From: Paludibacter propionicigenes WB4
GTDB taxonomy: Bacteria; Bacteroidota; Bacteroidia; Bacteroidales; Paludibacteraceae
DNA length: 64,000 nt
Assembly: GCF_000183135.1 (NCBI RefSeq)
Contig: NC_014734.1
Location: forward strand, 682,001 to 746,000
Direction: 5' to 3'
Shown here: piece after piece, positions 1 through 64,000 of the stretch
Position numbering within the stretch: position 1 is the first letter of the stretch
Layout: every line of letters begins with the position of its first letter
Program-made: the position numbers and the translations under genes
Notes under the pieces: generated by a model
What the model was told of the DNA's origin: nothing
Database searches by the model: none
The model's input: the letters and a program-made list of their open reading frames with translations, nothing else

Positions 1-90
1 TTAGGAATAATATTTAGAAAAATCCCCTTATTGTCTGAAGGAGAATAGACTAGCTTTATTCCCCTTTAGGGGCTAGGGGTCAATAAGATT
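1..90. repeat. Left-edge intergenic with dispersed CCCCTTTAGGGG palindrome
   Basis: This is non-coding sequence ahead of uxuA. Positions 61-80 read CCCCTTTAGGGGCTAGGGGT, a short palindrome plus a G-rich tail. Nearly the same motif occurs at about 6845-6864 and 7010-7029, so it is a dispersed intergenic repeat of this genome. It could form a hairpin in RNA. No promoter motif was recognised here. Confidence 0.6.
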
Positions 91-1260
91 ATGTATTTAT
101 GTAAACAATCCTGGAGATGGTACGGTCCCAATGACCCTGTATCGCTCGCAGATATTCGTCAGGCAGGAGCTACCGACATAGTGAATGCACTGCATCAAAT
201 TCCGAACGGTCAGGTATGGACAGTAGAAGATATTATGGAACGCAAAAATATGATCGAAGACGCAGGTCTTATATGGTCTGTGGTAGAAAGCGTTCCTGTA
301 CACGAACATATCAAAACTCAAACCGGAGATTTTCAGGTATATATCGACAATTATAAAACCTCGGTGCGTAACCTGGCGGCCTGTGGTATCTACACCATTA
401 CGTACAACTTTATGCCCGTGCTTGACTGGACCCGCACCGACCTGGCTTACACTATGCCCGACGGATCCAAAGCCCTGCGTTTCGAGATGGCTGCTTTCGT
501 AGCTTTCGACCTGTTTATACTGAAACGCCCGAATGCAGAGAAAGACTACACGCCGGAGCAAATAGAAAAAGCCAAAGCACGTTTCGAAAGCATGTCCGAC
601 GACGAAAAACAACTGCTTACCCGCAATATGATAGCCGGTTTACCCGGATCGGAAGAAAGCTTTACCGTAGAGCAATTTCAACAGGCGTTGGACAGATATA
701 AAGACATTAATGCCGAAAAACTTCGCAGTAACCTGATTTATTTCTTATCGGAAGTATGCCCCGTGGCCGACGAAGTAGGAGCCAGATTGGTGATTCATCC
801 GGATGATCCGCCTGCATCTATCCTGGGTTTACCACGTATCCTGAGTCGCGAGGAAGATTTTGCCAAACTGATACAAACTGTGCCTAACCAGTCCAACGGA
901 TTGTGCCTTTGCACCGGTTCGTTCGGCGTGAGCAGCGCCAACGATTTGGCAGGAATGATGGAACGTTTTGGTGACCGCATTGATTTTGTACACTTCAGAA
1001 GCACGCAACGCGACGAAGAAGGCAACTTCTACGAAGCAAACCACCTGGAAGGCGATGTAGATATGTACGGTGTAATGAAAGCACTGGTGCTTTTGCAACA
1101 ACGCCGTCAGTGTTCAATAGCCCTGCGCCCGGATCACGGACATCAAATGCTGGACGATTTGAAAAAGAAAACCAACCCGGGCTATTCCGCTATCGGACGA
1201 CTCAGAGGATTGGCTGAGCTTCGCGGATTGGAAATGGGAATCGCCAAGTCTATACTTTAG
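91..1260 (+). CDS. uxuA: Mannonate dehydratase
   Basis: UxuA dehydrates D-mannonate to 2-keto-3-deoxygluconate in the cytoplasmic glucuronate pathway. The 389-residue product is of normal family length. It starts with the typical [19 protein letters not shown] segment and continues with IPNGQVW. The metal and substrate motifs [24 protein letters not shown] and RPDHGH appear in the expected order. The start at 91 gives only a few residues before the conserved N-terminus. No other uronate gene (uxaC, uxuB, kdgK) is in the window, so the partners must lie to the left or elsewhere. A strong hairpin follows at 1305-1345, so the gene probably ends its transcript. Confidence 0.96.
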
Positions 1261-1304
1261 TAAGTTCTTCCCGATGAATTAATCGGGTATTATAAAATAA
1301 TGAA

Positions 1305-1345
1305 AGGTTGTATGGTAAGTGAAAACTTATTGTACAGCCTTTTTT
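1305..1345 (+). terminator. Rho-independent terminator after uxuA
   Basis: A long stem pairs AGGTTGTATGGTAAGT with ACTTATTGTACAGCCT, using some G-U pairs, and is followed by a run of six T. A smaller perfect hairpin, CCCGAT/ATCGGG, lies just before it at 1270-1287. Confidence 0.75.
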
Positions 1346-1417
1346 AATGCTAAATTATTAATGGTGAATGATAAACTATCCACTGTCAATTTTCAATTAA
1401 TCATTAAATATTATTCT

Positions 1418-1425
1418 TACATTTG
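1418..1425 (+). promoter_or_regulatory. Bacteroidetes -7 box (TACATTTG) ahead of pdxB
   Basis: TACATTTG fits the Bacteroides sigma-ABfr consensus TAnnTTTG and lies 32 bases before the pdxB ATG. No clear TTTG -33 element is visible at the usual 19-21 spacing. Confidence 0.55.
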
Positions 1426-1457
1426 TATGTCTCAATCATTCATGATACAAAACAAGC

Positions 1458-2582
1458 ATGAAAATAATAATCGACGATAAAATACCCTACATTCAGGGAG
1501 CATTTGAAGGGGTAGTTGAAGTAATTTATTTGCCGGGAAATAAAACAACACCGGAAATAGTGAAAGATGCCGATGCAATTGTGACCCGCACCCGAACTAT
1601 CTGCAATGAGCAATTGCTGGCGGGTTCGGCGGTGAAGTTTATCGCTACGGCAACCATTGGCTACGATCATATTGATACTGACTATTGCGAAGCAGCCGGT
1701 ATTCAATGGACCAACGCTCCGGGATGCAATTCCAAATCGGTAGAGCAATACATAGCTTCGGCACTGCTGGTGCTGGCGCAGAAAAACAACTGGATATTGG
1801 CCGAAAAATGTATTGGTATAGTGGGTGTGGGCAATGTGGGTAGCAAAGTGGCTACGGTGTGCAAGCTTCTGGGCATGAAAGTGCTGCTTAACGATCCACC
1901 GCGCGAACGGGCTGAGGGCAAAGGCCACTTTGTAAGTTTGCAACACGTGCTGGACGAAGCCGATATCATCAGCCTGCACGTACCGCTCAACATGACCGGC
2001 GAAGATGCCACGTTTCATTTGTGTGACCGAACGTTTTTTACTTCGCTGAAAAGAAAACCCGTGCTGATCAACTCCTGCAGGGGCGAAGTGATAGACACTA
2101 CATCCGTTAAAGAAGCATTACAGAGCGGCGCTCTCTCTGGCTTTGTATGCGACTGCTGGGAAAATGAGCCGGACATAGACCTTGAACTGCTGGCACTTAC
2201 CGACCTGGCAACACCCCACATAGCAGGATACTCGCGAGACGGAAAAGCCACCGGAACATTGATGAGTGTGCAGGCAATCAGCAATTTTTTTTCACTAGGA
2301 CTGAACAACTGGCGCCCTTTAGGGGTTGAATTACCTGTACATCCTGTTATCGAAATAGATGGTACAGGCCTCACCGAACAGGACATAATAGCGAAGGCAG
2401 TGCTCAGCACCTACGACATTCGTGACGATGACCGGCGGTTCAGAGCCGACACCACAGAGTTTGAAATGCAACGCGGCGATTACCCTGTACGCAGGGAGTT
2501 TACCGCTTACACGCTCCACACCGTCAATGTACCTGAAGCGATAACAGAAAAACTGAAACAGTTGGGTTTTATGCCCGGCTGA
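1458..2582 (+). CDS. pdxB: 4-phosphoerythronate dehydrogenase
   Basis: PdxB oxidises 4-phospho-D-erythronate in the DXP-independent branch of pyridoxal phosphate synthesis. The 374-residue product has the D-2-hydroxyacid dehydrogenase fold, with the NAD-binding motif GIVGVGNVGSKV near residues 120-131. The catalytic triad is visible as Arg208 (NSCRGEV), Glu237 (WENEPD) and His254 (TPHIAGYS). The PHIAGYSRDGKATGT stretch and the extra C-terminal domain (about 290-374) separate PdxB from SerA-type enzymes. The gene has its own -7 box at 1418 and stands alone; serC and the other pdx genes are not nearby. Confidence 0.93.
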   Translation: MKIIIDDKIPYIQGAFEGVVEVIYLPGNKTTPEIVKDADAIVTRTRTICNEQLLAGSAVKFIATATIGYDHIDTDYCEAAGIQWTNAPGCNSKSVEQYIASALLVLAQKNNWILAEKCIGIVGVGNVGSKVATVCKLLGMKVLLNDPPRERAEGKGHFVSLQHVLDEADIISLHVPLNMTGEDATFHLCDRTFFTSLKRKPVLINSCRGEVIDTTSVKEALQSGALSGFVCDCWENEPDIDLELLALTDLATPHIAGYSRDGKATGTLMSVQAISNFFSLGLNNWRPLGVELPVHPVIEIDGTGLTEQDIIAKAVLSTYDIRDDDRRFRADTTEFEMQRGDYPVRREFTAYTLHTVNVPEAITEKLKQLGFMPG

Positions 2583-2704
2583 ATCCCTTCCGCACAGGAT
2601 AGGATATTTAGTACTGATACATTTTTTCGCAAAATAATAACAACTAACAAGTAATGTTTACCGGTATGCTTCGCAGGAAGACGGTAGGTAACATCAATTT
2701 TTTT

Positions 2705-4171
2705 ATGAAAAAGGCAGACATTGGATTAATCGGGTTAGCCGTAATGGGTGAGAACCTGGCATTGAACATGGAAAGTAAAGGTTTCACTGTTGCTGTTTAC
2801 AACAGAACCGTTCCCGGGATAGAAGAAGGCGTGGTGGATCGATTTATCAACGCACGTGGTGCAGGGAAGAATTTTATCGGATCTACCGAAATGCGCGATT
2901 TTGTGCAATCGATAGCCGCTCCCCGCAAGGTATTTATGATGGTGAAAGCCGGTAAGCCGGTGGACGAACTCATTGAACAACTTATTCCGCTGCTCGAACC
3001 GGGCGATATTATTATCGATGGTGGAAACTCCCATTACCCCGATACCATACGCCGCACAGGCTATGTTGAAAGCAAAGGTTTACTTTTTGTGGGAACTGGC
3101 GTGTCGGGTGGCGAAGAAGGAGCCCTGCTCGGTCCGTCGATGATGCCGGGCGGATCGCCTGCTGCATGGCCTGCCGTGAAAGAGATATTTCAGGCTATAT
3201 CGGCCAAGGTGGAAGACGGAACTCCCTGCTGCGACTGGGTGGGCGAAGGCGGTGCCGGACACTTTGTAAAAATGGTGCACAACGGCATTGAGTACGGCGA
3301 TATGCAGATTATTACCGAAGCGTATCAGGTAATGAAAGACCTGCTGGGCATGAGTGCCGACGAGATGCACGAGGTATTTAAAGAATGGAATAAAGGCGAT
3401 CTGGACTCGTACCTGATAGAAATTACAGCCGAAATACTGGCTTACAAAGATGAAAAAGGAGAACCGCTGGTAGAAAAAATACTGGACACCGCCGGACAAA
3501 AAGGTACCGGAAAATGGACAGCCGTCACCGCGCTTGATTTTGGCATACCGCTTACGCTTATCGGCGAATCGGTTTTTGCACGTTGCCTGTCGGCACAGAA
3601 AGAACTGCGCGTACTGGCTTCGCAGTCCATACAAGGACCTAAAGCAAGCTTTACAGGTGATAAAGTCCAACTGATAGCCGACCTGAAGGATGCGGTGTTC
3701 GGAGCAAAAATCATTTCGTATGCTCAGGGTTATAATCTTATGAAGGAAGCAGCTAATGAATATAAATGGAATCTGAACTACGGTGGCATTGCATTAATGT
3801 GGCGCGGAGGATGTATCATCCGTTCGATATTCCTGGCCGATATCAAAAAAGCATTTGAGACCAACCCCGCACTGGAAAATCTGCTGCTGGATCCTTACTT
3901 CAAAGGCGTGGTAGAAAAAGCTCAGGCCGGTTGGCGCAGAGTGTGTGCAGCAGCCCTCACCAATGGCATTCCGGTTCCGGCACTTACTTCGGCACTTTGC
4001 TATTTCGACGGATTGCGTACTGCTCAACTGCCTGCTAATCTGCTTCAGGCACAGCGTGACTACTTCGGAGCGCATACCTACGAACGCACAGACCAGCCGC
4101 GCGGCAAATTCTTCCATACCAACTGGACGGGCAGGGGAGGAGACACCTCTTCTACAACCTATGTTGTTTAA
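2705..4171 (+). CDS. gnd: 6-phosphogluconate dehydrogenase, decarboxylating
   Basis: This enzyme converts 6-phosphogluconate and NADP to ribulose 5-phosphate, CO2 and NADPH in the pentose phosphate pathway. The open frame begins at 2654, but the family N-terminus MKKADIGLIGLAVMGENLALNM starts at the ATG at 2705, giving 488 residues, so 2705 is preferred. Visible motifs are the Rossmann GLAVMGENLALNM, the catalytic KMVHNGIEYGDMQ segment and the C-terminal tail ending near GGDTSSTTYVV, typical of the long dimeric type. In many Bacteroidetes zwf and pgl follow gnd. Here the next gene is an unrelated DUF3108 protein, so those genes must be elsewhere. Confidence 0.96.
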   Translation: MKKADIGLIGLAVMGENLALNMESKGFTVAVYNRTVPGIEEGVVDRFINARGAGKNFIGSTEMRDFVQSIAAPRKVFMMVKAGKPVDELIEQLIPLLEPGDIIIDGGNSHYPDTIRRTGYVESKGLLFVGTGVSGGEEGALLGPSMMPGGSPAAWPAVKEIFQAISAKVEDGTPCCDWVGEGGAGHFVKMVHNGIEYGDMQIITEAYQVMKDLLGMSADEMHEVFKEWNKGDLDSYLIEITAEILAYKDEKGEPLVEKILDTAGQKGTGKWTAVTALDFGIPLTLIGESVFARCLSAQKELRVLASQSIQGPKASFTGDKVQLIADLKDAVFGAKIISYAQGYNLMKEAANEYKWNLNYGGIALMWRGGCIIRSIFLADIKKAFETNPALENLLLDPYFKGVVEKAQAGWRRVCAAALTNGIPVPALTSALCYFDGLRTAQLPANLLQAQRDYFGAHTYERTDQPRGKFFHTNWTGRGGDTSSTTYVV

Positions 4172-4186
4172 TGTATAATTGAAAAT

Positions 4187-4225
4187 GAAAAATGGAGAAT
4201 TATTAACTATAAATTCTCCATTTTC
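4187..4225 (+). terminator. Hairpin after gnd, possible terminator
   Basis: GAAAAATGGAGAATT pairs with AATTCTCCATTTTC across an 11-base loop. The T tract is inside the stem rather than after it, so termination is plausible but not certain. The surrounding TATCAATT/AACTATAAAC-type words recur at 6420-6500. Confidence 0.45.
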
Positions 4226-4263
4226 AACTATAAACTTTCAACTATCAACTAACAATTAATCCC

Positions 4264-5034
4264 GTGTTTTTACGCAATCTATGTATAGGGCTTTTGATGC
4301 TGATGCCTGTAAGCTTAATGGCACAAGCCCGACTGAAAGTCGAAAGTCAGCGTGTGGTGGCAGGAGAAACCCTGCACTACAAAGCCCGTTGGGGATTACT
4401 CACCATTGGCAGTGCCACTACCCGCATAGACAAAACCCTCTACAACGTTGGCTCGAATACCTGCTACAAAGTAGATATCAACGGGCAAACAAACGGACTG
4501 GCCAAACTCTTCTACGTGAAAGATTCCTGGACAGCCTATATCGACACGGCCACCATCACCACCCATCAGTCGTACCGAAGCATACGTGAAGGCAGATACG
4601 AGTTGGACGAGCAAATTCGCTTTGACCAACCCAATAACAAAGCCGAGGTAAAGGTATACGACAAGAAAACAAAAACCTATGTGCTGAAAAAGGTGTACGA
4701 TACGCACGACAATATACGCGATGTGATAGCGGGTGTGATGACTTTCCGGCTCGTAGATTTATCCCGCTACAGAAAAGGCGATAAATTCACCGTCAACGGA
4801 TTTTACGAAGACGAAGGCTACAAAATAGAAGTTACCTACCTGGGCGAAGAAATTATCAAAACCGCCCTCGGCAACATGCGCTGCTACAAAGTAAAACCCA
4901 CCATCCCCAAAAATAATGTGTTCGACGGCAAGGATGCCATTAGCATTTGGCTCTCGGCTGACAGTGCACAGGTCATCATGCGCGTCAAAGCCAGGCTCTT
5001 TATCGGCAGCATGAGCATAGAACTACAGGATTGA
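4264..5034 (+). CDS. Exported DUF3108 protein
   Basis: The 256-residue protein starts with a GTG codon. This start supplies a complete signal peptide (MFLRNLCIGLLMLMPVSLMAQ), whereas the next in-frame ATG would cut it. The mature part has alternating beta-rich segments such as GETLHYKARWGLLTIGSAT and FYVKDSWTAYIDTAT, typical of the DUF3108 family. These are periplasmic or outer-membrane-associated proteins with a beta-sandwich-like fold and no proven reaction. No catalytic motif is visible. It stands alone after gnd. The family call is fairly secure; the function is unknown. Confidence 0.8.
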   Translation: MFLRNLCIGLLMLMPVSLMAQARLKVESQRVVAGETLHYKARWGLLTIGSATTRIDKTLYNVGSNTCYKVDINGQTNGLAKLFYVKDSWTAYIDTATITTHQSYRSIREGRYELDEQIRFDQPNNKAEVKVYDKKTKTYVLKKVYDTHDNIRDVIAGVMTFRLVDLSRYRKGDKFTVNGFYEDEGYKIEVTYLGEEIIKTALGNMRCYKVKPTIPKNNVFDGKDAISIWLSADSAQVIMRVKARLFIGSMSIELQD

Positions 5035-5281
5035 ACCAACTTTCCTGCCTCTGCATCAATCTACTCCCACAGTATATTATCCGGTCATTCTGCCTGCTTA
5101 CATAAGCAGAAATGTACAATCAATGCAACAGAAAAATATCGCGTGCAAAATATTTTTATCTGAATTTTTTCATAAATAAAAATAATATATTAACTTCACG
5201 CCGTTATTTTTTAGCAGAGTAGAATAAGTTCTACAGTCTGCCTGTTTGTTTACACCGATTGTTTTACTCGCATGAATCGTT

Positions 5282-6127
5282 ATGCCACAAAGTATTAGTA
5301 CATACCTTAAACTTTACATACCACGTTTGTTTACGCATAAATACGGAAAAGTTTATTTTGCGGGAATATGCGCATATACATTCCTGTCGCTTAACTTCCA
5401 TCAGCCTGTTGGAGCATATATTTCGGACAGTACCCGGGTACATTGGATGCTGAGCTGCTTCGGAGCTGTATTTATCCTGATTTTCATCCTGTTCTACGCA
5501 TTGCTACCGCGTATCTTCCGTCAATATTTCAATAACTCAGCATGGAACCTCACGAAGGAACTAAGCGTATTGCTCCTGTTTTATGCCGCGTGCTGCATTG
5601 CCAACTGGGGATGCTTCTCATACAGCTATCAGTCTGCCTCCGGCACACCTGCCAACCTCATCAATATCCTGATATTTAGTTTCAGTTTTAATTTACTGCC
5701 CGTTGTTGTAATTATACTTTTGCAGGCCATTGTGTATCTGCTGGAGAAACATGAATTTACCCTGCATCATCCGGGCGCAGAAGCTATGTCGGTATTCCGG
5801 TGTGACGGAGGAAAAGAAATTCCGCTCTACAACATTTTATTTTTCTATCAGTCCGGTAATTATCAGTTTATATACTACGTATCCGAAGCCGGAATAATGG
5901 AAGAAAAAGAAAGGCGTAGCATGAAAATTCTGCTCGAAATGATGTCAGTCTACCCGGAGTTTAAATCATGTCACGTGTCTTACCTGGTAAATACGCATAA
6001 AATAGAATACTGTGTAACCGAAAGCGGCGAAAAGAGGCTGAAACTCATCGGGTACGACAAAAAACTCAACGTATCCTATAAACACAGGCACGACTTTGAC
6101 CAATATCTGCTTAATAACCGGAAGTGA
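5282..6127 (+). CDS. Membrane-anchored LytTR DNA-binding protein
   Basis: The 281-residue protein has about four transmembrane segments in the first 160 residues (roughly 25-42, 54-75, 95-115 and 130-152). A LytTR-like DNA-binding domain follows at about 170-275, with ILFFYQSGNYQFIYY, the helix KILLEMMSVYPEFKSCHVSYLVN and a final basic stretch. There is no receiver domain, so this is not a standard LytTR response regulator. Proteins of this layout probably sense a membrane or ligand signal and regulate nearby genes. No histidine kinase is adjacent. The upstream 247 bases have no gene. Targets are unknown. Confidence 0.75.
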   Translation: MPQSISTYLKLYIPRLFTHKYGKVYFAGICAYTFLSLNFHQPVGAYISDSTRVHWMLSCFGAVFILIFILFYALLPRIFRQYFNNSAWNLTKELSVLLLFYAACCIANWGCFSYSYQSASGTPANLINILIFSFSFNLLPVVVIILLQAIVYLLEKHEFTLHHPGAEAMSVFRCDGGKEIPLYNILFFYQSGNYQFIYYVSEAGIMEEKERRSMKILLEMMSVYPEFKSCHVSYLVNTHKIEYCVTESGEKRLKLIGYDKKLNVSYKHRHDFDQYLLNNRK

Positions 6128-6500
6128 ATTAAACGGATAGATAATATTTTACAGCAGAGCTTATAAATTTCAGCGTACTTGTACGGAACTGACCTTGTCC
6201 TGCGAGGCGAACATTCATTCAGAATAATACTACAGCCCCGACAAGCATACAAAAACTCACGAAAAGCCATAAATTTAACCCTCAAACTTCACACATTTCC
6301 GCTAAACATCACACGCTGCTTTTAATTTTCCCAAAAAAGCATTCAATCTTCACACACCCATTAAGGTTTCCAAAACTGCATTTATATTTGAAGCGTCTTT
6401 CGGAGGAGAGAACGAAAAGAAAATGGAAAATGATAAATGGAAAGTTGAAGATGATGAATGGAAAATGAAAATTATCAATTCTCAACATTCAATTATCAAA

Positions 6501-6733
6501 TCTGCCGAACAAAAGAACACGTCTGCCGAACAAAAGAACGCGTCTGACGAACGAAAGAACGACATGTGATGTAGAGTAGAACGCATCTGCCAAACGAAAG
6601 AACGCGTCTGCCAAGCAAAAGAACGCATCTGCCGAACGAAAGAACGACATGTGATGTAGAGTAGAACGCATCTGCCAAGCGAAAGAACACGTCTGACGAA
6701 CAAAAGAACGCATCTGCCGAACGAAAGAAAGGG
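6501..6733. repeat. 21-bp tandem repeat array with 85-bp higher-order period
   Basis: Nine copies of a 21-bp unit (core TCTGCCGAACRAAAGAAC) begin at 6501, 6522, 6543, 6586, 6607, 6628, 6671, 6692 and 6713. After copies 3 and 6 a 22-bp segment (core ATGTGATGTAGAGTAGAACG) interrupts the array, so three units plus one interrupter make an 85-bp super-unit repeated nearly three times. Because 21 is a multiple of three, all three frames of the minus strand stay open. Those frames look like repeat artefacts, not genes. The array sits in a 962-base region between 6127 and 7090 that holds no convincing gene. Confidence 0.9.
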
Positions 6734-6755
6734 ATGGTTTGCAGCGAAACAGGAG

Positions 6756-6915
6756 ACCCCAAACCCCTGAAGGGGACTTAAAGAGTGGTATGCTAGACAA
6801 TTCTCGATCAATAGAAGATATAGGAAACGAAACTAATTACACATCCCCTTTAGGGGCTTGGGGTAGTAAGATCACAAACTAATATCCCGTAACTCAATAC
6901 AAACAAATAAAAACA
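6756..6915. repeat. 160-bp direct repeat, copy 1
   Basis: The segment starts at ACCCCAAACCCCTG and runs to the AAACAAATAAAAACA stretch. It contains the CCCCTTTAGGGGCTTGGGGT motif and the words GTGGTATRCTAGACAA and GACGAAACTAATTACAC. A second copy follows at 6923-7081 at about 90 percent identity by eye, only 7 bases away. Confidence 0.85.
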
Positions 6916-6922
6916 TAATACC

Positions 6923-7081
6923 GCCCCAGACCCCTAAAGGGACTTAAGAGTGGTATACTAGACAATACTCAATCAATAGAAGGTATAGGAGACGAAACTA
7001 ATTACACATCCCCTTTAGGGGCTTGGGGTAGTAAGATCACAAACTAAATATCTTGTAAATCAATACAAACAAATAAAAAAC
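6923..7081. repeat. 160-bp direct repeat, copy 2
   Basis: This is the second copy of the segment at 6756-6915. It ends 8 bases before the ATG of the next gene, so the repeat supplies that gene's whole 5' leader. Differences are single substitutions and small indels, which points to a fairly recent duplication. Confidence 0.85.
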
Positions 7082-7089
7082 AAAGAACT

Positions 7090-8010
7090 ATGACTTCAAA
7101 ACAAAGCAGCATTTATTCAATGCTAAGACGTATCGTTGCATTTTTGAGAAAAGAATCGAATGCATTATCTGTATTTATTGTGCTGAATACATTACAGCCC
7201 GAATTGGAACGCAATCTCGACGAAATTGATCTGCTTAAAGAGCAGCAGGCCACAGACATTAAGGGATTGAGCCAACAAAAAGATGCCTTGCGCAAAACAG
7301 CTACACAAAAGGCTATCGAGGTTTGTAAAGCATTGCAGTTGTATGCCCAAATGTCCGACAATATTGTGTTGGCCAACGAGGTAGCCTATACAGCAACCGA
7401 CTTCCGTAAAGCGTCCGACAATGAAGTGGACACCTACCTGTCGGTTATTTATTCGGCAGGAATGCGCTATCAGAGCGAATTACAAGAGTATGGCGTAACA
7501 CCCAATAAATTGCCCGAACTTAAAACAGCCATCGATGCCTTCAAAGCAGCTATCGGTACACCAAAGGGCGGAACCATAAGCCGTAAACAAATTACCGACC
7601 GCATGGGTGCCCTCTTTACCGCCGAAATGCTGATCATTGAGAAAATAGACCTGCTGATCGACACCCTGAAATTCACCAACACCCCGCTGTATACCGAGTA
7701 TCAGGACAATCGCAAAATCGTCTACTTCAGTTCTTCGCTTATGGTAAATAGTACCATCACCGATGCCGAAACAGGACTGGGGCTACCGGGCGTAGTGATA
7801 ACGTTTATACTGGATGGCGTAACCGTACTCGAAAAAACTACCGGCGACAATGGCGGAACAAATATCAAATCCATCGAACCCGGAGTGTACACCGTACAAC
7901 TGTCCAAACCGGCATACATCAGTCAGACGTTTACCATCAGTATTCCGGGCGACGATCTGATAACCATTACAGCCACCATGACCAAAGAAAGCGGAACCAA
8001 AGTAAAATAA
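7090..8010 (+). CDS. Unrecognised protein with C-terminal CarboxypepD_reg-like domain
   Basis: The 306-residue protein has no signal peptide. The first 210 residues are predicted largely helical (for example LERNLDEIDLLKEQQATDIKGL and QKAIEVCKALQLYAQM). The last 90 (about 218-300) form a beta-sandwich with the pattern of carboxypeptidase regulatory/PEGA-like domains: NSTITDAETGLGLPGVVITF, then TTGDNGGTNIKSIEPGVYTVQLSKPAYISQ. I do not recognise the helical part. The gene is flanked by repeats upstream and a terminator downstream and stands alone. A role in cell-cell or surface contact is possible but is not shown. Confidence 0.6.
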   Translation: MTSKQSSIYSMLRRIVAFLRKESNALSVFIVLNTLQPELERNLDEIDLLKEQQATDIKGLSQQKDALRKTATQKAIEVCKALQLYAQMSDNIVLANEVAYTATDFRKASDNEVDTYLSVIYSAGMRYQSELQEYGVTPNKLPELKTAIDAFKAAIGTPKGGTISRKQITDRMGALFTAEMLIIEKIDLLIDTLKFTNTPLYTEYQDNRKIVYFSSSLMVNSTITDAETGLGLPGVVITFILDGVTVLEKTTGDNGGTNIKSIEPGVYTVQLSKPAYISQTFTISIPGDDLITITATMTKESGTKVK

Positions 8011-8039
8011 ACAATAACCGCCGACATCGTAACCTGCAC

Positions 8040-8076
8040 CAAAAAGAGAGTTGAAATGTATTCGACTCTCTTTTTT
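8040..8076 (+). terminator. Terminator after the 7090-8010 gene
   Basis: AAAAAGAGAGT pairs with ACTCTCTTTTTT across a 13-base loop. The flanking A and T tracts make it usable in both directions. Confidence 0.85.
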
Positions 8077-8088
8077 ATTGTTTCGTCG

Positions 8089-8133
8089 TTTCGACTACGC
8101 TCAACGACCAATGGTTCTTGAGCGTAGTCGAAA
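8089..8133. repeat. REP-like palindrome
   Basis: TTTCGACTACGCTCAA (8089-8104) and its exact reverse complement (8118-8133) form a perfect 16-bp stem with a 13-base loop. This motif resembles a dispersed palindrome I know from other Bacteroidetes intergenic regions. It marks the left edge of the AT-rich island. Confidence 0.8.
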
Positions 8134-8195
8134 GAAAAGAAATACCCCGATGAAGTAAGAAAATTATTCAGAAAAAGAAAAATAATTTATTTAAA

Positions 8196-8228
8196 TTGCA
8201 TGCGGTTAAAAAATGATTCGTAAATTTG
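8196..8228 (+). promoter_or_regulatory. Promoter of the island operon
   Basis: A TTG element at 8196-8198 and a -7 box TAAATTTG at 8221-8228 are separated by 22 bases, slightly longer than the 19-21 usual in Bacteroides. Transcription would begin near 8235, just before the ATG at 8249. This is the only promoter-like sequence I found ahead of the five island genes. Confidence 0.55.
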
Positions 8229-8248
8229 AGGCGGAAAAAAAGCATTTT

Positions 8249-8491
8249 ATGTTAGAAGATAAAAAACAATTTTTAGAAAGCCAGCTTTAGGGGATTGTCA
8301 ATTTATTAAAGAGGGGAAGAATTATACCAAATAATTACGAGGACTATATATACTGGGGTTCATTTTTTATAAATATCTTTCCGAAAGATAATTTCAACAT
8401 CAGCTTTTCAGTATACAACGATTCTTTCAAAAAATAAGCAAAACAATATGCAAATAAATACATTAACGCTACAATTGATTTTTGGAAAGGA
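8249..8491 (+). pseudogene. Decayed coding sequence upstream of the NurA-like gene
   Basis: From the ATG at 8249 the frame reads MLEDKKQFLESQL, then TAG at 8288-8290. It continues with protein-like sequence (GIVNLLKRGRIIPNNYEDYI, then FFINIFPKDNFNISFSVYND) to TAA at 8435-8437, and then AKQYANKYINATIDFWKGMF. All of this is in the same frame as the next gene. The composition looks like a real protein broken by two stops: either a small gene that once began at 8249, or a lost N-terminal part of the NurA-like protein. I do not recognise the family. Sequencing error is possible but would need two separate events. Confidence 0.5.
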
Positions 8492-9679
8492 ATGTTTAAA
8501 TCTAAAGACAATATAAATATGGAAAAATTACTTCAATTTATCTCAAGAGAGACAAAGGGAGAATGCTATAGATCATTTAAATTCTGCCATGATATTCTTG
8601 CAATGCCATCAATTGCCTACGAAGATAAACCAAATGAAAAGATTAATCTTAAAGAATATGGAGAAACAGAAAACTCACCATACACGCGTGATCTAACTAA
8701 AAAAATAAAACAATTTGAAGGGACTGCACCACTATTTAGATATTTTCTTGATGGAACAAGAAGAACGTATAAGATTGATGATATTGAATATCAAAAAAAG
8801 GTTTTCCCAATTATTGCGGGACAAATTGGAGTAGGATGTTGTGAGCGAGTAGATAGTTCAACGTTCAGAAAAGTTGAACTAGAACATAATCTAGTTCTAT
8901 CTTTGCCTAGTTATGCTTATGCTGATGGCCACAAACCAGAATTATTTTTTAATTCACTCACTGATAAAATCAATCAAATTGGAAGCTTAAAAAGATATAA
9001 TTTGATTTTTTCGAAAATTCTCCCTTATGATTCGAACAAACTACCTGTAGGAGAGACATATGAAAATAAAGGAATTGCAAAAATTCAAAGTGAAATGATT
9101 GATAGTGAAAAAAAAATCGTCGCAAAGCTTACCTCAAGAAATCTACTAAATCAAGATAATTATTTGATTAAAGATGGCTCATTACAATATAAGGCAATGA
9201 AAACAGGAGATTTTAGAGAGATTTCTAAGATCAGGAATAATTATCGATGTGTAATTGGAGTTTCAAAGCAATTTAACCCAGAATTGCTTAAAGATAAAAA
9301 TGATAAGAGTAATGCAAGTGTTATTGCACACTTACCTTTATTCCACAGAACCCCGGCATTTATGTATGCACCAGGAGAACAATTTGGGGATGCAAGATTT
9401 GCAGTCTGGTATGTTAGAATACGAGATAGCAAATTTACAGATACTCCCTTTTCCGGAGTACTAAAAATAGAAAAAATGTTAATGACGGGAAATGAAAGCG
9501 AAAACGGATTGGAAACTGATGAAGTTGATTTGATCAGCTTAAATGTCATTAGAGAGCGTAACCCCGTTTGTTATGGCAGTGACAATCGTTGGGCAAACCA
9601 TTTATATCCTGTATATTTAACTGAGAAATTTATAAAAAGCCAATATATTAGTGATTTACACTTTTTAAACTTATTCTAA
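8492..9679 (+). CDS. NurA-like nuclease
   Basis: NurA proteins are RNase H-fold 5'-3' nucleases that work with HerA translocases in DNA end resection, and related pairs occur in phage-defence loci. The 395-residue product shows the first NurA motif (RYFLDGTRRTYKI, Asp87), a GQIGVGCCER segment at about 110-120, a GVSKQF motif (Lys259) and a C-terminal NRWANHLYPVYL segment. The open frame starts at 8492, but the ATG at 8519 (MEKLLQFISRE) is an equally good start. The next gene begins one base after the stop codon, so translation is probably coupled to the HerA-like gene. Codon use is much more AT-rich than in flanking genes. The NurA call rests on motif pattern plus the HerA neighbour. Confidence 0.7.
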   Translation: MFKSKDNINMEKLLQFISRETKGECYRSFKFCHDILAMPSIAYEDKPNEKINLKEYGETENSPYTRDLTKKIKQFEGTAPLFRYFLDGTRRTYKIDDIEYQKKVFPIIAGQIGVGCCERVDSSTFRKVELEHNLVLSLPSYAYADGHKPELFFNSLTDKINQIGSLKRYNLIFSKILPYDSNKLPVGETYENKGIAKIQSEMIDSEKKIVAKLTSRNLLNQDNYLIKDGSLQYKAMKTGDFREISKIRNNYRCVIGVSKQFNPELLKDKNDKSNASVIAHLPLFHRTPAFMYAPGEQFGDARFAVWYVRIRDSKFTDTPFSGVLKIEKMLMTGNESENGLETDEVDLISLNVIRERNPVCYGSDNRWANHLYPVYLTEKFIKSQYISDLHFLNLF

Positions 9680-9680
9680 T

Positions 9681-11348
9681 ATGAAAATCATAGGTAAAGT
9701 AGTAGCAACAGAAAAGAATCCAACCACAATTGATGATTTTTATTTTTGGACTGACAAAAAGAGGCAATTAAAACCTTTTGATGTTATCGTTGTAAAGCAT
9801 ATTGAAAAATCAGAAACTTATGGAGTAATTGAAGAAATTTCTCACATTACAGACGCGCCAAGTTATCTAGCTGGTTTTATTTCTAGTGATTTCGGCGATG
9901 TGGAGCATCAGCCATTAACTGAACGCATTGGAATGAACTATGTTAAATGTAGGGTTGTTGGTAATACAAAAAATATATATACACCAGTATTAGACAGTTC
10001 AGATGTATTATTAGCAGATGAAGATCAAATTAAAGAAGCTTTAGGTTTAGCTGAAGTCAAAAACCCACTACCTGCTGGTTATATTGAAATGTATGAGGGT
10101 GAAAATAAAAAAACAATTCCTGTACATTTTAATTCTCATTTTTTAATTGGTCCTGAGGGAGCTCATTTAAATATATCAGGGATTTCTGGACTTGCATCAA
10201 AAACGTCTTATGCGATGTTTCTAATGAAAGCAATTCAAGACAAATACTTAAAAGATAAAAGTGAAGAATCTGTAGCTTTCGTAATGCTAAATGTCAAGGG
10301 TAGAGATCTGCTTTCTGTTGACGAATTTAACTCAGATAAGGAGTTAGTCGAAAATGAAATATTTCCGGTATACGATTTATTGGATTTAGAGAAAAAACCT
10401 TTTGAAAATGTTAAGTACTTTTATCCATATTCTAAAGAAATAGCGCCAACTACTTATGCACAAGTTTCGGATGTCAAAAGCCAAATAAATAGAGGGAGTG
10501 CGTTCCAATATAAATATGTTTTTGAAGATGATAGAGAAAGCATAGATTTGTTGTTTTCAAATGTTGATGACCCAAATGAAACAATGGAGTCGATTGTAAA
10601 CTATATATCAACTGGTCAAGGTAAATTTAGCAACATTACTTCATGGGAAGAGCTAAAGAAAACACTATACGAACAGACTCAAACAGGGAATAAAGATAAT
10701 AGTGGAAAAGAAATAACTGTATTAAGTTGGAGAAAATTCTATCGTTTATTTAATAAATCTTATGAGAAAAATAAATCTCTTTTTGCTAATCGTTGCTGTG
10801 ACCAGCATGAAGTACGTTTAAAAGATCAAATTCAAAATATTGAGAAAAACGATGTCTTCGTAATTGATATTGCAAAATTAGATGAAGAAACACAAGGTTT
10901 TGTTTTTGGAGATGTTATGAGGGCAATTTATGATCTCAAACTAGGAACAACTGAGAGAGAAGAAAAAGAAATTCCCTCTAAGATTGTCATATTTATTGAT
11001 GAGTTAAATAAATATGCATCCAACGAGATCCCGAAAAGCTCACCTATATTGAAGCAGTTACTTGATATTACTGAAAGGGGGCGTTCTTTAGGAATAATCT
11101 TATTTGGTGCAGAGCAATTTATAAGTGATATACACAAACGTGTGAAAGGAAATTGCTCTACTTTAGCCTATGGAAGAACTAATGTTATAGAAATATCTAA
11201 AAGTGACTTTCAATTTGTACCTCATGTCTATAAATCTATGCTTACAAGATTAAAACAAGGTGAATACATATTGCAGAATCCAATATTTCGTTCGCTAATT
11301 AATATCAAATTCCCCAAACCAATATATAAACAACATAAAAATGGATAA
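9681..11348 (+). CDS. HerA-like DNA translocase ATPase
   Basis: HerA-family ATPases form hexameric rings that pump DNA and drive NurA or other effector nucleases. The 555-residue protein begins with a HAS-barrel-like domain (about 1-95; GVIEEISHITDAPSYL). It then has the ATPase core with a P-loop region at 167-175 (GISGLASKT), Walker B at 435-441 (IVIFIDE, Asp440 and Glu441) and a following RGRSLGIILFGAEQF segment typical of the HerA/FtsK clade. The P-loop reads GxxGxxxKT, not the usual GxxGxGK[ST]. Lys174 and Thr175 are kept, so activity is plausible. The last codons overlap the start of the next gene by 8 bases. Confidence 0.82.
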   Translation: MKIIGKVVATEKNPTTIDDFYFWTDKKRQLKPFDVIVVKHIEKSETYGVIEEISHITDAPSYLAGFISSDFGDVEHQPLTERIGMNYVKCRVVGNTKNIYTPVLDSSDVLLADEDQIKEALGLAEVKNPLPAGYIEMYEGENKKTIPVHFNSHFLIGPEGAHLNISGISGLASKTSYAMFLMKAIQDKYLKDKSEESVAFVMLNVKGRDLLSVDEFNSDKELVENEIFPVYDLLDLEKKPFENVKYFYPYSKEIAPTTYAQVSDVKSQINRGSAFQYKYVFEDDRESIDLLFSNVDDPNETMESIVNYISTGQGKFSNITSWEELKKTLYEQTQTGNKDNSGKEITVLSWRKFYRLFNKSYEKNKSLFANRCCDQHEVRLKDQIQNIEKNDVFVIDIAKLDEETQGFVFGDVMRAIYDLKLGTTEREEKEIPSKIVIFIDELNKYASNEIPKSSPILKQLLDITERGRSLGIILFGAEQFISDIHKRVKGNCSTLAYGRTNVIEISKSDFQFVPHVYKSMLTRLKQGEYILQNPIFRSLINIKFPKPIYKQHKNG

Positions 11349-12894
11349 TACAACGCCAATTATAGGAAAAGATGTAATTGAATCCTTAACGATTGGAATG
11401 TACGAAGATAGTAGATTTATCTATCGCGAATATATTCAGAATTCAGCAGATCAAATAGATAAAGCTGTTGCGCAGGGTTTGATTAAAAAAGAACAGGAAG
11501 AAATTCACATTTCAATTAATCAGGATGAGAAAAATGTGGAAATTTATGACAATGCCACAGGAATATCTCAAAATGAAGCATTGCCAATACTTCTTAATAT
11601 TGCTCAATCTACTAAACAAAGAGGAATTGACAAAGGGTTTAGAGGAATTGGTCGATTAGGAGGGCTAGCATATTGTGAAAAACTAATTTTCGAAACTTCT
11701 TATAAAGGAGAAGATACCAAAACAACATTAATATGGGATGCTACTTTGCTCAAAGAAATAATAAATGACCGTAATGAAAAAGAGGATGCTGTTTCAGTTA
11801 TTCAAAAAGTTACAACATCGGTAGTTTCTAAAGAAGACTCCAATAAACATTATTTTAAAGTAATTCTTGAAGGAGTTACAAATGAAGATTTATTAGATAA
11901 GAAGAGTGTTGACAAATATTTATCAATGGTTGCACCTCTACCATTTCCAAGCAGGTTTATTTATAAATCCCTTATTTATGATGAATTAAAAAAAGAAGGA
12001 TTATTGTTAGATGAATATAGAATTTATTTGAATACGGAACAACTGTATAAAGGTTATTCAACAACTATTTATAAAGGGGAGGATAATGACAAAAGAAAAG
12101 AAGATGAAATTTTATATATAGAATTCTTTAAGGAATATGCTAAAGATGGACAACTGCTATTTTGGGGTTGGCATAGTATTTCAGGAAAAAATCAATCGCT
12201 AAATCAAATTAATTATTCAAGAGGATTTCGCTTAAGAAAATCAAATATACAAGTTGGGGATGAATTCACATTAATTAAACTACAAAGGGATAAAAGGTTT
12301 CAATTTTATTTTTTTGGAGAAATTCATGGAATTCATTGTGATTTAATTCCTAACTCAAGAAGAGACTACTTTTCCGAAAATAAAATATCTTTAGAATTTG
12401 ACCAAAAACTAAAACAGTTTTTTCATAAAAACATAAATGATCTATGTCGCACAGCTTCCGATTTAAATAGTTCCTTGAAAAAAATTGAAGAGCTAAGAAC
12501 ATTTGATGAAGAATATAAGATAAAGAAGGAAATTGGTTTTACAAACAAAACAGAACATCAGGAGTATAAAGAGAAATTTGAAAAAAAATTAGATGAGGCT
12601 CAAAAAGCACAAAATAAAATAAATAAAATAAAGACAGGTTTTAGTAACATTGAAAATCATCCAGTAAATAAAATTTTACAAAGTGTCGTCAGTTCAGATT
12701 CAATAAATATATATAAACTTAAGCCTGAAATAAATGATCCGTGTGGTAAAACGAAATTTCGTACAGATAATCTAAGTGGTTTAAACAAAGAACAACGTAA
12801 ACTAATTGCAAGAATATTTGGAGTAATAAGTGATGTATTAGATAAAGAGACGGCAGAAAATGTAATACAAAAAATAGAAGAAGAACTTAAATAG
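11341..12894 (+). CDS. GHKL (Hsp90/MORC-type) ATPase
   Basis: The 517-residue protein has an N-terminal GHKL ATP-binding domain. The N box is at Glu30-Asn34-Asp37 (REYIQNSADQID), the G1 box at Asp70 (DNATGIS) and the glycine-rich lid at 99-108 (GFRGIGRLGG). In G1 the usual DxGxG is DNATG, with alanine for the first glycine. A middle domain follows, then a charged coiled-coil stretch near 400-440 and a C-terminal domain. MORC- and Hsp90-like ATPases of this type act as ATP-dependent clamps. MutL-like and MORC-like members appear in several bacterial defence loci. The 8-base overlap with the HerA-like gene implies a joint function. The substrate is unknown. Confidence 0.75.
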   Translation: MDNTTPIIGKDVIESLTIGMYEDSRFIYREYIQNSADQIDKAVAQGLIKKEQEEIHISINQDEKNVEIYDNATGISQNEALPILLNIAQSTKQRGIDKGFRGIGRLGGLAYCEKLIFETSYKGEDTKTTLIWDATLLKEIINDRNEKEDAVSVIQKVTTSVVSKEDSNKHYFKVILEGVTNEDLLDKKSVDKYLSMVAPLPFPSRFIYKSLIYDELKKEGLLLDEYRIYLNTEQLYKGYSTTIYKGEDNDKRKEDEILYIEFFKEYAKDGQLLFWGWHSISGKNQSLNQINYSRGFRLRKSNIQVGDEFTLIKLQRDKRFQFYFFGEIHGIHCDLIPNSRRDYFSENKISLEFDQKLKQFFHKNINDLCRTASDLNSSLKKIEELRTFDEEYKIKKEIGFTNKTEHQEYKEKFEKKLDEAQKAQNKINKIKTGFSNIENHPVNKILQSVVSSDSINIYKLKPEINDPCGKTKFRTDNLSGLNKEQRKLIARIFGVISDVLDKETAENVIQKIEEELK

Positions 12895-12900
12895 TTTATT

Positions 12901-14388
12901 ATGGAAGATATAAATGAAATATCGATTGAAAATGAACCGATTGAAAAAGATGGTGAAGGATCTAATTTCTATAAGTTCCAATTAGATGAATATAAAAACT
13001 TATCAAATTGTCACTTTGAATCCGTTAAACAAGTATCACTCTTCTTCAGGTATTATTTATTAATTTTAGCTGCTCCTGTATTTTTACTAACGCTATTATC
13101 TGATAATGGAAAAGGATTAACTGATCTATTTACTGGATTAAAACCGAAAATCTATTATGATGTTGCTTTCTTTTACTTTTCAGCAATTTCCATAATTGGA
13201 TTTTTTATATTATTATATATTGTAAACTTAAGACATGATGCTTTATTATATGCTAGAGCTGTGAACAAAGTTAGAAGATATTTCTATGAAAAATCTAATC
13301 TTAGTTTTAAGGAATATATGAATTATCAGGAACTACCTACAACATCATCAAAACCTAAATACTATGAAAAGACTTTTTTCTTTCCTCTACTGATAGTTTT
13401 TGCATTAATTAATTGCGGTTTTTTACATACAGCTTTTGCTTTGCATATGTGTGTATCTCCATATGTTTTTGGTTTTTCATATATAGGAGATATACCTATA
13501 ACGAATCAACTAACAATGTTGATTATATCTTTATTTTTATTATTGCATTTTGGCTTTTATGTATTACTTTCATATAGAAGACAGAATATCTATCTAAAAA
13601 ACTTTTCAATAGGTATTGATATTGATGGAGTTTTAAATAATCAGACAGAACATTTTATTAGTTGGATTAAAACTCTAACGGGAAAAGACATTGAAGCTAA
13701 TGCAATTAAAGAAATTCCAGTTAGTTTAAACCTAGGAATTGGTATAAGTGATTTAGAAGAAAGGCTTGTTTTCAATACAAAAGAGTATTGGGAATCTTTA
13801 ATTATTAAAGATAATGCAGCAAAAAGGATTAATGATCTTCAGAAGAGATTCGGATATAAAATTAAGTTTTTTTCATATCGTGATTGGCCACAATATGGGA
13901 GCGATGAAACGTATATAAAAAAAATAATAATTGAAAAAGGATTTACTCCTTTAAATAAAAAAGAAATATCGCATATTACTTCAAAATGGATAAATAACGC
14001 ATTTAACACTTCAAAGCCTCTTGTAAAAGAAAATATAATAGTATACTATTCAAAATCTGTATATTATTGTCTTCAGAAGATCTTTTTTAGTAGTAAGAAA
14101 AAGGTACTAATAGAAAAAGGAAATCCCTATATTTCTGACAGAAGATTTATGAGACACAATAGATATGCAATTATAAATAAAAATAGATTTCAATATGCAA
14201 ATAATAAAGGTTTTAAGTTTTTTGTTGAAGACACACCTGAGAATGCAATAAAGTTATCTGGATTATGCGATTATATTTTTATGTTTGACCAACCATATAA
14301 CCAAAAAGAGTATTATGATTTTCCTAAGAATGTAATCAGAGTAAAAACTTGGGATGATATTTATAAACAATTAAAAACATTGTGCTAA
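12901..14388 (+). CDS. Membrane protein fused to HAD-type nucleotidase domain
   Basis: The 495-residue protein has four predicted membrane helices (about 49-66, 87-107, 157-180 and 200-222). A cytoplasmic HAD-superfamily domain follows from about 236: motif I IGIDIDGVLNN (Asp240 and Asp242), a probable motif II FFSYRD, and a motif IV-like FFVEDTPENA (Glu443, Asp444). The HAD part is most like the 5'(3')-deoxyribonucleotidase (NT5C-like) clade, which would make it a nucleotide phosphatase held at the membrane. It begins 6 bases after the GHKL stop codon. I do not know this fusion from a named system. The substrate is not established, and a sugar phosphate is also possible. Confidence 0.62.
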   Translation: MEDINEISIENEPIEKDGEGSNFYKFQLDEYKNLSNCHFESVKQVSLFFRYYLLILAAPVFLLTLLSDNGKGLTDLFTGLKPKIYYDVAFFYFSAISIIGFFILLYIVNLRHDALLYARAVNKVRRYFYEKSNLSFKEYMNYQELPTTSSKPKYYEKTFFFPLLIVFALINCGFLHTAFALHMCVSPYVFGFSYIGDIPITNQLTMLIISLFLLLHFGFYVLLSYRRQNIYLKNFSIGIDIDGVLNNQTEHFISWIKTLTGKDIEANAIKEIPVSLNLGIGISDLEERLVFNTKEYWESLIIKDNAAKRINDLQKRFGYKIKFFSYRDWPQYGSDETYIKKIIIEKGFTPLNKKEISHITSKWINNAFNTSKPLVKENIIVYYSKSVYYCLQKIFFSSKKKVLIEKGNPYISDRRFMRHNRYAIINKNRFQYANNKGFKFFVEDTPENAIKLSGLCDYIFMFDQPYNQKEYYDFPKNVIRVKTWDDIYKQLKTLC

Positions 14389-14396
14389 ACACTATA

Positions 14397-16223
14397 ATGA
14401 CAAATAGAAATATCTTACTATTAGAACCAAATTATAAAAATAAATATCCTCCTATAGGATTAATGAAAATCGCCACTTATCATAGGATGTTAGGTGATAA
14501 CATAACTTTTTTCAAAGGAAATTTAAAAGACTTAGTCATCAAAAATATTACTGATTTATGTATTGATAAATTAAAAAAAATAGATAATTCAATCAATTGG
14601 TTCGAAAACCGAAATACAATTTCGGTTTTCATCAGAACTAAAAACCATAAACATTTAGAACAACTAAATATTGACAACTCAGATTATAAGATACTTATAT
14701 ATAGCTGCATAGAAAACTATAAAAATTACTATTCAAAAAAGTTATACGAGAAAGAACCATATTATGATAGAATATATGTTACTACTTTATTTACTTTTTA
14801 TTGGAAAATTACAATTGAAACAATAAATTTTTCTAAGAAATTAGTAAAAGACCTCAACGAGTTAAAAGTCGGCGGCATTTCGGCAACAATTCTTTCTGAT
14901 GATATAATAAAAGAAACTGGCATAACACCCAACAAAGGATTATTAGATAAACCAGGTATTCTTGATAAAGATAACGAAATTATTATTGATACTTTACCTT
15001 TGGATTATTCCATTTTAGATGAAATTGATTATAAATATCCTGAAAATGAAGCTTATTATGGTTATATGACACGTGGTTGTATTCGTAAATGTTCATTTTG
15101 TGCAGTACCAACTCTTGAACCTAGATACGATGAATTTATACCAATATCTCAATATATAGAAGAAACAAAATTAAACTTTGGAGAGAAACGGAACCTTTTA
15201 TTACTTGATAATAATGTGTTGGCATCACCAAGTTTTCCCAATATAATTGAAGAGATCAAGCAACTTGGATTTATAAAAGGTGGCAAGTATACTGAACCAA
15301 ATCAGCTCGAAATCTCAATTCGAAATCTCAAACTAGGGCTAAATGATAAAGCCTACATAAGAAGATCTTACACATTGCTTAGAAATTTACTAAATAAAAT
15401 CAAAGGAAATGAACAACAAAATTTTTATAATTTATTAGAGGATAATGATTTATTAAAACCTGAAACTGTAACAAAAGATAAATTATTAAATATCTATCCT
15501 CTGATTTCAGAACTATATACAAATCACTATAAACATTCTTACCGTTTGCGTTATGTTGATTTCAATCAGGGGGTAGATGCTAGACTAATTAATGAATCCA
15601 ATATAAAATTGTTGAGTGAAATTCCTATTCATCCTTTGAGAATTGCCTTTGATAGTATAAAATATAAAGAACAGTATTGTAACGCCATAAGATTAGCTGC
15701 AAAGTATGATATTAAGTACTTATCTAATTACATATTATATAATGATACAGATACACCTCTGGAATTATATTACAGATTAAAAATTAATATTGACTTAAGT
15801 GAAAGCTTAAATATAAGTATTTATTCATTTCCAATGAAATTTCATCCTATTGTTGGCGAAGATAGATTTAATAGAAATTATTTGGGGAAATATTGGAATC
15901 GAAAATTCATTAGATCGGTGCAAGCAATTTTAAATGTAACAAAAGGAAAAGTTGGAAAAGGTAGAAGTTTTTTTAATCGAGCATTTGGACAAAACGAAGA
16001 AGAATTCATAAAACTACTATATATGCCAGAATCTTACATCCTTTATAGATCATATTATGAAAAAAATGGAAAAACTGATACTTGGTGGAATGATTTTAAT
16101 TCTTTGAATGAACTCGAATTAATTGAAGCTAAAAACATCATTGAAAAAAATGATTTTAAGCATTGTGATACAATTACGAATAATTCAAAGATCATAAGAC
16201 TTTTAAAACATTACCTCATTTGA
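14397..16223 (+). CDS. Radical SAM protein of the B12-binding type
   Basis: The 608-residue product starts at the ATG at 14397, 8 bases after the previous stop; a GTG at 14382 would overlap that gene. The N-terminus ILLLEPNYKNKYPPIGLMKIATYHR is typical of radical SAM proteins with a cobalamin-binding-like domain. The [4Fe-4S] cluster motif CxxxCxxC is intact at Cys228, Cys232 and Cys235 (RGCIRKCSFCAVP). The C-terminal half (about 300-608) is not recognised. Such enzymes use a 5'-deoxyadenosyl radical to modify RNA, nucleotides or peptides; the substrate here cannot be inferred. It closes the five-gene island and shares its AT-rich composition. It is not a viperin-type sequence. Confidence 0.72.
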   Translation: MTNRNILLLEPNYKNKYPPIGLMKIATYHRMLGDNITFFKGNLKDLVIKNITDLCIDKLKKIDNSINWFENRNTISVFIRTKNHKHLEQLNIDNSDYKILIYSCIENYKNYYSKKLYEKEPYYDRIYVTTLFTFYWKITIETINFSKKLVKDLNELKVGGISATILSDDIIKETGITPNKGLLDKPGILDKDNEIIIDTLPLDYSILDEIDYKYPENEAYYGYMTRGCIRKCSFCAVPTLEPRYDEFIPISQYIEETKLNFGEKRNLLLLDNNVLASPSFPNIIEEIKQLGFIKGGKYTEPNQLEISIRNLKLGLNDKAYIRRSYTLLRNLLNKIKGNEQQNFYNLLEDNDLLKPETVTKDKLLNIYPLISELYTNHYKHSYRLRYVDFNQGVDARLINESNIKLLSEIPIHPLRIAFDSIKYKEQYCNAIRLAAKYDIKYLSNYILYNDTDTPLELYYRLKINIDLSESLNISIYSFPMKFHPIVGEDRFNRNYLGKYWNRKFIRSVQAILNVTKGKVGKGRSFFNRAFGQNEEEFIKLLYMPESYILYRSYYEKNGKTDTWWNDFNSLNELELIEAKNIIEKNDFKHCDTITNNSKIIRLLKHYLI

Positions 16224-16226
16224 TAA

Positions 16227-16427
16227 AATCATAAAACAAAGAAATACAAAGGAAATTACGACTATTTGCATCTTGAAATCCGTAAATCGTTCTACGATTA
16301 TGGATGTGCCAGTTGGTTGACGATGAATAAAACCGAACTGAACGAATTGTTTTATGACCCCATGACGTTTATGAAACACAATTTGGGAAGCAATGCAACT
16401 GATAAATCAAAAAATACTGGTAACTGA
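16227..16427 (+). pseudogene. Decayed gene fragment after the radical SAM gene
   Basis: An open frame without a start codon reads KYKGNYDYLHLEIRKSFYDY, then CASWLTMNKTELNELFYDP, and ends at TGA 16425-16427. It is protein-like and less AT-rich than the island genes. It looks like the C-terminal remnant of a gene cut by insertion or deletion at the island's right border. The family is not recognised. Confidence 0.5.
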
Positions 16428-16445
16428 TTACTTATAATTGGTAAA

Positions 16446-16625
16446 AACCCTTCCCCCTGCGGGTACTTCCCTTAAAAAGGGAAGATCATCCGGGTGCGTG
16501 GGTTTGTAGATGTTGAAATAGGTCTTGTGCAGGTTTGTGAATATAGCTTCTGATGATTAATTATAAAAAACCCGCGCCGGGTAATTGTCCCCTAGCCAAA
16601 GGGGACGAGCGCAGCGGAGGGGTTG
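16446..16625. repeat. 180-bp dispersed structured repeat, copy 1
   Basis: It contains the hairpins CTTCCCTTAAAAAGGGAAG and GTCCCCTAGCCAAAGGGGAC and ends GAGCGCAGCGGAGGGGTT. A second copy at 21136-21319 is about 90 percent identical in the same direction. The pair brackets the beta-galactosidase gene. Confidence 0.85.
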
Positions 16626-16756
16626 GAATTATATTTCAAAAAACAAATAGCCCGTTCCAAAACAAACAGAAAGAGTTGCAGATTAAATGCATTTAAGGCT
16701 ATAACGATTTGTAAGTTGACCAAACATTATTACTAACAATTGATTCCAACAACTGA

Positions 16757-16930
16757 AGTGTTTTTACATATTTGTCTCCAGAATACTTAGAAGCCAAACC
16801 ACCAAAAACACGTTTAGGAAGAAAATTAATTAGAAAGTTTAACTATTTAGAGCAAGATAAAAAATTAAAGTCGATACGCAACAATAATGTTTATAAAATA
16901 CAGACATTTAATGACTTCAAAGAACTTTAG
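16757..16930 (+). pseudogene. Second decayed gene fragment
   Basis: The frame after a TGA at 16754 reads SVFTYLSPEYLEAKPPKTRL and continues through LIRKFNYLEQDKKL to TAG at 16928-16930. It has no start codon. The sequence is coding-like and probably the end of a lost gene. The family is not recognised. The remaining sequence between 16428 and 17055 holds the repeat at 16446 and the promoter region of the next gene. Confidence 0.45.
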
Positions 16931-16979
16931 AGTATTTAAGTGGACACTCATGAAAGAATGTTCCTAAACACTTTTTACG

Positions 16980-17012
16980 AGTGCAAACCTTTGCACTATT
17001 TTTTTATCTTTG
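16980..17012 (+). promoter_or_regulatory. Palindromic operator and -7 box of the beta-galactosidase gene
   Basis: A perfect inverted repeat AGTGCAAAccTTTGCACT (16980-16997) lies just ahead of the -7 box TATCTTTG at 17005-17012. The palindrome occupies the place where the -33 element should be, so a dimeric regulator bound there would control initiation. No regulator gene is adjacent. Confidence 0.6.
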
Positions 17013-17049
17013 CGAAAAAATATTGTCTTCCATCAAAATAAAAACATAA

Positions 17050-20808
<3,759 letters not shown>

Positions 20809-21135
20809 TTATGGTTCGGAGGAAAATATTGATGTAAGATTGAAACAAAGTTTCCAGCTGACAAAATCAAGAATGGAATATTTGAAAAAATAACTGTCTA
20901 CAATACCCGGGGCTTCGCGCCGTCGGAACGCCTCCCGATAGCGCCGGATTTGCGACGCAGCAAGGAAGCATCGGTTGAACCGTATTCCCTGTTTGCAGAA
21001 ATAAACTCTTTCGCATTCATTCACAAACAAGCCCTAACAGTTTTTTAAACCTGTTAGGGCTTTAAAGAACAACCAGAAAGAGTTTGGGATAAAGTGTGTT
21101 GTGAGGTGGAGTAGGAAGAAAAAGAAATAAAAGAA
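20809..21135. other. Intergenic segment with GC-rich stretch
   Basis: No convincing gene is present. Positions 20908-20990 are strikingly GC-rich (CCCGGGGCTTCGCGCCGTCG and onward) against an AT-rich background. A hairpin GCCCTAACAG/CTGTTAGGGC with short T runs lies at 21031-21064. A 73-residue minus-strand frame exists but has no family features. Confidence 0.5.
21031..21064 (+). terminator. Hairpin, probable terminator after beta-galactosidase region
   Basis: GCCCTAACAG (21031-21040) pairs perfectly with CTGTTAGGGC (21051-21060), followed by TTT. The T run is short, so the strength is uncertain. Confidence 0.55.
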
Positions 21136-21319
21136 ACCCATTCCCCGGTAAATCGGGTACTTCCCTTAAAAAGGGAAGATCATCCGGGTGCATGGCTTTG
21201 TGGATGTTGAAATAGGGCTTATACAGGTTTGTGAATATAGCTTCTGATAATTAATTATAAGAAAAACCGCACCGGGTAATTGTCCCCTAGCCAAAGGGGA
21301 CGAGCGCAGCGGAGGGGTT
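21136..21319. repeat. 180-bp dispersed structured repeat, copy 2
   Basis: This is the same element as 16446-16625, including the CTTCCCTTAAAAAGGGAAG hairpin, the phrase AGGTTTGTGAATATAGCTTC and the GAGCGCAGCGGAGGGGTT end. It lies about 50 bases before the next gene. Confidence 0.85.
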
Positions 21320-21370
21320 CAGAACCAATCAACTAATCAACCAAATAGCTAATCAACCAAAAAAATCAGT

Positions 21371-22567
21371 ATGAAAAAAACAGTGTTATTATTTCTCGTA
21401 GTATTCAGTGCTTCGCTTTACGCACAGGAAGTCGGCATTAAGTTCAGTAAAGACACTTTGTTGTCAAAAGCATTGACACAAGCTAAAAAAGAAGGTAAAC
21501 TGGTGTTTATCGATTGCTACACCACCTGGTGTGGCCCTTGTAAATTCCTGGCCAAAGAGATTTTTCCACAAAAGGAAGTAGGTGATTTCTACAACAGTCA
21601 CTTTATCAATCTTACGTTTGATATGGAAAAAGGTGAAGGACTAAAGATTCGGGAAAAATACGGTGTTCAGGCTTTTCCCACACTGTTGTTTTTAAATGCC
21701 GAAGGCGAAAAGGTGCATATGGGGCTAGGTTCTATGCCCGCTTTTGCATTTATTGATCTTGGTAAAGCAGCACTGGATGAGACCCGAAACTTACGTGGTA
21801 TAACTGCTAAAATGAAAGCGGGAGACAAAAGCGTTCAGACATTATTGCTTTATCTCAAAGCCAATCATTATTCCCCGGATGCTAATGCATTGGTAACAGA
21901 ATACTTTAAAACAGCCAGCGATGAGGAAAAGCTATCTATAGAAGCCTGGGACCTTTTTGTGAATTTCATCAACGATATTGACCACGAGCAGTTCCAGTAT
22001 TTTCTGAAACATCGCTCAGCTTACGAACAGAAATTCGATAAAAAGAAGGTGGATAGCAAAATAGTTAACGGATTTGCTTACTACCTGCAAAAATACAAAG
22101 ATAATCCTGCCAAAGCGGAATCAGTAAAATCAATTGATCCGGCGCTATATGCAAAGTTTTTAGTATTACGCGATTTTAATTTAGTCAGTTATGAGTTTCA
22201 AACAAACAAAACAGACAAAACAAAATGGAATAATTTTATAGCTAAAGCAAAATTAGTAATCGTCCCGGATGATTCAGAACCAATGAGCATAAATGGTGTA
22301 TGCTGGACTATTTACGAAAATTACCGCAAGTTTGATGATATAGCCTCACTGAAGCTGGCTAAAGAATGGGAAGAAAAAGCACACAATGCGCTACCGAATA
22401 ATCATCCGATAAACGATACCTATGCACATATTTTATTCGACCTGGGTTACGTGAAAGAAGCTATCGAACATGAAGAACTGGCCATAAAAGTAGCTACCGA
22501 AGAAAAGAGCGACACGGATTTAAAGTTTTACCATGATGAAGTAGAGAGATTTAGAAAAGCAAAATAA
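21371..22567 (+). CDS. Exported thioredoxin-domain protein
   Basis: The 398-residue protein has a signal peptide (MKKTVLLFLVVFSASLYAQ) and a thioredoxin fold at about 20-145 with the active site WCGPCK (Cys54 and Cys57) and the cis-proline segment QAFPTLLFL. The remaining 250 residues are helical and end in a TPR-like stretch (HPINDTYAHILFDLGYVKEA). It probably reduces disulfides in the periplasm or acts as a disulfide-linked partner of envelope proteins. The partner is not known. The next gene starts 27 bases after the stop, so the two are probably co-transcribed. Confidence 0.83.
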   Translation: MKKTVLLFLVVFSASLYAQEVGIKFSKDTLLSKALTQAKKEGKLVFIDCYTTWCGPCKFLAKEIFPQKEVGDFYNSHFINLTFDMEKGEGLKIREKYGVQAFPTLLFLNAEGEKVHMGLGSMPAFAFIDLGKAALDETRNLRGITAKMKAGDKSVQTLLLYLKANHYSPDANALVTEYFKTASDEEKLSIEAWDLFVNFINDIDHEQFQYFLKHRSAYEQKFDKKKVDSKIVNGFAYYLQKYKDNPAKAESVKSIDPALYAKFLVLRDFNLVSYEFQTNKTDKTKWNNFIAKAKLVIVPDDSEPMSINGVCWTIYENYRKFDDIASLKLAKEWEEKAHNALPNNHPINDTYAHILFDLGYVKEAIEHEELAIKVATEEKSDTDLKFYHDEVERFRKAK

Positions 22568-22594
22568 GCCTGAATAATTGACATGAGATAGTAT

Positions 22595-25195
22595 ATGAAT
22601 AAAAAGACAACCGGATTTCTGCTTCTGAGCTTTTGTTTGATAACGCAGCTTGCTGCTCAGGTCAACGACACTACGCTGAATAAGCTGACGCGATACTTGA
22701 GCGTTATCAATCATTTCTCGCGTAACCTACCGCAAGAAAAAGTCTATGTGCACATGGACAACACTTGCTATTATCAGGGCGATGATATTTGGTTCAGTTG
22801 CTATCTTGTAAATTCGGGTCAGCATCAGGCTGGTCAGCTCAGCAAAACCCTGTACGTGGAACTGCTTAATCCGGGAGGGGAAGTGGTGGAAACACAAATA
22901 CTAAAGGTGGAGAACAGTCGGTGTCACGGCAATTTCTCGCTCAACAAGTTGCCGTTCTATTCGGGTTACTATGAAGTACGGGCTTACACCAAATACATGC
23001 TCAACTTTGGAGAAGAAACCATTTTCTCCCGCATTTTTCCTGTGTACGACAAACCAAAGAAACAGGGTGACTATGCGGAGAAAAGTCTGCTGGAATACGG
23101 ACGGGGTAAATACCCCATGTTCCGCCCCAAACCCGTGAAGGAAAAGAAGGTCACTGTCAAACTCTTTCCCGAAGGAGGTCATCTGGTTCAGGGTCTTTCC
23201 TCGCGCGTAGCTTTCGAAGCAACGGATGCTTATGGTAATCCTATTGACATTACAGGAGAGATTATCGGTGAAAACAAAGAAAGCTTAGTCTACTTCAAAA
23301 CCACGCACGCGGGGCGCGGGGTATTCACATACACTCCGGCTAACAAAGTCCAGTCCGACGATAAAGCACCCAAAATTTCAGTGAACTATCAGAACAGAAC
23401 GTATCAGTTCGATTTACCAGCAGTTCAGCCGGCAGGCGTGGTGCTGAGTGTGGATAACCTGTCTTCGCCCGACAGCATAGGCATACGGGTACAATCTTAT
23501 GGGAGCACAGCAGGTAAACTGTATGGACTGGTACTGATGAGTGGTAGCACACTGCAAAAGCATGTGATGATTGATTTATCGGCAGGTAAACCCATAAGCT
23601 TCAATATTGATAAGACAAACCTGCCAGCCGGAGTGTCCAGAATTGTACTCTTTAATTCTGCAGGACAGAGTGTAGCCGACCGCTTGCTGTTTGTTACACA
23701 GAATGAAAAACTGACTATTACAGAGAAGGCGGATAAAGCATCATACCAACCCCACGAACAGGTCAATATGCAGTTTTCCATTACCGAACAGGATACGATT
23801 CCGGTAGAGACCACTTTCTCGGTATCCATACGCGACAAACAAAACGATGTAAAACCCAATCAGGACATTCAGTCCAATCTGCTGCTTATGTCGGAGATAA
23901 GAGGCTATGTACACAACCCGGATTATTACTTTGAATCTACGGACAGCATTCACCGTCAGGCACTCGACCAGTTGCTGATGGTACAGGGATGGCATCGCTT
24001 CGATTGGGATTGGGTAAGCGGGAAGAAACCCTTTGAGCTGAAGCATAGACCGGAGAAAGCCATAGAAGTCCAAGGACAGGTGGTATCGTTTGTCAAATCT
24101 GTACCCAAGCCCAAAGTGAATGTATCGACACTGATTACCCAGAAGAATGACAGCGGCAAGGTGGCGCGTAGTTTTATGGAAAACTTTGTCACCGATAGTC
24201 TGGGTCGCTTCCGATTTGCAGCCGATGTGGAGGGGAGATGGGATTTGGTGTTTGCAGTAAAGGAAAAGGGCAAAACCAAAGATTATCGTACGGTGCTTGA
24301 CAAACTGTTCAGCCCCGAGCCCAAGCGCTATCTTTACAGCGATTTGTTTGCCAATATTCCTCCGCAGGAAGTGGCTCGATCCGCTACAAAAGATTCATTG
24401 ATTCGTGCTGCAAAAGACTCAACTCCAATCGCTATCCCGAAAATCAATTACGACTCAATAGCTAAGAAAGGCGTACAAGGTAAAATGCTGCATTTGAAAG
24501 AAGTGGTGGTACAAGCCAAGAAATACAGCAAAGAGAAAGATATTCTGGATGCCAGAAAGAAATCAGCAGTACATTATGATGTATATGCTGAACAGGACAA
24601 AATGCGAGATAAAGGAGATGTTGGTGAACAATACCTGAATGACTTTTTAATCAAAACTAATAAAGACTTTTTTATGTCACCCAGCATGGGTTCTGTAGAA
24701 GGCAAATTAATATACAAAAACAGACTAGCTCTTGTAGTAGTGGATTATAAAGCAATCTCTTGGGAAGAAACTTTAAAAATACCTCTCTATTTGAGGATGA
24801 GTTATATCAAGTCAGTTTATGTAAGCGAAGACAATGGAGCTAAAGTTGATTATGGTGACCCAATGTGGAAACCAATGGATAAGATAGCTGCATTCAGCTG
24901 TGTAGTATTTATTGAAATTTTCCCAGACTGGGTAACACCTACCGAACCCGCCAAGGGCGTACGCAAAACATGGATGGATGGTTACAGTCAGGTTAAGGAG
25001 TTTTATAGTCCGAATTACAGCATACTACCACCTGAGGCAGATTATCGTCGTACACTGTATTGGAACCCTTCGGTAAAAACAAATAAAGAAGGTAAAGCCC
25101 TGATACAGTTTTATAATAACAGCAGTTGCAAGAGTTTTAGCATCAGTGCCGAAACCATTACGCCGCAAGGAGTGATGGGAGTGTTGAAGAAATAA
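22595..25195 (+). CDS. Large exported MG2-domain surface protein
   Basis: The 866-residue protein has a signal peptide (MNKKTTGFLLLSFCLITQLAAQ). A macroglobulin MG2-like domain near 48-150 shows the hallmark EKVYVHMDNTCYYQGDDIWF. Further beta-sandwich domains follow, and a region near 640-760 looks like a TonB-receptor plug-type fold (LKEVVVQAKKYSKEKDILDA). There is no thioester motif and no beta-barrel end, so it is neither a full alpha-2-macroglobulin nor a transporter. Proteins of this layout are common in Bacteroidetes, probably at the outer membrane. The function is unknown. It is paired with the thioredoxin gene upstream. Confidence 0.7.
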   Translation: MNKKTTGFLLLSFCLITQLAAQVNDTTLNKLTRYLSVINHFSRNLPQEKVYVHMDNTCYYQGDDIWFSCYLVNSGQHQAGQLSKTLYVELLNPGGEVVETQILKVENSRCHGNFSLNKLPFYSGYYEVRAYTKYMLNFGEETIFSRIFPVYDKPKKQGDYAEKSLLEYGRGKYPMFRPKPVKEKKVTVKLFPEGGHLVQGLSSRVAFEATDAYGNPIDITGEIIGENKESLVYFKTTHAGRGVFTYTPANKVQSDDKAPKISVNYQNRTYQFDLPAVQPAGVVLSVDNLSSPDSIGIRVQSYGSTAGKLYGLVLMSGSTLQKHVMIDLSAGKPISFNIDKTNLPAGVSRIVLFNSAGQSVADRLLFVTQNEKLTITEKADKASYQPHEQVNMQFSITEQDTIPVETTFSVSIRDKQNDVKPNQDIQSNLLLMSEIRGYVHNPDYYFESTDSIHRQALDQLLMVQGWHRFDWDWVSGKKPFELKHRPEKAIEVQGQVVSFVKSVPKPKVNVSTLITQKNDSGKVARSFMENFVTDSLGRFRFAADVEGRWDLVFAVKEKGKTKDYRTVLDKLFSPEPKRYLYSDLFANIPPQEVARSATKDSLIRAAKDSTPIAIPKINYDSIAKKGVQGKMLHLKEVVVQAKKYSKEKDILDARKKSAVHYDVYAEQDKMRDKGDVGEQYLNDFLIKTNKDFFMSPSMGSVEGKLIYKNRLALVVVDYKAISWEETLKIPLYLRMSYIKSVYVSEDNGAKVDYGDPMWKPMDKIAAFSCVVFIEIFPDWVTPTEPAKGVRKTWMDGYSQVKEFYSPNYSILPPEADYRRTLYWNPSVKTNKEGKALIQFYNNSSCKSFSISAETITPQGVMGVLKK

Positions 25196-25238
25196 GTGAA
25201 TTATGGTATTTTTTATACTGTAATTGTTCGTATTTTCA

Positions 25239-25246
25239 TACTTTTG
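25239..25246 (+). promoter_or_regulatory. -7 box (TACTTTTG) ahead of the first GH51 gene
   Basis: The TAnnTTTG match implies a transcript start near 25253. This excludes the most upstream possible start codon of the following frame (25246) and supports the ATG at 25288. Confidence 0.55.
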
Positions 25247-25287
25247 TGCTTTATACTATTAAATCTCAAAATAAATACAGAAAAAAC

Positions 25288-27429
25288 ATGAAAACAAAAA
25301 CATTAAAGAGGCATATTCTGAAAATATGTTTCTTTGCTATGGGTTTACCGTTTCTGGTAAATTCGTCCGCCAATGCTCAAACCACGAAGTTGACATTGGA
25401 TTTCACTAAAAACGGTCCTGCTGTCAGTCCGAAACTTTACGGATTGATGACCGAAGAAATTAATCACGCTTACGACGGTGGGCTGTATGCAGAACTTATA
25501 CGTAACCGCATTTTCAAAGACAATAAAACCAAACCCGAAGGATGGAGTCTGGTACAACAAGACACTACCACAAAAGCATCTATCAAGTTGATTGCTGCCG
25601 ACCCGGACAATATTCCATTTGACGAAAGAAGACATGCCATTAATGGTGCACTTACCACCTGCCTGAGACTTACAGTTCCCAAAGGTGGCAGCAAGGTAGG
25701 TTTGGCTAACGAAGGTTACTGGGGTATTCCCGTAAAACCATCCACAACCTATAAAGCTTCATTCTATCTGAAAGGTACGGGAAGTACTCCTCCACGCCGC
25801 TTTGGACCGCAGGGAGCTGCTCCTGCACAAACTCCCGCTGCTCCGGTAATTGCCGATAATACGGCTGGACCGATAACAGTAAGCATTGAAAGTAACGATG
25901 GAAAAACAGTGTATGCTTCGGGCACCATTGATCTTGCTAAAAGTACATTATGGAAAAAATATGAATTGACACTGACAACAGCAGCCGATGTAAAACCTAC
26001 GGCTGATGCGCGCTTTGTTATTTCTACAGATCGTACCGGGCTTTATTACTTCAATCTGGTATCGTTATTTCCTCCTACCTACAACAACCGTCCGAACGGA
26101 AACCGCATTGACCTGACCAAGATGTTGATTGATATGAAACCTAAGTTCCTGCGTTTTCCCGGAGGTAATTACCTCGAAGGTCCTAACTTTGCGGATGCTT
26201 TCCCCTGGAAAACAACGCTGGGTCCTATCGACAATCGTCCCGGACACAAAGGTTCGTGGGGTTATCGTCCTACCGACGGTATGGGATTGTATGAATTCCT
26301 GATGTGGTGCGAAGAAATTGGTGCTGAACCGTTATTGGGTGTATATGCAGGTTACTCGCTGGACGGCGACCACATTGATGCCGGTCCGCTACTGAAACCT
26401 TATGTGGATGATGCATTAGACGAAATAGAATATGTGATAGGGGATGTAAATACCTATTGGGGAGCTAAACGCGCTGCCGATGGACACCCTGCACCGTTTA
26501 AACTGAGCTATGTAGAAATCGGTAACGAAGACTGGTTCGACCGCTCGAACAGCTACGATGGACGTTTTAAGCAATTCCGCGAAGCTATTGAGAAAAAATA
26601 TCCTCACCTGATCTGTGTTTCAACGATTGCCGATGCACAGTATCCAACACAAAAAGTTACCGGTAAATCACCGGCTGTACTGGACGAACATTACTACCGC
26701 AGTTCATGGGATATGTGGGAAAACGCACATCAATACGATAAGTATGATCGTAACGGCCCTAAAATCTTCGTAGGCGAATGGGCTACACGCGAAGGTGCAC
26801 CTACTACCAATCTCAATGCTGCGTTGGGAGATGCTGCATGGATGACCGGAATGGAACGCAATTCAGACCTTATCATTATGTCGTGTTATGCTCCGTTGTT
26901 TGTAAACGTAAACACAGCTACAAGCACTGCTCCTAAAGCATGGCAGTGGGATTCGGACTTAATCGGATACAATGCCCTCACAGCGTTTGGATCACCATCG
27001 TACTACGTTCAAAAAGTATTCAGCGAAAACCTTGGTAACAAAATTATACCAATGAGTGCCGAAAACATCCCTACACAGTTGAAACCATTATCGAAAAGGG
27101 ATAGTATCAACAAAGTAAAACAAATTTCAGTTCCTACTATTTTCTATGCTGCCACTCAAGACGATAAAACCGGTGCAGTCTATCTTAAAGTAGTAAATAC
27201 ACTGGGCAAAGTTCAGCCGGTGGAAATCAACCTGAAAGGTATAGGCAAAGTATCGAAAAACGCCACACTGGTAGTGATAAGCGGTAAAAAAGCAGAAGAT
27301 ACGAACACCATTACCGATCCGGTGAAAATTGTACCTGTTACAACTAAAATAAAAGGTATAGCCTCAGTGTTTAAACAAAAACTGGCACCCTATTCCGTAA
27401 ATGTATATCAATTGCAAACAGGTAAATAA
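25288..27429 (+). CDS. GH51 alpha-L-arabinofuranosidase, first copy
   Basis: This enzyme removes terminal alpha-L-arabinofuranosyl residues from plant glycans. The ATG at 25288 is chosen because the frame's earlier start falls in the promoter. The product has 713 residues. The signal peptide (ILKICFFAMGLPFLVNSSANAQ) is followed by an N-terminal carbohydrate-binding-like domain. A proline- and alanine-rich loop lies near 170-190 (PPRRFGPQGAAPAQTPAAP). The GH51 barrel has FLRFPGGNYLEG, the acid/base Glu414 (EIGNEDW) and the nucleophile Glu497 (VGEWAT). A C-terminal beta domain closes the protein. A second GH51 gene lies 1 kb downstream, so the region is an arabinan or arabinoxylan locus without its own SusCD genes in view. 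Confidence 0.9.
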   Translation: MKTKTLKRHILKICFFAMGLPFLVNSSANAQTTKLTLDFTKNGPAVSPKLYGLMTEEINHAYDGGLYAELIRNRIFKDNKTKPEGWSLVQQDTTTKASIKLIAADPDNIPFDERRHAINGALTTCLRLTVPKGGSKVGLANEGYWGIPVKPSTTYKASFYLKGTGSTPPRRFGPQGAAPAQTPAAPVIADNTAGPITVSIESNDGKTVYASGTIDLAKSTLWKKYELTLTTAADVKPTADARFVISTDRTGLYYFNLVSLFPPTYNNRPNGNRIDLTKMLIDMKPKFLRFPGGNYLEGPNFADAFPWKTTLGPIDNRPGHKGSWGYRPTDGMGLYEFLMWCEEIGAEPLLGVYAGYSLDGDHIDAGPLLKPYVDDALDEIEYVIGDVNTYWGAKRAADGHPAPFKLSYVEIGNEDWFDRSNSYDGRFKQFREAIEKKYPHLICVSTIADAQYPTQKVTGKSPAVLDEHYYRSSWDMWENAHQYDKYDRNGPKIFVGEWATREGAPTTNLNAALGDAAWMTGMERNSDLIIMSCYAPLFVNVNTATSTAPKAWQWDSDLIGYNALTAFGSPSYYVQKVFSENLGNKIIPMSAENIPTQLKPLSKRDSINKVKQISVPTIFYAATQDDKTGAVYLKVVNTLGKVQPVEINLKGIGKVSKNATLVVISGKKAEDTNTITDPVKIVPVTTKIKGIASVFKQKLAPYSVNVYQLQTGK

Positions 27430-27472
27430 TAAAACGTATACCAAAAGCTAAGGGAATATAGATCCGACAATA

Positions 27473-27526
27473 AATCTTCAATTGAAGCTGATAAATAAAA
27501 ATCAACTTCGATTGAAGATTTTTTTT
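27473..27526 (+). terminator. Terminator after the first GH51 gene
   Basis: AATCTTCAATTGAAG (27473-27487) pairs with CTTCGATTGAAGATT (27506-27520), followed by a T run. Confidence 0.85.
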
Positions 27527-27704
27527 AATATTCAAATTTTGGAACGAATATTGAAGTAAATAAACACAAAGTTATACAATAATTTATTTACCTTTACACA
27601 TTAAAAAATTATGAGAACTTTTTTATGATATAACTATAAACATAGAGTACAATGCGATTTAAGTACTTAGATAAATATAATGTCATACAAGTAAATCTAG
27701 CAAT

Positions 27705-27925
27705 GAAAAAAGATTAGAACGCGGATAAACGCTGATATAGCGGATTTTTATACGGATTTTAATCTCGACAAGTCGAGATGATTTTCAATAGTTTAAACTC
27801 TTATCTGTCATGCTTGCATGACTAAAATCAGATTTAAATCCGTTTAATTATCATCCGTTTTTACCTGCCTGCCGCAGGCAAGTCCGCTCAATCCGTAAAA
27901 TCAGCGTTCCATTCTTTTCCGACAA
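27705..27925. repeat. Long imperfect palindromic element
   Basis: The ends GATTAGAACGCGGATAAACG and AATCAGCGTTCCATTCTT are imperfect inverted repeats. The inner parts (ATACGGATTTTAATC versus GATTTAAATCCGTTTAATT) also pair, with nested hairpins at TCTCGACAAGTCGAGA, CATGCTTGCATG and TGCCTGCCGCAGGCA. It resembles dispersed palindromic elements that I have seen in other Bacteroidetes. The rest of the gap between 27527 and 27980 shows nothing else clear. Confidence 0.65.
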
Positions 27926-27980
27926 TACGACATTATATTCTTCCACTTACTTACAAGCTAAATTGAATAAATAATATCAT

Positions 27981-28394
27981 ATGAAAAAACTACTATTCTT
28001 GTTCTTATCCGCAGTGTTGTTAAGCTCCTGCGATGGAAACTTTTCGTATCAGGAAGATCTCACGACAAAACAAATTGTAAACCTGAAAATTAATCAGGAC
28101 AAATGGACATTGTATTCCGATGGCATTAGTAAATACTATTCCTCCCACGTCAGAATGGATGAACTAACGTCCACCATCTACAACCACGGAGGCGTTATTG
28201 CCTATATCGATTACGATGATTATCAGCAGGTCTTGCCTTTTGTCCGTCACCGTGCGGATGCAAAAGGAAATCTGTGGACTACTACCATAGATTACGAAGT
28301 GGAAAAAGGAGGAATGACCTTCTATGTAACCAATTCGGATTTTGTGGCCGAAGCACCTGAAACCATGTACATAAAAGTGATACTTTTTTGGTAA
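27981..28394 (+). CDS. Small lipoprotein of unknown function
   Basis: The 137-residue protein has a lipoprotein signal peptide with lipobox LLSSC (Cys17). The mature part is short and beta-rich, and ends in YIKVILFW with no tail. It is anchored in the inner or outer membrane. It lies between two GH51 genes, so a link to glycan use is possible. No domain was recognised beyond a resemblance to small conserved Bacteroidetes lipoproteins. Confidence 0.7.
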   Translation: MKKLLFLFLSAVLLSSCDGNFSYQEDLTTKQIVNLKINQDKWTLYSDGISKYYSSHVRMDELTSTIYNHGGVIAYIDYDDYQQVLPFVRHRADAKGNLWTTTIDYEVEKGGMTFYVTNSDFVAEAPETMYIKVILFW

Positions 28395-28497
28395 AGGTTT
28401 GATATCGGAGCTATAATCTAAACATCAGCCTGTAACGACCGAAAGGTAATTATCAGCTTATTCAATTTAATCTTACTATCTAATAAATAACATTTCA

Positions 28498-30990
28498 ATG
28501 AGTAAACATTTCGTAATAGCGTTCGTACTGACCGTCTGTAGTGCGTCCTATGCCCAGCAAGCCCAAAAAGTAAATATCAATGTAAAGTCCCGCACCCCAT
28601 CGGGAACTATCGATACTAAAATATACGGACAACTTTTCGAACACATCTATTTCTCAGCCGACGGCGGTTTGTGGGGCGAAATGATTGCAGAGCGCTCATT
28701 CGAACCGGAACAATACCCCGGTATATCGCCTCGTGAAGGTTTCTTCGATGGCTGGTACGCCGATGACAGTGAAATACTACATTCGCCTACTTTATTCGAA
28801 CAACCCATCCCCCTAACCAGTGTAGAGACTGATCAATACGTCTTAACTGCCGATGTAAAATGGCGTGCCTACAAACTTGCCCGACACATGTGGAGTGGAG
28901 GATATGCCGATATGCGTGTTGAATTCAAAAATATCTCGGACGGATTAAAATACCGCTTCCGCCTGCACGACCCGCAATACGAACCCGCAAATCCACGAAA
29001 TCCACAACCGGTTGCCAAAGAAGCTACATTTGCCATCGAAAAACAATCGGTTACAGAGCGTCAGGGACGGGATGGTAAACCTATGAAAGTGAACACCTGG
29101 GAAGTGGTAGCAAGTACACCGGTAAAACCGGGTCAGATAGACAAAGCCGAAGCATGGCACAATTTGTTTATCGCAGTATCAGGTAAACAGGTTTCGGTAA
29201 AATGGGACGAGCAAACCGTACTTACTTACAATGGATTAGAAGGTAATGCCAAAAAGAATGATATTGTTTTGGGGGTAAATTACACCGAAGCGCAATACAA
29301 AAACATTCAGGTTTCATCGCTGGACAGATTTTTAGTTTACATGACCGGATTACCCGAAGTGGTGGTGAATCCTGCTGTTGCACCTCAGTGGAAATCGTTT
29401 GGGAAAGCTGAATTTTCTATGGAAAAAGGCAATGCTGTTAATATGGCTTATTCTCAAAGAATCAAAGCTGGTGCAGAAACTGCCGGAGTCACACAAGGTC
29501 CGTTTTCCATCAAAAAAGGAGAGAAATACGTGGGTTCCATTTGGGCAAAAGGTGATGGAGCGGCAGAATTGAGCATTGCATTCACAGCTAATGGTCAAAA
29601 CAAAGCCGTTCAGGTGTTGGGTAAGCCGGGTGCGGAATGGAAAAAATATGAATTTGTATTGGATGCCGGTGAATATACAGGCGATGCCGAACTGGCTATC
29701 GGAGCTAAAGGGGGTACACTACAGGTAGATCAGGTAAGCATGATGCCTAAAACAGGCATTGACCTGGGCGGCTTCCGCCCGGACATTTATAAGGCTGTAA
29801 AAGAACTCGGACCCACCAATATGCGTTGGCCGGGTGGGGGATATGCCGCTCAATATAGCTGGAAATGGGGAGTTGGACCACAGGAAGCACGTGTTCGCTG
29901 GCCGCACTATATGTGGATGAACTACGACCAGAATAGCTTCGGAACGGATGAGTTTATCCAACTGTGCCGTCAGATTAACTCAGAGCCGGTTATGGTGGTG
30001 CGCATTGGTTTTGATCGTCCGGCTTCAGAACATGCCGAGATTTTGCAGGAAGCCTGCGACTGGGTGGCGTATTGCAACGAACCTGCCACAGGCAAGTGGG
30101 GTAGTAAACGTGCTGCCAACGGACATCCGGAACCCTACAATATAAAATACTGGGAAATTGATAACGAAATGTGGGAATTCGGACTGGACAATTATGAAGC
30201 AGCGGTTCGTGAGTTTTCTACTGCCATGCGCAAAGTGGATCCGGGCATCAAAATTATCGTATGTGGTGGATTTGATGACAACGATAAAGCCATGATTAAC
30301 CGCTCGGGGACCTATTTCGATTATATCAGTCTGCACCACTACGAAAATCCGAACGGATATGCCAACGGTCCGACAAAACTGGCTGAACAATATAAAAAAT
30401 ATGCCGACATCATTGCCAAAAGTCCGAATCCAAAAATCAAGTTGTACATTTCGGAATGGAACCTGAGCAGCATCGACTGGCGTACAGGTCTATTTGCCGG
30501 AGGTTTCCTGAATGTGTGCGAATCGCAACCTGTAGTTGAGATGGGTGCGGCAGCTTTGTTTATTCGTCGCACCGACGCGCCTGCCTGGAACAATGCTTTT
30601 ATCAACTTCGATTACAAAGGATTGTTTGTTGCGCCTAATTACCTTGTTACTAAACTGTGGCACGACAATTTTTCTAAAAACCGCTTAGCTTTTACAGGCG
30701 AAACAGGTGATTTAAATATCAGCACCACACTTTCTGAAAACAGTCAGAAAGTAATCGTAAAAATTGTCAATCCTACCGACAAGCCTTATGAGTTGACCGT
30801 GACCGGAGACTGGAAAAAACTTACCGGTGCAGGATATGAATACTTAGCTCCCGGCTCATTGACGGCTGCCAATTCGATGGAAGCTCCAAACGCCGTTGCA
30901 GTAAAAAAACAGAATGTAGTTCCTGTAGGTGCAAAAGTGACCATCACCTTAGCGCCTTTATCGGCCGGAGTGCTTAATCTGACAAAGTAA
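28498..30990 (+). CDS. GH51 alpha-L-arabinofuranosidase, second copy
   Basis: The 830-residue exported enzyme has a signal peptide (MSKHFVIAFVLTVCSASYAQ). The N-terminal GH51 segment TKIYGQLFEHIYFSADGGLW is followed by a long carbohydrate-binding insertion (about 75-420) and then the barrel with TNMRWPGGGYAAQYSWKWG. The acid/base is Glu557 (EIDNEMW) and the nucleophile is Glu653 (YISEWNL). A C-terminal beta domain follows. It differs strongly from the first GH51 in the insertion and the catalytic surroundings, so the two probably act on different arabinose linkages. The target polymer cannot be read from the sequence. Confidence 0.9.
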   Translation: MSKHFVIAFVLTVCSASYAQQAQKVNINVKSRTPSGTIDTKIYGQLFEHIYFSADGGLWGEMIAERSFEPEQYPGISPREGFFDGWYADDSEILHSPTLFEQPIPLTSVETDQYVLTADVKWRAYKLARHMWSGGYADMRVEFKNISDGLKYRFRLHDPQYEPANPRNPQPVAKEATFAIEKQSVTERQGRDGKPMKVNTWEVVASTPVKPGQIDKAEAWHNLFIAVSGKQVSVKWDEQTVLTYNGLEGNAKKNDIVLGVNYTEAQYKNIQVSSLDRFLVYMTGLPEVVVNPAVAPQWKSFGKAEFSMEKGNAVNMAYSQRIKAGAETAGVTQGPFSIKKGEKYVGSIWAKGDGAAELSIAFTANGQNKAVQVLGKPGAEWKKYEFVLDAGEYTGDAELAIGAKGGTLQVDQVSMMPKTGIDLGGFRPDIYKAVKELGPTNMRWPGGGYAAQYSWKWGVGPQEARVRWPHYMWMNYDQNSFGTDEFIQLCRQINSEPVMVVRIGFDRPASEHAEILQEACDWVAYCNEPATGKWGSKRAANGHPEPYNIKYWEIDNEMWEFGLDNYEAAVREFSTAMRKVDPGIKIIVCGGFDDNDKAMINRSGTYFDYISLHHYENPNGYANGPTKLAEQYKKYADIIAKSPNPKIKLYISEWNLSSIDWRTGLFAGGFLNVCESQPVVEMGAAALFIRRTDAPAWNNAFINFDYKGLFVAPNYLVTKLWHDNFSKNRLAFTGETGDLNISTTLSENSQKVIVKIVNPTDKPYELTVTGDWKKLTGAGYEYLAPGSLTAANSMEAPNAVAVKKQNVVPVGAKVTITLAPLSAGVLNLTK

Positions 30991-31055
30991 ATGTTGATAA
31001 GGACTTATTTTGGCCAAAGCTATAATTGTAAACTGAAAATCAAAAATACAATAAT

Positions 31056-31730
31056 ATGAAAAATCTTTATTTTGTGCTGGTTTTACTGTTCTTTGCTTCA
31101 TGTACTTATGATATACGGACTACTACTAAACATTCTGAATCAAAAGACACTGTTACTGTTGTTAAGCAGATCTCTTCGTTGGATACAGCTTCCATTAGAA
31201 AAGGGGTGCTGACTTACAAAAAACACTATATACGTAAAACTGATTATTATGTAAATGGCGTGCTTGTAAAGCACGAAGAAACCACATCAGCTACAGACAC
31301 AGCTGCAAATCATAAAGCTAACGTTCAGGATTTAAACTCCACGATACAGCAAAAAGCTCTTTTTGATGAGGATGTTCAGGTCAGAAAATCGGCCGTGACT
31401 CAGTTGAAAAATCAATCGGATTTGCAGCATGTAGCATTCTTCGACGCTAATGTTGAAGTGCGTAAGCTGGCTGTCACTATGCTTGAAAACGAGAGCGACA
31501 TTCAACATGTGGCATTCTTTGATAATGACGTAAATATCCGTCTGTTATCTGTTTCAATGCTAAAAAAACAGGAAAATATTCGTCATGTAGCTTTTTTCGA
31601 TAATGAAAAGAAAGTCCGTAAACTGGCGCTTACTATGCTCAAAACAAAATCAGACATAAAGCATGTTGCGAGTTTTGATGAGGATGAAGAATTGAGAAAA
31701 ATAGCGGAGAAATTACTTCGTCAGAGTTGA
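31056..31730 (+). CDS. Lipoprotein with tandem 26-residue helical repeats
   Basis: The 224-residue protein has a lipoprotein signal (LLFFASC, Cys16). After a linker it contains four to five copies of a 26-residue repeat with the consensus HVAFFDxxVxVRKLAVTMLxxxSDI, from about residue 95 to the end. The pattern resembles HEAT-like or LRV-like helical solenoids, which usually bind other proteins. Repeat copies are very similar to one another, which suggests recent internal duplication. It lies 52 bases before the GIDE-domain gene and may be co-transcribed with it. Binding partner unknown. Confidence 0.72.
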   Translation: MKNLYFVLVLLFFASCTYDIRTTTKHSESKDTVTVVKQISSLDTASIRKGVLTYKKHYIRKTDYYVNGVLVKHEETTSATDTAANHKANVQDLNSTIQQKALFDEDVQVRKSAVTQLKNQSDLQHVAFFDANVEVRKLAVTMLENESDIQHVAFFDNDVNIRLLSVSMLKKQENIRHVAFFDNEKKVRKLALTMLKTKSDIKHVASFDEDEELRKIAEKLLRQS

Positions 31731-31782
31731 TTTACAAGAATTAATAGAGAAGCATCACCGAATACACCACAAAATTTAAAAT

Positions 31783-32469
31783 ATGGATTTAGAAATTTTA
31801 ATTCCCGCACTGTTTGTGCTGATTGTTGGAACGATTATATTCCTTACAATATACTTTAGCAAAAAAGCGGTAGTAAAACGAAAACTCAAAAAAGCAGTCG
31901 ATCGGAAAATATCAGAATTTATATCGGGTGATATCGCTAAAGTTGTAGGTACCGTTGAATTTGTCGGAGAACCCCTTATTGCTCCTTTATCCGGACGACC
32001 TTGTGCGTATTACTATGTATTGGTGGAAGAACTTATATCAACTGGTAAAAGCTCTCACTGGCAAAAAATGATAGAACGGGAAGTAGGAGGAAAATTTGTT
32101 ATTCGTGACGGCAGATACCGAGCATGCATCGCGACAGATAGCAGCGTGAAAAGCTATATAATCATGGATCGAAAATATTCATCGGGGTTTATGAATAACC
32201 CAACCGAAAACCTGGAACTGTTTCTGAAAAAACACGGACAATCGGCTGAAGGATTATTGGGATTAAACAGAAAGCTACGATACAAAGAAGGCATATTGGA
32301 AAAAGACGAGTGCATAGCCGTTATGGGTAGGGGCGAATGGAAAACAGCAGTCTCGGTTCAGTTACCCGAATCATTTGGCAGAGTACTGCTTATAACGGGT
32401 GCCGACAACGAGCCTGTCTATATGAGTGATGATCCCGATACAGTGAAAACTACTTATCCCGGGCTGTAG
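31783..32469 (+). CDS. Membrane protein with GIDE-type domain
   Basis: The 228-residue protein has one N-terminal transmembrane helix (about 5-26), a basic stretch and then a domain resembling GIDE (VVGTVEFVGEPLIAPLSGRP followed by CAYYYVLVEE). GIDE is known from the mitochondrial E3 ligase MULAN, but the RING finger is absent here, as in the other bacterial forms I know. The role in bacteria is unknown. The C-terminal part (GILEKDECIAVMGRGEW) is also typical of bacterial GIDE proteins. Confidence 0.65.
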   Translation: MDLEILIPALFVLIVGTIIFLTIYFSKKAVVKRKLKKAVDRKISEFISGDIAKVVGTVEFVGEPLIAPLSGRPCAYYYVLVEELISTGKSSHWQKMIEREVGGKFVIRDGRYRACIATDSSVKSYIIMDRKYSSGFMNNPTENLELFLKKHGQSAEGLLGLNRKLRYKEGILEKDECIAVMGRGEWKTAVSVQLPESFGRVLLITGADNEPVYMSDDPDTVKTTYPGL

Positions 32470-32581
32470 TAAAAGACAATTCAGAATGAATACTGTCCTT
32501 TATTAATACAACATGAGTTCGATATATGCGTTAGTCCGTTAGGACTTAAATAGCAATAGAAGTATGGTGTAGAGTGGATTA

Positions 32582-32625
32582 ATTCCCCGTTAGGGGATTT
32601 ACCTATTTATCCCCTAACGGGGAAT
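32582..32625. repeat. Perfect 17-bp inverted repeat
   Basis: ATTCCCCGTTAGGGGAT (32582-32598) and its exact reverse complement (32609-32625) enclose a 10-base loop. It is the main feature of the 365-base gap between 32469 and 32835 and could act as a terminator or an RNA hairpin. No promoter motif is obvious in the gap. Confidence 0.8.
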
Positions 32626-32834
32626 AAAATGCCAAAAACTAACATATTCTATGGATATAAATTCCCTCTGGGAATATTGGCAAATGAATTTCAATGAATT
32701 TATGAAGCCTCATATCGGACTCACGGTAATACATTAAATTGAAAAAATGACATTCAAACATTAAACAGAAATGCTTTTACGGTGTTAGAACTATAAAATA
32801 ATTTGAAATCCCATCAACAGCAAAAGAAATCGAC

Positions 32835-34235
32835 ATGCTGAGCACAAAAGAAAAATCGGTACATATCAACATCAATTCAACCTACTACGGTGCCATTGCT
32901 GAAATAGGAGGTGGTCAGGAAACTGCACGCCATCTGTTTCAGGCAGGAGGCGCATCAAACACAGTAGCCAAATCAATTTCAGCCTATGATAAGCTGTTCA
33001 GTGACCATTTTTATAATCAGGGAACATCTTCGCGCTACGTGGCTGAAGACCGTCTGCGAAAAATGCTTGACTACGAATATGACGAGCTGATAGAAATCCT
33101 TGACAAGAAAAATACCCAAAAATTCTTCGCTTTTGCCAACACGGTAGAGACGTTGAATTTCTCAAAAACCAATCAGGGAAACGGTTGGCTGGGCATTGCA
33201 GTGGAAGGCACCGACCGCTATAGTCCGAACAAAATGTTCATTCATGTAAAATTGCATGAAAATGATACACTTTTGCAGCAATACACGCTGGGCACGCTGG
33301 GCATTAATCTGATTTACGGAGGCTTGTTCCAATGGCAGGATCCTCAGAGTATTCTGCTTTCGTTGCTGGACAACCTGGATACCGACCGTGTGGAAGTTGA
33401 TTATATATACGTCGAAGGGCCGGATATGAAACTGGTAGATAACAGACTTCTCAACCTAATGTTGGTGAATAACGACATGACTCCCGCTATCATGTTCGAC
33501 CAATCGGGCAAAGTTCAGCAGCCGAGCGATATGTTATACAAAAAGAATGTAATCGTGCTGAGAGGTTATTTCAGACCCATCAATAATCTGGGAATGGAAT
33601 TTATAGAAGACAGCCTGGATTTCTTCAAACGGGATGAAAATTACAAACCCGATAATACCATAGCATTTTGCGAAATATCGCTGAAATACCTTATGCAGAA
33701 TGAAAAAGTGGATGAAAAAGACTTTCTGCACCGGGTGGATTTGCTCAATATGATGGGACAAAGCGTTATGGTTTCAAAGTTCTATCGATATTTTCAACTA
33801 GTGAAATATTTCGGTCAGTTTAAGCTCATCAAACTCCGCATTGTGGTTGGGTTACCTGCTTTTGACAAGATTCTGGATAGCGAGAACTATACCGACTTAC
33901 GTGGAGGATTGCTCGAGTCCATGGGTGCTTTGTTTCAGGAACATGTGAAGATATATTTATATCCTTATATCGATGCCCGTAGCGGCGAGGTGGTATATCC
34001 CGACGACGACCACTTCTCAAAAGAAAATAAACTACTCTGGCAATACCTCAATGCAATAAAAAAGATTCTCGTACTCAAGAGTATTGCTCCCAAAAACCTT
34101 GAAATCAGATCGGAGCATATTTCGGAATTGATTGAAAACGGCGATGATAGCTTTGCAAACTACGTACCTGATAAGGTATTTCAACACATAAAAAACAACG
34201 GCTTATTTGGCTACAACAGAAACAATAAGAACTGA
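32835..34235 (+). CDS. Conserved protein of unknown function
   Basis: The 466-residue protein has no signal peptide or membrane segment. The N-terminus (VHININSTYYGAIAEIGGGQ) looks like a conserved core, and the rest is mixed alpha/beta (GNGWLGIAVEGTDRYSPNKM). I see no nucleotide-binding or catalytic motif that names a family. It resembles conserved hypothetical proteins of Bacteroidetes. The next gene (ybaK) begins 5 bases after the stop, so the two are co-transcribed, which might hint at a translation or metabolic link. Confidence 0.65.
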   Translation: MLSTKEKSVHININSTYYGAIAEIGGGQETARHLFQAGGASNTVAKSISAYDKLFSDHFYNQGTSSRYVAEDRLRKMLDYEYDELIEILDKKNTQKFFAFANTVETLNFSKTNQGNGWLGIAVEGTDRYSPNKMFIHVKLHENDTLLQQYTLGTLGINLIYGGLFQWQDPQSILLSLLDNLDTDRVEVDYIYVEGPDMKLVDNRLLNLMLVNNDMTPAIMFDQSGKVQQPSDMLYKKNVIVLRGYFRPINNLGMEFIEDSLDFFKRDENYKPDNTIAFCEISLKYLMQNEKVDEKDFLHRVDLLNMMGQSVMVSKFYRYFQLVKYFGQFKLIKLRIVVGLPAFDKILDSENYTDLRGGLLESMGALFQEHVKIYLYPYIDARSGEVVYPDDDHFSKENKLLWQYLNAIKKILVLKSIAPKNLEIRSEHISELIENGDDSFANYVPDKVFQHIKNNGLFGYNRNNKN

Positions 34236-34240
34236 TCACT

Positions 34241-34717
34241 ATGGCAACTGATAAAACGAATGCTGCCCGACTGCTCGACAAAGCCGCTGTTCCGTATGAA
34301 TTGATAAGTTATGAGGTAGATGAAACCGACCTGAGTGCTGTACATGTAGCATCGCAACTGAATGAGCCTGTGGAGCGCGTTTTCAAGACATTGGTGCTGA
34401 AAGGAGATAAAACAGGTCATTTTGTGTGTATCATTCCGGGAGCAGAGGAGCTGGACCTGAAAAAGGCTGCGAAAATTTCGGGAAACAAAAATTGTGAGAT
34501 GCTTTTGATGAAAGACCTGCTTCCAGTCACCGGCTATATTCGTGGAGCGTGCTCACCCATAGCCATGAAAAAACATTTCCCTACCTACATTCATGACTCC
34601 TGCTGTAATTTCGACAAAATTTATGTCAGTGCCGGCAAAAGAGGACTGCAACTATACCTTACTCCACAGGATTTAATTAATGAAATAAAAGCCACCGTAG
34701 GTTATTTAGTCGTCTAA
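34241..34717 (+). CDS. ybaK: Cys-tRNA(Pro)/Cys-tRNA(Cys) deacylase
   Basis: YbaK hydrolyses cysteine wrongly attached to tRNA-Pro. The 158-residue product is of standard length and shows YELISYEVD, the VFKTLVLKGD segment with the conserved lysine, the SPIAMKK stretch and the end YVSAGKRGLQLYLTPQDL. It is cytoplasmic. A tRNA-Pro gene happens to lie 18 kb away, with no visible link. Confidence 0.88.
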   Translation: MATDKTNAARLLDKAAVPYELISYEVDETDLSAVHVASQLNEPVERVFKTLVLKGDKTGHFVCIIPGAEELDLKKAAKISGNKNCEMLLMKDLLPVTGYIRGACSPIAMKKHFPTYIHDSCCNFDKIYVSAGKRGLQLYLTPQDLINEIKATVGYLVV

Positions 34718-34808
34718 GTGTTGTAATTTTGCAATCGGTAAGCTCAATGCGAGAATATGTGCTTCTGTATTTAGTGCATAAGAATTATAACGAATTTAAA
34801 ATACGAAG

Positions 34809-35639
34809 ATGATTTTATTAGATAAGAAAGAATACTATAAGGCATCAGAACCTCTTCAACAGGTAGAAATAAATCATTTATTTGCGGATGCTGTTGTACA
34901 GGGACATATAGATGGGCAGATTTATGTTGATAACACCCTTAAACCTGAAGTTTTTTACGTGGAGCACCCTTATGGAATGTCGCTTTTGTTTGGGTGTACT
35001 ACAAATGAATCATTCAACAAATGGCTGATTCAGCATGCACTCAATACCCCTAAAATTCGGAACCGTTTTGAGTGGCTACAAGCTTTTCCAAACGCATGGA
35101 ATGAACTTATTACTACCGAATTGGCGAATCATCTTATCAAGCAAAAAGACAACGAAACTGCGATTCACAACGATAAAATAGAAGAAAATACGCGTGTAAA
35201 TTTCAGATTCAATAAGGCCAAGTATCTCGAATTTAAAAGTAAACACATTCGGGATAATGTACCCGTTTTTCCTACTGACAGACAAATGTTTGAAAGCATG
35301 CAGGGAAGCGTTATTCCTGCGCGATTTTGGAATAATGCCGATGATTTTATTGAAAAAGCTATGGCATTCAGTGTGATGGATGGTTCTACTGTAGCTTGTA
35401 CCGCTTTTTCCGCTTTTGTAATTGGTAATCAGTTGGAAATAGGAATCGAAACTTCAGATAACTATCGCGGAAAGGGATACGCAGCAATTACATGTTCAGC
35501 ATTGATTGATTACTGTCTGGAAAACGATTACGAACCTGTATGGGGTTGTAAACTCGAAAATACTGCTTCGTATCTGTTGGCTCAGAAACTTGGGTTTGAA
35601 CCTACCGTTTATTGGCCATTTTTCAGACTGTTGAAGTAA
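34809..35639 (+). CDS. GNAT acetyltransferase
   Basis: The 276-residue protein has an N-terminal domain (about 1-140) and a C-terminal GNAT fold with the acetyl-CoA loop NYRGKGYAAI (about 218-227) and the final YLLAQKLGFEPTVYWPFFRL. It resembles the GNAT_acetyltran family. The substrate is unknown. A -7 box TAATTTTG at 34724-34731 gives it its own promoter. Confidence 0.78.
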   Translation: MILLDKKEYYKASEPLQQVEINHLFADAVVQGHIDGQIYVDNTLKPEVFYVEHPYGMSLLFGCTTNESFNKWLIQHALNTPKIRNRFEWLQAFPNAWNELITTELANHLIKQKDNETAIHNDKIEENTRVNFRFNKAKYLEFKSKHIRDNVPVFPTDRQMFESMQGSVIPARFWNNADDFIEKAMAFSVMDGSTVACTAFSAFVIGNQLEIGIETSDNYRGKGYAAITCSALIDYCLENDYEPVWGCKLENTASYLLAQKLGFEPTVYWPFFRLLK

Positions 35640-35675
35640 AATCTTACGCAAAGAGCATCAATTCCATATTCCAAA

Positions 35676-36692
35676 CTATAGTAGCTTTTTCAGAACTTCG
35701 GTAAATTCAATTACGTCTTCCTCAGTAGTATCGAAAGAACTCATCCAGCGTTGTTCATGCAATTCGGCATCCCACTCGTAAAACGGATATTGCGCCCGTA
35801 AAGGTTGAATAACATGCTCGGGAATTATTACAAACACGGCATTGGCATCAACACTTCTTGTAATTTTTACGTTAGGCAGATTCTTTACTTTAGAAGCCAA
35901 TAATTGAGCCATTTCGTTGGCATGAGTTGCCATGCGCCACCACAAATTATTGCTAAGCAATGCTGTAAATTGGGCAGATATAAAACGGTTTTTGGAAAAT
36001 AATTGAGCTGTTTGCTTATGAAAGTAAGGCGCATTAGCTTTTAATTCATCATTGAAAATTAATACAGCTTCTCCAACCATTAACCCGTTTTTCGTTCCTC
36101 CGAAACTCATAATATCTACGCCACAATCTACCGTAGCTTCTTTTAAACCAACACCTAAAGCAGCCACAGCATTGGATATACGTGCACCATCAAGGTGTAC
36201 ATACATTTCGTTTTCATGAGCAAAGTCGCACAATGCTTTCAGCTCTGCAATAGAATATACTGTCCCCACTTCAGTACTTTGACTGATAGAGATAACACGT
36301 GGCTGCGTGTTGTGCACGTTACCAATACGATTGAGTAAGGGCTTGATCATATCGGGTGTCAGTTTGCCGTCGGCAGTTTTGAGGGGTAGGAGAGAGCATC
36401 CAATACTCTGTGTAGGTGCACCGCATTCATCGGCCAGTATATGAGCATATTCCGAACAAACAACTGCCTGAAAAGGCAAAGTACAACATTTAAGGCAAGT
36501 TACATTGGCACCGGTACCATTAAAGGTATAAAGCACGGTAACCGGTCCGAACACCTTCTCAAAAACCTCATTGGCTTCTTCTGTAAAAAAATCTTCACCG
36601 TACGAAATTTGGTGTTGGTTATTAGCACGTTGAATAGCTTCAAAAATTTCCGGATGAATACCGGAATAATTATCACTTGCAAAGGACTTCAT
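35676..36692 (-). CDS. ltaE: Low-specificity L-threonine aldolase
   Basis: This PLP enzyme splits L-threonine or L-allo-threonine into glycine and acetaldehyde. The 338-residue product shows the family N-terminus (FASDNYSGIHPEI), the HLDGAR motif (about 166-171) and the PLP lysine Lys201 in SFGGTKNGLM. It is somewhat closer to the short glycine-producing type than to tryptophanase-like proteins. The symbol is given by family. It is a single gene, convergent with the GNAT gene. Confidence 0.87.
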   Translation of the reverse strand: MKSFASDNYSGIHPEIFEAIQRANNQHQISYGEDFFTEEANEVFEKVFGPVTVLYTFNGTGANVTCLKCCTLPFQAVVCSEYAHILADECGAPTQSIGCSLLPLKTADGKLTPDMIKPLLNRIGNVHNTQPRVISISQSTEVGTVYSIAELKALCDFAHENEMYVHLDGARISNAVAALGVGLKEATVDCGVDIMSFGGTKNGLMVGEAVLIFNDELKANAPYFHKQTAQLFSKNRFISAQFTALLSNNLWWRMATHANEMAQLLASKVKNLPNVKITRSVDANAVFVIIPEHVIQPLRAQYPFYEWDAELHEQRWMSSFDTTEEDVIEFTEVLKKLL

Positions 36693-36723
36693 CTTTCTCT
36701 TTAATTATATTGGTGCATGAACA

Positions 36724-36767
36724 AAAAACCAAGACATAAGATTAAAATTCTTACATCCTGGTTCCTT
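36724..36767 (-). terminator. Terminator of the PUR-domain gene
   Basis: Read on the minus strand, an imperfect stem pairs AACCAGGATGTAAG with CTTATGTCTTGGTT and is followed by TTTTTTGTT. It lies 25 bases after the stop codon at 36793. Confidence 0.75.
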
Positions 36768-36792
36768 GTATATTATATTCTAAAACAGATTC

Positions 36793-37167
36793 TTAAAACT
36801 TGAATTTATCAAAAAAACTTTTGGATTTACCTTCTTCTGCTGTAACCGATTCTACAACTTCTTCAGAGCGTTGTATTGCTTCGCCTTGTTCACGTTTGAT
36901 AAAGCCTACTACATCTTCAAGTCCCTCAATAAACTTATCAAAATCTTCTTTGTACAGAAAAATCTTGTGCTTTTCGTAAGTAACCTGAGAAGTTTCTTCA
37001 TAACCAACCACTTTCTTTTTACTCTCTGTAATGGCTAAAAATAAATCATCGTTTCTGCTCTTCTTCACATCCAGATAATAAATTCTCTTTCCCGCTTTGA
37101 TTGCCTTTGAATAAATGATTTCGTTATCCTTTTTCTCAATCTCAAATTTCTTTTTCTCTACTTCCAT
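36793..37167 (-). CDS. PUR-domain nucleic-acid-binding protein (DUF3276)
   Basis: The 124-residue protein carries one PUR repeat (IIYSKAIKAGKRIYYLDVKKSRNDD and DLFLAITESKKKV, about 17-60) and a second half with a conserved KIFLYKEDFDKFIEGLEDVV. PUR proteins bind single-stranded DNA or RNA; the Borrelia member BpuR is a known regulator. A role in gene regulation or RNA binding is inferred. A terminator lies 25 bases after its stop. The 467 bases upstream (37168-37634) hold no gene. Confidence 0.82.
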   Translation of the reverse strand: MEVEKKKFEIEKKDNEIIYSKAIKAGKRIYYLDVKKSRNDDLFLAITESKKKVVGYEETSQVTYEKHKIFLYKEDFDKFIEGLEDVVGFIKREQGEAIQRSEEVVESVTAEEGKSKSFFDKFKF

Positions 37168-37520
37168 AATACCGCAAATATTTATCGTACTGTTGTTAAT
37201 TTCGCCATTATTAATTATGAGTTAATTATGAGTCTTCAAATTTCTGTATTTTTTTTGAATATATCAAATAAAACCGGCATTTTTGTTGTTTTTTTTCAAA
37301 TAAATTTTTCAAATGTAATATATTTACTGTATTTCACTTCATTTTATTTATTCAGATTAAACTTTTTGAATTGAATTGCGTCTAAAAAAAGGATGTAATT
37401 AGATTATGAATGAAAAGCCAAAAGTGTTCAACAGATAATAACCTGAGAATTCTGTCCTTTTTAAACGTATAAATACAGAATAATCATTCGTTTAATAGAC
37501 GGATAAATAAAATAAATGGC

Positions 37521-37528
37521 TATTTTTG
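37521..37528 (+). promoter_or_regulatory. -7 box (TATTTTTG) ahead of the ECF S-component gene
   Basis: A TAnnTTTG match 107 bases before the ATG gives an untranslated leader of about 100 bases. I looked for a vitamin riboswitch in this leader and saw none. The rest of the gap (37168-37520) is AT-rich with no other feature. Confidence 0.5.
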
Positions 37529-37634
37529 TATGTCAAAACTAAGATGATATGTGTAAGATAATGACACAAAACTAAGTTCTTTCATACAAAGGAGAAATTC
37601 AATAATATACAAATAACGCTAATACAAGCTAATC

Positions 37635-38144
37635 ATGGAATCAACAATTAAACTTTATTCGCTCAAAGCCATTGAAATTAAATCTTACATCTTTGCATTA
37701 CTCTTTGTAGCAGGTAATATACTATTGCCTCAGCTTACACATTTACTGCCATTTGGCGGACAAGTGTTATTACCTATATATTTTTTCACACTTATTGCAG
37801 CATATAAGTATGGCATTTTCACCGGATTACTTACTGCGTTGGTTTCACCTTTGGTCAATCACTTGCTTTTCGGTATGCCTGCAATGGAAATGCTCCCAAT
37901 CATACTCATTAAATCGTCTCTTATTGCCATTGCAGCCGGTTATATAGCGCAACGTACACAACAAATAAAACTTCAACACCTTTTATTGGTGATTGCTTTC
38001 TATCAGGGAGTGGGTATGATTGCCGAATTTTTAATCACTGGTAGTTTTATGGCCGCAATGCAGGATGTAAGATTAGGATTTCCCGGAATTATTCTCCAAT
38101 TATTTGGTGGATATTATTTTCTAAAAGCAATTGCTAAATGGTGA
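37635..38144 (+). CDS. ECF-type transporter S component
   Basis: The 169-residue protein is hydrophobic, with about five to six membrane helices (starting near 18, 42, 60, 83, 112 and 145). The layout matches ECF-transporter substrate-binding subunits (S components), which need a shared A-A'-T module for vitamin or metal uptake. No such module is in the window and the ligand is unknown. It may be a stand-alone subunit. The nearest downstream gene is 85 bases away. Confidence 0.65.
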   Translation: MESTIKLYSLKAIEIKSYIFALLFVAGNILLPQLTHLLPFGGQVLLPIYFFTLIAAYKYGIFTGLLTALVSPLVNHLLFGMPAMEMLPIILIKSSLIAIAAGYIAQRTQQIKLQHLLLVIAFYQGVGMIAEFLITGSFMAAMQDVRLGFPGIILQLFGGYYFLKAIAKW

Positions 38145-38229
38145 TTGGTCTGATAAACGTGTAATTGTTTGGGCATTCGGGAAAAACATATCGTTGATAT
38201 AACAAATACATACACTATAGAATGGATAT

Positions 38230-38625
38230 ATGGAAAAATCTTTTGATGAAGTATTGGAGCGGGTAAGAACTATCGATATCCCCGAAAAGTTTGATATGGT
38301 AGTGGCAATAGCTAATGGAGGTATTATTCCGGCAGCCATGATAAATCAACGTTTGGGGTGTGAGTATTATCTGTTGAAGCTGAATCTACGCGATGCTATG
38401 CAAAACAAATTGTATGACAAACCCAAATTATTGGCCGAAATAGATTTTGATTTCAAAGGTAAAAAAGTATTGTTGGTGGATGACCGTGTTAAAACCGGTA
38501 CTACACTTGAGTTTGCCAAAGCATTATTGTCCGATGCTGAGATAGTAAAAACTTTGGCTGTAAATGGTAAAGCCGACTATTGTTTATATGACGAAGCGTG
38601 TTTCCGTTTTCCTTGGATTGTATAA
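38230..38625 (+). CDS. Phosphoribosyltransferase-family protein
   Basis: The 131-residue protein shows the PRPP-binding signature VLLVDDRVKTGTT (about 80-92) and an N-terminal MVVAIANGGIIPAAM segment typical of type I phosphoribosyltransferases. It is shorter than most members and lacks a clear hood domain, so the base it acts on is unclear. A regulatory or uracil/xanthine-type role is possible. Confidence 0.75.
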   Translation: MEKSFDEVLERVRTIDIPEKFDMVVAIANGGIIPAAMINQRLGCEYYLLKLNLRDAMQNKLYDKPKLLAEIDFDFKGKKVLLVDDRVKTGTTLEFAKALLSDAEIVKTLAVNGKADYCLYDEACFRFPWIV

Positions 38626-38701
38626 ATAAATATACATTTCATAAATTTTATTCAGTAATCTAGTTTGTTGTATATTCTTACAAATTAATAGGAAAAAGTA
38701 T

Positions 38702-38709
38702 TATCTTTG
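38702..38709 (+). promoter_or_regulatory. -7 box (TATCTTTG) ahead of nusB
   Basis: An exact TAnnTTTG match 99 bases before the nusB ATG. It probably serves the whole nusB-yajC-ybbR group. Confidence 0.6.
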
Positions 38710-38807
38710 CAGCCAAATTAGAAATTGAGTTGAGGTATATCAATTTCATTAACAACGAATTATACATTATGTGAAATGTATAATAAAAAAAGCGTTCAAC
38801 GTATTTT

Positions 38808-39758
38808 ATGATTAATCGAGTATTATTGCGTATTAAGATTGTTCAAATCTTATATTCCTACTATAAAAGCGATGGCAAATCGTTGCCTTTAGCCGAGAAA
38901 GAATTGTTTCACAGTATAGAGAAAACATACGATCTTTACTATCACTTACTTCAGTTGTCAATAGAAATCACCCGATTTGCAGCTGACAAAATTGAAACAA
39001 AGAGAAACAAGCTTCGTCCAACCCCGGAAGATTTAAATCCTAACACCCGTTTTATTGACAATGCATTCGTGGCTCAGCTGTCGAATAACATTCAGTTCAA
39101 TGAATATCTCCAAGCTCATAAGCTATCATGGGTGAACGATTCGGAAATTATCAAAGTTCTATTCGAAAAGATCATAGACTCTGAATTCTACTCAGAATAT
39201 ATGAATGCTCCTGCTACAGATTATGCAGCAGATAAAGATATTTGGCGTAAAATTTTCAAAAAAATCATTCTGCAGAGCGAAGAGCTGGACGACTCGATAC
39301 AGGATCAGAATATCTACTGGACAGACGATATCGAAATGGTGGTCAGCTTCATTATCAAAACAATTAAGCGATTTGATGAGAGCAAAGGTGATGAGCAACC
39401 GCTTCTTCCTATGTTCAAAGACGAAGAAGATGCAGAATTCGCACGAAAACTAATGCGCAGTGTGTTGACCAAAGGTCCGAAATTACGTGAAATGATAGAC
39501 GTAAACACAAAAAACTGGGAACTGGATCGTATCGCTTTCATGGACATTGTTATTATGGAGGTGGCACTTGCCGAACTTATGGATTTTCCTACTATTCCGG
39601 TGAATGTTACATTAAACGAATATATCGAAATAGCAAAAACTTACAGCACTGAAAAGAGCGGTACATTTATCAATGGAGTACTCGATAATATCGTTGGTCA
39701 ATTAAAAAGCGAAAATAAATTGATTAAAGTCGTCATGTTTAGTGATAATAAAAAATAA
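38808..39758 (+). CDS. nusB: Transcription antitermination factor NusB, long form
   Basis: NusB binds boxA RNA with NusE and supports rRNA antitermination. The 316-residue product is twice the length of E. coli NusB. The N-terminal part (MINRVLLRIKIVQILYSYY) resembles the Bacteroidetes form, and the NusB domain occupies about 170-305, with ELDRIAFMDIVIMEVALAEL and VTLNEYIEIAKTYSTEKSGTFINGVLD. Downstream yajC and ybbR are its usual neighbours in Bacteroidetes. Confidence 0.92.
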   Translation: MINRVLLRIKIVQILYSYYKSDGKSLPLAEKELFHSIEKTYDLYYHLLQLSIEITRFAADKIETKRNKLRPTPEDLNPNTRFIDNAFVAQLSNNIQFNEYLQAHKLSWVNDSEIIKVLFEKIIDSEFYSEYMNAPATDYAADKDIWRKIFKKIILQSEELDDSIQDQNIYWTDDIEMVVSFIIKTIKRFDESKGDEQPLLPMFKDEEDAEFARKLMRSVLTKGPKLREMIDVNTKNWELDRIAFMDIVIMEVALAELMDFPTIPVNVTLNEYIEIAKTYSTEKSGTFINGVLDNIVGQLKSENKLIKVVMFSDNKK

Positions 39759-39799
39759 TAAACTATTTTTGTAAGTATAATTTTTAAAAAGAAAAGAAT

Positions 39800-40120
39800 A
39801 TGAGTCTTTTGAGTGTTTTATTACAAGCAGCCGCTCCTGCAGGTGGCAATTATGGAATGTTGATAATGATGGCGCTGGTATTTGTCGTGTTTTATTTCTT
39901 CATGATACGTCCACAAAGCAAACGTCAGAAAGAAATCAAAAAACAACGTGACGCAATGAAAGCCGGTGACTCTGTGGTAACTTCAGGTGGTATTTATGGA
40001 AAAGTAAAAGATGTAAAAGAAACTACTGTTACTATTGAAATTGCTGACAATGTTCGCATTAAAGTTGACAAAAACTCTGTTTTTGCAACTCCTGAGGATA
40101 TTCAAGCTCCTGCTAAATAA
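39800..40120 (+). CDS. yajC: Preprotein translocase subunit YajC
   Basis: The 106-residue protein is a single-pass inner-membrane partner of SecDF. It has a membrane helix at about 19-38 (MLIMMALVFVVFYFFMIRPQ), followed by the conserved SKRQKEIKKQRDAMKAGDSV and the SGGIYGKV motif. It lies 41 bases after nusB and 9 bases before ybbR, so the three form an operon. Confidence 0.95.
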   Translation: MSLLSVLLQAAAPAGGNYGMLIMMALVFVVFYFFMIRPQSKRQKEIKKQRDAMKAGDSVVTSGGIYGKVKDVKETTVTIEIADNVRIKVDKNSVFATPEDIQAPAK

Positions 40121-40129
40121 ATCGTTTCT

Positions 40130-41122
40130 ATGGCAGAAAGCAGCGGCATAAAATTTCTAAAGTATTACCTGCAAAAGCTTAAACTATTCTTTTTATCAAA
40201 GGATATTTTGAGCTTTTTGCTTTTTCTTGCTCTTTCTGCAGGTTTCTGGTTTGTCCATTCGCTTGGTAAAGAACACGAAATAGTGATAAGTGTACCTATT
40301 AAATTTGTAGGTCTGCCGATGAATTATGCTATCACGAATAATCCTCCGACAGAAATTTCTATAAATTTAAAAGACCAGGGTCTGCGTCTGTTTACTTATA
40401 CAGCTAAGCATAATAGTCCACTGACTATTGACCTTCGGCAAAACTTTCATCACAAAGGAGAAATTCTGATTACTTCTGATAAACTTACCACCAGAATAGC
40501 TAAATACTTGCATCTGCAACCTACAACAATTGTTAGCGAAGTGCATCCCGATTCGCTTTTGATTAGATACGAAAAACTTGTTTCGGCTAAGCTTCCGGTT
40601 AAACTTAATGCGAAAATTGAACTATCCCACCAATACATGCTGAGTAATAAAATTCAGCTCAGTCCGGATAGTGTTATGATTTTTGGAACTAAGAAGGCTG
40701 TAGAAAAATTAAAATCAATTCCGACTGAATTACTAACAATAAATAATCTGAGTGACACAACTCATCTTCAGGTTCAATTAAAACCGGTTAATCACGTCCG
40801 ATTGTCTTCAGAATCTATCAAAGTGAGCATATTCGTCGAACCTTTTACCGAAAGAAAGGTACAAGTTCCGATTACAGCATTAAATTGTCCGGAGAATTTG
40901 TCTATCCGCACTTTTCCTGCTTTTGTTAATTCAACTTACATTGTAGGTCTCAGTAAATTTAATACACTTTCTCCTTCAGACATTCAGGTTTATTTGGACT
41001 ATAACGAATTAAAGAATGCCAAAACCAGTAAGGGTGTTCTCAAAATAAGAAACAATAGTTTGAATATCTCAAACATTCGAATCCTTCCGGTGGAAGTAGA
41101 ATTCATTTTGGAACAAAAATAA
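40130..41122 (+). CDS. YbbR-domain membrane protein
   Basis: The 330-residue protein has one N-terminal membrane helix (about 26-45; ILSFLLFLALSAGFWFVHS) and a periplasmic part with YbbR-like beta domains (about 50-325). In other phyla YbbR proteins (CdaR) regulate the c-di-AMP cyclase CdaA. In Bacteroidetes the role is not settled. In that phylum a coaE gene usually follows; here an unrelated aminotransferase does. Confidence 0.85.
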   Translation: MAESSGIKFLKYYLQKLKLFFLSKDILSFLLFLALSAGFWFVHSLGKEHEIVISVPIKFVGLPMNYAITNNPPTEISINLKDQGLRLFTYTAKHNSPLTIDLRQNFHHKGEILITSDKLTTRIAKYLHLQPTTIVSEVHPDSLLIRYEKLVSAKLPVKLNAKIELSHQYMLSNKIQLSPDSVMIFGTKKAVEKLKSIPTELLTINNLSDTTHLQVQLKPVNHVRLSSESIKVSIFVEPFTERKVQVPITALNCPENLSIRTFPAFVNSTYIVGLSKFNTLSPSDIQVYLDYNELKNAKTSKGVLKIRNNSLNISNIRILPVEVEFILEQK

Positions 41123-41152
41123 CCTTATTCAAACCCGAAGGAGTATTGCACC

Positions 41153-42292
41153 ATGAAGACTATTCAGATGGTTGACCTGCGTGGTCAATACGAAAAGATT
41201 AAAGTTGAAATAAACTCTGCCATTCAAGAGGTTATTGATTCATCAGCTTTTATAAAAGGAGGAAAAGTCGTAGATTTTCAACAAAACCTGGAAACATACC
41301 TGAATGTGAAGCACGTTATTCCGGTTGGCAATGGAACAGATGCATTACAAATTGCTTTAATGGCTTTAGGATTAAAGCCCGGCGATGAAGTAATTACGCC
41401 TACATTCACTTTTATAGCCACTGCCGAAGTGGTAGCGTTGCTGGGATTAACTCCCGTTGTAGTCGATGTTGACATTGATACATTCAACATCGATATTGAA
41501 TCTATAAAAAGAGCCATTACACCCCGCACAAAGGCCATAGTCCCTGTTCATCTATTTGGACAAAATGCTGAAATGGAACAGATTTTGGAACTAGCCAGGC
41601 AACATAACCTGTATGTTATAGAAGATGCCTGCCAGTCAATTGGTTCAACTTATACATTTGCTAATGGAAAATCATTCCAATCGGGAACCATGGGAGATGT
41701 AGGCTGTACATCATTTTTTCCTTCAAAAAATTTGGGTTGTTTTGGAGATGGAGGTGCAATTTTTACCAATAACGATGAGTTAGCACTCAGGATACGGTCT
41801 ATAGCCAACCATGGAATGATTGAACGATATCATCACGATATAGTAGGTGTAAATTCGAGATTAGACAGCATTCAGGCTGCCGTACTGAATGTAAAGCTAA
41901 AATATTTGGACAGTTATAACAATAGTCGTCAGGAAGTTGCAACATTTTATGATAATGCTTTTGCAAACGACGAACGGTTAATCGTTCCGAAGCGCTCAGT
42001 AAATTCCTCACACGTGTTTCATCAATACACTTTAAAACTGAATGGTATTGACCGCTCTGCTCTGAAAGATTACCTTGCTAAACTAGGAATACCTAGCATG
42101 ATTTATTATCCGGTGCCGTTGCATTTACAGAAAGCATATAAAAATGACCGCTATAAGCTGGGTGATTTCCCCAATGCTGAGAAACTCTGTGAATGTGTAC
42201 TATCGTTGCCGATGCATACTGAGTTGGATACAGATCAATTGGAGTATATTACAAGAAGTGTATTGGAATTTATTGAAAAACATTCAGAATAG
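41153..42292 (+). CDS. DegT/DnrJ/EryC1 aminotransferase (WbpE-type)
   Basis: The 379-residue PLP enzyme shows GNGTDAL, the TFTFIATAE stretch, EDACQSIG, and the PLP lysine Lys192 in SFFPSKNLGCFGDGG. Together with the two following genes it matches WbpE, which aminates the 3-oxo form of UDP-GlcNAcA on the way to UDP-2,3-diacetamido-2,3-dideoxyglucuronate. Other DegT sugars are possible, but the neighbour set (acetyltransferase, Gfo/Idh oxidase) makes this route likely. It starts 30 bases after ybbR. Confidence 0.82.
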   Translation: MKTIQMVDLRGQYEKIKVEINSAIQEVIDSSAFIKGGKVVDFQQNLETYLNVKHVIPVGNGTDALQIALMALGLKPGDEVITPTFTFIATAEVVALLGLTPVVVDVDIDTFNIDIESIKRAITPRTKAIVPVHLFGQNAEMEQILELARQHNLYVIEDACQSIGSTYTFANGKSFQSGTMGDVGCTSFFPSKNLGCFGDGGAIFTNNDELALRIRSIANHGMIERYHHDIVGVNSRLDSIQAAVLNVKLKYLDSYNNSRQEVATFYDNAFANDERLIVPKRSVNSSHVFHQYTLKLNGIDRSALKDYLAKLGIPSMIYYPVPLHLQKAYKNDRYKLGDFPNAEKLCECVLSLPMHTELDTDQLEYITRSVLEFIEKHSE

Positions 42293-42391
42293 CTTTTCTC
42301 AATCGGGAATTCATTTTTCGCTTTCTGAATAATTTATTGCTATTCAACTTCGTGCTCTGATTTAAAACTAAATAGCCAAATAAGAGATAAT

Positions 42392-42973
42392 ATGAAAGAA
42401 TACTTTGCTCACGAAACAGCTGTTATTGATTCGGATTGCCAAATCGGTAAGGCTACCAAAATCTGGCATTTTTCGCATATTATGTCCGGTTGTATTATTG
42501 GAGAAGCTTGTAATATCGGGCAAAATGTAGTAATTTCGCCTAATGTAATTCTTGGAAGCAATGTAAAAGTTCAGAATAATGTTTCTGTTTACACCGGAGT
42601 TATTTGCGAAGATGATGTTTTTCTCGGACCATCGATGGTATTTACCAATGTTATCAATCCGCGAAGTCATGTGGTCAGGAAGGATGAATATCAACAAACT
42701 TATGTACGCAAAGGAGCTACCATTGGTGCCAATGCTACAATAGTATGTGGTAACGAAATCGGGAAATATGCAATGATAGGAGCCGGAGCTGTAATCACTA
42801 AACCGGTGAAAGCCTATGCGTTGGTTATTGGAAATCCGGCAAAACAAACTGGCTGGGTTAGTATTAATGGGCATAAGCTGATATTTGATGAAAATAATAG
42901 AGCCCGGTGTCCTGAGACAGGTCAGGAATACGAATTGAATAACGAAACTGTATACGCTATTCCCGAATTATAA
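42392..42973 (+). CDS. Left-handed beta-helix acetyltransferase (WbpD-type)
   Basis: The 193-residue protein has hexapeptide repeats typical of left-handed beta-helix acyltransferases (GEACNIGQNVVISPNVILGS and on to VICGNEIGKYAMIGAGAVIT-like turns, about 40-145). The final IGNPAKQTGWVSINGHKL and the C-terminal tail match the WbpD branch, which N-acetylates the 3-amino group of the nucleotide sugar. It sits between the WbpE-type and WbpB-type genes. Confidence 0.85.
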   Translation: MKEYFAHETAVIDSDCQIGKATKIWHFSHIMSGCIIGEACNIGQNVVISPNVILGSNVKVQNNVSVYTGVICEDDVFLGPSMVFTNVINPRSHVVRKDEYQQTYVRKGATIGANATIVCGNEIGKYAMIGAGAVITKPVKAYALVIGNPAKQTGWVSINGHKLIFDENNRARCPETGQEYELNNETVYAIPEL

Positions 42974-42998
42974 TTTTAATGTTGGAAATCAATACTAT

Positions 42999-44027
42999 AT
43001 GATAAAATTTGCAGTAATAGGGCAGGGGCACATTGGAAAAAGGCATGCTGAAATGATTCGTCGGAATCCGGAAGCTGAATTAGTTGCCGTTTGCGATGTT
43101 TTGCCAAAAGAGAAACTAAATCTGACGGATATAAAAGAAAGATTTTTTACCGATTACGATGAGTTGTTGGCTGCAAATTTGGATATTGATGTAATAAATA
43201 TCTGCACTCCGAATGGTTATCATGCAGAATATGCTATCAAAGCTCTTGAGTGTAAAAAGCATGTTGTAATAGAAAAACCCATGGCATTGAGTAAATTAGA
43301 TGCAGAAAAGATTCTTTTTAAGTCGCTTGAAGTATCATGCCATGTATTTTGTGTCATGCAGAACCGGTATTCTCCGCCATCAATCTGGCTGAAAAAACTG
43401 GTTGACAACAAAACGCTGGGTGATATATTTATGGTAAAACTTGATTGTTTTTGGAACAGAGATGAAAGATATTATACCCGAGATACATGGCATGGTGATG
43501 CGAAGTTAGATGGTGGAACTCTTTTTACACAGTTTTCGCACTTTATTGATATTATATATTGGCTATTTGGCAATATTCAGCATATTAATGGAAGCTTTGC
43601 AGATTTTAATCATGAGAAGCTGACTGATTTTGAAGACAGTGGTATCGTGAATTTCAGTTTTGTAAAAGGTGGCATGGGTTGTTTGAGCTATTCGACCTCT
43701 ATTTGGAACTCTAATTTAGAAAGCAGTATCACGATTATCGGTTCTAAAGGGACTGTAAAGGTTTCGGGACAATATATGAATGAAGTAACCTATTGCCATA
43801 TAAAAGATTATGAAATGCCTGAACTTCCGGCATCAAATCCACCAAATGATTATGGTTCATACAAAGGATCTGCCCAAAATCATCATTTGGTTATTGAAAA
43901 TGTTATTGAGAAATTGAACGACAAAGGAAACATCACCACAAACGCTCTTGAAGGACTGAATGTTGTGGATATTATAGAGAGAATCTATGCAGTCAGGGAT
44001 ACACAATGGAAAAAACAAATTAAATAA
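42999..44027 (+). CDS. Gfo/Idh/MocA oxidoreductase (WbpB-type)
   Basis: The 342-residue protein has the Rossmann motif VIGQGHIGKRHAEMI at the N-terminus and the sugar-oxidoreductase motif EKPMAL (about 91-96). WbpB oxidises UDP-GlcNAcA at C3 for the aminotransferase. The gene order aminotransferase-acetyltransferase-oxidase differs from the Pseudomonas order, but the set is complete except for the UDP-GlcNAc dehydrogenase (wbpA) and the epimerase (wbpI), neither of which is in the window. The next gene begins 2 bases after the stop. Confidence 0.83.
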   Translation: MIKFAVIGQGHIGKRHAEMIRRNPEAELVAVCDVLPKEKLNLTDIKERFFTDYDELLAANLDIDVINICTPNGYHAEYAIKALECKKHVVIEKPMALSKLDAEKILFKSLEVSCHVFCVMQNRYSPPSIWLKKLVDNKTLGDIFMVKLDCFWNRDERYYTRDTWHGDAKLDGGTLFTQFSHFIDIIYWLFGNIQHINGSFADFNHEKLTDFEDSGIVNFSFVKGGMGCLSYSTSIWNSNLESSITIIGSKGTVKVSGQYMNEVTYCHIKDYEMPELPASNPPNDYGSYKGSAQNHHLVIENVIEKLNDKGNITTNALEGLNVVDIIERIYAVRDTQWKKQIK

Positions 44028-44029
44028 TT

Positions 44030-44497
44030 ATGATACAACGAATTCAAACTCTTTACTTATTAATAATAGTTATTCTGTCGGGATTTGTAATATTCTCGCC
44101 AATTGCCGAATTGATTAACCGCGCTGATAATTTGATTTATCTCGTTGATATTAATGGTATTTCGCTAGTAAAACCTACAGGAAATATTTTCGAATCGAAT
44201 ATATGGGGATTGACTGCTATCTCGATGGTGGTGGCGGTTTTTTCACTAATAACCATTTTCTCCTATAAGAACAGGATTAAACAAATACGTTATTGTGTTA
44301 TTAATATGCTGTTTATGGTTGGTTACTATGCTTTCTTGCTTTTCTACATTTGGTCTGCTTGTAACCGGTTGCATACTGACTGGCATCTAAAGATAACAAC
44401 AGTATTTCCTATCGTAAATCTGATTTTGAATTTTCTTACGATCGGAGCTATTGGTAAAGATGAAAACCTGGTAAAATCGGCTGATCGTCTACGCTAG
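44030..44497 (+). CDS. DUF4293 membrane protein
   Basis: The 155-residue protein has four membrane helices (about 7-27, 59-80, 90-110 and 125-142), in line with DUF4293, a Bacteroidetes family of unknown function. It follows the WbpB-type gene by 2 bases, so it may be translated with it, though the family is not known for sugar synthesis. A terminator follows at 44524. Confidence 0.8.
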   Translation: MIQRIQTLYLLIIVILSGFVIFSPIAELINRADNLIYLVDINGISLVKPTGNIFESNIWGLTAISMVVAVFSLITIFSYKNRIKQIRYCVINMLFMVGYYAFLLFYIWSACNRLHTDWHLKITTVFPIVNLILNFLTIGAIGKDENLVKSADRLR

Positions 44498-44523
44498 TTT
44501 TATCGTTTTACTTCACAGCTTTA

Positions 44524-44553
44524 CAAACGCCTTTTACTCAGAAGGCGTTTGTT
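44524..44553 (+). terminator. Terminator after the DUF4293 gene
   Basis: CAAACGCCTT (44524-44533) pairs perfectly with AAGGCGTTTG (44542-44551) across an 8-base loop. A weak T-rich tail follows. Confidence 0.7.
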
Positions 44554-44619
44554 GTTTGCATTTATTGAACAAAGGCAAGGTTTCAACTGTTTTGTCCTGA
44601 AATTGAGGGAACCGGTAAA

Positions 44620-45564
44620 ATGAAAACAAATCTAACAGCAATAATTTTAGGTATATTTCTACTGATTAGCCAAAGTGCCTGTAATCAACAAGTAAAGAAA
44701 ATGAAATTAAATACACTAACACCCGAAGAGCAGGCAGTTATTCTGCATAAAGCCACAGAAAGACCATTTTCAGGGGAATATGAGACTAATTTTGCAAAAG
44801 GTACATACGTCTGCAGGCAATGTGATGCTCCTTTGTATCGATCCGAAGATAAATTTGATGCTCACTGTGGATGGCCAAGTTTCGATGACGAAATACCCGG
44901 CGCAGTAAAAAGAATTCCTGATGCTGATGGCAAACGCACCGAAATAATATGCAATAATTGTGGAGCGCATTTAGGTCATGTATTTTTAAATGAAGGTTTT
45001 ACACCTAAGAACACACGCTTTTGCGTAAATTCTATATCACTAAAATTTATTCCAGCTAAAAAAATGAAACAAGAAAACAACACGCACGAGACTGCTTATT
45101 TTGCGTCAGGCTGTTTCTGGGGAACGCAATATCACTTTATGAAAGCTGCCGGAGTAATCTCGACTACTGTAGGTTATATGGGTGGGCATACTCTGAATCC
45201 AACTTACAAAGAAGTGTGTACCGGTGAAACCGGTCATGCTGAAACAACTGAAGTAGTTTTTGATAACACCAAAACATCGTATGAAAATATGGTAAAGCTA
45301 TATTTTGAAACGCATGATTTCACACAAGTAGGAGGGCAGGGACCTGATATTGGAGATCAGTACAGATCGGTAATTTTTTATACATCCGAAGCTCAAAAGC
45401 AAATAGCAGAAAAATACATACGCATTCTGACAGATAAGGGCTATAAAGTAGCAACTATACTACAGAAGGCGCCTGAGTTCTGGAAAGCCGAAGATTATCA
45501 TCAGGAATACTACGAAAAGAAAAACGGTACGCCTTATTGTCATATTTACCGGAAAATTTTCTAA
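44620..45564 (+). CDS. MsrB-MsrA fusion methionine sulfoxide reductase, lipoprotein
   Basis: The enzyme reduces both stereoisomers of methionine sulfoxide. The 314-residue product has a lipoprotein signal (LLISQSAC, Cys21). The MsrB domain (about 30-145) has the zinc cysteines 65/68/111/114 and the catalytic Cys135 (NTRFCVNS). The MsrA domain (about 157-314) has its catalytic Cys165 in GCFWG. The order MsrB then MsrA is less common than A then B. The signal places it outside the cytoplasm, where it would repair surface proteins. The oxyR gene is 1 kb away, in line with an oxidative-stress setting. Confidence 0.92.
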
Positions 45565-45568
45565 AAAA

Positions 45569-45606
45569 CAATCCCTGATATCAAACCATATCAGGGATTA
45601 TTTTTA
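45569..45606. terminator. Bidirectional terminator between msrBA and the TraB/GumN gene
   Basis: AATCCCTGATA (45570-45580) pairs perfectly with TATCAGGGATT (45589-45599), with A-rich and T-rich flanks. It serves two convergent genes. Confidence 0.88.
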
Positions 45607-46458
45607 TTCTACAGCTTTTACTTTATATCCTTTCTTTTCCAACTGCTTAATTATTCCGATATCTCCACCCAAATGTATGGCTCCAACGCATACAAAGCAA
45701 GACGATTTTTTCAGCAGTTCAGGCAACTTTGTCAACCAGTCTATATTTCGGTTATCAATTACTTTCGCATATTCTTCTTGTGTCATAGCTGTAGAATGCT
45801 TTATTAATTCATCAATCTTACCGGCTTTGTAGAGTTTATTCAACTGAATCATTTCATTTATAACTTTATCCTTATCCTGAATTGCTTCCACCAGTAAATC
45901 GGCCTGGCGCTCTAAAGTTCCGAAACCATAAAGCGACTTTATTTGCTGCTCAACGTTTTCCAACCCAACTACTTTTTTATCTTTTTCTGATGCAACAAGT
46001 TGAAAGTATGAATCAGATTGTGTACCATCTTTGAATCCTGTTTTTTGTTTAAATATCTCTGTTTTGTACAAACTCAGTATTAATGTCGGATTCATAATTG
46101 AAACTTCTTTTAATCCGAATTTCAGAACTGACTTCAACTCATTATCAACAATCTTATATTCTTCATCGGATAACAAGTCTTTAATATTTATATGACTCGG
46201 CATAATAGCTGCTTGCTGAATTCTGGCTGTTTCATCTATTCTATTCAGAACTGTTTCTCCCACAACGATATCACATTCGTTAAATGCTTTAAATAATCCG
46301 GGGACACTATCTAAAAATTGAATCGAAATAAGATCTTGTGTTCCAAATATATAGGACGGATGTTTCAATCCGTTTCCAGTAACCTTCCATAAAAGCTGTG
46401 CCTGAACGGTTATGAATCCAACTAAAGATATAGAAAATGTAAGAATAATCTTCTTCAT
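45604..46458 (-). CDS. TraB/GumN-family protein
   Basis: The 284-residue protein has a signal peptide (MKKIILTFSISLVGFITVQA). The TraB/GumN (TIKI-like) family is marked by an N-terminal GxxH and a C-terminal GAxH motif. Here the C-terminal one (CVGAIHLGGDIGIIKQLEKK) is intact but the first reads FGTQD in place of GTxH, so one metal ligand seems lost. Activity as a metalloprotease is therefore doubtful. The gene is divergent from oxyR and has its own -7 box at 46482-46489. Confidence 0.8.
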   Translation of the reverse strand: MKKIILTFSISLVGFITVQAQLLWKVTGNGLKHPSYIFGTQDLISIQFLDSVPGLFKAFNECDIVVGETVLNRIDETARIQQAAIMPSHINIKDLLSDEEYKIVDNELKSVLKFGLKEVSIMNPTLILSLYKTEIFKQKTGFKDGTQSDSYFQLVASEKDKKVVGLENVEQQIKSLYGFGTLERQADLLVEAIQDKDKVINEMIQLNKLYKAGKIDELIKHSTAMTQEEYAKVIDNRNIDWLTKLPELLKKSSCFVCVGAIHLGGDIGIIKQLEKKGYKVKAVE

Positions 46459-46481
46459 AATTTATTGTTTTATTTGTAGTA

Positions 46482-46489
46482 CAAAGATA
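46482..46489 (-). promoter_or_regulatory. -7 box of the TraB/GumN gene
   Basis: On the minus strand the sequence reads TATCTTTG, 23 bases ahead of the ATG. It shares the divergent intergenic region with the oxyR promoter. Confidence 0.6.
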
Positions 46490-46554
46490 GTTAAGTAATT
46501 AATTATTAAGTATTCATATTTCATAATTAAATATAAGACAAAGTTAGTTTTGTA

Positions 46555-46585
46555 TTGAAAAATCGTTATATAATTATTATCTTTG
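46555..46585 (+). promoter_or_regulatory. oxyR promoter
   Basis: TTG at 46555-46557 and TATCTTTG at 46578-46585 are 20 bases apart, the ideal Bacteroidetes arrangement. It lies 29 bases ahead of the oxyR start. Confidence 0.7.
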
Positions 46586-46614
46586 CATAGATAAAAACTA
46601 TAATGAATTAAGAT

Positions 46615-47541
46615 ATGACTTTACAGCAACTGGAATATGTATTAGCACTGGAAAAAACCCGTCATTTTGTACGTGCAGCCGAATTGTGTGGTGTTACTCA
46701 GCCAACCCTGAGTGCCATGATTCAAAAACTGGAAGAAGAGCTTGACTGTAAAATTTTCGATCGCTCCAGACAGCCAATAGAAGTAACAGCTATAGGAAAA
46801 GAAATAATATCTCAGGCTCAGGTAATTATATATCAATCGAACCAATTGAAAGAAAGTGTTTTATCAACAAAAAATGCTGTTAGCGGGACGTTGAATTTGG
46901 CTATTATTCCAACTATTGCTCCATATTTACTTCCCAAATTTATAGCTTCATTTAAAAATTCTTACCCTGATATTTCGCTAAAAATCAGCGAAATGCATAC
47001 ATCCACCATTATTGAAAAGCTTCGAGTAGCTGAAATTGATCTGGCTATACTTTCAACACCACTTGATGATCCTAAAATATTGGAAGTTCCACTGTATTAT
47101 GAAAAGTTTGTGGCCTATATTTCGCCGGATGAACCAATTTATGAAAGGGCGGAGCTCTCGGCAAACGATATGCCGCTCGACAAGCTATGGGTTTTGGAAG
47201 AAGGACATTGTTTGCGCAATCAGGTATTCAATTTCTGTCACGAAAAACCGATTCAATCTTCCACATACGAAGCCGGAAGTATTGATACTTTGGTAAAAAT
47301 TGTAGATTTAAACGGTGGATACACTGTGATACCGGAACTGCATATAGACTTGCTGAATGAAAGTCAGAAATCCAATTTGCGTGAAATAGTAAAACCCGAA
47401 GCCACACGCGAAATTTCGATTGTAATAAGACACGACTTTGTAAGAGAAGGAATGATTAATGCTGTAGCAGAGTGCATTAAACAAATAATTCCCAGTCACA
47501 TGCTCGATGCCAGATTGAAGAAATTTGCTATAAGACTTTAA
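46615..47541 (+). CDS. oxyR: LysR-family hydrogen peroxide sensor
   Basis: OxyR senses peroxide through a disulfide and activates antioxidant genes. The 308-residue product has the LysR helix-turn-helix (about 1-60; VRAAELCGVTQPTLSAMIQKLEEEL) and a periplasmic-binding-like sensor domain. The two redox cysteines are at 199 and 208 (EEGHCLRNQVFNFC), the same numbering as in E. coli OxyR, so the sensing mechanism is intact. msrBA is 1 kb upstream on the same strand. The downstream gene is convergent. Confidence 0.95.
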   Translation: MTLQQLEYVLALEKTRHFVRAAELCGVTQPTLSAMIQKLEEELDCKIFDRSRQPIEVTAIGKEIISQAQVIIYQSNQLKESVLSTKNAVSGTLNLAIIPTIAPYLLPKFIASFKNSYPDISLKISEMHTSTIIEKLRVAEIDLAILSTPLDDPKILEVPLYYEKFVAYISPDEPIYERAELSANDMPLDKLWVLEEGHCLRNQVFNFCHEKPIQSSTYEAGSIDTLVKIVDLNGGYTVIPELHIDLLNESQKSNLREIVKPEATREISIVIRHDFVREGMINAVAECIKQIIPSHMLDARLKKFAIRL

Positions 47542-47570
47542 TTTCTTTCTGTCAAGCTATAAACTGGTAT

Positions 47571-49604
47571 CTATTTCTTGAAACGTTGAATCAGGTTATA
47601 AGCTTTGTATATACCTAATTCACCGGCTTTACTCAAATCGCTTAACCCTTTGGTGTCTTCGCCTATAAACAAATAAGTCAAGCCTCTGTTGAAATAAGCT
47701 TCAGCAAAATCCGGATCTATCTCTATACTTTTTGTGTAGTTGGCGATAGCATTCTGGAAATCTTTCTGTGTACATAATACATTCGCTCTATTAAAATAGG
47801 CAAAATCAAAATCAGGATTCAGTTCAATAGCTTTCTCATAATCACGCAAAATCATCTCTGTTTCAAACACAGATTGATTGTCTGAAGCTGTTTTCTTTTT
47901 TGAATTATCTACCGACGGATTGTTATTGAATTCCTGTATTTTATTAAATTCAAGTGATTTATTCCGTACATTAGCTCTGCAGAAATAGGCCAGCATAAAA
48001 TCAGGTCTGAGTAACAACACCTTGTTTAAATCATCAAGAGCACTTTTATAGTCTTGAACTAGCGTAAACTCAAGTGAACGACTGAAATACAAATCAGCAT
48101 TATTTGCATCCGAAGCTATCTTTTGCGATAACTGATTGATAATATTAAAATGCATATCAATCAGTTCGGCTGTCAGTACCAGTTCATTGTTAGTAATTTT
48201 CAGAATCGAGCTAAGCTTGTTTTTCTTATTATATGAATCAATTGCAGGATGATATAGGTTTGTATGGCGGGTTTCATCTGCTTTTGCATAATAGCTCAAC
48301 ACAAAACCTCGTTCGTTAACCACATCAGTGTATTTATCCTGAACAGCTCCACGCGTTTCGGTTGAATATTTTGATTCACTGTCTGTATTATCTGCATTAT
48401 TATCAACAGCAAATCGATTAAACAGTTCGGTTTTACGGCTTGTAGAGCTTTTTTGTGAATTCTCGGCCAACTTATTCTTGGCTTGAATATTTTCCTTATT
48501 CTTTCTGTTTATATAATCTTTATTTTTTTCAATATTGCTTGCCAGTTGTCTGTATTGAAATGCTCCCTTTTGATTGCCTAGCGCAGCTTCAGCTTCAGCC
48601 ACGCCCAGATATGCAGGAATAAAATAATTGTATCTGGAAATAATTGTTTTGTAATCCTTTATTGCATTTCTGTATTCGCCTATCGTCTGTTCCAGCATAG
48701 CCTTACGGAGTAAAGCTTCTGTATTTGCTGAATCGAGTTTGAGTACTGTATTCAAATCTGTCAGAGCATTATTATTGTCTCCCAGATTGGCTCTTAATAA
48801 ACCACGATTATAATAGGCTAACGCATTACTTTTGTCTAGCTTAACCGCTGAATCATAATCTTTTAATGCCTGATTATAATTCTTCCTTTCGACATTAATA
48901 ATTCCTCGGTTAATATAATCGCCTACATACGTAGAGTTTCGCTTTATTGCTTCAGAATAATCTTTCAATGCACCATCCAAATCATTCATTTGCATACGCA
49001 GAATGGCGCGTGAACTCCAGGCCAAACAATTTGCACTATCTTTTTGAATAAAAAGTTCAAATGTTTTGGCAGCTCCAAGTGTGTCTTTTTGTTCAAGTTG
49101 AATTCTTCCTTTTTCGTATAAAATAGAATGTGTTTTGGGACTTAATTTTTGGTATTCCTCCACATCTTTCATAGCACCATCATAATCCTTAATATTGACT
49201 CTGGCATCAAGCCGGTTCATTATTAGGTACAAACTGTTGGGACTGAACTCGAGAGCCTTAGAAAAATCGACTATAGCTTCCTTGTCGAAATTCATTTTTC
49301 TGCGAGCAAAACCTCGGGCATAATAAGCCTGAGGCAAAAAAGGATTAATTTCTATCGCTGTAGAACAATCTTTATCAGCTCCCTGATAATCTCCAAGTTG
49401 TATTTTTGCAATGGCTCTGTTTAAATATGGTTCGGCTAAATACGGCTTAATTTTTATCACCTGATTAAAGTACTGAATAGACAATACATAGTCTTCGAAA
49501 TACAGAGCATTCTGGCCAATAGCCATGATACGATCAGTATTCCATTGTGCCATAGCCAAAAGCTGCGTCAAAAGACAGATTGTAATTAATAATACTTTTT
49601 TCAA
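47571..49604 (-). CDS. Exported multi-TPR protein
   Basis: The 677-residue protein has a signal peptide (MKKVLLITICLLTQLLAMAQ) and about a dozen tetratricopeptide repeats in two blocks (about 20-370 and 490-670), for example PYLAEPYLNRAIAKIQLGDY and FAEAYFNRGLTYLFIGEDTK. The middle part (370-490) is charged and non-repetitive. TPRs scaffold protein complexes. It lies 23 bases downstream of the PBP1A gene and so is probably co-transcribed, which suggests a role near the cell wall machinery. Partner unknown. Confidence 0.85.
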   Translation of the reverse strand: MKKVLLITICLLTQLLAMAQWNTDRIMAIGQNALYFEDYVLSIQYFNQVIKIKPYLAEPYLNRAIAKIQLGDYQGADKDCSTAIEINPFLPQAYYARGFARRKMNFDKEAIVDFSKALEFSPNSLYLIMNRLDARVNIKDYDGAMKDVEEYQKLSPKTHSILYEKGRIQLEQKDTLGAAKTFELFIQKDSANCLAWSSRAILRMQMNDLDGALKDYSEAIKRNSTYVGDYINRGIINVERKNYNQALKDYDSAVKLDKSNALAYYNRGLLRANLGDNNNALTDLNTVLKLDSANTEALLRKAMLEQTIGEYRNAIKDYKTIISRYNYFIPAYLGVAEAEAALGNQKGAFQYRQLASNIEKNKDYINRKNKENIQAKNKLAENSQKSSTSRKTELFNRFAVDNNADNTDSESKYSTETRGAVQDKYTDVVNERGFVLSYYAKADETRHTNLYHPAIDSYNKKNKLSSILKITNNELVLTAELIDMHFNIINQLSQKIASDANNADLYFSRSLEFTLVQDYKSALDDLNKVLLLRPDFMLAYFCRANVRNKSLEFNKIQEFNNNPSVDNSKKKTASDNQSVFETEMILRDYEKAIELNPDFDFAYFNRANVLCTQKDFQNAIANYTKSIEIDPDFAEAYFNRGLTYLFIGEDTKGLSDLSKAGELGIYKAYNLIQRFKK

Positions 49605-49627
49605 GGTGAAATTTTTAAATGAATAAT

Positions 49628-51943
49628 TTATTCAAATGCATTTGCCTCACATCCCGAGTTGGCATTGAATGAACTCGGAATGTCGAACTCTTCAGAAGCA
49701 GAGAATCCTAAATCTCTGTCTCCTAATACTTTTTTCATATAGATTGCCCATATAGGTAATGCCATACTAGCTCCCTGTCCCTGAGCAATGTTATCAAAGT
49801 GAATAGAGCGATCTTCGCCACCTACCCAAACACCCGATACTAGCGAAGGCGTATAACCCATAAACCAACCATCGGAGTTGTTTTGCGTAGTACCAGTTTT
49901 ACCACCCATTGGCATATTTAAACCATATTTACTCCTTATTCTTTGACCAGTACCACCATCTACTACGGCACGCATCATATAAATCATTTTATATGCAGTG
50001 GTTTCACTGAATATTTCGTGCATTTGTGGGGTAAATTTACCAATCACATTTCCATTAGCATCCTCAATTCTTGTTACATACAGCGGTTCAACCCGTATTC
50101 CTTTATTGGGGAAAGCGGTGTAAGCATCAACCATTTCGCCAACAGATATTTCGCATGGTCCTAAACAGAGTGAAACAACAGGATCGATTGCCCCTTTAAT
50201 ACCAAATGAACGCATAAGTTTCACTAATGCCTCGGGTGAAAACTGACTCATCAAATAAGCTGAAATCCAGTTGTCTGAATTGGATAATCCCCAGCGCAAC
50301 GAAACAATGTCTCCAATTCTTTTATTTTTAGTTGTAGTTTTAGGAGTCCAAGGAATACCATTTCCATCCTTAAGCGTTATGGGTTGCCATGTAGTCTTAT
50401 CGCAAGGCCACATACCCTCTTCCATAGCAAGCGTATAAAGATATGGTTTAACAGTAGAACCTACCTGGCGACGACCACGATTGACCATATCGTATTGGAA
50501 CTGAGAGAAGTCGGGACCACCGATATACGCTTTTACCTCACCCGTATGCGGATTCATGGACATCATTCCACAACGCAGGAAATACTTGTGATAGCGAATT
50601 GAATCCATGGGCGACATAATAGTGTCAATGCTTCCTCTGTAGGAATAAACCTGCATTTCTATTCTTTTATTGAAAGCATCTTTTATTTCAGATTCAGAGC
50701 TTCCGGCTGCTTTCATCCTGAAATATCTGTCGGACTGCTTCATAGAACGATTCATTGCATCTTCAATCTCCTGAGGTTTCATATTTCTCGAAAATGGCGC
50801 ATAGCTTCGTCCTCTCTTTTCTGCAAAAAAAGTCTTTTGAAGCGAATGCATGTGCTCGTCTACCGCTTCTTCAGCATATCGTTGCATGCGGGAATCAATG
50901 GTAGTGTAAATTTTTAAACCATCGGTATAAATATTATACGGTGAACCATCAGCTTTTCTGTTTTTATTGCAGAATCCGTAAAGCGGGTTAGTTTCCCACT
51001 CTTTCATGTCCTCTTCATATTTGCCTTGCTGCCAGCTGGCGTAATCGCTTTTGTTTGGCTCTTTAGCAGTGAGCAGCATACGTAAATACTCTCTGAAATA
51101 AGCTGCCAGACCTAGTTTGTGATCAACTTTCTGATATTTAAGTGTGAGTGGAATTGATTTCAACGAATCATATTGTTCTCGGGTAATGAAATCAGCTTTT
51201 CTCATTTGGTTGAGAACAACATTTCTGCGGTCGCGGGTAATTTCATTTCGTCTTACGGGATTGTAATAAGAAGAATTCTTACACATACCTATCAAAGTGG
51301 CAGCTTCTTCAATCTTTAATTTTGAAGGGGTGGTACTAAAATATATTTGGGCGGCAGATTTTATACCTACAGCATTATTACCAAAGTCGTACTGGTTGAG
51401 ATACATGGTTAAAATCTCTTCTTTGGTATATAGTCTTTCAAGTTTTATAGCTATTACCCATTCGTTGGGTTTTTGCAAAAAACGTTCTATTTTATTCTCA
51501 GCATGTCCTGAGTACAATAATTTTGCCAACTGCTGAGTTATAGTACTTCCTCCTCCGGAGCTCTTATGCTGAAACAGACCGGTAAGAATGGCAGCACGTG
51601 ACAGTGCAACACCGTCAATACCCGAATGGTCATAGAAACGAACATCTTCCGTTGCCACTAACGCATTCACTACATTTTTGGATATTTCATTATAGCTTAC
51701 TCCAACACGGTTTTGTTTGTTGGAAAAATAGCGTCCCAGTGATTGCATGTCAGAAGAGAAAATCTCTGTAGCATATTTGTTCTTCGGGTTTTGCAGCTCA
51801 TCAATAGGAGGTAAGTATCCAATCCACCCGAGGTTTATGAATAAAAACATCAAACTTAAACAAAAAATACCAAATGCAAATAGCCCCCAAAATATCCGTT
51901 TAAACTTCTTACGAGGAGAGCCTTTCTGATTTATTTTTTCCAT
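49628..51943 (-). CDS. Class A penicillin-binding protein (PBP1A type)
   Basis: This bifunctional enzyme polymerises and crosslinks peptidoglycan. The 771-residue product has a short cytoplasmic tail, a membrane helix (about 17-38) and a GT51 transglycosylase domain with ATEDVRFYDHSGID (Glu99) and GGGSTITQQLAK. The transpeptidase domain has the SxxK motif in RRQVGSTVKPYLY, SDN in the GLSNSDNW stretch, and KTGTT in MGGKTGTTQNNSDGW. The TPR gene follows by 23 bases. A -7 box lies at 51968-51975. Confidence 0.94.
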   Translation of the reverse strand: MEKINQKGSPRKKFKRIFWGLFAFGIFCLSLMFLFINLGWIGYLPPIDELQNPKNKYATEIFSSDMQSLGRYFSNKQNRVGVSYNEISKNVVNALVATEDVRFYDHSGIDGVALSRAAILTGLFQHKSSGGGSTITQQLAKLLYSGHAENKIERFLQKPNEWVIAIKLERLYTKEEILTMYLNQYDFGNNAVGIKSAAQIYFSTTPSKLKIEEAATLIGMCKNSSYYNPVRRNEITRDRRNVVLNQMRKADFITREQYDSLKSIPLTLKYQKVDHKLGLAAYFREYLRMLLTAKEPNKSDYASWQQGKYEEDMKEWETNPLYGFCNKNRKADGSPYNIYTDGLKIYTTIDSRMQRYAEEAVDEHMHSLQKTFFAEKRGRSYAPFSRNMKPQEIEDAMNRSMKQSDRYFRMKAAGSSESEIKDAFNKRIEMQVYSYRGSIDTIMSPMDSIRYHKYFLRCGMMSMNPHTGEVKAYIGGPDFSQFQYDMVNRGRRQVGSTVKPYLYTLAMEEGMWPCDKTTWQPITLKDGNGIPWTPKTTTKNKRIGDIVSLRWGLSNSDNWISAYLMSQFSPEALVKLMRSFGIKGAIDPVVSLCLGPCEISVGEMVDAYTAFPNKGIRVEPLYVTRIEDANGNVIGKFTPQMHEIFSETTAYKMIYMMRAVVDGGTGQRIRSKYGLNMPMGGKTGTTQNNSDGWFMGYTPSLVSGVWVGGEDRSIHFDNIAQGQGASMALPIWAIYMKKVLGDRDLGFSASEEFDIPSSFNANSGCEANAFE

Positions 51944-51967
51944 AATAACGTTGTAATATTAAAGCCA

Positions 51968-51975
51968 CAAAAGTA
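51968..51975 (-). promoter_or_regulatory. -7 box of the PBP1A gene
   Basis: On the minus strand the sequence reads TACTTTTG, 24 bases ahead of the ATG, in the 48-base gap after hemW. The PBP1A and TPR genes can therefore be transcribed separately from hemW. Confidence 0.55.
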
Positions 51976-51991
51976 CATTTTTTTCTGTAAT

Positions 51992-53119
51992 TTACACCTT
52001 TATTAGTTGTATTAAAATCTGATTAGAAATCATTATTCCCTGAGGGGTTAATGAGTATTTCCCGTCACTCTGAATCACAGAATTGTTTTCAATATAAATC
52101 CGAATATTATCCAGAAAATAACTTGCAAGATTTTGCCCAAATTCACTTGACAAGAAATCAAAATCCAATCCATCTGATGTTCGAAGTGACACCATCACAT
52201 AGTCATTATACCTGTCGTATAAAGTCAGTTCTTCTTTTTCAAAGTAGGGAGTATTATTCTCTAAAGCAGCTATATAAGCTTTTATTGAGGCTACATTCCA
52301 CTGACGGGAAACCAAATCATAAGAATGTGCTGAAGGGCCGATTCCCAGATACGAATTTTGTTTCCAGTAAGATGAATTATGCTTTGAGCGAAATCCATCG
52401 AGGGCAAAGTTAGATATTTCATAGGCTTCAAAACCTTTTTCTTTCATTTTCTTAACCAACAATAAATACATTTCATTCATTGTTTCGTCAATTATTGGTT
52501 TTACTAAGCCTTTCTCACGCTGTTTCCATAGAGCAGTTCCTTCTTCGTACGTTAACCCATAAGCCGAAACATGCTGAATATTAAGGCTTAGTGCAATATC
52601 TAGTTGTTTTTCCCAATCCTCAATACTTTGAAGTGGCAGTCCGTAGATCAAATCAATGCTGATATTGTCAAAACCTGCATTTTGAGCATTTTTAACTGCT
52701 TTTATTGCCTGATCTGCTGTATGTCTTCGGTTTATTCGCTTTAAATCATTATCATCGAATGATTGTATACCAATACTAATACGATTAAACGGTAAATATT
52801 TTATCGAATCAAAAAAATCCACGGTCAAATCATCGGGGTTTGCCTCGAATGTTATTTCGGCATTCTCCTCAACGGTGTAAACTGCGAAAATACCATCCAA
52901 TATCTCGGAAAACTGCTCTCGCGACAAAATACTTGGTGTACCTCCGCCAAAATAAATCGTGCTTATCGTTTCATTTTTCAAATAATCTTTACGAATATTG
53001 ATTTCTTTAACGAGATGTTTGACCAAATCAGGGATTAAATCTGGTGCAACTTCTGTATAGAAGTCGCAATAGGTACATCTTTTTGAACAAAATGGAATAT
53101 GAATGTAAATGCCTGCCAT
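51992..53119 (-). CDS. hemW: Radical SAM heme chaperone HemW
   Basis: The 375-residue protein starts with the HemW-type motif MAGIYIHIPFCSKRCTYCDF, with the [4Fe-4S] cysteines 11, 15 and 18. It continues with IYFGGGTPSIL and the conserved ISIGIQSFDD. The family was long annotated as coproporphyrinogen III oxidase, but HemW members bind heme and insert it into proteins and lack that activity. I follow the HemW reading since no HemN-type C-terminal signature is visible. The gene is divergent from the tRNA. Confidence 0.88.
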   Translation of the reverse strand: MAGIYIHIPFCSKRCTYCDFYTEVAPDLIPDLVKHLVKEINIRKDYLKNETISTIYFGGGTPSILSREQFSEILDGIFAVYTVEENAEITFEANPDDLTVDFFDSIKYLPFNRISIGIQSFDDNDLKRINRRHTADQAIKAVKNAQNAGFDNISIDLIYGLPLQSIEDWEKQLDIALSLNIQHVSAYGLTYEEGTALWKQREKGLVKPIIDETMNEMYLLLVKKMKEKGFEAYEISNFALDGFRSKHNSSYWKQNSYLGIGPSAHSYDLVSRQWNVASIKAYIAALENNTPYFEKEELTLYDRYNDYVMVSLRTSDGLDFDFLSSEFGQNLASYFLDNIRIYIENNSVIQSDGKYSLTPQGIMISNQILIQLIKV

Positions 53120-53200
53120 TTTTAAGTTTTTATTTTTCAGTAATTTGCCTGATATCGGACAAATTTTCCGAAATTTTTATTACAAAAATACAACAAATAG

Positions 53201-53231
53201 TTTGCATAATCCGAAAAAGAGCGTACCTTTG
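53201..53231 (+). promoter_or_regulatory. tRNA-Pro promoter
   Basis: TTTG at 53201-53204 and TACCTTTG at 53224-53231 are 19 bases apart, an almost perfect Bacteroidetes promoter. It is the best one in the window. Confidence 0.8.
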
Positions 53232-53259
53232 CACTCGCAATTCGGAAATGGAATAGCAA

Positions 53260-53334
53260 CGGGGTGTAGCGCAGTCCGGTTAGCGCACCTGCTTTGGGAG
53301 CAGGGGGTCGTGGGTTCGAATCCCGCTACCCCGA
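53260..53334 (+). tRNA. tRNA-Pro (anticodon TGG)
   Basis: The cloverleaf folds as acceptor CGGGGTG/TACCCCG (one G-U pair), D arm GCGC/GCGC, anticodon stem CCTGC/GCAGG with loop TTTGGGA, and T arm GTGGG/CCCGC with loop TTCGAAT. The discriminator is A. The CCA end is not encoded. TGG reads all proline codons by wobble with modification. Confidence 0.97.
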
Positions 53335-53340
53335 CACACA

Positions 53341-53375
53341 AAAGGACTTATCGAATCTTTCGGTAAGTCCTTTTT
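53341..53375 (+). terminator. Terminator after tRNA-Pro
   Basis: AAAGGACTTATCGAA pairs with TTCGGTAAGTCCTTT, followed by a T run. Confidence 0.85.
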
Positions 53376-53513
53376 GTATGTAATTGATATTTTTCAACGA
53401 CAAATGTTTAAATTCTCAAAAAAAGGAGAATAAGAAACCTGTATAATAAAAAATAATCTATCTTTGAACTATAAATAAAACTCATTGAATTCTAACTTAA
53501 CACGCACACCATT

Positions 53514-53846
53514 ATGAAAACACAAGAAGACGACTTATTAGTTTACGATGAAGATGACGCCGTAAAATTTATTCTTAATTATATACCAGCTGAAGACAAA
53601 GCCAGAATCAATGATGAAAAAATTGAATATGTGTTGGATGTGGTATATGAATATTACGATGAGAATGGCCTGATTGACGAAGACTCTACAGAAGAGGCAA
53701 GTATCGATGAAGAAGAAATGTTCAAATACATTCAGAAATGTGCTAAGAAAGATAAGATGCAACTGAGTGAAGATGACATTCAGTTAATATTGGATGGAGA
53801 ATATGAATATGGAAAATCGCTCGGTATATACACCGAAGAAAAGTAA
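53514..53846 (+). CDS. Small acidic protein of unknown function
   Basis: The 110-residue protein is very acidic (for example YDEDDAVKFILNYI and EDSTEEASIDEEEMF) and predicted helical, with no signal peptide. Its two halves look related (KIEYVLDVVYEYYDENGLID and DIQLILDGEYEYGKSLGIYT), which suggests an internal duplication. I recognise it only as a conserved Bacteroidetes protein. It has its own terminator. Confidence 0.65.
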   Translation: MKTQEDDLLVYDEDDAVKFILNYIPAEDKARINDEKIEYVLDVVYEYYDENGLIDEDSTEEASIDEEEMFKYIQKCAKKDKMQLSEDDIQLILDGEYEYGKSLGIYTEEK

Positions 53847-53904
53847 CAAAATGTAAAGGTTGCTTAGTATAGAAAAATCTGAAAACCAACAACGATAAAT
53901 TAAA

Positions 53905-53946
53905 GAAAACACCGGGATTTGTAAAAACCACCTTGGTGTTTTCTTC
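53905..53946 (+). terminator. Terminator after the small acidic protein gene
   Basis: GAAAACACC (53905-53913) pairs with GGTGTTTTC (53935-53943), followed by TTC. Confidence 0.7.
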
Positions 53947-54013
53947 AATTTATGGATAATATGTCAGTAATTTTTAACAAACTGGAACTGTATTTTTGTA
54001 GGAAAAAGCTCAT

Positions 54014-54880
54014 ATGTTCAATATCTTATATGCATTGGCGTGGATTATCACTCTGCTTCCTCTGAGAGTACTATACATTCTCTCAGACATAGGCTATCCT
54101 ATTGTTTATTATCTAATTCGGTACAGAAGAGCTGTTGTTCGCCGTAATCTCGAAAAATCATTTCCAGACAAAACAAAAAAAGAACTCCGGAAAACTGAAC
54201 GACGGTTCTATCGTTTTTTCTGTGATCTATTCATTGAAACCATCTACGAAATCAATATCAGTGAAGCCGAAATAAAGCGAAGATTTGCTTTTGTAAATAT
54301 CGAAGGGCTACTAAAAGAACACGCTAAAGGAAAAGGAATACTAGTGATGACGGCTCATTACGGAAATTGGGAATGGGGCGTAAACTTCCCTTTGTTTGTT
54401 TCTGAAAAGATAAATGCATGTCAGATTTACAAAGAATTATCAAACAAGAAATTTGATAAGTTTATATACAATCTCAGGTCTAAGTTTGGAGGAATAAATG
54501 TAGAAAAGCGTAATTTACTCCGAACAATGATCAAACTTCAATCTGACGCTGATAAAGGTATTTACTTTATGATTTCAGATCAGACACCGGCTGCTCAAAA
54601 AATACATCATTGGACTCAATTCCTACATCAGGATACTCCTGCATTAACCGGTACGGAGCAACTAGCCAGAAAATTTGATTACGCTGTCTTTTATGCCGAA
54701 ACAAAATGCATTAAAAGAGGTTACTATCAGTGTGAAATGATTCCTTTGGAAATGGAATCGGCTAAAACGGCTGAATTTGAAATAACCGAGAAATACATGA
54801 AAATGCTTCAAAAAACGATTGAAGCTAAACCTCAATATTGGCTTTGGTCTCACAAACGCTGGAAATACACCCGAAGCTAA
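54014..54880 (+). CDS. LpxL/HtrB-family lipid A acyltransferase
   Basis: The 288-residue protein has an N-terminal membrane anchor (about 5-35) and the acyltransferase motif HYGNWE (His115 and Glu120) of the HX4E type. It adds a secondary acyl chain to lipid A at the inner membrane. The further motif YFMISDQTPA is also typical. A -7 box TATTTTTG at 53991-53998 gives a very short leader. The GT2 gene follows 34 bases later, so both may serve lipopolysaccharide assembly. Confidence 0.87.
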   Translation: MFNILYALAWIITLLPLRVLYILSDIGYPIVYYLIRYRRAVVRRNLEKSFPDKTKKELRKTERRFYRFFCDLFIETIYEINISEAEIKRRFAFVNIEGLLKEHAKGKGILVMTAHYGNWEWGVNFPLFVSEKINACQIYKELSNKKFDKFIYNLRSKFGGINVEKRNLLRTMIKLQSDADKGIYFMISDQTPAAQKIHHWTQFLHQDTPALTGTEQLARKFDYAVFYAETKCIKRGYYQCEMIPLEMESAKTAEFEITEKYMKMLQKTIEAKPQYWLWSHKRWKYTRS

Positions 54881-54914
54881 ACGAAAAACAACACAAAAAC
54901 CCACAAGTAATTTT

Positions 54915-55934
54915 ATGACTACGGCTATTGTCATTCTCAACTGGAATGGAGAAAAATATCTGCAGCAGTTTCTGCCTACACTCATTGAAAACACTCAACT
55001 TTCAGGAGCTGAAATCATTGTGGCTGATAATGCTTCGACAGACTCCTCTTTACTTGTGCTGAAGAATAAATTTCCTGAAATAAAAACGATAGTTTTGGAT
55101 AAGAATTATGGTTTTGCCGAAGGATATAACAGAGCTTTAAGTCAAATAGATGCGGACTATTATGTGTTGCTAAATTCCGATGTTGAAGTTACACCGGGTT
55201 GGTTAGAACCAATGATATCGTATCTGAATGAACATACCGATGTAGTAGCCTGTCAGCCCAAGATTCGCTCATATTTTAATCGGGAATACTTTGAACATGC
55301 CGGTGCCGCAGGAGGTTTTATAGACAAGTTTGGATTTCCATTTTGCCGTGGCAGAGTTTTAGGAACTGCTGAAAAAGACAACGGTCAGCACGATACAATT
55401 ACCGACATCTTTTGGGCAACCGGTGCATGTCTCGTAGTTCGATCAAAGATTTTTTGGAAAGTAGGAGGGTTGGATAATGATTTCTTTGCGCATATGGAAG
55501 AGATTGATCTTTGCTGGCGATTTAAGAGTAGGGGATATCGTCTGGTGTGTATTCCGGAAAGTGTGGTTTATCATGTCGGAGGTGGAACTTTAAATGTAGA
55601 AAGCCCTTTTAAAACCTATTTGAATTTCAGGAATAACCTCTTGATGCTTTATAAGAACTTACCCACAAAACTATTGGATGACACTATGTTCTGGAGAACA
55701 ATATTTGATTATGTTGCTGCTGTTCAATTTTTTATTACTAGAAAACCAAAAAATGCCAGAAGCATTCTCAAAGCCCGATCTGACTTTAAACAAATGAAGC
55801 CTAATTTCGAAAGCAAACGAAAAGAAAATATATTATATTCAACTTCAGATAACTATACTGACATTTTACAAGAAAGTATTGTAATTGAATATTTCTTTAA
55901 AGGTCGGAAAACTTATAACTCCCTATTAAAATAA
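54915..55934 (+). CDS. GT2-family glycosyltransferase
   Basis: The open frame starts at 54819, but the family N-terminus (MTTAIVILNWNGEKYL) begins at the ATG at 54915, giving 339 residues. The GT2 fold shows the nucleotide-binding IIVADNASTDSS, the LLNSDVEV form of the DxD region and the MEEIDLCWR catalytic segment. The enzyme is cytoplasmic or membrane-associated and probably rhamnosyltransferase-like. The acceptor is unknown, though it lies next to the lipid A acyltransferase. Confidence 0.87.
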   Translation: MTTAIVILNWNGEKYLQQFLPTLIENTQLSGAEIIVADNASTDSSLLVLKNKFPEIKTIVLDKNYGFAEGYNRALSQIDADYYVLLNSDVEVTPGWLEPMISYLNEHTDVVACQPKIRSYFNREYFEHAGAAGGFIDKFGFPFCRGRVLGTAEKDNGQHDTITDIFWATGACLVVRSKIFWKVGGLDNDFFAHMEEIDLCWRFKSRGYRLVCIPESVVYHVGGGTLNVESPFKTYLNFRNNLLMLYKNLPTKLLDDTMFWRTIFDYVAAVQFFITRKPKNARSILKARSDFKQMKPNFESKRKENILYSTSDNYTDILQESIVIEYFFKGRKTYNSLLK

Positions 55935-55951
55935 AATGCTTATACAGAATA

Positions 55952-55987
55952 CAAAAAAAAACGAGCCTAACAGCTCGTTTTTTTTGT
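55952..55987. terminator. Bidirectional terminator between the GT2 gene and the RNR gene
   Basis: ACGAGC (55961-55966) pairs with GCTCGT (55973-55978), flanked by eight A and eight T. It separates convergent genes. Confidence 0.88.
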
Positions 55988-56002
55988 ATTAATCTCTAAA
56001 TA

Positions 56003-58558
56003 TCAACCGCATTTTGAGTAACCACAACTGCTACATTTCAGGCATCCTTCCTGATATACCAGCGTTTTCTGTCCACATTCAGGACATGGTTGTTCTTTAA
56101 TTTGAGTGCCATCCGGGATATATTTCTTCAAAGCACGTTCTACCCCGACTTTCCACGTATTAATAGATTCACTATCCAGTTGTAAACCTGAAACCAGTTT
56201 AATAACCTGATCAATAGGCATTCCGTAACGCAATACACCCGAGATGAGTTTAGCGTAATTCCAGAATTCTTTATCAAATTTATGAGATAAACCTTCAACT
56301 GTAGTTTTATATCCACGCTTATTCACAAATTGAAAGTCATACCGCTTGTTACCGTTTTCATCTACTGTTTTTATGATTTTTCCTTCCGTAACTGTTTTTG
56401 GAAGTAAAATACCTTCTTCATCATCTGCTAAACCGGTAAAAATTTCGTATGGACGACCATTGCTGGATAAACCTACAAAGGCAATCCACTTATCTTTAGC
56501 ATTTTGGAAACGAACGATATCGCAATTAAGCTCTTTTGGTCTTACTACAAGGTCACCTTCGTAGCAGAAACAATTTTCTTTTCTTTCTTCCTTCTTTTCT
56601 TCTTTTTTCTCATCAACTGCAATAAGAACACCGGCACGAGACCCATCTCTATAAACAGTTACTCCTTTACAACCACAACGCCATGCTTCTTCATACAGTT
56701 TTCCTACCAGTTCTTCAGTTGCATCAGCGGGTAGATTAATAGTAACACTAATTGAGTGATCAACCCATTTCTGAATACGTCCCTGCATTTGAACTTTCTT
56801 GAGCCAATCTACATCATTAGCAGTTGCTTTATAATATGGTGACTTCGCTACAATTTCGTCAACCTCTTCTTTAGTATAGCGTTTGGTTGTGGAGTAATTG
56901 TTTGCCTCCATCCAGGTAACAAATTTATGATGAAATACAACATATTCTTCCCAAGAATCTCCGTTTTCATCAATAAAATCTACACGAACATTTTTATCGT
57001 TTGGATTTACTTTTCTTCTTCTGGTGTACACAGGCATAAATACAGGTTCTACTCCGGAAGTCGTTTGAGTCATTATACTGGTGGTGCCGGTAGGAGCAAT
57101 CGTCAAACAAGCAATATTACGACGACCATACTTAGCCATATCTTCATAAAGTTGCGGATCAGCCTCACGTAAACGTTGAATGTAAGGATTGTTTTCTTCT
57201 CGTTTAGCATCATAAACAGAAAAAGCTCCACGTTCCTGCGCCATCGTTACCGACGATCTGTAAGCAGCTAATGCAACAGCTTTATGTACCTTCTCAGAAA
57301 AATCTGTTGCTTCTTCTGTTCCGTAACGGAAACCTAAAGCTGCCAGCATATCACCTTCCGCTGTTGTTCCAACGCCAGTTCTGCGCCCCTGAGATGTTTT
57401 TGTTTTAATTTTTTCCCAAAGCTGGAATTCAGTATTTTTTATTTCCTCATCTTCAGGATCTGACTCTATCTTGGCGATAATTTTATCAATTTTCTCCATT
57501 TCAAGGTCAATAATATCATCCATAATGCGTTGAGCCAACCCAACATGTTTATGGAATAACTCGAAATCGAACGATGCTTGCGGAGTAAATGGATTGTTAA
57601 TGTACGAATACAAATTAATGGCCAATAAGCGACAACTATCGTAAGGACAAAGCGGGATCTCGCCACAAGGATTTGTAGATACTGTTCTATAGCCTAAATC
57701 GGCATAGCAGTCTGGAACAGATTCACGCGTAATAGTATCCCAAAACAAGATTCCGGGTTCAGCCGATTGCCACGCATTGTGTACAATTTTTTTCCAGATA
57801 GCGTTGGCATCTACATTTTTAGTAAACCAAGGATTTTCGGATGTTACAGGATATTGCTGTGTGTAAGTTTCGTTGTTTATGGCAGCCTTCATGAAGTCAT
57901 CGTGCAGCTTCACAGATATGTTAGCTCCGGTTACTTTTCCTGATTCCATTTTAGCATCAATAAAAGTCTCTGAATCAGGGTGTTTTATTGAAACACTAAG
58001 CATAAGTGCACCACGTCGTCCATCTTGCGCAACTTCGCGCGTAGAATTTGAATAACGTTCCATAAACGGTACGATACCGGTAGAAGTCAGTGCCGAGTTC
58101 TTTACAGGCGAACCTTTAGGACGTATGTGAGAGAGGTCATGACCAACTCCACCACGACGCTTCATGAGTTGCACTTGTTCTTCGTCTATTTTTATGATAG
58201 CACCGTATGAGTCAGAATCTCCATCAAATCCAATAACGAAGCAATTGGATAGCGATGCTACCTGAAAATCATTTCCAATACCCGTCATTGGGCTACCTTG
58301 CGGTACAATATATTTAAAGTCACGAAATAATTCGAAAAGTTCATCTTCTGAAAGAGGATTTGGATATTTCTTTTCAATCCGGGCAATTTCTTTGGCCAAT
58401 CGACGATGCATATCGTCAGGATTTAATTCATAAGTGTTACCGAATGAATCTTTGAGTGCATACTTAGTTGCCCATACTTTAGTAGCGAGGTCATCTCCTT
58501 TGAAATATTTGAGAGTTGACTCTTTTATTTCTTCTGCAGTGAATGTTTTTGTTTCCAC
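56003..58558 (-). CDS. nrdJ: Adenosylcobalamin-dependent ribonucleotide reductase (class II)
   Basis: The enzyme makes deoxyribonucleotides using an adenosylcobalamin radical and needs no oxygen. The 851-residue product shows SNCFVIG, DGRRGALMLSVSIKHPD and the active-site NPCGEIPL of class II enzymes. A TSCPD-type domain (about 680-810) and a final zinc ribbon (CPECGQK and CLKCSSCGYSKC) follow. There is no class I small subunit nearby. I looked for a B12 riboswitch in the 308 bases upstream (58559-58866) and saw none; only a small hairpin, TCCGATGAAATCGGA, near 58613. Confidence 0.92.
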   Translation of the reverse strand: METKTFTAEEIKESTLKYFKGDDLATKVWATKYALKDSFGNTYELNPDDMHRRLAKEIARIEKKYPNPLSEDELFELFRDFKYIVPQGSPMTGIGNDFQVASLSNCFVIGFDGDSDSYGAIIKIDEEQVQLMKRRGGVGHDLSHIRPKGSPVKNSALTSTGIVPFMERYSNSTREVAQDGRRGALMLSVSIKHPDSETFIDAKMESGKVTGANISVKLHDDFMKAAINNETYTQQYPVTSENPWFTKNVDANAIWKKIVHNAWQSAEPGILFWDTITRESVPDCYADLGYRTVSTNPCGEIPLCPYDSCRLLAINLYSYINNPFTPQASFDFELFHKHVGLAQRIMDDIIDLEMEKIDKIIAKIESDPEDEEIKNTEFQLWEKIKTKTSQGRRTGVGTTAEGDMLAALGFRYGTEEATDFSEKVHKAVALAAYRSSVTMAQERGAFSVYDAKREENNPYIQRLREADPQLYEDMAKYGRRNIACLTIAPTGTTSIMTQTTSGVEPVFMPVYTRRRKVNPNDKNVRVDFIDENGDSWEEYVVFHHKFVTWMEANNYSTTKRYTKEEVDEIVAKSPYYKATANDVDWLKKVQMQGRIQKWVDHSISVTINLPADATEELVGKLYEEAWRCGCKGVTVYRDGSRAGVLIAVDEKKEEKKEERKENCFCYEGDLVVRPKELNCDIVRFQNAKDKWIAFVGLSSNGRPYEIFTGLADDEEGILLPKTVTEGKIIKTVDENGNKRYDFQFVNKRGYKTTVEGLSHKFDKEFWNYAKLISGVLRYGMPIDQVIKLVSGLQLDSESINTWKVGVERALKKYIPDGTQIKEQPCPECGQKTLVYQEGCLKCSSCGYSKCG

Positions 58559-58866
58559 GATAAAAGTTTTCTAAAAAGATTAGTATAAGTGTTTTGAGAT
58601 CGTAATTTGTTCCGATGAAATCGGACTACAATGTTAGGCATTTATTTTTATAATTCCAATAATATATATCAATTTTTATTGAACAAAATAAAAAGTTTTC
58701 CAAAATATTTTGTATCATTCTGTATATAAAGACTATAAAAAATTCAAAACAACGAAATATTTCCAAAAATGAAATTTAATAAGTAAACCAGAAGAATTAT
58801 TCGGAAAACAAATAAAACATTTGTAAATTCCAATACAGAAGTTATGATGAAATGAATAAAGGAGAG
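58559..58866. other. Intergenic gap upstream of nrdJ
   Basis: This is AT-rich non-coding sequence between recF and nrdJ (both minus strand). It holds a hairpin near 58611-58627 and no clear TAnnTTTG promoter on the minus strand. No riboswitch or small gene was recognised. Confidence 0.5.
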
Positions 58867-59958
58867 TTAGCAAGATATTTCACCATTTTCAACAGTGAAA
58901 ATAGTTGCATCTTGCTCTAACTGAAGAAGAAGTAGATCCAGATGCTCCCGGTTGGTATCAGTAATAAATATTTGACCAAACGTATCGCCTGATACCAGCT
59001 CAATTATCTTTTTTACGCGAACAGAATCGAGCTTATCAAATATATCATCTAGCAACAAAAGAGGGGATAGATTGTGTGTTCGTTTTAAAAAATCAAACTG
59101 TGCTAGTTTTAATGATATAAGATATGTTTTGTTTTGTCCCTGTGAGCCAACTCGCTTAATTGGGTAATCTCCCAATAACATTTCAAGATCATCTTTATGA
59201 ATTCCCTGAGTAGAATAACCAAGTATTCGATCACGATCGCGTGTGGCCAGCATTTTAGTTTTTATATCCCGATCATGATGTTGCGAGTGATATGAAAGAC
59301 TTATCTGTTCGTTTCCAACGGATATATACGAATAATAATTTTGAAAAACAGGGATGAACTCATCAATAAACAGTTTGCGTTGCTCATATATATAATTACC
59401 AAAAGCAGCCATTTGCTCTTCCCAGATGTCAAGTAAAGAATCATCTACAGGTTTTTCCGATTTCAACAATGCATTTCGTTGTTTCAACGCATTGTTGTAT
59501 TGAAGTAAATTATTCAGGTAGGTTTTATTGTATTGAGATATAACCCCATCAATGAATTTGCGACGCTCTTCACTGCCTCCCTGGATCAACTCCGAATCAT
59601 CGGGTGAAACCAATACCAACGGCAACAATCCGATATGATCCGACAGACGTTCGTATTCTTTTTTATTGCGCTTGAATTGTTTTTTCTGACGCATCTTCAT
59701 ACCACAGTAAATATCTTCGGTTTGATCGCCCAAAGTATATTTCCCCTGAAGTAGACAAAATTCGGCACCATGCAAGATATTTTGAGAATCGATAGAGTTA
59801 GAATGACTTTTGCAAAACGATAAAAAATAAATTGCATCCAGAATATTGGTTTTTCCCATACCATTATTTCCGATAAAACAATTTATGTTAGGCGAAAAAA
59901 CCAATTCAGCTTCGCGGATATTCTTGTAATTGAGTATGGATAGAGAATTGAGACGCAT
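58867..59958 (-). CDS. recF: DNA replication and repair protein RecF
   Basis: RecF loads RecA at gaps with RecO and RecR. The 363-residue product shows Walker A at 30-37 (GNNGMGKT) and Walker B in SPLLLLDDIFDKLD, with the usual SLSILNYKNIREAEL start. It has its own promoter (59986-60015). It is not next to dnaN or gyrB here, as is common in Bacteroidetes. Confidence 0.94.
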   Translation of the reverse strand: MRLNSLSILNYKNIREAELVFSPNINCFIGNNGMGKTNILDAIYFLSFCKSHSNSIDSQNILHGAEFCLLQGKYTLGDQTEDIYCGMKMRQKKQFKRNKKEYERLSDHIGLLPLVLVSPDDSELIQGGSEERRKFIDGVISQYNKTYLNNLLQYNNALKQRNALLKSEKPVDDSLLDIWEEQMAAFGNYIYEQRKLFIDEFIPVFQNYYSYISVGNEQISLSYHSQHHDRDIKTKMLATRDRDRILGYSTQGIHKDDLEMLLGDYPIKRVGSQGQNKTYLISLKLAQFDFLKRTHNLSPLLLLDDIFDKLDSVRVKKIIELVSGDTFGQIFITDTNREHLDLLLLQLEQDATIFTVENGEISC

Positions 59959-59985
59959 GAAGTGGTGGAGGTGTTTATTTTAATA

Positions 59986-60015
59986 CAAATGTACGTAAAA
60001 TATAATCATGTCCAA
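59986..60015 (-). promoter_or_regulatory. recF promoter
   Basis: On the minus strand, TTG (60013-60015) and TACATTTG (59986-59993) are 19 bases apart, an ideal arrangement, 28 bases ahead of the ATG. The rest of the recF-60259 gap holds the next gene's -7 box TAACTTTG at 60102-60109. Confidence 0.7.
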
Positions 60016-60258
60016 TTCTTTTTTTTCGTTTCAAAACGTTAAACTAAGTGATTCAGGCAAAATAAGTTCGCTATGTTTATCATGATTGATTTTAATTATT
60101 GTAACTTTGCGTAGAACAGAAAAAATCACAAAAAACACTATTCAAACGACTAAATAACAGATATTTACAAGTCAATATTTTGCATTAATTCGCATAGTAT
60201 ATAACGACGAAGTTTAGACCTGCATAGTTTAGTTAGAAATAATTGTTTATCTACCAAC

Positions 60259-60903
60259 ATGATAAAATATTTCAGGCTTTCAATTTTTATTATTATCGTT
60301 TTCACATCTTGTAATCCGGAAAGAAAAACAAATACCACCAGCAACAAGCATATAATAAGTGAGGCGATTATAGTTGACTGCCACTACTCGCTGGAGGAGG
60401 CAATCTCGGGATCGAAAGCTCCGAAATCTGTTCTTAATCAACTGGAGTTAATTGATGTGCAATACTACTCAACCGATGGTAAAATCCATAGAGGGCAAGT
60501 ACTCACAAATAAAAAAATATCTCCTGAAATAAAAGTAATATTTAGTTTTATCCTACAGAATAAATTTCCGGTAGCGCGAGTAATTCCGATAGTAAAATAC
60601 AATTGGGATGATAACGCATCAATGCAGGCAAACAATACTTATAGTTTTTGTTACCGAAATGTAAGTTATTCTAAACATGCTCAAGGACTAGCTATTGATA
60701 TTAATCCTTTCTTTAATCCTCAACGTTGGAAAAAGAGTCAGAAAAACCGTATTGACAGACCTATAGGAGCAAAGTACGATGCTAAGGTTCCCGGAACTTT
60801 TTATAGCAATCATCCAGTAGTTCAGCAATTTAAAAAACTAGGGTTTCGCTGGGGTCACACTTTTACAGCAAAGTATGACGACCACCATTTCGAGTTAAAA
60901 TAA
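60259..60903 (+). CDS. M15-family D-Ala-D-Ala carboxypeptidase-like lipoprotein
   Basis: The 214-residue protein has a lipoprotein signal (VFTSC, Cys18). The M15 zinc site is visible as His140 and Asp147 (SKHAQGLAIDINP) and the C-terminal DDHHFEL (His210). The family trims peptidoglycan stem peptides and includes VanY-like and CwlK-like enzymes. It is probably exported to the periplasm. It has its own -7 box and stands alone. Confidence 0.86.
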   Translation: MIKYFRLSIFIIIVFTSCNPERKTNTTSNKHIISEAIIVDCHYSLEEAISGSKAPKSVLNQLELIDVQYYSTDGKIHRGQVLTNKKISPEIKVIFSFILQNKFPVARVIPIVKYNWDDNASMQANNTYSFCYRNVSYSKHAQGLAIDINPFFNPQRWKKSQKNRIDRPIGAKYDAKVPGTFYSNHPVVQQFKKLGFRWGHTFTAKYDDHHFELK

Positions 60904-60952
60904 TATTGTAAGAATATTTCGACATTTTCTTTCATATTGACATAATAATTTG

Positions 60953-60960
60953 TATTTTTG
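60953..60960 (+). promoter_or_regulatory. -7 box of maeB
   Basis: TATTTTTG, 58 bases ahead of the ATG at 61019. Confidence 0.55.
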
Positions 60961-61018
60961 CGATAAATTAAAAAAATATATACAAATATAATATACAACT
61001 CACATTAGAATTAAAATT

Positions 61019-63319
61019 ATGGCAAAGTTAACCAGAGAAGATGCTCTTCTCTATCACTCTCAGGGGAAGCCTGGGAAAATCGAGGTAGTTCCTACCAAAC
61101 CCTACAGTTCTCAACGTGATTTATCATTGGCTTACTCTCCGGGAGTTGCTGAGCCATGTTTAGAAATTGAAAAAGATGAAAGTACAGCCTATGATTACAC
61201 TTCAAAAGGTAATTTAGTAGCCGTTATTTCTAACGGTACAGCAGTACTAGGATTAGGAGATATAGGTGCGCTGGCCGGAAAACCGGTAATGGAAGGAAAA
61301 GGTTTATTGTTTAAAATTTTTGCAGGTATTGATGTTTTTGACATTGAGGTAAATGAAAAAGATCCTGAGAAATTTATTCAGGTAGTGAAAGCCATTGCAC
61401 CGACTTTTGGAGGTATTAATCTTGAGGATATTAAGGCTCCAGAATGTTTTGAAATTGAAGAGCGCTTGAAAGCTGAGTTGGACATTCCGTTGATGCACGA
61501 CGACCAACACGGTACGGCTATTATATCTGCCGCCGGGTTAATCAATGCTCTTGAATTGGTTGGAAAGAAAATAGAAGATGTAAAAATTGTGGTAAATGGT
61601 GCAGGAGCTGCCGCCAATTCATGTACTCAACTGTATATGATGCTTGGTGCTAAATTAGAGAACATCGTTATGGTGGATTCTAAAGGTGTTATTAACAAAC
61701 AACGCACCGACTTAAATTCAAGAAAGAAACCATTTGCGACTGACAGAACTATCACAACACTGGCCGAAGCTGTAAAAGACTCTGACGTATTTTTGGGATT
61801 ATCTATAGCCGGAGTTTTATCTATCGATATGGTTCGATCTATGAACGCTAATCCGATTGTATTTGCACTTGCTAACCCTAATCCTGAAATATCTTATGAA
61901 GATGCTTTATCTGCACGTAAAGACATTATTTTTGCTACCGGACGTTCTGATCATCCTAACCAAATCAATAACGTATTAGGATTCCCTTACATTTTCCGTG
62001 GAGCTTTGGATGTACGCGCCAAATGTATTAACGAGGAAATGAAAGTGGCAGCTGTTCGTGCTATTGCAGAATTGACAAAGAAACCGGTTCCTGATGTTGT
62101 AAATGCGGCTTATAATCTGAAACGTATTACATTTGGACGCGACTATATTATTCCAAAACCACTTGACCCACGCTTGTTGACCATTGTGGCTCCTGCTGTA
62201 GCTAAAGCTGCTATGGAATCAGGAGTAGCCCGCAAAGACATTACCGATTGGAACGCATATTGCGATAAACTTCGCGGATTGATGGGCAACGACAACAAGA
62301 TGCTACGTCACTTCTACGAAACTGCGAAACAAAATCCCAAACGTGTTGTATTCTCCGAATCCAATCACCTAAATATGATTAAGGCAGCCGAATCGGCTTA
62401 TGCTGAAGGTATCTGTTTCCCTATTTTGATCGGAAATGAAGAAAAAATAGCCAATATTGCTGCAGAAAATGACATTGACTTAACCGGAATTGAAATTATC
62501 AATCTTCGTCACGACAGAGAAGAAAAACGCAGGAATATATACGCTAAAAAACTTTCAGAGAAAAGAAGTCGCGAAGGTATGACTTTCGACGAAGCTTACG
62601 AGAAAATGTACGAAAGAAACTACTTTGGTATGATGATGGTGGAAACCGGAGAGGCCGATGCGCTGATTACCGGTGTGTATACTAAATATGCCGACTCAGT
62701 TCAGGCTGCTAAAGATGTAATTGGTTTACGTCCTGGTTTGAAACATATGGCTGCCATGCAAATCATGAATACCAAGAAAGGAACTTTCTTCCTGGCAGAT
62801 ACATTGTTTAATCGTCACCCATCGACTGAAGCATTGATTGATATTGCTAAACTGACACACGAAACCGTAAAATTCTTTGCACACGAACCAGTAATGGCAA
62901 TGTTGTCTTATTCGAACTTTGGATCAGACAAGCAAGGAAGTCCGGCCAGTGTACATCAGGTAGTAGAAACTTTGCATACAGAGTATCCGGAAATGCTTGT
63001 TGATGGAGAAATGCAGGTAACTTTTGCTTTGAACAAAGAACTTCGCGACAAAAAGTTCCCATTCTCAAAATTAGCCGGTAAAAATGTAAATACATTGATT
63101 TTCCCTAACTTAAGCTCAGCCAACACTGCTTATAAAATGTTGATTGAAATGGGTCTGGCCGAATCAATCGGACCAATTCAAATGGGATTGAACAAACCGG
63201 TTCATATTTTGGATGTTGAAAGTTCAGTGCGTGACATCGTAAACATGACTGCCATTGCGGTACTTGATGCCATAGTTGAAGAAATCAAAGTAAACTCTGA
63301 TACGAAAATCAATTTGTAA
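61019..63319 (+). CDS. maeB: NADP-dependent malic enzyme with phosphotransacetylase-like domain
   Basis: The enzyme converts malate to pyruvate and CO2 with NADP reduction. The 766-residue product has the malic domain (about 1-165; [16 protein letters not shown] and [15 protein letters not shown]) and an NAD-type Rossmann domain (about 170-400; [12 protein letters not shown]). A phosphotransacetylase-like domain (about 425-760) is thought to act as an allosteric sensor of acetyl-CoA. The length and order are typical of MaeB. It is followed by a bidirectional terminator. Confidence 0.96.
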
Positions 63320-63338
63320 TCAGCGTCCTCAATAAATA

Positions 63339-63376
63339 GAAAAAGGTCATTAACTCAATCGTTAATGACCTTTTTT
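63339..63376. terminator. Bidirectional terminator between maeB and gcvT
   Basis: AAAAAGGTCATTAAC pairs with GTTAATGACCTTTTTT across a 6-base loop, between convergent genes. Confidence 0.9.
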
Positions 63377-63396
63377 ATTTATTTTGCTTCAAGCTC

Positions 63397-64000
63397 TTAT
63401 TTTACTACTATTGCTTCCAGATTTTTATTTCTTATCTGAATGTAAACCACAGAACCTGGTTTGCTGTAGGCAGCCTGAACATAACCCATTCCGATTCCTT
63501 TTTTGGTATCAGGCAGCATAGTTCCCGAAGTTACTACTCCTATAACATCTCCAGTTTCATTTACAATGCTATATTCATGACGGGGAATGCCACGTTCTTT
63601 TAATTCAAAACGTACCAACTTACGGCTTACGCCTTCGGCTTTTTGCTTTTCAAGCAACGAACGGTCAATAAAGTTTTTTCCGTCAGCAAACTTGGTAATC
63701 CAACCTAAGCCGGCTTCGATAGGCGATGTGGTATCATCAATATCATTTCCATACAAGCAAAAACCCTTTTCGAGGCGCAACGAATCACGCGCTCCCAAGC
63801 CGATTGGTTTAATTCCGAATTCGGCACCAGTAGCGAAAAGTGCATCCCAAATTTTATCCCCATGTTCAGGATAAAAATATAATTCGAAACCTCCCGCACC
63901 GGTATAACCTGTGTTAGAAAGAATAACGTTTTCGACACCTGCAAAATCACCAACTGCAAAGCCGTAATAAGGAATCTGCGAAAGATCAGTGCCGGTCAGC
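63397..64000 (-). CDS. gcvT: Aminomethyltransferase (glycine cleavage T protein), partial
   Basis: Only the C-terminal 201 residues are in the window; the gene starts beyond 64000. The visible part shows [14 protein letters not shown], the [21 protein letters not shown] motif and the C-terminal barrel domain ending [14 protein letters not shown] protein transfers the methylene group from lipoyl-H protein to tetrahydrofolate. The frame is open to the edge. gcvH and gcvP are not visible. Confidence 0.93.

Follow-up and report, generated by a model that had tools for sequence, protein, structure and literature searches.

Five co-directional ORFs occupy positions 8492 to 16223, on the + strand, of the window, meaning the whole 64-kb stretch of DNA in which ORFs were called. 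The source genome is a single contig of 3,685,504 bases. The features of the locus are the following.

8196..8228, + strand: possible Bacteroidetes-type promoter, TTG-N22-TAnnTTTG, exact match to the pattern
8519..9679, + strand: NurA-family nuclease, in an ORF that opens at 8492
9681..11348, + strand: HerA-type DNA translocase ATPase
11341..12894, + strand: GHKL (Hsp90/MutL-type) ATPase
12901..14388, + strand: accessory membrane protein, four TM-like segments followed by a HAD domain
14397..16223, + strand: radical SAM enzyme (rSAM) with an N-terminal B12-binding-like domain

An earlier note on this DNA had described a tightly spaced, co-directional five-gene block, and both the ORFs and the alignment with relatives agree with it. 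The spacings are +1 base between NurA and HerA, -8 between HerA and GHKL, and +6 between GHKL and HAD; between HAD and rSAM the spacing is +8 with the rSAM start at ATG 14397, most likely the correct one judging from the alignment with relatives, and -7 with an upstream GTG at 14382. A NurA start at 8249, also proposed, was ruled out: reading from there gives 13 codons followed by TAG, outside NurA. The gene starts at ATG 8519 or at 8492; the Met coded at 8519 is the exact ORF start in 5 of the 10 relatives aligned, and NurA has its full length. The claim of a single promoter was not borne out. A candidate is present, with what we take to be a Bacteroidetes-like motif, but the pattern was observed twice in the 64-kb window when 1.78 occurrences are expected.

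The island, 8249-16223, has a GC content of 28.7%. For comparison, GC content was taken in 405 overlapping segments as long as the island, drawn from 13 other 20-kb genome regions and from the part of the 64-kb stretch beyond 16.5 kb; the mean was 38.4% (sd 2.4) and the minimum 32.6%. The island thus lies under all 405, and is indeed more AT-rich than its surroundings. GC3 was 17-22% across all five genes.

Decayed gene pieces had been proposed on both flanks. Short reading frames do exist, at 8291-8437 and 16245-16424, and they are possible decayed genes, but the comparisons gave no evidence of decay: among the fetched loci the first matches its own region alone, and for the second no significant second copy was found in the genome (next best E 0.47). 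An imperfect 21-base direct repeat (86%), AT-rich and perhaps due to chance, has one copy before the island (8154-8174) and the other behind it (16816-16836). The gap that separates the island from the upstream gene contains a near-perfect palindrome at 8089-8133, with a 1-base loop and 22-base arms that are 91% complementary; it may be a terminator or a hairpin element of the dispersed kind. A tandem array of 21/64/85-base units, with 10.9 copies of the 21-base one, occupies 6500-6729; after it, at 6781-7079, a 102-base stretch recurs at a distance of 165 bases with 95% identity.

The assignments of the first three proteins, and their forming one unit, were borne out by fold, sequence and conserved residues. 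NurA gave an RNase H-like fold match and resembles Deinococcus NurA. Its residues D87, E206 and D228, present in 11 of 11 aligned sequences, would be the acidic catalytic set, going by NurA motifs. In HerA, the positions that we take to be the P-loop (K174, T175), Walker B (D440, E441), the Arg finger (R466) and the sensor (Q479) were invariant in 13/13 aligned sequences. Compared by phmmer with D. radiodurans HerA (7f6d_B), the protein gave an E value of 1.5e-33. GHKL matched HATPase_c_3 of Pfam (E 7.9e-10) and, far below that model's cut-off, HtpG (E 1.6e-6), with N34, D70, G74, G102 and G104 invariant in 17/17.

The membrane protein has hydropathy peaks at 45-63, 90-108, 163-181 and 204-222, then the motifs DIDG at 240 and ED at 443. 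No Pfam match was found in the window copy; PF06941 was carried by 7 of 80 homologues, and the HAD domain is perhaps of the 5'-nucleotidase (NT5C) kind. In rSAM, a CxxxCxxC motif lies within the radical SAM fold, and the best fold matches act on an aminoglycoside, protein, tryptophan and RNA, none on DNA. MiaB/RimO methylthiotransferases bind an auxiliary cluster through another three conserved Cys in the N-terminal part. This assignment was rejected for rSAM, in which no other Cys was conserved in more than 8 of 16 aligned sequences.

The HerA search covered 150 genomes from the family and 395 from the phylum; the search with the rSAM alignment covered the same listed 395 phylum genomes and 395 from the class. 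Full-length matches outside the window came from 11 genomes and 12 loci (L058-L066, L212-L214), genome G069 contributing two contig ends, L062 and L066. HerA, GHKL, a variable slot and rSAM followed in this order in 12/12 loci, and NurA was visible in 11, L066 beginning inside HerA. The slot was empty in eight loci; in three (L058, L060, L212) it held an NsnB-like AAA_15 ATPase, an NsnC-like protein and a second GHKL, and in one (L059) a divergent GHKL and a 333-aa protein. The HAD was absent from all 12, and their core operons contained no gene beyond NurA, HerA, GHKL, slot genes and rSAM. Full-length HerA and rSAM occurred in the same five of the 395 phylum genomes, the window's included. 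The distances of the four families correlated over 12 loci: the window, ten others and L158, an 8.9-kb unverified 'phage' scaffold outside the 12 core loci. Weak HerA matches in G072 (E 6.1e-6) and in G332, G321, G193, G440 and G210 (E 8.5e-23 to 7.6e-4) were left out, as was a 220-aa rSAM fragment in G409. The distant G332 HerA (30% over 428 residues) had no NurA, GHKL or rSAM within 1.5 kb on each side, and the 8 kb read around the G409 fragment no NurA or HerA. In L214 (10045-11634), the GHKL gene is in two reading frames, by decay or sequencing error, in an otherwise intact NurA-HerA-GHKL-rSAM locus.

With the HAD family alignment, 16 loci were retrieved from GTDB genomes. The match was long in 10 of these; L018-L023 are short partial matches and were left out of the 10. 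The window's five-gene order recurred in L008 (Flavobacteriaceae) and L009 (Flagellimonas), and was permuted in L012 (Carboxylicivirga), where HAD comes first, then NurA-HerA-GHKL-rSAM. The order is therefore conserved in other genomes, as the earlier note had wished to see checked. In L009 (5626-6765) NurA looks interrupted, since its frame ends at 6594 but the similarity continues to 6765. Among the 10 long HAD loci, rSAM was nearby in 8 and NurA-HerA in 3, so that the HAD tracks rSAM, not NurA-HerA. Since the HAD follows rSAM and is optional elsewhere, the five-gene set described before is rather a four-gene core with an accessory; the sequences argue for NurA-HerA-GHKL-rSAM as the constant core and against a fixed five-gene system. 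In L011 (7358-16246) and L013 (9902-17948), HAD relatives have as neighbours a protein of 657-666 aa, of GHKL type in L011, and two ORFs grouped with rSAM by clustering at low identity; the two loci are perhaps a third architecture.

The HerA family is very large, 7997 of 8000 scored database candidates matching at E ≤ 0.001. Over the aligned part, identity was 67% or more in the best 120 matches listed. It reaches 96% in the very best and is 88% for a HerA recorded under the name Dysgonomonas termitidis (P0085). Together with the foreign composition, such closeness suggests that the island arrived by recent transfer.

The rSAM gene was also found in a second setting, with ParB_N-like proteins and a SNF2 helicase that matches the PADLOC models of DpdE and ZorD. 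This was seen on plasmids of Rhizobium (L155) and Roseomonas (L157), in IMG/VR contigs L076 and L078-L083, with weaker ParB/SNF2 matches in L083, and in genomes L010, L015 and L017. GHKL adjoins rSAM in all these loci except L010 and L017; rSAM without GHKL was found in L010, L016 and L017. In the best 12 IMG/VR rSAM loci (L075-L086), GHKL adjoined rSAM in 8 and the ParB/SNF2 module was present in 7. In L155, L156, L157, L080 and L083, the gene immediately upstream of rSAM-GHKL codes for a DGQHR protein; no ParB/SNF2 was seen at the L156 (Novosphingobium) locus. The L155 protein belongs to the DndB family (PF14072, E 1.8e-11), whose Pfam description names DNA sulfur modification, and a gene of this family precedes HAD-rSAM in L016 (E 8.2e-9). 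L014 has rSAM, GHKL and HAD, with neither NurA-HerA nor the ParB/SNF2 module in the 21 kb read. In total, rSAM was on 12 alphaproteobacterial plasmid records, 7 of them typed conjugative. On two different plasmids (L155, 17224-20740; L156, 9144-12652), a second GHKL-type and a PIN-like protein stand beside DGQHR-rSAM-GHKL. In the ParB-SNF2-ParB-rSAM locus L017 (8092-9984), a Schlafen group 3 helicase-domain protein overlaps the start of the HAD ORF.

L184 carries NurA-HerA relatives (HerA 35% identity), and no GHKL or rSAM match was found in its 21.7 kb. An ORF of the Eco57I/N6_Mtase type overlaps the beginning of its NurA ORF, and the gene after HerA is an N6_N4_Mtase, with a weak EVE match further on. 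The other four contigs of that search (L180-L183, IMG/VR) hold GHKL-rSAM at that place. In this single locus, a DNA methylase would thus stand in for GHKL-rSAM.

The IMG/VR rSAM neighbourhoods comprised 71 loci (L084-L154), 66 with a readable rSAM ORF. A ParB- or DNA-methylase-related ORF was within four ORFs of rSAM in 16 of the 66, directly upstream in 10 of the 16, in a raw count taken without shuffled control and including apparent duplicate contigs (L091/L092, L121-L123, L149/L150). Six upstream-type neighbours were run against Pfam, and two had neither a ParB nor a methylase domain. One protein cluster, one or two ORFs downstream of rSAM, was common to 10 of the 66, and the member tested (L093) is a terminase. 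Short radical SAM proteins of virus type are numerous in L103-L154; their ORFs code for about 280-340 aa and contain CxxxCxxC, in most cases together with DFNQGLD.

The L184 methylases, the ParB and methylase neighbours, and DndB with the DpdE/ZorD-like SNF2 protein together lead us to favour rSAM as a putative DNA-modifying enzyme. The HAD and rSAM had been regarded as an added nucleotide-level or modifying arm; rSAM turns out to be core, and the neighbourhoods point to DNA modification and not to a nucleotide-level effector.

The flanks of ten loci, of which the HAD query had supplied three, gave 96 ORFs of at least 120 aa. They matched 129 PADLOC families at 1e-20, a number inflated by redundant models and of which 25 families are listed, whereas 100 control ORFs, taken elsewhere (7 regions) in 4 of these 10 genomes, matched 4. 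Type I HsdR is present in the flanks of L058 and L061, and in L059 a ZorD/DpdE-like SNF2 protein lies upstream of NurA, with two small ORFs between. Outside the island, 39 of the window's 40 other ORFs of at least 120 aa, that at 63397-63798 being left out, gave 9 families at 1e-10, one ORF each, so that the window copy lies outside any clear defence island. The best match was of one ORF to the mad3 model (8.8e-23), possibly a generic ATPase; AriA and PtuA matches were weaker. As for a location in defence islands, which the earlier note had put up for testing, some homologous loci have type I restriction genes as neighbours, and the window copy has no clear island around it.

PADLOC 2.0.0 run on the five proteins gave weak matches of one protein to HerA (2.4e-4) and mad8 (1.6e-5). 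No PADLOC model covers the gene set, consistent with the statement that it has no named system. No description of NurA-HerA with GHKL and radical SAM was found in the titles and abstract openings listed for open-licence PMC articles, preprints being outside this set; a description elsewhere is possible, because the literature covered was open-licence PMC without preprints.

We propose, with a confidence just short of the halfway mark for the whole chain, that the island is a horizontally moving, modification-gated DNA-degrading defence system. Judging from fold and conserved residues, HerA would pump double-stranded DNA into NurA, which would degrade it. That HerA drives DNA into NurA for degradation is known for these families. 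The rSAM protein would put a chemical mark on the cell's own DNA, helped by GHKL as an ATP-driven clamp or regulator; marked DNA would be spared and unmarked incoming DNA destroyed. The membrane HAD, which most loci lack, would be an accessory arm, probably dephosphorylating deoxynucleoside monophosphates, including those released by NurA. More tentatively, and somewhat likelier to fail than to hold, rSAM-GHKL would make a novel radical-chemistry DNA mark in a broad class of modification-gated systems with exchangeable DNA-processing modules, NurA-HerA or ParB-SNF2/DndB-linked, and some phages, with rSAM alone, would mark their own genomes and so escape. To our knowledge, radical chemistry of this enzyme class on double-stranded DNA would be new. 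Several observations weigh against our proposal: the methylase substitution is seen in L184 only, the best rSAM folds have substrates other than DNA, rSAM occurs without GHKL in three loci, and the distant G332 HerA is without partners. In addition, the window flanks show few PADLOC families, and the flank count suffers from redundant models and a control of 4 of the 10 genomes. Methylases are, moreover, common in phages, which tempers an uncontrolled 16/66 with duplicate-like contigs.

The non-DNA substrates of the best rSAM folds fit a defence that involves no DNA mark, in which GHKL, and rSAM via a protein, tRNA or small molecule, would sense infection and license NurA-HerA, possibly killing the cell. 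The nuclease and ATPase of the conserved core, and the exchangeable slot with its AAA_15/NsnB-like ATPase, NsnC-like protein and second GHKL in 3/12 loci, agree with this as well, but it leaves unexplained both the DndB, ParB and DNA methylase partners and the rSAM genes without other partners on virus-type contigs; we regard it as a serious, if rather unlikely, alternative. A DNA repair module for end resection, like archaeal/Deinococcus HerA-NurA and with no role in defence, seems improbable. NurA and HerA do resemble the Deinococcus pair, and on 4 plasmids distant relatives of HerA, 22-29% identical, have SbcD and SbcC/SMC (3/4) or a putative exonuclease (1/4) as neighbours, but the patchy spread (five of 395 phylum genomes), the strongly foreign composition, the restriction neighbours of some loci and core operons holding nothing beyond core and slot genes all speak against repair. 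Equally improbable is a maintenance or entry-exclusion module serving the carrying mobile element: the plasmid records, the four-gene form in IMG/VR contigs L180-L183, a primase-like neighbour in L063 and the 21-base repeat, possibly chance, on both sides of the island would suit it, but defence systems travel on mobile elements likewise. Finally, the missing HAD in 12/12 loci could mean that HAD and rSAM are part of a unit separate from NurA-HerA-GHKL and are neighbours by chance. This is very improbable, and the sequence comparisons largely refute it for rSAM, present in those same 12 loci; the five-gene order in flavobacterial L008 and L009 also opposes it.

If rSAM marks DNA, radical SAM chemistry joins restriction-type immunity, a new DNA modification is predicted in Bacteroidota and alphaproteobacterial plasmids, and a reason is suggested for solitary homologues on virus-type contigs. 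Even without a DNA mark, the four-gene core, with its interchangeable accessory slot, seems to be a HerA-nuclease system new to the literature, and the role of GHKL and rSAM beside a DNA-degrading motor becomes a directly testable question.

In kind, the proposed system is a HerA-nuclease, modification-gated defence, of which it is apparently an undescribed variant. The conceptually closest paper, PMC10853773, has 'HerA/FtsK capture' systems and HerA in modification-linked defence as a theme; its main text contains no occurrence of NurA, GHKL, HSP90 or DGQHR, and its 'radical SAM' passage concerns DndC. The HerA-Sir2 and HerA-DUF4297 anti-phage systems (PMC11291478; also in PMC12977600) combine, as here, a HerA ATPase with a nuclease or effector, whereas the partner here is NurA, and Pfam found no SIR2 or DUF4297 among the five proteins. 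The NurA-HerA end-resection complex of Deinococcus and archaea (PMC9960219) shares the NurA fold, the HerA sequence and the conserved residues, but here the operon partners are GHKL and rSAM. Genes of the SbcD/SbcC (Mre11/Rad50) type were absent from the core operons read; where they did occur, the HerA alongside was a distant relative. PMC12977600 argues for a possible antiviral role of archaeal HerA-NurA itself. With DndABCDE/DndFGH the link is that DndB-family genes adjoin the same rSAM-GHKL pair on plasmids. The proposed mechanism would resemble that of TdpABC, in which the phosphorothioate that TdpC puts into the backbone of self DNA keeps a HerA-NurA-like pair away from it, but with another modifying enzyme. 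The island shares with TdpABC, going by the title of PDB 8wfd, the HerA-like and NurA-like pair, and the likeness covers that pair; the putative modifier is here a radical SAM enzyme with a GHKL ATPase.
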